IMG/VR virus record: IMGVR_UViG_3300013126_004901
Coordinates: 1-33,489 of that record
DNA length: 33,489 nucleotides
Direction: 5' to 3' (one strand)
Origin: a virus
The notes under the pieces are model-generated. The model saw only the letters and a list, made by a program, of their open reading frames with translations. It searched no databases and was not told the origin of the DNA. Shown piece after piece: positions 1 through 33,489 of this stretch. The position numbers and the translations under genes are program-made. How positions within the stretch are numbered: the stretch's first letter is position 1; the number at the start of each line of letters is the position of its first letter.

Positions 1-2
1 GC

Positions 3-80
3 GCCCACCGAGACGATGCTATGTACGTAGCAAATCCTATGTGGAACGGCCCTCCACAGGAATTTAAGATCGAGGAATGA
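3..80 (+). CDS. C-terminal end of an upstream gene (partial)
   Basis: The third frame is open from the window edge to a TGA at 78-80, giving a 25-residue tail that ends in FKIEE. The stop lies one base before the next ATG at 82, which is the tight spacing seen across this genome, so this is probably the end of a real gene in the same operon. The fragment is too short to assign a family. The ribosome site of the next gene (GAGGA, 71-75) lies inside it. Confidence 0.45.
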   Translation, partial: AHRDDAMYVANPMWNGPPQEFKIEE

Positions 81-81
81 T

Positions 82-633
82 ATGAACGGAAGCGTCGTAA
101 CCTTTGGCGAACTAGATGCCGACAAAGTCGAAGAGAACTGTCTAATCGGTCTTGAAAGGGACGGCGCTTTCGAGCTACACGAAGTGATTACTAAAACTGC
201 TGAAAACAACAACCGCTGCGGGCTGCTTATCTGTCGCAGCTTCCTTGAGCCTGAAAAAATCAAGACACTGAGTTTCTGGACGGACATGGACAAGACTGTC
301 TTTATCCCTGCTCTGCCATCAAAGATCGGGGACTTTGTACTGGTTAAGCAGACCGTGGCGGCCCAGCCTGATGATATTCAGTCCGATCTAAAGCACGTTA
401 ATATTCTGCCACATGTTGACTTTTTCTGCGAAAAGAGGATGGCTAGCGGGAACTATAAGTTCGTACTTGTTCACAGGCCTTCTGATAAGGCTAAGTCGAT
501 GATGTATGTTGAGGGTATGAGTGGAAAGGCTCTTAACAGATTCTACCCTAAATCCATAACTGCCTATGATCTAGCTCGCCACAAGAAGCGCCTCGCCCGC
601 CTCGGCTATGTCGAAAAGATTATTTCAAAATAA
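82..633 (+). CDS. Unknown phage protein, 183 aa
   Basis: I do not recognise this protein. It is a soluble, mixed alpha/beta sequence without a signal peptide or membrane segment. The C-terminal third is basic (HKKRLARLGYVEKI near residues 167-180), which could mean nucleic-acid contact, but no known motif is visible. The start is supported by GAGGA about 6 bases upstream and by the upstream reading frame stopping one base earlier. It is followed after only two bases by the next gene, so the two are very likely co-transcribed and co-translated. Confidence 0.75.
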   Translation: MNGSVVTFGELDADKVEENCLIGLERDGAFELHEVITKTAENNNRCGLLICRSFLEPEKIKTLSFWTDMDKTVFIPALPSKIGDFVLVKQTVAAQPDDIQSDLKHVNILPHVDFFCEKRMASGNYKFVLVHRPSDKAKSMMYVEGMSGKALNRFYPKSITAYDLARHKKRLARLGYVEKIISK

Positions 634-635
634 AT

Positions 636-1142
636 ATGAAGCTAGAATCCTATATTCTCCGATATGGGACAGAGGAAGACCTCGCGGCTGAGGGTCATTC
701 TGCAGAGGCAATTCATGCCATCTTGGCTCTGCCTCCTGAGATAAGGGGCATGGTCACTGAGGCAACTCCTTATGTCAACGAGACACACAGCAGAAATGGC
801 TTTGAAAAGAAAACATACAGAGTAGATATAGTAACCGAGCAAGGTGCCTTCGTGTACTCGCGACCCGATGGAACACTCGTACCTCACCATCTTTCAAAGT
901 ACAGCACATTTAAGTTTATATTCTGGCAAGTCAATATCTTTTTTCGAACAGGCTATTGGATGGAACCTAGTACTTCTAGGTCTCTGACGGTAGGCGCCTG
1001 GCATAATCCAAGGGAACGGGCGAATGTAGTTGCTTTCTTTGCAGCCGCCCCGTTTCTTGTGCCAGCAATACTGATCACAGATGGACTTAAGGAAAAAGGC
1101 AGCGCTATTGCAGCTGCTTTCTATAAACGAACGCGCAAATAG
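636..1142 (+). CDS. Unknown phage protein with a hydrophobic C-terminal segment, 168 aa
   Basis: No family recognised. Residues 1-90 are polar. Two hydrophobic stretches follow: roughly 91-103 (TFKFIFWQVNIFF) and 131-148 (VVAFFAAAPFLVPAILIT), the second long enough to cross a membrane once, with a basic tail (YKRTRK) after it. That pattern would fit a small membrane-associated protein. A holin-like role is conceivable because an endolysin lies 1.2 kb downstream, but nothing proves this. The gene starts two bases after the preceding stop. Its 3' end abuts an extraordinary G/C-only block, so the operon may end here. Confidence 0.7.
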   Translation: MKLESYILRYGTEEDLAAEGHSAEAIHAILALPPEIRGMVTEATPYVNETHSRNGFEKKTYRVDIVTEQGAFVYSRPDGTLVPHHLSKYSTFKFIFWQVNIFFRTGYWMEPSTSRSLTVGAWHNPRERANVVAFFAAAPFLVPAILITDGLKEKGSAIAAAFYKRTRK

Positions 1143-1153
1143 ACCACGGGTAA

Positions 1154-1236
1154 CGCGCGCGCCCGCGCCCGCGCGCCCGGGCGGGGGCCGCCGCCGCGCC
1201 CCGCGCCGCCCGATCCGGTCCGCCGCGCCGCGCCGG
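1154..1236 (+). other. Extreme G/C block between genes
   Basis: Of 83 bases only three are A or T, and positions 1154-1210 are 57 uninterrupted G/C bases. The block contains alternating CG runs, a 10-bp palindrome (CGCCCGGGCG, 1174-1183) and repeated CCGCGCC-type units, and it is more C- than G-rich on this strand. Flanking genes have ordinary composition. It sits in the only gap between the gene ending at 1142 and the ligase. It could form very stable secondary structure and stop transcription, be an insertion, or be an assembly artefact. Confidence 0.85.
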
Positions 1237-1262
1237 AAAAAATCACCAAAGGAAACAAAAAA

Positions 1263-2372
1263 ATGTCAGATTGCGATATTACGCAGCTCGCTCCCCTGTA
1301 TGCACGCACCGAGACAGGAGCCGTCCAAGTATGGATCGCCGAAGTCCAGGGACCACGCTTTAGAACAATCTCGGGCCAGGTAGATGGCAAAAAGATAACT
1401 TCCGAGTGGACTGTCTGTCACGGCAAAAACACTGGCCGCAAAAACGCTACAACTGACGAGCAGCAGGCGCTTCTGGAAGCCCAGGCTAAGTGGAAAAAGA
1501 AGCTGGATTCAGGCTACAGAGAAAATGTCGCAGACATTGATCAGCGCAAGTTCGTAGAGCCAATGCTGGCCAAGAGCTATGACGATTATGCCGACGACAT
1601 CGCATTCCCGATCTATAGCCAACCCAAATACGACGGCATCCGGTGCGTCGTTACTGCGGATTCAATCAACTCCCGCAACGGCAAGCCTATCGTCAGTGCC
1701 CCTCATATCCGTGAGGCCCTCGCTGGACTTTTTCAAAAATTTCCAAATGTGGTACTAGATGGCGAGCTTTACTGCGACAAACTAGCAAATGATTTTAACA
1801 AGATTTGCTCTCTTGTAAAAAAGACCAAGCCCAACGGCGCTGATCTCAAAGAGAGTGCTGCTACTATTCAGTACTGGATCTACGATGTTGCAGACCCCGC
1901 CATGCGCTTTTCTGAGCGGAACCAGTGGTTACTCGATAACCTGCCAGACCATCCGGCTATCCGCCGCGTGCCTACTGAGCTGGTTGCCGATGCACCCGCA
2001 CTTGACGCCCTATACGAAAAGTATATGAACGACGGCTACGAAGGGCAAATGGTGCGGCTAAATACGCCCTACGAGTTCAAGCGCAGCCGCAGCCTGCTCA
2101 AGCGCAAAGAGTTTCGTGACGAGGAATTCACTATCTTGGGAGTAGTAGAGGGCGAAGGCAATAAGACCGGAATGGCAGCGTCCATGCTCTTCAAGAATGC
2201 CGCAGGCACAGAGTTCAACTCGAACATCAAGGGCGACCGCGACTACTTGCGCGGCCTGCTGGCAGGCAAAGACGAGCTAGTCGGCAAACTAGCTACTGTA
2301 AAATACTTCAACCTAACGCCTGATGGCGTACCACGATTTCCGTATGTTGTCGCCATTAGAGATTATGAGTGA
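1263..2372 (+). CDS. ATP-dependent DNA ligase with N-terminal WGR-like region
   Basis: Seals nicks in duplex DNA through a ligase-AMP intermediate, probably for phage replication or repair. The nucleotidyltransferase motifs are all visible: motif I KYDGIR at 122-127 (K122 is the AMP-accepting lysine), motif III DGELY at 166-170, motif IV EGQMVR at 260-265 and motif V LLKRKEF at 278-284. An OB-fold-like C-terminal part follows. Residues about 20-90 (W24, GKN at 54-56, then a WKKK helix) resemble the WGR-like domain found fused to some phage ligases. Length is 369 aa, within the usual range for small viral ligases. AAAGGAAAC upstream of the ATG is the likely ribosome site. The next gene starts 3 bases after the stop. 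Confidence 0.95.
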   Translation: MSDCDITQLAPLYARTETGAVQVWIAEVQGPRFRTISGQVDGKKITSEWTVCHGKNTGRKNATTDEQQALLEAQAKWKKKLDSGYRENVADIDQRKFVEPMLAKSYDDYADDIAFPIYSQPKYDGIRCVVTADSINSRNGKPIVSAPHIREALAGLFQKFPNVVLDGELYCDKLANDFNKICSLVKKTKPNGADLKESAATIQYWIYDVADPAMRFSERNQWLLDNLPDHPAIRRVPTELVADAPALDALYEKYMNDGYEGQMVRLNTPYEFKRSRSLLKRKEFRDEEFTILGVVEGEGNKTGMAASMLFKNAAGTEFNSNIKGDRDYLRGLLAGKDELVGKLATVKYFNLTPDGVPRFPYVVAIRDYE

Positions 2373-2375
2373 ACC

Positions 2376-2843
2376 ATGAAAATTACCAAAACTTCAGCTG
2401 CTGGAATCAACCTAATTAAAAAGTTTGAAGGCTTTAGCGCCAAGCCATATCCTGATCCTGCAACTGGCGGAGTTCCTTTTACCATCGGATATGGGTCCAC
2501 TTACTACGAGGACGGGCGCAAAGTAACAATGGCGGACCCACCCATCACAGAAGATCGAGCAACGCAGCTCCTGGCTCAGCTGCTCGATCACTACGAGCGC
2601 GGAGTTGACTCGCTGTGCCGTGACGACATTAATCAAAACCAGTTCGACGCTCTGGTTTGCTTCGCCTACAACGTGGGCCTAGGCGCGCTAAAGGGCAGCA
2701 CGCTACTGAAGAAACTTAATGCAAATACAAAAGATCCGACCATAAGGGACGAGTTCTTGCGCTGGAACAAAGCAGCTGGTCGAGTAATGAAGGGCCTTAC
2801 AAAAAGACGAGCGGAGGAAGCAGATTTATACTTTAAATCATGA
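2376..2843 (+). CDS. GH24 (T4-type) lysozyme / endolysin
   Basis: Hydrolyses the N-acetylmuramic acid to N-acetylglucosamine bond of peptidoglycan to release progeny. The family signature begins IKKFEGF, with catalytic E18. D27 (YPDPATGG) and T36 (FTIGYG) fill the other active-site positions of the E/D/T triad, with a slightly longer spacing than in T4 lysozyme. NQFDALVCFAYNVG (about 88-101) and the C-terminal LTKRRAEEADLY are also typical of the family. At 155 aa it is a single catalytic domain with no signal peptide, so export should need a holin or pinholin; none is clearly recognised here. It lies 3 bases after the ligase stop, in the same operon. Confidence 0.95.
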   Translation: MKITKTSAAGINLIKKFEGFSAKPYPDPATGGVPFTIGYGSTYYEDGRKVTMADPPITEDRATQLLAQLLDHYERGVDSLCRDDINQNQFDALVCFAYNVGLGALKGSTLLKKLNANTKDPTIRDEFLRWNKAAGRVMKGLTKRRAEEADLYFKS

Positions 2844-2859
2844 AAGCAGCGAGGAAGCT

Positions 2860-3180
2860 ATGCCCGCGACAGACATCCTGATACCAGGGGCTGTGTGTAC
2901 GATAAGTTTCCTCTGTAACGAAATACCAATGGAAGGCCCAGTGCGGTTCTCCCTTTATGAAGTTCCATGGCAGCATTTCTTCGAATTCCTCCCTGATAAT
3001 GAGTTGCGAATGACTGCGAACCAGCTACTTCGTGAATACGACTCTGCCAGCTGGCTTTACGACTTAGAAATTGATCCTGCCGGCAAACAGCGAATATCAC
3101 TGCGCGGCCCTGTTCCTACGCCTCCGGCAACACCCAGTCCACCGTCCGAGAGCATGATCGATCCACCAGCAGGCACATAG
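2860..3180 (+). CDS. Unknown 106-aa protein with proline-rich tail
   Basis: Not recognised. Residues 1-85 look like a small globular domain. The tail from about residue 86 (PVPTPPATPSPP) is proline/serine/threonine-rich and probably disordered. GAGGAA at 2851-2856 gives a well-spaced ribosome site for the ATG at 2860. No membrane segment is visible that would make it a holin or spanin. It is the last gene of the first plus-strand operon: its TAG stop lies inside the loop of the following terminator hairpin. Position next to the endolysin suggests expression with lysis genes but does not establish a lysis role. Confidence 0.7.
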   Translation: MPATDILIPGAVCTISFLCNEIPMEGPVRFSLYEVPWQHFFEFLPDNELRMTANQLLREYDSASWLYDLEIDPAGKQRISLRGPVPTPPATPSPPSESMIDPPAGT

Positions 3181-3196
3181 GTGTCTGCTTTTTTTA
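3168..3196 (+). terminator. Rho-independent terminator overlapping a stop codon
   Basis: AGCAGGCAC (3168-3176) pairs with GTGTCTGCT (3181-3189) with one G-U pair. The loop ATAG contains the TAG stop of the preceding gene, and a run of seven T (3189-3195) follows. This economical design closes the ligase/endolysin operon. Confidence 0.85.
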
Positions 3197-3218
3197 TGTA
3201 AGACCATCATCGCTAGAC

Positions 3219-3247
3219 CCGACCGAGTTTAGTTTGTAAGCTATATT
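3219..3247 (+). promoter_or_regulatory. Candidate promoter for lon
   Basis: TATATT at 3242-3247 is a 5/6 match to a sigma70-type -10 box. A weak -35 (CCGACC, 3219-3224) lies 17 bases upstream. The location between a terminator and the lon start makes a promoter expected here, but the -35 is poor, so a phage-specific or activator-dependent promoter is equally possible. Confidence 0.4.
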
Positions 3248-3283
3248 CGGGGTGGTTCTAAAGAGAAAGCAATAGGAGTTTGA

Positions 3284-5701
3284 ATGACACTCAGTAACAA
3301 GCCCAAGTTTGATCTACGCGATCTTCCAGAGGATCTGCCGCTGCTGCCTCTGCGAAATAGCGTATTTTTCCCGGGCGCAGTAATGCCGCTTACAATTGGC
3401 CGAGCTCGCACTATTCGGCTTATTGAGGACACTATCGAAGAGAGCTCTCTTATTGCAATTGTAGCTCAGCAGTCCCCCGAGGTTGACGATCCTGCTCCAA
3501 TGGACCTCTATAAGGTAGGAACTGTTGCGCGGGTAATCAAGCTTACTCGCACTGGCAAAGACGGATTTTCGGTTGTTGTAGAGGGCCTTGCGCGCTTCCG
3601 CCTAGCGGAAGTTACGCAGACCGATCCATTCCTGCGTGCTCGAATCGAGCTTATCGAAGACGAGGGCGCTAGAGAAGTAGAGGTAGATGCTCTCGCCGCC
3701 AACCTAAAAGAGACCGCTCGCGAGGTCATCGACATGCTCCCTGATCTGCCCGTAATGGCAAAGCAGCTGCTGGACAACATCAGCGACCCGGGCCATCTGG
3801 CTGATCTTATTACGGCTAATATCGACGCCGGTATCGAAGAGAAGCAGGAAGTACTAGAAGCCGCGCACCTTAAGGTTCGCCTTAAGCGAGTACTTGAGCT
3901 AATTACTCGGCAGGCCGAAGTTACCAAAATCTCCAACAAGATTAACTCGCATGTCAAGGGCGAGATGAGCAAGTCGCAGCGCGACTACTACCTCCGCCAG
4001 CAGATGAAGGCCATCAAGGAAGAGCTGGGCGAGCGCGAAGACGATGAGAACGGCATCGAAGAGCTTGAGCGCCGGTTGCGCAACGCCAATATGCCAGAGG
4101 ATGCGGAGAAAGCCGCTAATCGTGAGCTGCGCCGTATCCGCAATATGCAGCCCAGCCAGGCCGAGTACACCGTTGCACGTACATATCTTGAATGGCTCGC
4201 GGACCTGCCGTGGTCAAAGGTTTCTACCGACAATCTTGATATCAGCAATGCTCAACGGCAGCTCGACGAAGACCACTACGGTCTAGAAAAGATTAAAAAG
4301 CGCATCGTCGAGTATCTCGCCGTTCGCAAGCTCAAGAGCGATATGAAGGGTCCAATCCTATGCTTTGTAGGCCCACCTGGCGTTGGTAAGACTTCACTTG
4401 GCCGTTCTATTGCCGATGCCCTTGGTCGCAAGTTCCATCGTATTGCGCTTGGCGGCGTCCGTGACGAAGCCGAGATCCGAGGCCACCGTCGCACGTATAT
4501 CGGCGCCCTGCCCGGTCGTATTATCCAGGGTATGAAGAAGTCGGGTACAAGCAACCCGGTAGTGCTTCTTGACGAGATCGACAAGCTAGGTCATGACGTT
4601 CGTGGTGATCCCGCCGCCGCACTCCTCGAGGTTCTTGACCCAGAGCAGAACAACACGTTCGCGGATCACTACCTTGATGTGCCATACGACCTGTCAAAGG
4701 TTCTGTTTATCGCCACCGCCAACCAGCTGGACACCATCCCTGCCCCCCTGCGGGATCGCATGGAGATTATCGAGGTTCCTGGCTATACTTTTGAAGAAAA
4801 GCTCGCTATCGCCCGGCAGCACCTTGTGCCAAAGCAGCTGCGTGAGCACGGCATTTCAAGCGACCATGTAGAGATTCCAGACGCTACCCTGCTGAAGCTC
4901 GCAATGAGCTACACCCGGGAGGCTGGAGTTCGCAACCTTGAGCGCGAAGTGGCTGGCGTCTGTCGCTCTATCGCAGTAGATGTTGCACTAACAAATACGG
5001 CTGAAAAGACTTTTGACAAAGTAGTCGTCGATGTAGAGCGCCTAGACAAGATCCTTGGAGCGGAGCGCTACTTTAACGAAACAGCTGAGCGCACGTCCCT
5101 GCCGGGTGTTGCGACCGGTCTTGCCTGGACTGCTGCTGGCGGAGATCTGCTGTTTATCGAGGCAACGCGCATGGGCGGCAAGGGTTCGCTAACCCTAACT
5201 GGTCAACTGGGTGACGTCATGAAGGAGTCAGCTCAGGCTGCCATGAGCTGGATTCGCAGCAAGGCCGTAGACCTAGGGCTAGCCGGATCACTGGATGAGC
5301 ACTTCTTGGATAAGAATGATCTACACATTCACTTCCCGGCGGGCGCTATTCCAAAGGACGGTCCCTCGGCTGGCGTAACCATTACGACCGCACTTGTCTC
5401 GCTGCTGACTGGTCGTAATGTTCGCGCTGATACGGCCATGAGTGGAGAGGTCACGCTGCGTGGCCACGTTCTTCCGGTCGGAGGCATTAAGGAGAAGGTA
5501 CTTGCCGCGCATCGCGGTGGTATCCGTCGCGTCATCCTACCCGCTCGCAACGAGAAGGATCTTGCGGATATCCCACCAGTTGTTCGCGAAGAGATGGAGT
5601 TCATCTTCGCCAAGACCGTAGACACCGTTCTGTCGAATGCACTTGAAGGCGGATTTGCCTTCAAGCTTTCTGCAGGCGGAGTACCAGTCGCAGAAGCCTG
5701 A
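3284..5701 (+). CDS. lon: Full-length ATP-dependent Lon protease
   Basis: An AAA+ serine protease that unfolds and degrades damaged or regulatory proteins in the cytoplasm. All parts of a LonA enzyme are present in 805 aa: N-terminal substrate-binding domain (about 15-210, [19 protein letters not shown] start), coiled-coil (about 225-290), AAA+ module with Walker A GPPGVGKT (363-370) and Walker B VVLLDEID (426-433), and a protease domain with the Ser-Lys dyad S695 (KDGPSAG) and K738 (GGIKEK). The length matches bacterial Lon (E. coli is 784), so this is not a truncated relic. AGGAG lies upstream of the ATG. The gene has its own candidate promoter and terminator, so its dose may be set separately from its neighbours. 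Lon is rarely carried by phages; possible roles are host-protein removal or turnover of phage regulators. Confidence 0.98.
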
Positions 5702-5710
5702 TGAATTAAG

Positions 5711-5738
5711 AAAAGGCCCGGGAAACCGGGCCTTTTTT
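5711..5738 (+). terminator. Rho-independent terminator after lon
   Basis: GGCCCGG (5715-5721) pairs with CCGGGCC (5726-5732) around a GAAA tetraloop. A 5' AAAA and a 3' TTTTTT (5733-5738) extend the stem, so it could work in both directions. Confidence 0.95.
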
Positions 5739-5784
5739 GTGTCTTTTCATTTCCGCTAGCTGATCCGTACCGGGAGGGCTTGCC

Positions 5785-6390
5785 ATGACAACCGAAGTAG
5801 AACACGGAAGATTTATTGTTATCGAAGGTGCTGACGGAGTTGGGTCTAGCACGCAGTGCGGCATTCTGGTAGATACTCTTAAGGCCGAAGGCCGGATAGC
5901 TATGCTCACCGGGGAGCCATCCAGCGGTGAAATCGGTCGTCTGGCGCGGGAGCTGCTGCGATCTGGCGGCGAAACAAACCCTGCTACCCTTGCTCTGCTT
6001 TTTGCAGCTGATCGGCTAGAGCACTATAACAACGTAATCAGGCCTGCGTTGCAGGCTGGTATTGACGTGGTGTCTGATCGCTATCTCCTATCTAGTTACG
6101 TATACCAGTCGCTTGATATGCCGTTAGACCTGGTAAAATCGTTTAATGCCGTAGCTGTGCCAGCCGATGTCACCGTTTTGATATCGCTGCCGTTTGACGT
6201 GGCATGGGAGCGCATACAGCGGCGGCTCAAATCGGGGACTGCTGTCGAAGAGATCTTTGACAAATTAGAATCCCAAAAGCGAATTCATGCCAACTATAAA
6301 AATATGCTGGACATGGTCGGCGGGATCGCGGTTGACGGCAGCGGCACTCCAGAAGAGGTCGCGCAGCGCGTGCGTGCCGCAGTAGGATAG
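5785..6390 (+). CDS. tmk: Thymidylate (dTMP) kinase with altered P-loop
   Basis: Phosphorylates dTMP to dTDP for dTTP supply. Family features: P-loop [12 protein letters not shown] (13-24), EPSSGEIG (dTMP-binding), [10 protein letters not shown] (about 71-80) and [11 protein letters not shown] (DR-Y-SS-YQ motif, near 98-108). At 201 aa it is full length. The P-loop lysine that usually follows the second glycine (GxGK) is serine here (S21). Some bacterial TMP kinases carry Thr or Ser at this position, to my recollection, so the enzyme may still be active, but phosphate contact must come from another residue. GGGAGGG upstream gives a strong ribosome site. It opens the operon running to groEL. 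Confidence 0.93.
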
Positions 6391-6393
6391 AGC

Positions 6394-6981
6394 ATGGCAG
6401 TTTTTTTCTGTAATCCTGCGACCCCTGCTCCGCCAGGCTCCAATGTTCTAAATGTAACGTCGCGATCCAAAACCTGGACAAGGCGTTTCAGCCCTATGGT
6501 CCGAGATGAGCTACCTCTTCAGCTATACGGCTACGAATCGTGGACTGTTGAAAACTTATGGCAGTACTCTAGGAAGTACCCAGGTCAAGATGATCCCCAC
6601 GTATGGAACGAATGGAGAATCGCCGGATACTCGAACGAGCGCGGTGTGCGCTATCCTATGGGCCGTGGTGCGGTGCCAGAGTTCTCCTTCATTACAAGGT
6701 CGTTAGGAAGAATGGGACTGGTGCCAGCAAGAAAGGCGATATACATTCCGGCATACCTTCAAAAACTACAGCGTTTTTGCTGGAAAGAGACCGAGATGCT
6801 TATAGGCGAAATTCGCAAGGGCGACCTGTGGATTTGGGATTTTGATGTTACAAACAATCATGCAGGCTCTTGGGAGAGCATTGTGGCCGACGAAACGCGC
6901 TCCATGGGACATGGCTTTGTGCTAATTCACTGGATCGAAGAGCTGCTGGGGCGCAAGCTGATCGAGAGGATGGCACCATGA
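6394..6981 (+). CDS. Unknown phage protein, 195 aa
   Basis: No family recognised with confidence. The protein is aromatic-rich, with many Trp (for example SWTVENLWQYSRKYPG around 49-64, KGDLWIWDFD around 142-151) and a PMGRGAVPEF segment. There is no signal or membrane segment, and Trp-rich soluble folds like this are common among phage accessory proteins. It begins 3 bases after the tmk stop, and its own stop overlaps the deformylase start (ATGA), so translation is probably coupled to both neighbours. Confidence 0.75.
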   Translation: MAVFFCNPATPAPPGSNVLNVTSRSKTWTRRFSPMVRDELPLQLYGYESWTVENLWQYSRKYPGQDDPHVWNEWRIAGYSNERGVRYPMGRGAVPEFSFITRSLGRMGLVPARKAIYIPAYLQKLQRFCWKETEMLIGEIRKGDLWIWDFDVTNNHAGSWESIVADETRSMGHGFVLIHWIEELLGRKLIERMAP

Positions 6982-7406
6982 GTAATTCAGAATACAAGTT
7001 GTTGCCAAGTGATAGCCCACTACTGCAAGAACGCTGCAGGGAAGTAGGTATGGACGATGACGTCTCCGGCTTGCTAGCAGCTCTTAGAAACATATGCGAA
7101 CAGGAGCGTGGCCTAGGTCTAGCGGAAAACCAGATCGGCAGCGACCTGCGCGTTTTTGTTCTAAATTTTAACGGCATCCGAGCGTATGTCAATCCCGAAA
7201 TACTTGAACAGAGCGGTGATTTCGTTTTTGACGGCGAAGGCTGCCTGTCATTTCCTGGCGAAATTTACTGCACTCGCCGGTTCAGCCGCATAAAGATTCG
7301 TAGCGATAGCGGTCCTGATGAAATTCTGACCGGTATCGAAGCCGTTGCATTCCAGCACGAGCTGGATCATCTTGATGGAATTACAATGCACAAAAGGAGA
7401 GTATAA
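6978..7406 (+). CDS. def: Peptide deformylase
   Basis: Removes the N-formyl group from new proteins. The three motifs are present: GLGLAENQ (45-52; usual form GxGLAAxQ), EGCLS (87-91, metal ligand C89) and QHELDH (126-131, metal ligands H127 and H131, catalytic E128). It has 142 aa, shorter than host enzymes because it ends soon after motif 3; the same truncation is seen in phage deformylases. The start at 6978 is chosen because GAGAGGA lies 7 bases upstream and the ATG overlaps the previous stop as ATGA; an in-frame ATG at 6870 would overlap the previous gene by over 100 bases. With GroEL and Lon it forms a protein-maturation set. Confidence 0.95.
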   Translation: MSNSEYKLLPSDSPLLQERCREVGMDDDVSGLLAALRNICEQERGLGLAENQIGSDLRVFVLNFNGIRAYVNPEILEQSGDFVFDGEGCLSFPGEIYCTRRFSRIKIRSDSGPDEILTGIEAVAFQHELDHLDGITMHKRRV

Positions 7407-7711
7407 TGACTGACCGTAGAATGTCCCGTGAACGTGCCAAGGCTGCCCTCAAAGAGCTAAAGAAGAACAAGCGCCTCCCAAAGAACTACCCTCTGGCCGC
7501 CTACTACCGGCTGCACCTGCTTCAGGAGAAGGGCGAGCGCCTGCTCGCTGATACCCGTCGCCGCGTAAGCGAGCGCGAGCAGGTTATCGCAGGAGTAGAC
7601 GCCGGCGCTGACGATGCCTTTGAAGTCAGCTTGCTTGAGATTGAGGATGACGATGCTGAAAAAGCGGTCGTGGCCGAAGCCAGCGATACGCAGACGGTAG
7701 CGGCGGAATGA
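7406..7711 (+). CDS. Unknown small charged protein, 101 aa
   Basis: Residues 1-60 are strongly basic and helical (RRMSRERAKAALKELKKNKR at 4-23, then RLLADTRRRVSEREQ); residues 65-101 are acidic (EIEDDDAEKA). Such a split-charge, alpha-helical protein could bind nucleic acid or act as an adaptor, but no family is recognised. It is the right size for a co-chaperonin yet shows none of the GroES features (no mobile loop with a GGI-V/L pattern, no beta-barrel pattern). It starts in a TAATG overlap with the deformylase stop, with GGAG 7 bases upstream. Confidence 0.75.
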   Translation: MTDRRMSRERAKAALKELKKNKRLPKNYPLAAYYRLHLLQEKGERLLADTRRRVSEREQVIAGVDAGADDAFEVSLLEIEDDDAEKAVVAEASDTQTVAAE

Positions 7712-8124
7712 GCATCCGCAGGATAAATGAGGAAATCGTCACTGGCAAACTTCTGCCAGTGATGTTTCCTTTTCCTCCAGCAGAGGTACCAGTAGATGAC
7801 GCCCTGCTCGTGACTGCTAGCGGGTCACACATCCTGTACGGCTCGCTTGTTTGGCTAGTTGATGAACGCAGCTGGGGAATTTTAGAATTCGATCAAACTA
7901 TTCTGGATGCCTTGCGCGGATATGCTTTCAGGAATGCAGGAATGCAGCGGTTAGAGTGCCTGCTAAGCCGATACGAAGATGGCAGTCTGAGAATAAATAT
8001 CGGAAGAATCTTGGAGCCAGCCATTGACATTATTGGTAAAGATGCTTATAATGAGATGCGAGGTCGGGCCGAACGCCTAAAAGATCGTTATCTAAAGTTT
8101 GATAAATATACCTTTGCGGTATAA
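7708..8124 (+). CDS. Unknown phage protein, 138 aa
   Basis: No family recognised. The N-terminal half is beta-rich and hydrophobic (GKLLPVMFPFPP, then ILYGSLVWLVDERSWGILEF), the C-terminal half helical with a basic end (RAERLKDRYLKFDKY). No signal peptide or clear membrane segment. The start overlaps the previous stop (ATGA), and groEL begins 10 bases after its stop, so it belongs to the tmk-groEL operon. A role as a chaperonin partner is possible only by position. Confidence 0.7.
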   Translation: MSIRRINEEIVTGKLLPVMFPFPPAEVPVDDALLVTASGSHILYGSLVWLVDERSWGILEFDQTILDALRGYAFRNAGMQRLECLLSRYEDGSLRINIGRILEPAIDIIGKDAYNEMRGRAERLKDRYLKFDKYTFAV

Positions 8125-8134
8125 CGGAGAGTAG

Positions 8135-9847
8135 ATGAAAGCAAGAGACATTGTATTCGGAAAAGATGCCCAGGATAAGATTACACGGGGCCTGGAGAAG
8201 ACTGCTGCTGCCGTAAAGAGCACGCTCGGTCCACGCGGTCGCAACGTCCTGATCCAAACCCCAACGGGTTATCAGTTTACCAAGGACGGCATCACGGTTG
8301 CTAAGAACGTAGAACTCTCGGATCCGCTTGAGAACATGGGAGCTCAGCTCGCTCGCGAGGCCGGCAATCGGTCTGTTCGCGCTGCAGGCGACGGGACCTC
8401 GAGTACGATCACCCTTCTCAATGCTATCGTACAGGAAGGCAAGCGGCAAATCAGCCTCGGTACAGACCCCATGAGCCTGCGCCGTGGCATCGATGCCGCA
8501 TGCTCGCGTATTGTCAAGTGGGTTGAGAACCAAGCTGTACCCGTCAAGGGCATCGAAGACCTGTTGCGCGTAGCTACTATCTCTGCTAACGGTGATGCTG
8601 AAATCGGTCGTATTATCGCAGATACTCTTGACAAGGTTGGCACTGACGCAACTGTTACCCTGGAAGAGGGCAAGGGCAGTAGCACAAAGGTCACTCTTAC
8701 AAAGGGCTTCGAGTTCGACCGTGGCATGGTGACCGAACACTTCCTGCGCGACTTCGAGAAGCAGCGTACCGTGTATGGCGACGGGATTGAAGATGGCGTC
8801 CTCAGCCAGCTTGATCCACGATTCGGCAACCCAGAGGATCCTCGCAGCGCCTACATCTGGCTTATCAATGGTCGCCTTGGCAGTTTGGCTCAGGCAGAAG
8901 TTCGCGAATCTTTTACGGCGATTCTCAACATGGTTCACCAGACCAATGTTCCTCTACTTATTGTTGCCGAAGCTATCGAAGGCGACGCGCTCAAGCTCCT
9001 TGCGCAGAACGCTATGCGCGGCATCCTTAATGTAGTCGCTGTGCGTGCACCTGGTTTCGGTCAGGACCGACGCGATCTGATGGAGGATCTTGCTACCGCC
9101 ACGGGCGCCAAGGTTCGCCGAACAGATGCCGGTGATTCGCTCTTTGAGGGTTTCTCGCTTGCCGAGCTCGGTACTGCTCGTTTTATCCAGGTTGGTCTAG
9201 ATAAGACGATCATTATCCCGCCAGACTCTCAGGCCGAAAACATCGAGCGCCGAGTAGAAGAGATTGACGCAAAGCTTGCTGTTACGACAGAAGAGGATTT
9301 CCGTCATATTCTTACCCGCCGTCGCTCGATGCTCACTGGAGGAGTAGCCAACATTATCGTTGGTGGTCGCTCCGACGCCGAGGTACGCGAGAAGCGCGAT
9401 CTGTACGAGGATGCCCTGCTCGCTGCCCGGGCGGCTGCTTCGTCGGGAATTGTTCCAGGCGCGGGCACGATGCTCATTCGTGCCGCAGATTCGCTCCGCG
9501 ACTTTGACACGGGCAATGAAGAGCAAAACGTAGGCATTCATATCCTGCGCAAGGCTCTCCTGGTTCCATTCCAGGAAATTATCAAGAATGGAGGTGGTTC
9601 TGCCGAAGTCGTCCTGCACAATGTGCGCGAGTCGACCGATGAGCATACTGGTTATGATAGCAATCGTAATGAGTACTGCAATCTTCTGGAGCGCGGAATC
9701 ATTGATCCAGCCCGCGTAATTACCAGCGAGGTAGAGCATGCTTGTAGTATGGCCGGTCTGCTGCTAAGCACGGATGTTGTGATCGGCTTTGCGGAAGAAA
9801 CAGATCTGATCAAAGCGCTGTCTGCAGCAAAAGGGCAGGCGGGTTGA
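8135..9847 (+). CDS. groEL: GroEL-type chaperonin (Hsp60) with apical insertion
   Basis: ATP-driven folding chamber. ATP-site motifs are intact: LGPRGRNV (31-38), DGITVAKN (51-58, D51), AGDGTSS (84-90, D86) and the hydrolytic aspartate in EDALLAARAA (D426, equivalent to E. coli D398). At 570 aa it is about 22 longer than usual; the extra residues lie in the apical domain around 205-240. Apical residues that contact GroES and substrate differ: FDRGMVTEHF (194-203) replaces FDRGYLSPYF, and the VV before NTMRG is AQ (290-291). The GGM-type tail is missing. No groES is recognisable within this window. Phage chaperonins that work without GroES are known (phage EL), so this may be another. GGAGAG upstream supports the start. 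Confidence 0.97.
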   Translation: MKARDIVFGKDAQDKITRGLEKTAAAVKSTLGPRGRNVLIQTPTGYQFTKDGITVAKNVELSDPLENMGAQLAREAGNRSVRAAGDGTSSTITLLNAIVQEGKRQISLGTDPMSLRRGIDAACSRIVKWVENQAVPVKGIEDLLRVATISANGDAEIGRIIADTLDKVGTDATVTLEEGKGSSTKVTLTKGFEFDRGMVTEHFLRDFEKQRTVYGDGIEDGVLSQLDPRFGNPEDPRSAYIWLINGRLGSLAQAEVRESFTAILNMVHQTNVPLLIVAEAIEGDALKLLAQNAMRGILNVVAVRAPGFGQDRRDLMEDLATATGAKVRRTDAGDSLFEGFSLAELGTARFIQVGLDKTIIIPPDSQAENIERRVEEIDAKLAVTTEEDFRHILTRRRSMLTGGVANIIVGGRSDAEVREKRDLYEDALLAARAAASSGIVPGAGTMLIRAADSLRDFDTGNEEQNVGIHILRKALLVPFQEIIKNGGGSAEVVLHNVRESTDEHTGYDSNRNEYCNLLERGIIDPARVITSEVEHACSMAGLLLSTDVVIGFAEETDLIKALSAAKGQAG

Positions 9848-9850
9848 AGA

Positions 9851-9880
9851 GAGGCCGGGCAACCGGCCTTCTTCTTTTGT
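9851..9880 (+). terminator. Rho-independent terminator after groEL
   Basis: AGGCCGG (9852-9858) pairs with CCGGCCT (9863-9869) around a GCAA tetraloop, followed by a T/C-rich tail ending in TTTTG. The GNRA loop matches the style of the lon terminator. Confidence 0.9.
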
Positions 9881-9908
9881 TGACGTGAGCGGAATTCTGC
9901 ATTATTCT
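9880..9908 (+). promoter_or_regulatory. sigma70-type promoter
   Basis: TTGACG (9880-9885), a 17-base spacer, then TATTCT (9903-9908). It lies between the groEL terminator and the next start codon at 9933, the expected place, and would give a leader of about 20 bases. It is the best consensus promoter I found in the window and should be readable by host RNA polymerase. Confidence 0.7.
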
Positions 9909-9932
9909 ACTTAAAATGCTGAACGGTGAGAG

Positions 9933-11033
9933 ATGATAAACCTAGATCGAGCTGCACTAAATGCCCCACACCCACGAGTAGACGGCAGCATTACGCGGGC
10001 ACTGCGTCTCCATCGACCATCTGGCAATGCCCTTGGAGTAGAGAGTCGTGACTTCTTGGCTTCATGTAAGAGCAGGATTGCAGGGCATCTGGGCCGGGAT
10101 CCAATCGATCTAAGTTTCCTTGGCTCTGGCACTGCGGCAATTCGGTTTTTAAGCACGAAGTTGCGCGCAGAGAAGGGTTTTGCTTTTTATGTGCCTGCCA
10201 CCGAACACAACTGCTCGCTATCGGTTGCAGACTTTACGCTACAGGTAGGTGCAGATGGGCAGCTGAGCGATAGTGCTTTAGATCCCACGAGCCGATATGG
10301 ACTTGGTCGATGCGGGGATGGAGACGTACTCGTAATTAGTCTAAAGAACAATGAGACCGGCATCGTACCGGGAGAAAAGGTACGTGCGGGAATCACGGCT
10401 GCTCGGCGGCGTGGTATGCGCCTGGTCGTAGATGCAACCGGCGGCGACTGGAGAGACCCTCTGCTTTCCGAAGCAGATTATATTTTTGCTTCAGCTGGCA
10501 AGTGGCATGGCTTACCCGGCCTTGGACTACTGTGTGGTACGAAAGACCTGTGGGACGACCAACCTACCGAAGGCCTCGGCGGGGTTGTTGGTGGCAGCCC
10601 AAACATGATCGGCATATCATGCCTGGCAGATGCTATGGACTGGATTGCCAGCCCGCACGGGGTTGCCCTAGCAGAAAAAAATAGCCGGTTTCTTGCGACT
10701 ATAGAAGAGGCTGCAGCCGATCTTGGCTGGCAGCTAAATGGCAGTGGTTCATTTATTGCCAACTATTATACCGGCTTGCCGTCTGATCTTTTTGTCCAAG
10801 AGGCTAGTGACGCTGGGCTAAGTATAAGTGCGGGATCTGCCTGTAACTCTGGGATGGCTGCCGGTTCTCATGTGATAACGGCAATGCTAGGAGAGGATAG
10901 GGCTGGCTGCAGCCTGAGGCTAAGTTGGGATCGCTTGACAAAAGACTGTGACTTGTTAGACGCGCTAGAGATTGTAAAGAAAACGGATCGTATGTTACGG
11001 GCGTACTGCCCAAAGGAGAAAGTGAATGACTAA
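9933..11033 (+). CDS. Cysteine desulfurase-like class V PLP enzyme
   Basis: Expected to take sulfur from L-cysteine as a persulfide and pass it to an acceptor (Fe-S clusters, thio-nucleosides, or DNA sulfur modification). Visible landmarks in 366 aa: SGTAA (65-69), H92 in ATEHNCS (stacks on PLP), KNNETG (138-143), D167 in VVDATGG, the PLP lysine K190 in SAGKWHG, the catalytic loop SAGSACNSG with C304, and R329 in LRLSW. K and C are both present, so a persulfide-forming enzyme is more likely than a simple aminotransferase. The HK of the usual SxHK motif is GK here and H-x-GPKG is HGLPG, so it is a divergent branch. No IscU, TusA or Dnd partner is visible. It is co-transcribed with the following coiled-coil gene. 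Confidence 0.85.
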   Translation: MINLDRAALNAPHPRVDGSITRALRLHRPSGNALGVESRDFLASCKSRIAGHLGRDPIDLSFLGSGTAAIRFLSTKLRAEKGFAFYVPATEHNCSLSVADFTLQVGADGQLSDSALDPTSRYGLGRCGDGDVLVISLKNNETGIVPGEKVRAGITAARRRGMRLVVDATGGDWRDPLLSEADYIFASAGKWHGLPGLGLLCGTKDLWDDQPTEGLGGVVGGSPNMIGISCLADAMDWIASPHGVALAEKNSRFLATIEEAAADLGWQLNGSGSFIANYYTGLPSDLFVQEASDAGLSISAGSACNSGMAAGSHVITAMLGEDRAGCSLRLSWDRLTKDCDLLDALEIVKKTDRMLRAYCPKEKVND

Positions 11034-11607
11034 GTCAAAGAAGACCGAAACCGCTACAGAGACAGTGGCAGCGCAAACGGGCGATACCGCTGACACCCGC
11101 TTTGCCGATCTCTCGGCTCTTGTCGAGGCCCTTGAGGCTCGTGTCTCGGCCCTAGAGACGGCCCTTGCCGACAAGCAGAGCAGCGATGCTCCGCGTGACC
11201 GCGCTGCTGCTCGTCGTACCGCTGCCAAAGCTGCTGCCGAGGCGACTGGTGGAGCCACTGCTGATGGTGGTTTTAATCCAACCCTAGGCGGTGCCGCTCT
11301 CGCTCCAGATGTCCTTGTCAAGTACTCGGAGCTACAGGAAAAGCGCCAGCGTGATGCAGCTAGCCGTGCCAATGGCCGCGTCCGCAAGGCTGCGGAGCCG
11401 GGCCGCCTAGAGCAGCTTGCTCGGGAGTTCGAGGGCGTCAACGTCACCTCAGCTCGCATGCGCCTGCAGGATCTGCAGACCAAGGGCACGATCTCGGATT
11501 TCCGAGTTCTTCCTCCTGGCTCTGCTATGCCCGGTGATACCAACACCAGCCGCATCCTGCTGACGACTGACGCGCACGGCTTTATCATCAGCGCTGACGT
11601 AGGCTGA
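11026..11607 (+). CDS. Coiled-coil, Ala-rich unknown protein, 193 aa
   Basis: Residues about 24-55 form a clear coiled coil (RFADLSALVEALEARVSALE). An Ala/Arg-rich segment (56-82, APRDRAAARRTAAKAAAEA) and a likely globular C-terminal part (about 95-193) follow. No family recognised. The start overlaps the preceding gene by 8 bases, so it is translated with the desulfurase-like gene, and the pair forms a two-gene transcription unit between a good promoter and a strong terminator. The abundance of optimal-looking codons and the strong terminator hint at high expression (structural or nucleoprotein?), but that is inference. Confidence 0.75.
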   Translation: MTKSKKTETATETVAAQTGDTADTRFADLSALVEALEARVSALETALADKQSSDAPRDRAAARRTAAKAAAEATGGATADGGFNPTLGGAALAPDVLVKYSELQEKRQRDAASRANGRVRKAAEPGRLEQLAREFEGVNVTSARMRLQDLQTKGTISDFRVLPPGSAMPGDTNTSRILLTTDAHGFIISADVG

Positions 11608-11625
11608 CATTCGGCAATAATAGAC

Positions 11626-11657
11626 AAGAGGGGCGGAAAACCGCCCCTCTTTCTTTT
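11626..11657 (+). terminator. Strong Rho-independent terminator
   Basis: An 11-bp perfect stem, AAGAGGGGCGG (11626-11636) with CCGCCCCTCTT (11641-11651), AAAA loop, then TTTCTTTT. It separates the plus-strand operon from the convergent minus-strand fibre operon. Confidence 0.95.
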
Positions 11658-11670
11658 GTACTCAACTATA

Positions 11671-11778
11671 TCACTCGTTTTCCTTTTCTGGATCAGGAAC
11701 GGGAGTTGGCCCAGGCCCGGCAGGGCCGGGCGCTGGAGACGGTGGCGGTACAGGCGGATTTGGCTTAAGAGTTTTCAT
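11671..11778 (-). CDS. 35-aa proline-rich peptide
   Basis: On the minus strand AGGAGAAA lies 5 bases before an ATG (11776-11778). The short frame reads MKTLKPNPPVPPPSPAPG onward, rich in Pro and Gly, and ends EKENE before a TGA at 11671-11673. Roughly half of its residues are proline, so it would be an extended, disordered peptide. It follows the big spike gene by 37 bases on the same strand, as the last gene of the fibre operon. The strong ribosome site is the main evidence that it is real. Its tail resembles, in composition only, the Pro-rich end of the protein encoded at 2860-3180. Confidence 0.5.
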   Translation of the reverse strand: MKTLKPNPPVPPPSPAPGPAGPGPTPVPDPEKENE

Positions 11779-11815
11779 CGTTTTCTCCTGTTTGTGTCAA
11801 GCTTTGCTGTCTAAT

Positions 11816-14800
11816 TCAAACCGGCTTCTTGATCTGAAGCGCTACCGCATACTTGCCGTCAACTGCTACATTGTCCACAACTATACCTACTTCCGCTTCA
11901 ATACCTGAAACTGGAGCTGTACCAGTGAGCTGACCAGTAGTTGCAGATAGATAAGCAGCATCGCCTATTGATGGCGCTGATGTAAACTTGGCAAGGGCTA
12001 TGCCGGCAGTCTGTACCTTGCCGTCGCCTACTGCAATTCCGATTACTCGAGCAGTTGCTAGTGCAGAAACATCTGCTTTTTTGACAGTCCGCGCGGCAGC
12101 AGAATCTGCGCACACAGCTTCGCCTGCAACAACTGCATTAGTCGAGGTATTTAGACTTATGACAATGGCATCTGGATCATTGCCAGCAGTATTTCCAAAC
12201 TGCTCGAACGTGAGTGCGTCCGTTGCCACTACATCTAGCCCATCTGTGTTTGTGCATAGCCAGGCTGTATTTGAGTAGACATCTCCCTTGTTAACAAAGA
12301 AAAATGTGCCGCGTGCATTTTTGCCGTCGTCAAAGTCCGCCGACCTTGCCCATTCTGATGCGCTTGCGATATAGATGCCGCTATTTATGCCATCACTAGC
12401 GTCAACTACAAATACACGTTCACCATCTGATAGTGAAACACCGTCTACCGTCAATAGACCGGCCAAGCCTGAGCTAACTGCTGAGACAGTTTGATTTGGG
12501 TCTGTCCAGCGCAAGGTATCGTAACCCATTTGAGCAAGGACGGCTGGATCAGCGCTGCCGTCGATAGCGGTAGCAAAGTTACCAAGAAATCCAGTAGAGG
12601 ATATCGTATTACCGCTAGCATAGAATGTAGTGATTCCAGGGCTCGCGGGGCCGCCGGTTGCGCCGTTCAGAGCAAATCCGCCCTTTCCATGCGCATTTGT
12701 GAATGTATTGTTCTGGAATACTATCTCTTGACACTGACTAAGAACTGGCTGCGTTACTGCGTTGGCAAATACAACGAAGGCACTGGTTTCTGCCGCAGTG
12801 CATCCGTCTACACAGAACGTCAGTGGGGTTGCAGCTGGTGCGAAATATTCACAGTTAAAAAACTGGTGTATTGGAAATGCATTTGACGGAGTAATATTTC
12901 CAATTCGGAGATAGCCTCCAAGAACCTCGTCGGGAGGGGCTGCTCCGGTTACTATCGCTATCAGCCGAGTGTTTCCTGTTATAACACCATTTTGACCTGA
13001 ATCATACGTACTATTGGTAAACAAGCCCTGTCCAGCGGACCTGTAGATGCCAATACCTCGGCGCGTAGCATTGTTAGGTCCTACGTATGCGATGTGACAA
13101 TTGTTAATCTGCCAGCCATCGCTCTTTATAATTACGCCGAATTCCCCGAAGTTTACGACTACATTCTCAAGGTAGTGCCCAGACGACCCAGCTCCTGCAG
13201 AGATGTTGATCGCCGAATCATTAGAGGTAGGCGCGGCTCTCAGATCACTAATGGTCATGTCGCGTAGAACAACATTGCTTGTAGTGATATTAAGCATGTA
13301 GAAAACCCCGGTTCCAAGACCAGTGGTTTTGATTGTCGTGCTAGACCGACCAGCGCCCTGAATTATTACTTGCTTGCCAATATTCAGCTGCGAAGTCAGT
13401 GTAAATTCCTGAGCAGACAATAGGAGGCGACTGCCATTCACCACTGAAGAATCTGCAAGGGCAGTTGCTAGATCTGTAAAGTCTTCTCCTCCGAGCGTGC
13501 CTACCGTAAATGTAGAGCCGGTTGCCGTCGGGGGCGCCACCGGATCAATGACAGTAGGTCCGGCAGCACCAGGGAAGTCGTATTTAACCGCTGCTGGTAC
13601 AAGGAAAGAGCTGGTGGTAGCAAGCGCGTCAAGCTGGCCCTTGTTTACTGCATCGCTTGGATCTGTACCATCAGCGAGATTTGCGATCTTTGTGCTGTTC
13701 GCATTTATATGTCGGCCATTCAGGCTAATGACGCCTCGCGTACCGGTACCAGATACTGACCCAGTAGTCAGCGTTATGTCGCCACTATATCCGTCTACGG
13801 CAGTACCAGTTTCTGCCACAATTGGACCGCTGTCCCCGGTGCCGGACGCATTGCTGCTGTACATGCCGACGCCACCGCCATCGATATCGGCAGCGAGACC
13901 TGCAGCATCAGCAACAAGGTATACATTTTTACCTGCATCTGTTTCGGCTCCGAATGCAGATGGGTACGAGACTAGGTAGCAATCTGTGCCTGTAGACGCG
14001 TGAAGATAGCCAAAATTCCAGAACCACTGATACCCCCAGTCACCGTGGTTTGTGGCATTGGTAGAAGCAGGAATAATTGGATTGTTGACTTTGGTTGGGA
14101 ATACGAGATTTGAGAGTTCCTTATTCGCGCCCCAGTCTACGCTTACCAAATTGCCACCATTTAGTGAAACGGGACCTGCTTGTGGCAGGCTGCATACGGT
14201 ATAGTCAAAGTATGCTGAAGGTCCGTCTACAGTAACTGTTCCATCAAATTTCATGCTACGAGCAAAGACGCTGCAGCGGCGACTGAAGTTATTTACTGCG
14301 GCAGTAGCGGTCAGGCTATCTGCGAAACCACCTGCAGCGTTTAGTATTGTTGGAAGGCTTGGGTGCTGGGACAGTGAAATAGATGTGAAACAGCGATTGT
14401 TAACAAATGAACCGACATTAACGCCGCTGAATGAGATAGCTCCAAAAAACAGACAGCTGTCGAACTGAGCCTGGTTTGTACCGGTGAAGCCAGTGATTGA
14501 TATTGGACTGTTAAAAGATACTCCGTGAAATGAAAGTTTGCCCTCGTTAGAGGTCACAGATGTCATGTTAAATGCACAGGTTCCAATAAGAATCGCTTGT
14601 GCAACACCAGACCGCTTGTCGCCTGCTCCCGTAAATAATGCATCTAGGCCGAACGATGGGGCGGTAATTCGAACTGCGTCTTTCAGCGCACCTATGATAT
14701 AGACATCGGGTTTGATATTTAGAGCAGATGACTCGGTGTAGGCTCCGGCCTCAACCCTAATTGCATATCTCTTTGATGGTGAAGAGTCGGTAATTGCAGC

Positions 14801-15796
14801 CATAGCGGCGCCAACCGATGCAAACGGATTTAAAACAGAACCAGTACCAGTGACATCGCTGCCATTCTTGGCTACAAAAACTTCTTGATCATATGCAAAG
14901 TCGCTAGACGCCGCGGTCCACGTAGGAGCTGCGCCAGGACCGCCGGAGGTAAGGACCTGGCCGGCAGCGCCTACATCGCCATTTACTGCGAGCTCTAGCA
15001 TCTGTAGATCAAGGGCATATGGAGAGCCGGTCTCATCCTGCGCAACTATAGCCGGAGCAACAGCTTCGGCAGTATCGCCTTTCAACGTCAGAGATGCTGA
15101 ATTAGCATTTAGCTCTGCCCGCTTTAGATTATCCTCGAGAGTTACCACTGCGGGCGACACAGATGTACGGAAAGCTGCAGCAGATTCTTCTACAACTAGG
15201 CCCACCGTTCCAAATGGAATCTCAACCGAAACCGTATCGCCAGCAGCTGTCGGGCTTAGTACCGTGCCAGTACGAGTCCAATCCGCCGCAGGAGGCGCAG
15301 GCAGATCTTCCCAAGTAGGCGAGGTGCCGCCGTCAGATGTCAGTACCTGGCCGGGGGTGCCTCCGCCGATTGTAAGATTTGGAGTAGAGCCGCCGCTTGA
15401 GGCGAGCGGAGAGCTAGCCGTGACAGCTGAAACGCCACCTCCGCCACCGCCTGAGAGCCACTTAAACTCCCCATTTTCATAACCGAGAACCGCTCCTTCA
15501 AAATAAGCGTTTGATGCAGTTATAGAGTCGGGGGTAAGGCCAGAGCCGAAGTGCGTTGGATTTACACACTGAATGATGCGAATAACGTCAAGAACCTTCC
15601 ACAAGCGGTAGATTTTACCATTAGGTGTCTCTAGCTCTTTAAGTACGGTAGTTGTCAGCGATCCATTTTCGTCGTACTCCAGCTCCTGATAAATATCCTT
15701 CTGCTGGCCTGGACGAATCTTGACGCCAAGAATATTGACGTCAGACTTAGAGATATTTCTTATAACAAGAACTGGAGTTATAGGATTAAATGTCAC
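11816..15796 (-). CDS. Large tail fibre/tailspike with two beta-helix regions
   Basis: A 1326-aa virion adhesin or depolymerase candidate. Order: N-terminal domain (1-115); Gly-rich hinge; fibre repeats of the GQVLTS...PTW type (149-163 and 279-293); a first pectate-lyase-like parallel beta-helix from about 303 (VFVAKNGSD, DPF-like NPFASVGAAM, then YIIGA); a fibre linker with KIANLADGTDPSDAVNKGQL; a second beta-helix from about 750 (FTDLATAL, VIIQGAG, LRDMTI, YLENVVV); and a 120-residue C-terminal beta domain ending LQIKKPV. Start codon is GTG (15794-15796) with AGGGG upstream. Beta-helices of this kind often cleave capsular or O-antigen sugars, but no catalytic residues can be assigned by eye. 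It lies on the minus strand behind two other fibre genes. Confidence 0.9.
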   Translation of the reverse strand: MTFNPITPVLVIRNISKSDVNILGVKIRPGQQKDIYQELEYDENGSLTTTVLKELETPNGKIYRLWKVLDVIRIIQCVNPTHFGSGLTPDSITASNAYFEGAVLGYENGEFKWLSGGGGGGVSAVTASSPLASSGGSTPNLTIGGGTPGQVLTSDGGTSPTWEDLPAPPAADWTRTGTVLSPTAAGDTVSVEIPFGTVGLVVEESAAAFRTSVSPAVVTLEDNLKRAELNANSASLTLKGDTAEAVAPAIVAQDETGSPYALDLQMLELAVNGDVGAAGQVLTSGGPGAAPTWTAASSDFAYDQEVFVAKNGSDVTGTGSVLNPFASVGAAMAAITDSSPSKRYAIRVEAGAYTESSALNIKPDVYIIGALKDAVRITAPSFGLDALFTGAGDKRSGVAQAILIGTCAFNMTSVTSNEGKLSFHGVSFNSPISITGFTGTNQAQFDSCLFFGAISFSGVNVGSFVNNRCFTSISLSQHPSLPTILNAAGGFADSLTATAAVNNFSRRCSVFARSMKFDGTVTVDGPSAYFDYTVCSLPQAGPVSLNGGNLVSVDWGANKELSNLVFPTKVNNPIIPASTNATNHGDWGYQWFWNFGYLHASTGTDCYLVSYPSAFGAETDAGKNVYLVADAAGLAADIDGGGVGMYSSNASGTGDSGPIVAETGTAVDGYSGDITLTTGSVSGTGTRGVISLNGRHINANSTKIANLADGTDPSDAVNKGQLDALATTSSFLVPAAVKYDFPGAAGPTVIDPVAPPTATGSTFTVGTLGGEDFTDLATALADSSVVNGSRLLLSAQEFTLTSQLNIGKQVIIQGAGRSSTTIKTTGLGTGVFYMLNITTSNVVLRDMTISDLRAAPTSNDSAINISAGAGSSGHYLENVVVNFGEFGVIIKSDGWQINNCHIAYVGPNNATRRGIGIYRSAGQGLFTNSTYDSGQNGVITGNTRLIAIVTGAAPPDEVLGGYLRIGNITPSNAFPIHQFFNCEYFAPAATPLTFCVDGCTAAETSAFVVFANAVTQPVLSQCQEIVFQNNTFTNAHGKGGFALNGATGGPASPGITTFYASGNTISSTGFLGNFATAIDGSADPAVLAQMGYDTLRWTDPNQTVSAVSSGLAGLLTVDGVSLSDGERVFVVDASDGINSGIYIASASEWARSADFDDGKNARGTFFFVNKGDVYSNTAWLCTNTDGLDVVATDALTFEQFGNTAGNDPDAIVISLNTSTNAVVAGEAVCADSAAARTVKKADVSALATARVIGIAVGDGKVQTAGIALAKFTSAPSIGDAAYLSATTGQLTGTAPVSGIEAEVGIVVDNVAVDGKYAVALQIKKPV

Positions 15797-15879
15797 GGGC
15801 TACCCCTGATTGCAATGCGCTCGCAAAGCTTGGCTGCATTATTAGTACTAGCCAGAAAAGCACTTGCGCAACCAGGTGG

Positions 15880-16911
15880 CTACTTGCTAAAGAAGCCGGC
15901 GGGCCTGAAGTCTACATAATTAACGCCGGTGTCGGCCGATACTATTCGAGCCTTTACGGCATTTGTATAACCACTTGACACTTCGAAGATAACGGTACCC
16001 ACTGGAACTAGCTCTGCAAACGGCAGCCCTGTCAGAGATGCTAGCTCAACCCTAGCCCCTGCCCTCGCATCATTTTTGTTGGCATATTCATTTGTGCCGA
16101 GAATCGCAATCATTGGCGTGTCTATGTCGTTAGTTGCCACTATGTGCACGAGCACATAGTTACCGCTTGACACTTCTTGCAAGCTCCATGTCGTGCCATC
16201 AAAATCATTATATGCCAGCAGGGTATTGGTTAGTCCGTAGCTAGCCACTGTGCCGGGGTATATCACTGGAAAAGTATCAGCCGTTTTCTTTCTCCAGTTG
16301 CCGGCTGCTCCGAGACGGTATAGCACTGGTAGCTCGGCGATAGTCGAAAGCGTCTGCGGGGAGCCGTCCACTATAGAATGAACTATATCTTCATCATAAA
16401 TTGTGCCATCTGCGACCGAGAGGTGAGCGTGCGAATCATTGTTTCCCGTGCCATCTACGACAAAGTCATCTAACCCTAGGCCGTTTATATAAACTGCGCC
16501 ATTAAGATTGTGCAAGCATCTATGCGTAGCCCCGTCCATCGTTAGGCCATGGCGCTCCTCTCCAAAGTATACCGCCTCATTATCAGACGCATTCCAGTAC
16601 AAAATAGCTACATGGGCCTTGCTCGTAATCATGCTTATATCGAACGACTGAGCGGCCTCTAGAGTGTACCCGTCAAAGTAGAAATGCCACAGCCCTTCTG
16701 TATCTGTGATCTGCTTCGATGCAGATGAAAGATGCGTATATTTTATTCCTTGTGCGTAGTACTCGAACTGGCTGCTGGTTGGGGTATTTGGAGCAACGGT
16801 AAGCGTACGAGTGCCGTTGTCAAAACTTATCGCGGAGTCTGTTCTATTGTGAAAGCCGGTCGGCTCATTTGACATCCCATATATTGTTCTGACGTTTGGA
16901 TTGTGTGACAT
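15880..16911 (-). CDS. Phage tail fibre-associated structural protein, 343 aa
   Basis: A beta-rich virion-type protein. The segment from about residue 25 to 82 (ISFDNGTRTLTVAP, then YYAQGIKYTH, ITDTEGLWHFYFDG) is a module I associate with phage fibre/baseplate proteins across many large phages; the remainder continues as beta-strand and loop sequence (IYDEDIVHSIVDGSPQTLSTIAELPVLYRL). No signal peptide or enzymatic motif. GGAG 6 bases before the ATG supports the start. It sits between the two big fibre genes with short gaps (17 and 83 bases), so it is probably part of the same fibre complex. Confidence 0.8.
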   Translation of the reverse strand: MSHNPNVRTIYGMSNEPTGFHNRTDSAISFDNGTRTLTVAPNTPTSSQFEYYAQGIKYTHLSSASKQITDTEGLWHFYFDGYTLEAAQSFDISMITSKAHVAILYWNASDNEAVYFGEERHGLTMDGATHRCLHNLNGAVYINGLGLDDFVVDGTGNNDSHAHLSVADGTIYDEDIVHSIVDGSPQTLSTIAELPVLYRLGAAGNWRKKTADTFPVIYPGTVASYGLTNTLLAYNDFDGTTWSLQEVSSGNYVLVHIVATNDIDTPMIAILGTNEYANKNDARAGARVELASLTGLPFAELVPVGTVIFEVSSGYTNAVKARIVSADTGVNYVDFRPAGFFSK

Positions 16912-16928
16912 AACTACTCCGACTTAGA

Positions 16929-19325
16929 TCAGATTATCCACCAGGCGCTGCCATCGGATTGAATTTTAATTGCCTCATACTGAGTGCTCAAGACGTATGT
17001 CGCGGCTCCATCGATTAGCTCGGCCCCGCTTGCATCAATCGTAACCGTCTGAAAAGTAACATCTTTTTTCTTTATCGTAAAGATGCTCTCGGTCGCTGAC
17101 GCTGCAGCGGGTAGCGTTATGGTGATGCCACCAGAGGTCGCATCAACTAGAATTGTGCCATCTGCAGTTGTCAGTGTGTAATTCGAACTCTTGGTCGAAA
17201 TGGGAGCCGAGGTTGCCTGTGCAGCGTTTTCAGCCCAGGAAAGGGCGCCGTATCCGTCGTTGGTTAGAATTGTGCCGGCAGCTCCTTGTGTCGCCGGGAA
17301 TGTATATGGAATATTATTTATCCGTGCCAAGTTGCCGCTAGAATCTACCTGGAATTGCGACGAGGCGCCAACGCTTAGCAGCGCGGAAGGAGTAGCGGTG
17401 CCAAAACCGACGCGGTTATTTGTACCATCCACAAACAACATGTTGGCATTAGTATCGCTTTCTACACGGAAATTAGACGCTAGGCCGCTGTCATTGACAA
17501 CAACTTCGCTAGCTGCCGCTGCTGCCAACTGCAGTGACGATGCACTTGTAATTGCCAGATTGCCGGCAGTAGTTGACCAGGTTGCTGCAGCAGCTGACGT
17601 TAGGGTAAGGGATCCAGATGACGTCGTTAGACTTGAGGCTGCATTTGCGGTTAGGTTCACGGCACCTGCCGATTGCGATAGTCCTCCTACTAGGCCAAGG
17701 GTTGTTCCATTAAAAGTAAAATTTGCAGAGCCGTCTTGCGTATAAGATCCAGACCAAATGACAACTTGATTATCTGTGCCCATGCCAGATATGCCCGCTG
17801 GCATATTTTCATAGCTCCATGCCGCAACAACATCTGCATCAGTTGTGCCATAGGCGGTGATCGATAGATATCCGACGTCGCCAGCCGCGAGCACTGAAGG
17901 CGGACCTGAACCTAGCCAGGTCCAGCCGCCAGGACCCGTAGGAAATGTCAGACTGCGGGTAGTGCCGTCGCAAACCACCCGCACAGACGCCGAGCGGCCA
18001 GGGCCTAGATTTGCGGTAGTAAATGTAGTATTTTGGTCTACAGAAAGGCTATTGAATACAGGTAGATCTGGGCTCGCGTCTATGACGACAGTTGCCGCAG
18101 GAGTTAGGGTATTAAATCTATCCAGCGTAAGATTGTATGTCTGACCTGTACCATCTGTCCAATATGGCCTGGCATTCGCAGCACTGTTCGCCCACAGCTT
18201 TCCACGAGCGGACGTGCCGGCTGGTGCAGTTCCTTCTGCAAGGGCCAATACGGGCGCAGTCAATGTCGATTGCGAATTATTCCATGTCAGACCAGAATAG
18301 CCAATAAAACCGCCGTAGCCGTCATTTATCTGGACCGAATCCGTTGGACCACCAGAAGGAGTTGACGGCACAGCTGCCCATGACACCGCTCCGGTACCAT
18401 CTGTCGTTAGCACCTCTCCGTTCGCGCCATCTACGACTGGAAGAGTAAAAGCGCCACTTATGGTAACTGCGGCCAAAGTAGAGCCTATCTCGACGCCTAG
18501 TGCATCTACTGTACCCAGCTTTAGCGTGTTAGAATCCACATCTATAACAAAAGGAGATGGCGCGGGTGCAGCAGACTGCTCCCTAAATCTTATTGAGCCC
18601 GGGGTAAGGTCTACGATCCCTCCGGTGGCTCCGTTCAATGCAGTGATCACTGGCAGGCCGCTGCCATCGTCAATGCTTATCTCTACCTCATTGCTGCCAA
18701 CTCCAGCTGCTTTAGCAAAGACACCTGTAGACAGTAAATCGGTGTAATTGCCTGAATTTGAAACCCTTGCCAGCTTTTGTGCAGTGTCCCAGGTCAGACC
18801 GCTCTCGCCTCCAAGCGTATCCGTGCCCGTGCCGAATGCAATCTGCGTGGCGGCTATTGTTCCCGATATTCCTCCTCCAGGAGAAGATGACCACGACAAG
18901 TTGCCATACCCATCGTTGCTAAGTGCCCCTGAGGCATTAGCTGGCCAAGTCGGGAAGCTGACAACAGGATTTGCACCTCCGCTCGAAACAAGAGGCGACG
19001 AGGCACTAACAGATGCGACTCCGCCCCCTACTCCTAGCGACAGGATATCTTCTATTGAGACCTTGTTTAGTTCGGTAGAGTAGCCGTCTATGTACGCAAC
19101 ATAGCCATCCAAAAGTGGTTCTGTTTGTGGTGCGGCGACTAGCTGATCATACAAATAGCCATCTCCGCCCGCTCCAAACGGGGTATATGGTGACGAATCG
19201 AGTGATACCTCTAACCGGTTGAGTAGAAGATTATATCTAATTATAGCGGTGGCAGCATCCGATACAGAAGAATACTCCCCTGGTCGAAGGGTTAAAAAGG
19301 GAACTGTAAGCTTTTTCTGAGTCAT
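16929..19325 (-). CDS. Tail fibre protein with repeated DGYG modules
   Basis: 798 aa, first gene of the minus-strand fibre operon. The start at 19325 (MTQKKLTVPF) is chosen over an upstream in-frame start at 19577 because GAGAGG lies 6 bases before it and the longer version would run into the plus-strand gene. It has fibre repeats of the form G-x-L-x-x-DGYG-x-L-x-W, three or more copies, for example GALSNDGYGNLSW and GTILTNDGYGALSW. The final about 70 residues (ITLPAAASATESIFTIKKKD, then ELIDGA and SDGSAWWII) are a common fibre C-terminal domain. The SVSASSPLVSSGG segment recurs in the 1326-aa spike (AVTASSPLASSGG), so the two share an N-terminal module, probably for docking on a common partner. 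Confidence 0.9.
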   Translation of the reverse strand: MTQKKLTVPFLTLRPGEYSSVSDAATAIIRYNLLLNRLEVSLDSSPYTPFGAGGDGYLYDQLVAAPQTEPLLDGYVAYIDGYSTELNKVSIEDILSLGVGGGVASVSASSPLVSSGGANPVVSFPTWPANASGALSNDGYGNLSWSSSPGGGISGTIAATQIAFGTGTDTLGGESGLTWDTAQKLARVSNSGNYTDLLSTGVFAKAAGVGSNEVEISIDDGSGLPVITALNGATGGIVDLTPGSIRFREQSAAPAPSPFVIDVDSNTLKLGTVDALGVEIGSTLAAVTISGAFTLPVVDGANGEVLTTDGTGAVSWAAVPSTPSGGPTDSVQINDGYGGFIGYSGLTWNNSQSTLTAPVLALAEGTAPAGTSARGKLWANSAANARPYWTDGTGQTYNLTLDRFNTLTPAATVVIDASPDLPVFNSLSVDQNTTFTTANLGPGRSASVRVVCDGTTRSLTFPTGPGGWTWLGSGPPSVLAAGDVGYLSITAYGTTDADVVAAWSYENMPAGISGMGTDNQVVIWSGSYTQDGSANFTFNGTTLGLVGGLSQSAGAVNLTANAASSLTTSSGSLTLTSAAAATWSTTAGNLAITSASSLQLAAAAASEVVVNDSGLASNFRVESDTNANMLFVDGTNNRVGFGTATPSALLSVGASSQFQVDSSGNLARINNIPYTFPATQGAAGTILTNDGYGALSWAENAAQATSAPISTKSSNYTLTTADGTILVDATSGGITITLPAAASATESIFTIKKKDVTFQTVTIDASGAELIDGAATYVLSTQYEAIKIQSDGSAWWII

Positions 19326-19487
19326 CCTAAACCTCTCGGTTCCAGCCGCACGCCAACAAGCCCAATATAAACAAAGCCATAGTTTTAGCTGCGATAGAGC
19401 TGCATGTGTACAATATCTATTAAATAGATTTGCATCTTCTGCAAAAGTCTTGCGCAATGAGTTATCTGCAGAATATCTAGGAGAAAA
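19326..19487 (+). promoter_or_regulatory. Divergent intergenic region with a 15-bp palindrome
   Basis: 162 bases separate the minus-strand fibre operon from the plus-strand paralogue cluster, so promoters in both directions are expected. Seen: a perfect inverted repeat ATCTATT-A-AATAGAT at 19415-19429 near the middle, TACAAT at 19409-19414 on the plus strand, and TATATT on the minus strand (about 19365-19370). Neither has a convincing -35 at 16-18 bases. The palindrome has the size and position of an operator that could switch the two fibre sets. AGGAG just before 19488 is the ribosome site for the plus-strand gene. Confidence 0.4.
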
Positions 19488-20144
19488 ATGCGACCAGGGT
19501 TTATTAACTCGTTTGCACCAGCTGTCATACAGACAGAGAGCACTCAGCCCATCCCGCTGCCGTCGGACTACTGGCACCTCAGCAACGCTGATTACACGGC
19601 GAGTCCCTACACGCCGCAGCAGGATTACATCGGAACAGGTGGTTCGTCCTACGGGCTGGCGCTCAATGGAGTCGTGTTCTTGCCGTTCTTCGTGGGGCGG
19701 CTTGGGCGCATTGTGACAGAGATGGGACTTCTTTTGACCGTCGCTCCCACGCTGCCTGCGGGCGCGAAGCTGGGCATCTATGATTGCTTGCCAGCCTCGG
19801 CGTACAACGTTTACCCGCAGAATCTCGTGGCCTCCGTGACCGTGACCTTCGCGGCGTCGACGGGCAGGCAGGTTGCGACCCTCGCGTCGCCCGTGTCGCT
19901 GTCAAACGGACTGTATTGGATCGCGGTAGGCAGAACCGCCAATGCTGTCACTTGTCGGGCGATCAACGCCAACGGCTTCGCGCTGACTGCAGAGCGGAAT
20001 CCGCTCCAGTGGAACGCAACGACGCCGACGGCTTCCAACACGCGGCTTGTGCTGTCGCTGCCGAACGCTTCACAGCTGCCCGCAACAGCCCCGGCTGGTT
20101 TGACGCTGTCTACGGCGAATAATCCTCAAGTGGAGATCGCGTGA
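19488..20144 (+). CDS. Fibre-tip/adhesin-like paralogue 1 of 3, 218 aa
   Basis: The first of three coupled paralogues. The shared pattern runs (residues approximate): DYWHLSN at 27-33, PFFVGRLG (65-72), an EMGLLLTVAP strand (78-87), KLGIYDC (93-99), NVYPQNLVA (106-114), LSNGLYWIAVG (about 140-150) and a P-A-T-x-P-A-G end. This looks like a jelly-roll-type beta domain of the kind that caps phage fibres, though I cannot name the family. AGGAGAAAA precedes the ATG. Composition is GC-richer than the flanking fibre genes. Its stop overlaps the next gene's start (GTGA). Confidence 0.75.
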   Translation: MRPGFINSFAPAVIQTESTQPIPLPSDYWHLSNADYTASPYTPQQDYIGTGGSSYGLALNGVVFLPFFVGRLGRIVTEMGLLLTVAPTLPAGAKLGIYDCLPASAYNVYPQNLVASVTVTFAASTGRQVATLASPVSLSNGLYWIAVGRTANAVTCRAINANGFALTAERNPLQWNATTPTASNTRLVLSLPNASQLPATAPAGLTLSTANNPQVEIA

Positions 20145-21073
20145 CGCAGCCCTATGACTACTGGCACGTCCAGACCGCCAGCGGATTGACGCTACCGTTC
20201 CAAGGCCGCGAGTGGACTTCGCCCGCCGTGTCTACCGCCCAATATGCGTGGGGGATGCTGACTGCGCGGCCATTCTTTGTCGGCGACAACGGCTTGAAAG
20301 TCAGTCGGATTGGTCTTCGGCTTTCTGCCGCGACTTACACGGGCTTGTGCAGGGTAGGAATCTATGCCTGCCCGCCACCAAGCACGCACAACATGTTCCC
20401 GTCGACACTGGTCGCTGACCTCGGCGACTTGAGCCTCGCAGGGACACAGAATCCCTACATCGCTGCTGGCACACCCGTCGAACTCGACCCCGGCTTCTAC
20501 TACGTCGCGACGAGGTGCTACAACCCCGGAGCCAGTAACCCCGTCGTCGGAAGCGTCCACGGCGAGGCCGAGGTCGGCGGGCCGGGATACCCGCTGGGGT
20601 TCAACCAAGTGACGGGCGTCGGCTACATCGGGTTCTCTGCCTACAATCCATCCGGTCCTCTGCCTGCTACATTCCCTGCGATTTGCCCGCGCAACTACGG
20701 TGTTGCAATGAACAGCACCAACCCGCCGACGGCCATCTACATGGAGTCAAACGTGTTAACGAGCGGCTCGGTGCAGATTTCGTGGGTCTACAGCGGGGTA
20801 GCCACTCCCGGTGTCGCCACAAGGACGACTGACACTGCGGCGCAAGTGACCGTCACTTACGGCCCCGACACGCTTGTCTCGACGGTGATGACAGCGTTTG
20901 AGGGGTCCGCACATATCCGAGACGGGCGAGTCTTCAACGTCGGCGCCACGACGACGATGCCGAACGCAGGGTCGAGCGGCATCACGACGCTCCAAGCAGG
21001 CGGCCCGTTGCAGACACTCGCAACGCAGGTGGGAAACTACTTCCCAGCAACGGCTATTGAGGTGGTGATCTAA
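20141..21073 (+). CDS. Fibre-tip/adhesin-like paralogue 2 of 3, 310 aa
   Basis: Starts with GTG overlapping the previous stop. Opens MTQPYDYWHVQTASGLTL and repeats the paralogue pattern: RPFFVGDNGLKVSRIGLRLS (43-62), VGIYACPP (73-80), MFPSTLVADL (about 86-95), ELDPGFYYVATR (about 113-124), LPATFPAI (174-181). It has an extra C-terminal domain of about 100 residues (from near 210, VQISWVYSG) absent from the other two; this extra part is beta-rich and Thr/Val-rich. No enzymatic motif or signal sequence. It is the longest member, and the extension may provide trimerisation or a distinct receptor contact. Confidence 0.75.
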   Translation: MTQPYDYWHVQTASGLTLPFQGREWTSPAVSTAQYAWGMLTARPFFVGDNGLKVSRIGLRLSAATYTGLCRVGIYACPPPSTHNMFPSTLVADLGDLSLAGTQNPYIAAGTPVELDPGFYYVATRCYNPGASNPVVGSVHGEAEVGGPGYPLGFNQVTGVGYIGFSAYNPSGPLPATFPAICPRNYGVAMNSTNPPTAIYMESNVLTSGSVQISWVYSGVATPGVATRTTDTAAQVTVTYGPDTLVSTVMTAFEGSAHIRDGRVFNVGATTTMPNAGSSGITTLQAGGPLQTLATQVGNYFPATAIEVVI

Positions 21074-21669
21074 TGGTACAGCCGTGGGACTACATGCACT
21101 TGCCCGGCAGTGCGGGTCTGACCGTCGAGAACTATCTGTCGCGCACAGAGAACGGAACCGGGAATCCGTCGAGCGGCGCGAACACGCTGTACGCGCAGCC
21201 GTGGTTCACCGGAGACTTGCCGCTGAACGTGGCCAGTTTCGGACTTCGTGTCACTACGGTAGGCTTGGCCAACGTCGACCTAGCGGTCTACGAGGCCACA
21301 AGCGAGCGTGACATCTATCCGAGCAATCGCATTTGGCAGTCGTCGACGCCGATCAACTACGGGGTGCTGGGGCCTGTGTTGCGAACTGTCGCGCAGAGCT
21401 TCGCCGCTGGCAAACTTTACTGGCTTGTGACGAACACGGACGGCGGGACAGGGGCTCACGCCAGCGCGTTCACTGGACTGGCGCTCAACTTCCCAGCAGG
21501 CGTACTCGGGTGGCTTCCCGCATCAAGCACAGGCGCAAATACACTGACTGTCGCAAGCAGCTATGCGTCTGGGATGCCCGGGACGTTCCCCGCAGGCGCG
21601 GCCCCTATCGGCGGCGCGGGGTTTGTGAACCGCGTGGCCCCTGCAATCATCGTCGTGCCCCAGCCCTGA
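21073..21669 (+). CDS. Fibre-tip/adhesin-like paralogue 3 of 3, 198 aa
   Basis: Starts in a TAATG overlap with paralogue 2. Begins MVQPWDYMHLPGSAGLTV and keeps the family order: QPWFTGDLPLNVASFGLRVT (42-61), LAVYEATS (69-76), IYPSNRIW (79-86), AAGKLYWLVT (about 110-119), MPGTFPAGAAPIGG near the end. It lacks the C-terminal extension of paralogue 2. The three genes probably arose by tandem duplication followed by strong divergence, since only the motif skeleton is preserved. Expression is coupled to the two upstream members. Confidence 0.75.
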   Translation: MVQPWDYMHLPGSAGLTVENYLSRTENGTGNPSSGANTLYAQPWFTGDLPLNVASFGLRVTTVGLANVDLAVYEATSERDIYPSNRIWQSSTPINYGVLGPVLRTVAQSFAAGKLYWLVTNTDGGTGAHASAFTGLALNFPAGVLGWLPASSTGANTLTVASSYASGMPGTFPAGAAPIGGAGFVNRVAPAIIVVPQP

Positions 21670-21688
21670 GAACCATAAAGAAGACTCC

Positions 21689-21760
21689 GTGAAAGCCTCT
21701 GTCACTAAACTCGCCGCAGACACCGCCGTCGGCCTGGCGCCTGCCTACCCGCAGGGCTGA
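21689..21760 (+). CDS. Possible 23-aa mini-gene or gene remnant
   Basis: A GTG-started frame (MKASVTKLAADTAVGLAPAY then PQG) follows paralogue 3 by 19 bases and ends in TGA. Its ribosome site is weak (AGAAGA). Its composition matches the GC-rich fibre cluster, so it may be the truncated start of a fourth gene lost at the boundary with the minus-strand remnant downstream. Support is thin. Confidence 0.2.
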   Translation: MKASVTKLAADTAVGLAPAYPQG

Positions 21761-21766
21761 GCTACA

Positions 21767-22373
21767 TCAGTAGCGATAAATGCTAAAATCGCCAGAGCAG
21801 GGATTTCCCTTGCCATATATAAAGGCGCGCTCGGTAGGCAGGAACACAACTGAAAAAACTGTGTGCGATGAGTTGTCGCCGTGCCTACACAGCCCTCCTT
21901 TGCCGTGAGTTGCAAGCATTAGCATTATATCTTTTACTGATACATGTGCACCAGCGTCGCCTATTTCCTTGAAGGCGCGCTCCAGGCGATCACGGGACCC
22001 ATCCAAAGAAGCGCCCTTCCTGGCCTCCATCTCTGGCAAAAAAATAAAGTGATTTGTGTGTGCCGATGCGGCGCCATCATGGAAGACTTTTGCGGAATGC
22101 TTGGCGCTTGCTTCGAGGCTTACTACGTCGCCTTCCGTATTTGCAATGATGTTATTAAATGAGCTAGCACGCTGTTCGCACAATAGAATCTCTTCGGCCT
22201 CCCTGATGCTGCGTGACCACAAGGCCTCTACATATAGCAGCATGCGAGGTAAGCCAGGCCGGGTAGCGCTCAGCGAGCTCGGGGATCTTGTAGTTTTTAA
22301 GCGATGTCGCGATATGGTGCGACAACTTCTTGCCCACCTTCCGACCAGCAGCTCTAAGGTTTTTAAGTGACAT
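21767..22373 (-). pseudogene. Decayed peptidase C45 / acyltransferase-like gene
   Basis: Two minus-strand pieces in different frames form one broken gene. From 22373 the reading MSLKNLRAAGRKVGKKLSHH continues to PELAERYPAWLTS. About 22243 the frame must change to MLLYVEALWSRSIREAEEIL, which continues with NNIIANTEGDVVSLEAS, the hallmark HTNHF, and an end of the form VFSVVFLPTERAFIYGKGNP. In the family (acyl-CoA:6-APA acyltransferase-like Ntn hydrolases) the middle of the protein carries the nucleophile Cys (CTs) and an NxDW-type strand; both are absent, so about 100 or more central residues appear deleted as well as the frame lost. The start has no clear ribosome site. The gene is opposite in strand to both neighbours, suggesting a relic of acquired DNA. 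Family assignment rests on the C-terminal half only. Confidence 0.55.
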
Positions 22374-22435
22374 TTGTTTAAACAGCAATACAAGTAATAG
22401 CCCGGTTTGCGTGCCACAGGTCTGATGCATTTTCC

Positions 22436-22453
22436 TGCGGCATCAGTGCCGCA
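22436..22453 (+). promoter_or_regulatory. Perfect hairpin at the RNase HII start codon
   Basis: TGCGGCA (22436-22442), loop TCAG, TGCCGCA (22447-22453): a 7-bp perfect stem whose last base is the A of the ATG. No Shine-Dalgarno sequence is visible before this ATG, in contrast to nearly every other gene here. The hairpin might hide or present the start codon. Confidence 0.5.
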
Positions 22454-23064
22454 TGAGTAAACAAAAACCAACATTTGTCCTCGAGTCCTCGGCCTGGTCT
22501 GAGGATTTGCTTTTTGCTGGTTGCGACGAATCCGGTTATGGGTGCGCTAGCGCGAGCATGTGGGTTGCCGCAACAATCTGGCCAAAGAATAGCGCTACTC
22601 TGCCATCGATGGCAGGTATAAAAGACAGCAAGAAAACCACATCCGCTCAGCGAGAAGAACTAGTTAAGCTGATTAAAGACAGCTGTCAGTGGTTCTTGTG
22701 GGAAGTCACAGTCGACCAGATTAATTCGGGCAATCCTTATTGGCTTCGCTTCGAAGCCGCTGACGCAGGCCTGGCCGACCTACCTCCGCTTGTCACCTGC
22801 TTCGATGGCAATGTCTGCCTGAAGAATAATAAACATCGCAACACCTGCCAAGTAAAAGGAGATGCGATCAGCATCAGCATTGCCGCTGCATCTATTCTGG
22901 CCAAACATGCTAAAGATTTAGAATGTAAAGAACTGCATGAGAAATATCCGGATTACGGATTTAACAATCACAGCGGGTACTTAACAGAAGAGCACATTAA
23001 AGCACTAAAGACGTTTGGCCCAGCGCCCTGTCATCGCAACAAATATATTTCAGCTCATATATAA
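22453..23064 (+). CDS. rnhB: Ribonuclease HII
   Basis: Cleaves the RNA strand of RNA-DNA hybrids and single ribonucleotides in DNA, for primer removal or repair. The four acidic active-site residues are placed as expected: D25 and E26 (GCDESGYG), D118 (CFDGN) and D137 (KGDA in QVKGDAISISIAAASILAKH). DSKK (58-61) and YPDYGFNNHSGYLTEEH (165-181) confirm the family. In the usual DEAGRG signature the GRG is GYG here (29 is Tyr), a residue set that in known enzymes reads the ribonucleotide-DNA junction, so specificity may differ. Length of 203 aa is normal. The ATG has no obvious ribosome site and overlaps a hairpin. The gene ends 44 bases before the polymerase. Confidence 0.93.
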   Translation: MSKQKPTFVLESSAWSEDLLFAGCDESGYGCASASMWVAATIWPKNSATLPSMAGIKDSKKTTSAQREELVKLIKDSCQWFLWEVTVDQINSGNPYWLRFEAADAGLADLPPLVTCFDGNVCLKNNKHRNTCQVKGDAISISIAAASILAKHAKDLECKELHEKYPDYGFNNHSGYLTEEHIKALKTFGPAPCHRNKYISAHI

Positions 23065-23108
23065 GCCGCGCACTGTCTGGTAAAAATTAGAAAAATGATA
23101 GGATAGGT

Positions 23109-24839
23109 ATGAGCGCGCAATGGCTGCCAATACTGGCTAGTCCGAAGAACCCTAACAAGCACCTCGGCAAGAAGGGCACGATGTCCTTCTCTACTGAGTC
23201 ATTTGACAAGGTCGTCGCGTCAATCCAAACGGGTCTGCAACCATGGCCGCGGAGCATTCCGCGGTCTGTTTTTTTCTACGAGAATATCGCGAAGCTGTTC
23301 CCGCTATTCGGGCGAGGGGCTGCAGTTATCGGCACCGAATTTGCCACCCGCATACTGCTGGCCGCTAGCAAAGCTGCCACTACTGGTGCGGCGGTTAAGA
23401 TCCCCGCATCAGAAGTTTTTCTCTATGCTGCTGCCACGCTCGGCTTCAAGCAGATCGCCCGCAAGGACTACCTATCGGAAGGTGCGCGAGCAAAGCAATT
23501 CCTTATCCGCAGGAAGCGTGGCAGCAGTGCAGCCTGCATGCTCCGGGATGCCGTGAACAACATCGGCCTCGGCGGCATGGTTAGTGTTTCAATTTTTGCG
23601 AACGCCAATGGAACGCAAATAGTGCTACTGCCTACGGGGCAGAATCTCGTTGCACTCGCTGCGCTGCACGACGTGTACACGGCAGACGACACAACAGGTG
23701 ATGAGCAGCCGGTCGCTGCAAAGGCCACGAACCATGTGCAGCGCTACATGAACTCTCTCCCAGCAGAGCGACTACGATCAGCCGCAAATAAAAAGCGCAT
23801 TTTTCACAAGATTGACCGGGCATACGGTGGTAATCCGTACCGCGCCGTTCTGCGCGAAGCCGTTGCAGACGGGCTAGGCAACGGCTTCTTCTCCCATTAT
23901 CGTGATCCATCCGAGAACAGCCCCCGGGTTTTTGCAACTGGTCAAAGCTTGCAATTCATGCCGGGCTGGTTGCGTAATGAGCTGTTTCCTAGCTGGTTTG
24001 AAATTGACTTCTCAAATATGCACCTTAGCATCCTAAATGCGCAGGCTGGACTGGGACTAGACCTATCCCGATCCATTTGGGATCAAATTTTTGACGAGTG
24101 GCGCGTGAAGCTAGATCGCATATATGATCTGCAGGACCGCTCTGAAGCTGCTGACCAGCTGGATGCCTGCGGGCTCGCCTATCTCTTCAACGGCTCGCTT
24201 AACAGCGGTGACTCGCGTAGCTTACGCCTGCCTGAGAGGCGCATTGATCTGAGCAAGACCAAGAAGGCGCTGAAGGCCAGTCTCTACAGTCTGCAATTCG
24301 GCATGGAGGCCCCGGCTGCCCGGCGGGCATTTACCATGGACCTACTCAACCTTGGCCTAGAGGAAGTCGAAGTCACTGTACTCGGCAATCTGTGGTCAGA
24401 GACCTCCTTGTTGCGCACTATTTACGATGGCATGCGAGCGCACTGCGAGGCCGGAGCCCTAGACTCCAGTTCGCTGGCCATAAAGTGCCAGGCCGTTGAA
24501 ACTGATCTCGTTAAAAAAATCTATTCTATTGCAGGTCAGTACAGCCGCAAGCACTTGTGCATAACCGTCCACAGTCATGACGGGGTTTCGGTCTGGGCGC
24601 GGTCGCCGCGTATCGGGCGCCGCTTCTATCGGAAATGCCAGCGCGTAATGAGCGCAGAGCTTAGTCGGCTTGGCATCCAGTCCCGCCTAGAGGCAAAGGG
24701 GTTGGATCTGGCCGAAGAGATTCGCATTCCATCCGTCAGTCATTTTGCGGAAATCAAGATATCTGCCGATTATGGCGCGGCACTTGGGTGCTGCAAGACA
24801 ACGTACTCAACAGGTCCTCCCTGCTTAAAACAATCTTAG
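23109..24839 (+). CDS. Divergent family-A-like polymerase (TV-Pol type?)
   Basis: 576 aa with an unassigned N-terminal half (1-215) and a C-terminal half carrying all palm/fingers signatures of superfamily A polymerases. RVFATGQSLQFMPGWLR (273-289) matches the RLSSS...LQNIP...R segment. Motif A is EIDFSNMHLSIL (298-309, catalytic D300), motif B is KKALKASLYSLQFGM (385-399, K389, with Tyr at 393 where Pol I has F762 and Phe at 397 where it has Y766), and motif C is VHSHDGV (487-493, D491). H305 replaces the Glu that acts as sugar steric gate, and G492 replaces the Glu after the motif C Asp. No 3'-5' exonuclease domain. The layout recalls the TV-Pol family from mobile elements and phages. GGATAGG precedes the ATG. 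It stands next to RNase HII, so a replication or priming role is likely. Confidence 0.7.
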   Translation: MSAQWLPILASPKNPNKHLGKKGTMSFSTESFDKVVASIQTGLQPWPRSIPRSVFFYENIAKLFPLFGRGAAVIGTEFATRILLAASKAATTGAAVKIPASEVFLYAAATLGFKQIARKDYLSEGARAKQFLIRRKRGSSAACMLRDAVNNIGLGGMVSVSIFANANGTQIVLLPTGQNLVALAALHDVYTADDTTGDEQPVAAKATNHVQRYMNSLPAERLRSAANKKRIFHKIDRAYGGNPYRAVLREAVADGLGNGFFSHYRDPSENSPRVFATGQSLQFMPGWLRNELFPSWFEIDFSNMHLSILNAQAGLGLDLSRSIWDQIFDEWRVKLDRIYDLQDRSEAADQLDACGLAYLFNGSLNSGDSRSLRLPERRIDLSKTKKALKASLYSLQFGMEAPAARRAFTMDLLNLGLEEVEVTVLGNLWSETSLLRTIYDGMRAHCEAGALDSSSLAIKCQAVETDLVKKIYSIAGQYSRKHLCITVHSHDGVSVWARSPRIGRRFYRKCQRVMSAELSRLGIQSRLEAKGLDLAEEIRIPSVSHFAEIKISADYGAALGCCKTTYSTGPPCLKQS

Positions 24840-24846
24840 TCTGGCC

Positions 24847-24878
24847 AGCCGCCCGAGACAAGGCGGCTATTTGTGTTT
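24847..24878 (+). terminator. Likely terminator after the polymerase gene
   Basis: AGCCGCC (24847-24853) pairs with GGCGGCT (24862-24868) across an 8-base loop, followed by ATTTGTGTTT, a weak T tract. It starts 8 bases after the stop codon. Confidence 0.6.
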
Positions 24879-25222
24879 CTGCTTTGTCGTTTTTAGTCGA
24901 AAAACAGGCAAAACCAGCACGATAGAAGGCCGTGAAAATACTCCGCAATGCGCCAAAACCTCCAAGCCGCGAGCGGCTCCAAATCCCTCCAACCCTTAGC
25001 GTACTCCATAGGTAAACAGATGGGTAGTCTTAGGTTTTTTTTTTTTTATTATGATTGTAGTGTCTGCTAGCGGTGTTAGCCATCTTTCTTTCTGTGTCCT
25101 GCGTTGATGATCCGCATCTTTCTTCTGTCATTTTTTTATTACCTTCTGATGTGTTCTTCTGTTCAGATGACTGGTCTGTCTTATTTGTCCTCTTTCTTGC
25201 TTAATAAGGTTACATAATAGGG
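24869..25222 (+). other. Non-coding region: hairpin, T13 run, pyrimidine-rich tract
   Basis: No convincing gene on either strand in about 350 bases. In order: a hairpin AGCCGC-GA-GCGGCT (24965-24978) reusing the arm sequence of the terminator; three CTCCAA copies (24960, 24977, 24987); 13 consecutive T (25035-25047); and a T/C-rich tract (25081-25205) in which TTCTG recurs. The strand asymmetry, structure and position beside a polymerase gene would fit a replication origin or a regulated leader for the following operon, but no known origin element is recognised. Confidence 0.6.
25081..25128 (+). repeat. Direct repeat CATCTTTCTT(T)CTGT
   Basis: CATCTTTCTTTCTGT at 25081-25095 recurs as CATCTTTCTTCTGT at 25115-25128, 34 bases apart start to start, within the pyrimidine-rich tract. 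Confidence 0.6.
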
Positions 25223-25615
25223 ATGAAGCTTGACCATTGCCTCCATCTGCTGGGTCCCGGTGAACTCTCTGAGTACCTGGCAAATACCTCTTCTTTTCCG
25301 CGTACGGTTTGCGGAATAGACCTGGCTGTGTTCTGCGCCGCCCTGCTGAAGCGGGAAATTCGTGAAATGGAGATTTTTCGCAGTGGTAGTTGGGCGCGCT
25401 CGATTTTTTGGTCGGGACGAGGCTTATTGATCATTGGTCCTGAGCCAGGCGAGCTTAGGCCGCACTCGCCCGAGTCACTTGTAATTTCTGTTTATCGTAA
25501 CAGCAGGGCGTCTGAAGAATTTCGGGCGCTTGGTCATACTCCGACTATTCATTCATTCTCCTATAACCCAGAGTGGACAGAATGTTTTGTTTTTAAAATA
25601 GAGGCACTATTGTGA
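25223..25615 (+). CDS. Unknown protein, 130 aa
   Basis: No family recognised. Moderately hydrophobic with several Cys and aromatic residues (DLAVFCAALLKREIREMEIF around 33-52, ARSIFWSGRGLLIIGPEPGE around 58-77), and no signal peptide. It opens the glycan-related operon; its TGA stop overlaps the GTG start of the next gene. The ribosome site is weak (AAGG about 14 bases and ATAGGG directly upstream), so the exact start is less certain than elsewhere. Confidence 0.65.
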   Translation: MKLDHCLHLLGPGELSEYLANTSSFPRTVCGIDLAVFCAALLKREIREMEIFRSGSWARSIFWSGRGLLIIGPEPGELRPHSPESLVISVYRNSRASEEFRALGHTPTIHSFSYNPEWTECFVFKIEALL

Positions 25616-26355
25616 GAATTTTGCTTTATATTTATGGCACTGGCACAGACATAGGCGCCCTACACAGACCAATATCAACGCTAAGGGAGTGCAACCCGGG
25701 CATACAGATCGACGTCATGCTGCCGCGTGCAATAGCTAACGATCTACTGGGCCATCCAGCCGTCAGGACATTTCTATTTAATTCTGACTTTGGGATTCCC
25801 GATAATATGGTGGCGCGCAAGATTCCTCGGAAAGTGGTCGAGGGTTTGGCGAGAGGCTACTCTAAAGTAATCAACTGCTGCCTTTGTACAAATTTTCCTA
25901 GTGTGCCGAGCGGCGTACCTCTTGAGGCAAAAGAAGAGCTGTACGGCAAAATATTTGCAAAACATGGACTACTTGTGGTGCGTCCTGCGCCGCAGTTGAG
26001 TACTATTACCTTGGATGACGCGGGAGGAGCGGCGCAAGTAGGAGGGCAGATCGTTGGGGGCCCCGCCGCCCCTTCTGCAAATACTCAGGACGAAGCGGAG
26101 CCTACCCCCGCTACGGTCGAGACCGAGGACAGTATTATGTACGAAGAACTTAACGATGAGCAATTTGTATCGCGTCAGTTTTTAGATTTCTACGGCAGAA
26201 TTCCAAACATGTCAGAACTAAGCGGTTATCTAAGAATCCTGCAAAGCAGCACGCGCGAGCAATTTAATGATGATTTTGCTTATGGCACAGAATCTTTTCG
26301 TCGTTCGCGCTGCTTTAGATTTCCTCCTGCTGACCCGCCAGGACCTTGCAAGTAA
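25612..26355 (+). CDS. Rossmann-like protein with DUF4214-like C-terminal domain
   Basis: 247 aa, GTG start overlapping the previous stop. Residues 1-125 begin RILLYIYGTGTDIGALHRPI and alternate strands and helices like the N-terminal half of a GT-B-type glycosyltransferase or heptosyltransferase, but the C-terminal half of such an enzyme is missing. A low-complexity linker (about 129-172, Gly/Ala/Pro/Glu-rich) leads to a domain at about 176-232 with the pattern FVSRQFLDFYGRIPNMSELS then SSTREQF, which matches the DUF4214 pattern FV...Y..lLGR.PD..gl found in surface and glycan-associated proteins. The domain fusion is unusual. The function is unknown; its place in the operon suggests sugar transfer or binding. 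Confidence 0.65.
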   Translation: MRILLYIYGTGTDIGALHRPISTLRECNPGIQIDVMLPRAIANDLLGHPAVRTFLFNSDFGIPDNMVARKIPRKVVEGLARGYSKVINCCLCTNFPSVPSGVPLEAKEELYGKIFAKHGLLVVRPAPQLSTITLDDAGGAAQVGGQIVGGPAAPSANTQDEAEPTPATVETEDSIMYEELNDEQFVSRQFLDFYGRIPNMSELSGYLRILQSSTREQFNDDFAYGTESFRRSRCFRFPPADPPGPCK

Positions 26356-26370
26356 ACTGGAGAGGCCCGA

Positions 26371-27240
26371 GTGGCAATCCTGTTGTGCGGCCACTTAAGA
26401 ACATTTAAGCAAACGTATCCCAGGATTAGACAAAATATGGTTTTGCCTATGAAGGCAGACGTATTTATACACACCTGGGACTCTATCGGTATGCAGTCCC
26501 TGGATCGCAAGTATGGCCCAATCCCAAATGAATCACAGGCAGTAAATCTGACAGAAGTATATCAGCTAATGCCTGAGACAATTGACTTAAAAGTAGAGAA
26601 CAACGCGAGATTCATCGATAGCGCTAAGACCGCAAGCAGCAAGCCTTACGTCTATGGAGGCGGAAGAGGGGCTTCGTGGCACATGCTTAGCGCAAAACCG
26701 GTTTTTATTGAGAGCCAGCTGTACAGCCTTAATGAGGCGTTCAATCTAATGGAGCGGCACGAGGAAAAGATCGGCAAGAAGTACGACGTTGTTATCAAGC
26801 TGCGCTCAGATATGGAGGTCAGTCGCTATGAGATTGCGGGAGATGCAATTAGGCCGGATAGTCTGTGGGTGCCGTCACCGCCTAATAGCAATCACGGCCA
26901 CCCCCTGTGCTTTGCATGTGCCCGAGGCCCGCATGAGGGGCGCCACGCAGCTGATGTTTGCGACGTCTATGCGTATGGCGGGCGGGCGGCAATGGGCCAT
27001 TACTGCTCGGTATGGAGAAATCTGGATGCAGTTTACGCTCGCATGTGCGAGGAAAACGCGGTTAATATAAAGAATACAACAGCGCACCATGGCCTAGTAG
27101 ATGGTCATGTAGCCGTGCCCATTTGGCACAATCCCGAGACACACCGGCTACACTGTTTTTATCCAGAGCGCATTTTCAGACTATACCTTGAAGGCTGGCA
27201 TCTCCGAGCGGCTAACATGGTGTGCAGAGTAATCAGATGA
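26371..27240 (+). CDS. Putative glycosyltransferase, 289 aa
   Basis: GTG start with GGAGAGG 5 bases upstream. Opens AILLCGHLRTFKQTYPRIRQ then KADVFIHTWDS, a pattern common to phage and bacterial putative glycosyltransferases that begin with a CGxxRxF strand and an aDvFihtW strand. KYDVVIKLRSDMEV (about 138-151) has the RSD of the likely nucleotide-sugar site, and the C-terminal third is rich in His and Cys. Donor and acceptor cannot be named. It is soluble, with no membrane segment. Its stop overlaps the next start (ATGA). Confidence 0.7.
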   Translation: MAILLCGHLRTFKQTYPRIRQNMVLPMKADVFIHTWDSIGMQSLDRKYGPIPNESQAVNLTEVYQLMPETIDLKVENNARFIDSAKTASSKPYVYGGGRGASWHMLSAKPVFIESQLYSLNEAFNLMERHEEKIGKKYDVVIKLRSDMEVSRYEIAGDAIRPDSLWVPSPPNSNHGHPLCFACARGPHEGRHAADVCDVYAYGGRAAMGHYCSVWRNLDAVYARMCEENAVNIKNTTAHHGLVDGHVAVPIWHNPETHRLHCFYPERIFRLYLEGWHLRAANMVCRVIR

Positions 27241-27860
27241 AGAAGGTCCCGCTTTATTTCAACTACGTGGGCGCGCAGCGCGACCTCCTGGACAGGGCCA
27301 TAGAATCCTATGACTCTGTCGCTGGGGATATTATCGATATCAGAGTGCACTACTCTCACAAGCCCAGGAAGTTCAGCACATGCCTGAACGAGATACTCAA
27401 GATAAATGACGAGCCCTATCTGTTCTCGCACTTCGATGCAGTCCTTGAATCCAGGACTGCGATAGAAAATCTACTAAACTTTAATCGGGACAGCACTTGC
27501 GCAATAGTTGCGCACTGTGCGATTGTTGATCTTTTAATGCTGGTTGTACCCAGCAATATTCGCAAGATCGGAGGATGGGACGAGGCATTTGGCAACTCCT
27601 GGATGGATCTTGATCTTTATAATCGGCTGGGTCCGGCCGGACTAACGATGGACATACTTCACAGGGATATTGTTGATGGTCGCGGCATCGCACATCTAAG
27701 TGCGAGCTCGTCCCGAAACGACCCTATGATTAGAAAGATATATGCTCGTACAATGCGACAGGATCTTGAGACATACTATTCCCGTCATGGGTCAAAAGAG
27801 GACCCTGAGTATATTAGGTTAAGAGATCATCTGATTTCTGAATTTGGAGAAACACAATGA
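27237..27860 (+). CDS. Putative family 2 glycosyltransferase, 207 aa
   Basis: GT-A-like protein. FSHFDAVLES (about 63-72) is a D-x-D-like position, and KIGGWDEAFGNSWMDLDLYNRL (around 109-130) is the GGWDExF...W-D-D motif common to GT2 and GT27-type enzymes. The N-terminal half has a short Rossmann-like nucleotide-sugar binding part (PLYFNYVGAQRDLLDRAI). The start at 27237 is chosen because it overlaps the preceding stop as ATGA; an in-frame GTG at 27222 would add 5 residues and also lacks a good ribosome site. Likely modifies a phage or host glycan. Confidence 0.75.
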   Translation: MKKVPLYFNYVGAQRDLLDRAIESYDSVAGDIIDIRVHYSHKPRKFSTCLNEILKINDEPYLFSHFDAVLESRTAIENLLNFNRDSTCAIVAHCAIVDLLMLVVPSNIRKIGGWDEAFGNSWMDLDLYNRLGPAGLTMDILHRDIVDGRGIAHLSASSSRNDPMIRKIYARTMRQDLETYYSRHGSKEDPEYIRLRDHLISEFGETQ

Positions 27861-27957
27861 ACATGGCTGTCGTAAAAATGCAGCCGTTATTCCAACTTGA
27901 TATGTGAATAATGTGCGAAATCTAGGTGCAGCGGTGGACAACTGGTTTGAAAAATAG
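27857..27957 (+). pseudogene. Remnant of a glycosyltransferase N-terminus
   Basis: An ATG at 27857 overlaps the preceding stop (ATGA) and has GGAG upstream, but only 16 codons follow before a TGA. In another frame, CGT at 27871 onward reads RKNAAVIPT, a stop, then YVNNVRNLGAAVDNWFEK before the TAG at 27955-27957. This lines up with RKIAVIMPT...GIRNSGAA...SWF at the start of the gene at 28894, and the DNA is similar too (TGCAG, TTAT, CCAACT, GGTGCAGC, TGGTTTG in common). So it is probably a truncated, frameshifted paralogue of that gene. Confidence 0.6.
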
Positions 27958-27973
27958 ACTTAAGAAATAGTAT

Positions 27974-28638
27974 TTATAGATTGACCTTTATAAATACCAC
28001 ACCCGCCTCTAGTCGCCGCTCCACGACTGTGTATGAGCAGGAGTTCAAGCCGTGATTTCGCCAGTCGGCGACGCCGTTCCTCATTGCCGTAAGCTTCTCA
28101 AAGTTTCGATTATGTGCCTCTCGGTCTGTGCTTTTCTTGTGAGAAAGAGAAGTCATTTGACCAGATGCGATACGCTCAACCCGGATGTTGGCGTATTTGC
28201 AGCGAAGCAGCAGATCGTCATCCTCAGACCCCATCCCCAGTACTCATTGCTAAAACCATTTACTAGCTCAGCGGACTCTCTATTGAACATAGTAACTCCA
28301 CCGAAGTAGTCCGGATACGGCATTGTGCCACCAAACTGACTAGCTCCAGAGGCCATGTGAGTTGGACACTCTCGATAGCTGTAGTCAACTCCGTGAGGCA
28401 GCATATCGACGTCATGAAAAATAAAATAATCATGATCAGCCTTGGATTCTAAAAAGCCAATATTCAATAGCTTTGCGCGGTTAAAGGGCTTGCCCTCCAG
28501 CTGCTCGATTATATAAATCGTATGCTGATTTTCTAGTTTAGCGAGGTATGATGCCATGTGTGGCAAAAACTGAGCCAGGTGCTCGGCCCGGTCTCGGTAA
28601 GGGACAATTATAGCTAATCTGTGATTTTGCGCAGTCAT
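27974..28638 (-). pseudogene. GT7-type galactosyltransferase-like gene, single-base frameshift
   Basis: On the minus strand GGGAGAAGG precedes ATG 28638. The frame encodes IIVPYRDRAEHL, NRAKLLNIGF, FHDVDMLP (D-x-D metal site), PDYFGGVTMF and NEYWGWG, then shifts. The alternative frame from 28234 continues SEDDDLLLRCKYANIRVER, then SLSHKK, DWRNHGLNSCSY and VVFIKV. In the family WGWG is followed directly by GEDDD or SEDDD, so adding one G to the GGGG run at 28229-28232 restores a 221-residue enzyme of normal domain length. This is a genuine mutation, an assembly or base-call error, or possibly programmed frameshifting. It is opposite in strand to its neighbours. Confidence 0.75.
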
Positions 28639-28893
28639 GCCTTCTCCCAAGCAAGCGCTCTAAGGCGCACAAAAATAGTGATTAATTGACAGGCAGAAAA
28701 ATATAAGAGTAGCGCAGTATGCACAGATTGCATAAAAAATTTGACAAGATGCGATTTAATGGAGCCCGCAAAATACGCAGGCAGCGCGGAAAAGGTAATT
28801 ATTTTTGCGTGGCAGCCTGCCTGTATAAATGGTCTATGCCTATAAAAATACATGCTTGTGCGATGTGCCAAGTAACCAGGAGCATAGGCAAAC

Positions 28894-29625
28894 ATGTTGA
28901 AAGATAAAGATAACTCTCGCAAAATTGCAGTCATTATGCCAACTCGATCCGCGGGCGGCATACGCAACTCAGGTGCAGCAGCTGCCGCGGCCAGTTGGTT
29001 TGCCACTACTTCGGGTCTCTCCGATTTTTACTATGGCATGGATGACGACGACCTGGCTAACTACGAAGTTCCGAGCTACGCCAAGCAGCTCGTGAACCCC
29101 CGGGTGCGCCTTGTCCCAAAGCTAAATCTAATGGCCGCTCAGCTTCAGGATCAATATGATTACCTGCTATTTATTGGAGATGATCACCGCTTTGTAACTC
29201 CGCTCTGGGAAGAGGCTTTTGTGCGGGATGGCGATGCCTTGAAAGGAGTTGCCATTCTATATGGTAATGACCTGCTGCAGAGGCAATCTTTGCCAACCGC
29301 CGTTTTCATTGGAACTGCCATAACAAAAGCTCTTGGCTACATGGCTCCTCCGTGCATTCAGCATATGTATGCGGATAACTTTTGGAAAGACCTTGGCGAG
29401 GCGTTGTCAATAATTAAGTATTACCCGGACATAATCATTGAGCACTTGCATTTTTCAAATGGGAAGGCGCAAGTAGATGCTCAGTACCGCGAGGTCGCGG
29501 CGCTGATGGGTAGCGATGAAGCAGCATATCGGCAGTACCTGGCAAAAGACTTTGCTACTGACGTTGAAAAGGTGAGGGCCGTATGCGCGTTGCAGTCATC
29601 GGGGGCGGGTTCTACGGATGTGTGA
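28894..29625 (+). CDS. Putative glycosyltransferase (GT-A, family 2-like), 243 aa
   Basis: Begins with RKIAVIMPTRSAGG, a nucleotide-sugar-binding beta-alpha start, then YYGMDDDDLANY and YDYLLFIGDDHRF (about 88-100; the GDDH is the likely D-x-D-type metal motif). YADNFWKDLGEAL (about 159-171) is a recurrent segment of this group. AGGAG lies 11 bases before the ATG, a rather long spacing. Its C-terminus overlaps the next gene by 43 bases, so the two are coupled. Target glycan unknown. A degenerate N-terminal relative lies at 27857-27957. Confidence 0.75.
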   Translation: MLKDKDNSRKIAVIMPTRSAGGIRNSGAAAAAASWFATTSGLSDFYYGMDDDDLANYEVPSYAKQLVNPRVRLVPKLNLMAAQLQDQYDYLLFIGDDHRFVTPLWEEAFVRDGDALKGVAILYGNDLLQRQSLPTAVFIGTAITKALGYMAPPCIQHMYADNFWKDLGEALSIIKYYPDIIIEHLHFSNGKAQVDAQYREVAALMGSDEAAYRQYLAKDFATDVEKVRAVCALQSSGAGSTDV

Positions 29626-30590
29626 TTGCCCTGCAACTGAGTCGGCGGAGCGTCCAGGTAGACCTCTTTGAGAGATCTCCGGAAATACTCAAAGGAGCGA
29701 TACTAGCAAATCAACACCGGTTGCACCTTGGGTTTCATTACCCCAGGTGCGACTTTACCATTTCACAGGCAAAAGAATCATTTGATGAGTTCTGCGCAGA
29801 ATATCCGAGCGCAGTAGAGGACATTCCTGAGAATTTTTACTGTGTACACTCTGATGGTTTTGTATCAGGACAAGAGTACGCCGAGAAGATGTCCAGTCAC
29901 AACCTAAAGTTCACCGAGGTCCCTACTCCGGAGCATGTCAGGGACCCGTCTTCTATCGAGCTAACAGTGCTTGTGCCGGAGAAGATGATTAACCTACTAG
30001 AGCTGCGCAAAAAAGTTGCAGAGCAGATCGCGCTGTCATCGGTAAATGTTATAACATGTGCAGATCGCCGTCCCGCTGATCTGACCGGCTCATACGATTT
30101 TGTCATTAACTGTACCTATACCGAGCCCGGTGCCGACGTATCCCTTCAGACAAAGTCTGAGCTTGCAGTAATGCTGCTGGCCGAGACTCCTGACTCGTGG
30201 CACGGCAAGGCTATAACTATAATGGATGGGCTATTTTGCAGCATATATCCTGCCGGTAAAAATATACACACTATTAGTTCTGTGGCTTATACCCCTGCTC
30301 TTAAAAGCTCTAGCAGCCGCATGCTTGAAAAGATCTGCGGCAAGCTTGACGAGGAAGACTGGAACTACATAGACGCAAAGATTTTATCTCATGCATCAAA
30401 AATGGTAAATATTGACGACTTTAAGATTGTAGGCAGGTATCTCACGATCAAGACCAAGATGGAAAAGGATACCAACGATTTTCGTGGAACAGCCGTTTTT
30501 CAAGAAAACAATATTATTGCGGTACTGCCTGGAAAAATATCGTGTGCCTTTCTTGCAGCACGAGACATAGTAAAGAAGATAGGTGTTTAA
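29583..30590 (+). CDS. FAD-dependent oxidoreductase, 335 aa
   Basis: D-amino-acid-oxidase/GlpD-type FAD enzyme. The dinucleotide fold is VAVIGGGFYGCVIALQLSRR (3-22), ending with the acidic residue in VDLFERS that binds the ribose. NQHRLHLGFHYPR (43-55) is a conserved segment of the branch found in polysaccharide and secondary-metabolism clusters. VGRYLTIKT and the end IIAVLPGKISCAFLAARDI fit the second FAD contact. Substrate unknown; in this setting an oxidised sugar or amino-sugar precursor is a reasonable guess. GGTGAGG lies 5 bases before the ATG. It overlaps the previous gene and ends directly before the next (GTG at 30591). Confidence 0.85.
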   Translation: MRVAVIGGGFYGCVIALQLSRRSVQVDLFERSPEILKGAILANQHRLHLGFHYPRCDFTISQAKESFDEFCAEYPSAVEDIPENFYCVHSDGFVSGQEYAEKMSSHNLKFTEVPTPEHVRDPSSIELTVLVPEKMINLLELRKKVAEQIALSSVNVITCADRRPADLTGSYDFVINCTYTEPGADVSLQTKSELAVMLLAETPDSWHGKAITIMDGLFCSIYPAGKNIHTISSVAYTPALKSSSSRMLEKICGKLDEEDWNYIDAKILSHASKMVNIDDFKIVGRYLTIKTKMEKDTNDFRGTAVFQENNIIAVLPGKISCAFLAARDIVKKIGV

Positions 30591-31325
30591 GTGGATGCTA
30601 TTGTTGGTGCCTCAGGGCTGGTCGGCTCGCTGCTACGGGAAATATTTTCGGCCCACTGCTATAATTCCTCCAACATAGGAGAAATTGCCGGCATGAGGTT
30701 TGATACGATTTGGGTCGCAGCTCCATCTGCGGTGAAGTGGAAAGCAAACGCAGACCCCGAAGCCGACATGAATGGTATATTCTACTTGCTAAATCTTGTC
30801 AGTACTGCTCATGCTCGCCGGATAGTCCACTTCAGCACGGTCGATGTTTACGGAGGCCAGCAACTGGCCACTGGGCCATCAGAGGACAGCGACCCCCAGT
30901 CGGATTGTCCTTATGGCAGTCACCGCCTGTTTCTTGAGAAAAGCTGGGAGGCAGATGTTGTCCAGGCAGTCAGACTTCCTGGTCTTTTTGGCAAAGGGCT
31001 AAAGAAAAACATTATTTTTGATCTTCTTGAGGGTCGCAACTATGAGAACATATCTCTGGCCAGCGCATACCAGTGGTACGATCTTGGCGATCTGCCCAAT
31101 CTCATTTCAGAAATAAATAACGAAAAGCACACGATAATTAACGTTGCAGTCGAGCCAGTTCAGACATCTGACATAGTTTCCAAAATTTTTCCAGATGTTA
31201 TTGAAAAATGCACTGGAACTAGTGCTGTTAAATATGATATGCGGAGCAGGAATGGCTACAGATTCTCTAAAGAGCAAGTTATTGAGCGAATCAGAAAATA
31301 CGCTGAGTCGTATCGCAGTATGTAG
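30591..31325 (+). CDS. NAD-dependent epimerase/dehydratase-like SDR, 244 aa
   Basis: Extended SDR fold, as in nucleotide-sugar epimerases. The NAD-binding GASGLVG (6-12) lies at the N-terminus. The STVDVYGG strand (82-89) carries the usual Ser/Thr. The catalytic Tyr motif is YGSHR (108-112) where YxxxK is expected, so the lysine is Arg. At 244 aa it is shorter than typical epimerases (about 310), with a reduced C-terminal substrate domain. GTG start immediately after the FAD oxidoreductase stop. Retained Tyr with Arg instead of Lys may reduce or change activity. Likely acts with its neighbours on a nucleotide-linked sugar. Confidence 0.8.
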   Translation: MDAIVGASGLVGSLLREIFSAHCYNSSNIGEIAGMRFDTIWVAAPSAVKWKANADPEADMNGIFYLLNLVSTAHARRIVHFSTVDVYGGQQLATGPSEDSDPQSDCPYGSHRLFLEKSWEADVVQAVRLPGLFGKGLKKNIIFDLLEGRNYENISLASAYQWYDLGDLPNLISEINNEKHTIINVAVEPVQTSDIVSKIFPDVIEKCTGTSAVKYDMRSRNGYRFSKEQVIERIRKYAESYRSM

Positions 31326-32034
31326 CATAACCGGTTTAAATTACGAAAGCATGGAGATTGCTCCTACCATGTTTGGAGAGTGGGAGGATCTGTTTGCAGG
31401 CCGCCATTCGATAGGATTCAGCCCGGTTGCTCTGCAAAGTATTTTCTTCAAAACAAAGCACAACCTATACACTGGCTATGGCGAATGGCTTGATCATTTA
31501 AATGCCGTGGCCGCATTTTCGAGAGGGATAGGCTGTCCATACCTAGTGGTTGGCAGTCCAGCTGCTCGTCTGGCCCCACCAGATGCCGTGCGAGTCAGGC
31601 CAGGCGGCGGCATATCGGTCGCTGACAGAGAGCTGGCCTGCGCGCTGCACTCGGTGGCAACCGCAAATCCAGATATATTTCTAGGACTCGAAGCCAACCC
31701 CGTACAGTACGGTGCGAACGTGGCAGTTAATGCTGAAGAGGCCCTGGATATAGTAAAGTTGGTAAATTTGCCAAATGTAGTATTTCATATAGATACCGGA
31801 TGCCTTAGATTGGCGGGCGACGATCCGCTATCTGTGCTGGAGTCCGGCAGCGCCTATATAAAGCGCGGCCACATCTCGGTTCCAAACCTACTGCCATATG
31901 ATGGCAGCGAAAGCAGCTTTATATCGGCGGCAATCAAGATGGAAATAGGCTTGAGCTACGAGGCCCGGCCGAGCGACCAAGGAATGACCGGCCTCAGGAA
32001 CTTTATCGATGACGTAACAGTAGCCATGCGATAG
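31252..32034 (+). CDS. TIM-barrel sugar-phosphate isomerase/epimerase-like protein
   Basis: About 260 aa with the AP-endonuclease-2/xylose-isomerase-like barrel. The barrel starts at SRIAVCSITGLNYESMEIAP. GCPYLVVGSPAAR, DIFLGLEANPVQYG (Glu ligand), NVVFHIDTGCLRLAGDDP (His/Asp pair) and RGHISVPNL (a His at the strand end) give the metal-binding strands of the family, and ending in SYEARP is consistent. The start at 31252 (MATDSLKS) has GGAG 5 bases upstream; it overlaps the SDR gene by 74 bases, and a downstream start near the barrel is possible. Together with the FAD enzyme and SDR it suggests a small sugar-modification pathway. Confidence 0.75.
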   Translation: MATDSLKSKLLSESENTLSRIAVCSITGLNYESMEIAPTMFGEWEDLFAGRHSIGFSPVALQSIFFKTKHNLYTGYGEWLDHLNAVAAFSRGIGCPYLVVGSPAARLAPPDAVRVRPGGGISVADRELACALHSVATANPDIFLGLEANPVQYGANVAVNAEEALDIVKLVNLPNVVFHIDTGCLRLAGDDPLSVLESGSAYIKRGHISVPNLLPYDGSESSFISAAIKMEIGLSYEARPSDQGMTGLRNFIDDVTVAMR

Positions 32035-32101
32035 TCGAATCGGGCTATGTTTATATCTAGGTATCAATATAGCAAATTGCTGTTATAACCTTGGAGGCAA
32101 T

Positions 32102-32428
32102 ATGAACTCGAAATGTGCTATGTGCTGGGATCTTTCGCGCAAATTTTCGCAGATGGGTGATGATGGGCGTGCTGCCGAAGCCGCGGACATGGCTCGCCGG
32201 TTCCGCAAGCTAGAGAGCGAGCCACGGGAGGTGGAGCACGATCACGAGGGAACCATGGCTCGTGGTGAGCTCGGCTCCTTGCTTAGGAACGCCGAAGAGC
32301 TGCGCGACCGCATTGGTGCCGACGATGAGCTACCAGGCTGGGTCTCGGGCTATATTACACTGGCCTCAGATTACATGAATAGCGTAGCACAGTATATGCG
32401 GCAGATCGACGAGGATAAAAAGGACTGA
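32102..32428 (+). CDS. Small conserved phage protein, 108 aa
   Basis: Helical, highly charged. The N-terminus has a CAMC cysteine pair (5-8). The C-terminal part reads ELGSLLRNAEELRDRIGADD then LPGWVSGYITLASDYMNSVAQYM. The pattern of helix, D-x-LP-x-W-V-x-x-x-I-x-A-x-DY is one I have often seen in small proteins of large tailed phages, whose function I cannot state. GGAGG 5 bases before the ATG is the strongest ribosome site in the last part of the window, so high expression is plausible. It forms a single-gene unit closed by a terminator. Confidence 0.8.
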   Translation: MNSKCAMCWDLSRKFSQMGDDGRAAEAADMARRFRKLESEPREVEHDHEGTMARGELGSLLRNAEELRDRIGADDELPGWVSGYITLASDYMNSVAQYMRQIDEDKKD

Positions 32429-32451
32429 CGCTTACTCTGCAGACTGTAAAT

Positions 32452-32480
32452 AAAAGGCGCTGGAATGCGCCTTTTGCTTG
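32452..32480 (+). terminator. Rho-independent terminator
   Basis: AAAAGGCGC (32452-32460) pairs with GCGCCTTTT (32467-32475) around a TGGAAT loop. The A/T ends could make it work in both directions. Confidence 0.9.
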
Positions 32481-32535
32481 TCTGGCGCTTTCGCGGCACC
32501 ATGTCTGTGCCCTGTTCAGAAAGAATGGAGTCAAA

Positions 32536-33489
32536 ATGAGTAGCGTCAGCCTAACCTTTGATGATATATCCCTAATACCACGACTCAGTACAATCAAGAG
32601 CCGGTCGGAAGTACAGCTGCACACCGTACTCGGCTCAGTCCGTCCACTGTGCTTGCGGCTTCCTATTATTAGCGCCCCGATGGATACGGTAAGCAGCCCT
32701 GCACTAGCTGCAGTGCTGAGCGATGCCGGCGGTATTTGCATCCTGCATCGCTATCTGTCTATTGCCGAGCAGGCGACCCAGGTCACAGCTGCTCGGGAGT
32801 TGGCTACCGACAAGCTACGCTTCCAAATCGGCGGCGCAGTCGGAGCGACCGGAGACTTTCTAGAGAGGACTGCTGCCCTAGTAACTGCAGGAGCGAAAGT
32901 AGTATGCGTAGATATGGCGCACGGGCATTCGTATGCGGCCAGAGACGCAATTAAGGCCATTCGAGCAGCTTACCCCGATCTGCATATTATGGCGGGCAAT
33001 ATTGCGACTGCCGAAGCATACAATGATTTGGTTGCATGGGGGGCCGACTCCCTGCGTGTTTCTATTGGTAGCGGCTCCTGCTGTGAAACCAGGGTCAATA
33101 CAGGGCATGGAGTGCCGGCACTCCACAGCGTTATGGATGTCGTGCAAAATGCTTATACCGGTGGTACAAATGCTAACGGCAGGCCGATATATCCTGCAGG
33201 CATTATTCTTGATGGGGGCATCAGGAATCCTGGCGATATCGTGAAGGCTCTTGCTGTTGGTGCGCAGGCCGTCATGATGGGCAGCATGTTTGCTGGAACA
33301 GACGAGTCGCCCGGTCGCCGCATTATTGTAGACGGCGTTGAAAAAGTTGTATTCCGAGGCATGGCCAGCCCAGAGAGCCAGCTTGAGTGGCGGGGATATG
33401 TCGGGAGTGACGAGGGCACATCGCACTATGTCGACCCAAAGGGGCCAGCACAGGCTGTTATCGACAAGGTCGTCAACGGAGTTCGGTCA
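32536..33489 (+). CDS. IMP dehydrogenase / GMP reductase-type enzyme (partial at window end)
   Basis: 318 codons are open to the window edge; the C-terminal tail lies outside. GGAG 5 bases before the ATG. Visible landmarks: [10 protein letters not shown] (7-16), [10 protein letters not shown] (43-52), the substrate loop GSGSCCETR (178-186) with likely catalytic C183, DGGIR (226-230), [12 protein letters not shown] (249-260) and the flap start FRGM (273-276). The usual CBS-domain insertion between about 90 and 110 is absent: sequence runs directly from [21 protein letters not shown] makes XMP from IMP for guanine nucleotides, GMP reductase the reverse; CBS-less members of both exist. IMPDH looks more likely because of the flap and the GTDESPG. 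It would supply or rebalance GTP/dGTP during replication. Confidence 0.88.

Follow-up and report, generated by a model that had tools for sequence, protein, structure and literature searches.

The window analysed here, the whole of IMG/VR record IMGVR_UViG_3300013126_004901 (33,489 bp), is a fragment of a phage genome, and profile searches revealed jumbo-phage-like gene content in it, including genes for Lon, GroEL, thymidylate kinase and RNase HII. The carrier of the TV-Pol-like polymerase gene that concerns us is a jumbo-phage lineage. The polymerase ORF starts 44 bp after the end of the RNase HII gene, the close neighbour that an earlier note on this DNA had recognised; coordinates of both genes and of the polymerase motifs are given in Table 1.

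Table 1 Features of the RNase HII and TV-Pol-like polymerase genes in the window
Feature	Position	Strand	Basis
RNase HII, 203 aa	22453..23064	+	Pfam RNase_HII E 1.2e-24; NCBIfam 7e-43; alignment with E. coli RnhB
TV-Pol-like polymerase, 576 aa	23109..24839	+	ORF; TV-Pol profile 22.5 bits; tree; core model
N-terminal region, residues 51-200, possible winged-helix DNA-binding fold (tentative)	23259..23708	+	Model blocks pLDDT 41-78; MarR-type winged-helix matches, Z ~5
R273...LQFMP...R289: hairpin Arg of the TV-Pol/family-A core and segment preceding motif A	23925..23975	+	Alignments
Motif A, residues 298-309 (D300-FSNM-H305), predicted catalytic D300, H305 at sugar-gate position	24000..24035	+	D300/H305 invariant in orthologues; His also in most sampled TV-Pols
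Fast-changing insert, motif A to O-helix, longer than in other TV-Pols	24096..24248	+	31% identity, protein change ~1.0/site; gap in other TV-Pols
O-helix (motif B), residues 385-399, K385xxxK389xxxY393xxxF397-G398	24261..24305	+	Invariant in orthologues; aligns with Pol I R754/K758/F762/Y766
Q461-A-V-E464, counterpart of the QGVE element in other TV-Pols	24489..24500	+	Alignments
Motif C, residues 487-493 (H490-D491-G492), predicted catalytic D491 then Gly	24567..24587	+	Alignments; strand-turn-strand in both models

Comparison with E. coli RnhB revealed that the catalytic carboxylates D25, E26, D118 and D137 are all kept in the window RNase HII and that the junction-sensing Tyr (Y176) is present. 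The GRG loop, which reportedly acts via backbone amides (PMC3025331), reads G28-Y29-G30 (22534-22542), with both Gly retained, and the gene looks intact. Variants of the same loop were found in other phage sequences: GYG in L036, GFG in L037 and GVG in the 636-kb phage LR756504 (L096). Just upstream of the RNase HII gene, the minus strand (21767-22474) encodes a protein whose domain is of the acyl-CoA:6-aminopenicillanate acyltransferase type (AAT, E 3.3e-9); other genes take the place of this AAT-type gene in the relatives of the window.

In the polymerase, R273, Q282, P285, R289, D300, H305, K385, K389, Y393, F397, G398, H490, D491 and G492 were verified letter by letter, which confirmed motifs A, B and C and the LQxxP segment at the residues where the earlier note had placed them. 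The same note had described a polymerase without an exonuclease domain, and searches of Pfam, PHROGs and NCBIfam indeed found no exonuclease, other nuclease or any other domain in the protein. The N-terminal region is perhaps a winged-helix DNA-binding fold, tentatively assigned from a weak model and weak matches.

Neither tblastn against phages and plasmids nor 8-mer and motif-pattern searches of IMG/VR matched the window polymerase, and the best phmmer hit in the PDB was an unrelated protein (E 2.2). A search of IMG/VR with the window RNase HII retrieved three records (L035, L036 and L037), each with a polymerase orthologue, and three further scans starting from the polymerase itself led to the same records. 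In the parts covered by both, L035 and L036 yield the same match values, and the set thus represents at most three independent genomes, the window included; one of the three relatives is a record of 371,675 bp. The order of RNase HII followed by polymerase and a spacing of 45 bp are common to all three records, whose proteins are 82-89% (RNase HII) and 49-52% (polymerase) identical to those of the window. Genes upstream of the pair are different in each of the three genomes, the two members of the pair staying side by side, and the pair sits in a tail-fibre/glycan region, outside the replication genes.

Every polymerase motif, H305 included, is invariant in the orthologues. Since synonymous change between the orthologues is mostly saturated, and protein change, 0.5 overall, falls to 0.2-0.3 per site within motifs and rises to ~1.0 in the variable insert and the tail, the aligned sequences indicate that the polymerase gene is under purifying selection. 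A random ORF was rejected, as orthologues, invariant motifs and the 22.5-bit TV-Pol score exceed chance, and a pseudogene reading of the ORF was rejected as well. The two genes have diverged discordantly: the window and the 371-kb relative are 89% identical in RNase HII and 49% in the polymerase, the genes have therefore not travelled as a single tight unit, and they may form no complex. At 22468-23167, which covers RNase HII and the first polymerase codons, the DNA is 83% identical to L036, with the remaining polymerase sequence diverged; RNase HII was therefore likely exchanged recently between phages, with a breakpoint in the 5' end of the polymerase gene. In L036 the intact RNase HII gene is preceded, 2 kb away on its upstream side, by a decayed 73-bp duplicate of its start that contains stop codons (7875-7944).

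Family placement was analysed with profiles and a tree. MAP_030 of Ma-LMM01 (506 aa, beside transposase genes) is the protein that, from its motifs, we take to be the TV-Pol named in 2008. Starting from MAP_030, plasmid and genome relatives were gathered as the TV-Pol set, and resolvase or recombinase genes lie close to some of these; Ma-LMM01 is a named TV-Pol carrier (PMC2579912). A TV-Pol profile built without the window protein scored it at 22.5 bits (best of 5000 shuffles, 4.0), and a TV-Pol core profile gave 19.5-20.2 bits for the three orthologues (19.8 for the window; best of 3000 shuffles, 7.6). These scores are significant yet far below those of the sampled TV-Pols among themselves (76-255 bits). 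None of the three orthologues was among the best hits of a Pol I core profile, all of which were shuffles. PF00476 had no match to the window protein at E up to 1, nor any in the relatives' records; with this result, and with H305 instead of Glu, a classical Pol I (family A) was rejected. In the tree, the branch that separates TV-Pol from Pol I (support 95/88) puts the query clade with the TV-Pols, outside the sampled ones (89/66) and on its own stem of 2.9 changes per column. Where the earlier note saw a divergent member of the family-A/T7-RNAP superfamily resembling TV-Pol, the sequence comparisons support this and identify the predicted polymerase as a new deep branch of TV-Pol, exonuclease-free, within that superfamily.

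Individual residues were then compared with those of TV-Pol and Pol I. D300 and D491 are invariant and align with the two catalytic palm aspartates of TV-Pol and Pol I, a correspondence that marks them as the putative catalytic pair. R273 corresponds to the TV-Pol beta-hairpin Arg, in a column that is invariant across the query clade and the compared TV-Pols. The fingers RxxxK of TV-Pol reads K385xxxK389: the second Lys aligns, and the first residue is Lys, not Arg, at a position that is also variable among the compared TV-Pols. Two helices (~228-239 and ~244-258) precede the hairpin in the core model (pLDDT 56-85), a possible counterpart of the bihelical coiled-coil thumb.

The earlier note had regarded the His at the position of the gate Glu and the Gly after the motif C Asp as departures from the standard; both residues are real, but they are not special, being the commonest states in the sampled TV-Pols. 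Reading motif A Asp+5 from alignments, with Ma-LMM01-like copies counted once, gave His in nine of the 16 distinct TV-Pol lineages, with Gln and Ala in two each and Val, Asn and Phe in one each; Glu occupies this position in all 12 compared Pol I-type proteins. Motif C is HDG in most sampled TV-Pols, and MAP_030 likewise has His at the gate and Gly after the motif C Asp. Because of these two distributions, H305 and the Gly are the usual state of the protein's own family. Tyr393, in agreement with the earlier reading, aligns at the Phe762 position; it is unusual compared with the sampled TV-Pols, most of which have Leu or a similar residue, and is constant in the query clade. Relaxed sugar choice through the His gate is possible yet unsupported, because a His (His760) has been proposed as the steric gate in E. 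coli Pol III alpha, a stringent discriminator (PMC8485763), and CcPol, with a Glu gate, makes primers from dNTPs only (PMC7581432).

Structure prediction, also suggested in the earlier note, yielded a core model (pLDDT 67, pTM 0.59) that is nearest to family-A polymerases. After realignment, its best PDB matches were Taq, T7, Pol theta and apicoplast polymerases, with Z of 8-9.6, just above the level that the tool calls common; residues 95-337 of the model lie on Taq 602-824, with the motif A and C regions in register. Foldseek alone gave nothing significant for the core model (best E 0.24 in the PDB and 0.029 among viral models). The full-length fold predicted from three sequences was poor (pLDDT 49) and was not used for the palm. 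A mixed alignment including Ma-LMM01-like proteins misaligned the fingers and was set aside.

Comparison with known systems revealed the closest likeness in the TV-Pol family (e.g., Ma-LMM01 MAP_030 and Polaromonas plasmid proteins; PMC2579912), which shares the R..LQ..R hairpin, the D....H motif A, the O-helix Lys, the Q..E element, the HDG motif C, the absence of an exonuclease and an extra N-terminal region. The window protein differs from that family in its own long branch, its insert between motif A and the O-helix and its Tyr at the Phe762 position, as well as in its pairing with RNase HII, where the common though not universal partner of TV-Pols is a D5 helicase or recombinase, and in its place in a jumbo-phage lineage that encodes a DnaE itself. 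The claim that TV-Pols are little studied biochemically largely held, except that CcPol-MP is characterised; CcPol is the one assayed TV-Pol that we found in the literature. CcPol of SCCmec (CcPol-MP, PMC7581432; PolA-SSB primases, PMC10061031) is alike in having a family-A core with two palm Asp on a mobile element or virus, but it keeps the Glu gate and the Phe762 equivalent (PMC7581432) and works with a small OB-fold partner; no such partner was seen near the window polymerase. divPolA1 and divPolA2 of Caudoviricetes (PMC11348598) are likewise second, divergent PolA-like enzymes beside another main polymerase, and divPolA2 further resembles the window protein in carrying an additional N-terminal domain and lacking an exonuclease (PMC11348598); however, the gate residue of divPolA2 is Glu, and the TV-Pol profile gives it no more than 3.5 bits. 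Pol I and phage family A (PF00476) share the superfamily and the motif order and provide the best superpositions of the core model (Taq, T7 and Pol theta), whereas the window protein lacks RLSSxxPNLQ, the Glu gate, HDE and the exonuclease.

In the analysis of the 371-kb relative, which was read through loci L038-L057, profile searches revealed DnaE, a DnaB-type helicase and a DnaG-like primase in two pieces, along with RecA-like and SbcC-like proteins, gyrase A and B, and terminase. Neither PolA nor PolB was detectable by these searches, an absence only as good as the searches themselves. Since DnaE, DnaB and DnaG are present and PolA is undetected in this relative, the phage type has a bacterial-style fork, with no Pol I of its own visible to the profiles used. 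The DnaG-like parts lie 26 kb apart (G640:172271-172414 and 198832-199503; L066, L065), and the second match holds one TAG, probably the gene end. The same genome encodes two trigger-factor-like proteins (L042:15346-16743 and L047:11353-12612), GroEL and Lon being encoded in the window, and at least six short paralogues starting MKLD.WEAISSLLxAGG and containing LHRDDGPA repeats are found near one end of the record (L038:484-5036).

Since searches of the relative turned up DnaE, DnaB and a split DnaG while PolA and PolB went undetected, the role that we consider most likely for this TV-Pol is that of a Pol I-like fill-in polymerase coupled to RNase HII, a reading held tentatively, at somewhat less than an even chance. 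RNase HII would nick phage DNA at ribonucleotides, either remnants of RNA primers at the ends of Okazaki fragments or stray rNMPs; TV-Pol would extend the free 3' end with dNTPs, replacing the excised stretch, and ligation would follow, as a phage counterpart of the work of bacterial Pol I. We infer that TV-Pol makes DNA, uses dNTPs and acts on RNase HII products; CcPol, a TV-Pol, extends both DNA and RNA primers with dNTPs (PMC7581432). The fill-in reading is weakened by the discordant divergence of the two genes, by their tail-fibre/glycan location and by the presence of host Pol I, which could take on this work. Also against it, the RNase HII-TV-Pol pairs are all from a single phage lineage, the other sampled TV-Pols, most of which lie on stretches of just 2.5-17 kb, showed no RNase HII nearby, and Iyer et al. 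report no nuclease linkage for TV-Pols (PMC2579912).

A role as a primase-polymerase that starts DNA chains de novo has been proposed for TV-Pols from gene context (PMC2579912), and CcPol-MP makes DNA primers (PMC7581432); the possible winged-helix domain at the N-terminus could hold the template. We regard this role as unlikely here, although likelier than the other alternatives, since the relative already has a two-piece DnaG-like primase and a DnaB-type helicase, and neither a D5 helicase nor an OB-fold partner was recognised among the scanned neighbours, which comprise part of the window ORFs. Nor was a recombinase, transposase, resolvase or integrase recognised in that set, and the gene is retained at the same place in diverged phages; both observations make it improbable that the protein replicates a mobile element residing in the phage and has no part in phage replication, as proposed for Ma-LMM01, even though transposases or resolvases adjoin TV-Pols in Ma-LMM01 and on plasmids.

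The neighbouring RNase HII, which removes rNMPs, and the His at the E710 position could together suggest that H305 relaxes sugar choice and that the polymerase makes RNA or mixed RNA/DNA for its partner to remove. This has a low probability, because His is usual in the sampled TV-Pols, where it shows no link with RNase HII, the stringent Pol III uses a His gate (PMC8485763), and Tyr393 in place of Pol I Phe762 offers a similar ring. Very unlikely is a write-and-erase pair, in which TV-Pol would lay ribonucleotide-containing primers or patches and RNase HII would remove them, so that maturation would not need host Pol I. An identity as a single-subunit RNA polymerase, either like those of T7 and mitochondria or of the kind suggested for divPolA2, would agree with the fingers region of the full-length model, whose first matches were mitochondrial and T7 RNA polymerase (Z 5-6.6); however, among the structure matches of the better core model RNA polymerases of this type rank below DNA polymerases, the sequence sides with TV-Pol in both core profile and tree, and divPolA2 has a Glu gate and a branch too long to place, which leaves this reading highly improbable.

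TV-Pols have been proposed to lie near the ancestor of Pol I and T7-like RNA polymerases (PMC2579912). What is new here is a TV-Pol inside a jumbo-phage lineage that has its own DnaE replisome, with RNase HII alongside, a pairing that contrasts with the absence of nuclease linkage for TV-Pols in the 2008 survey (PMC2579912). The His gate itself is not new, being the commonest residue in the sampled TV-Pols. The system offers a directly testable case of a TV-Pol standing in for Pol I, together with a family-A core with a His gate for studies of sugar selection.
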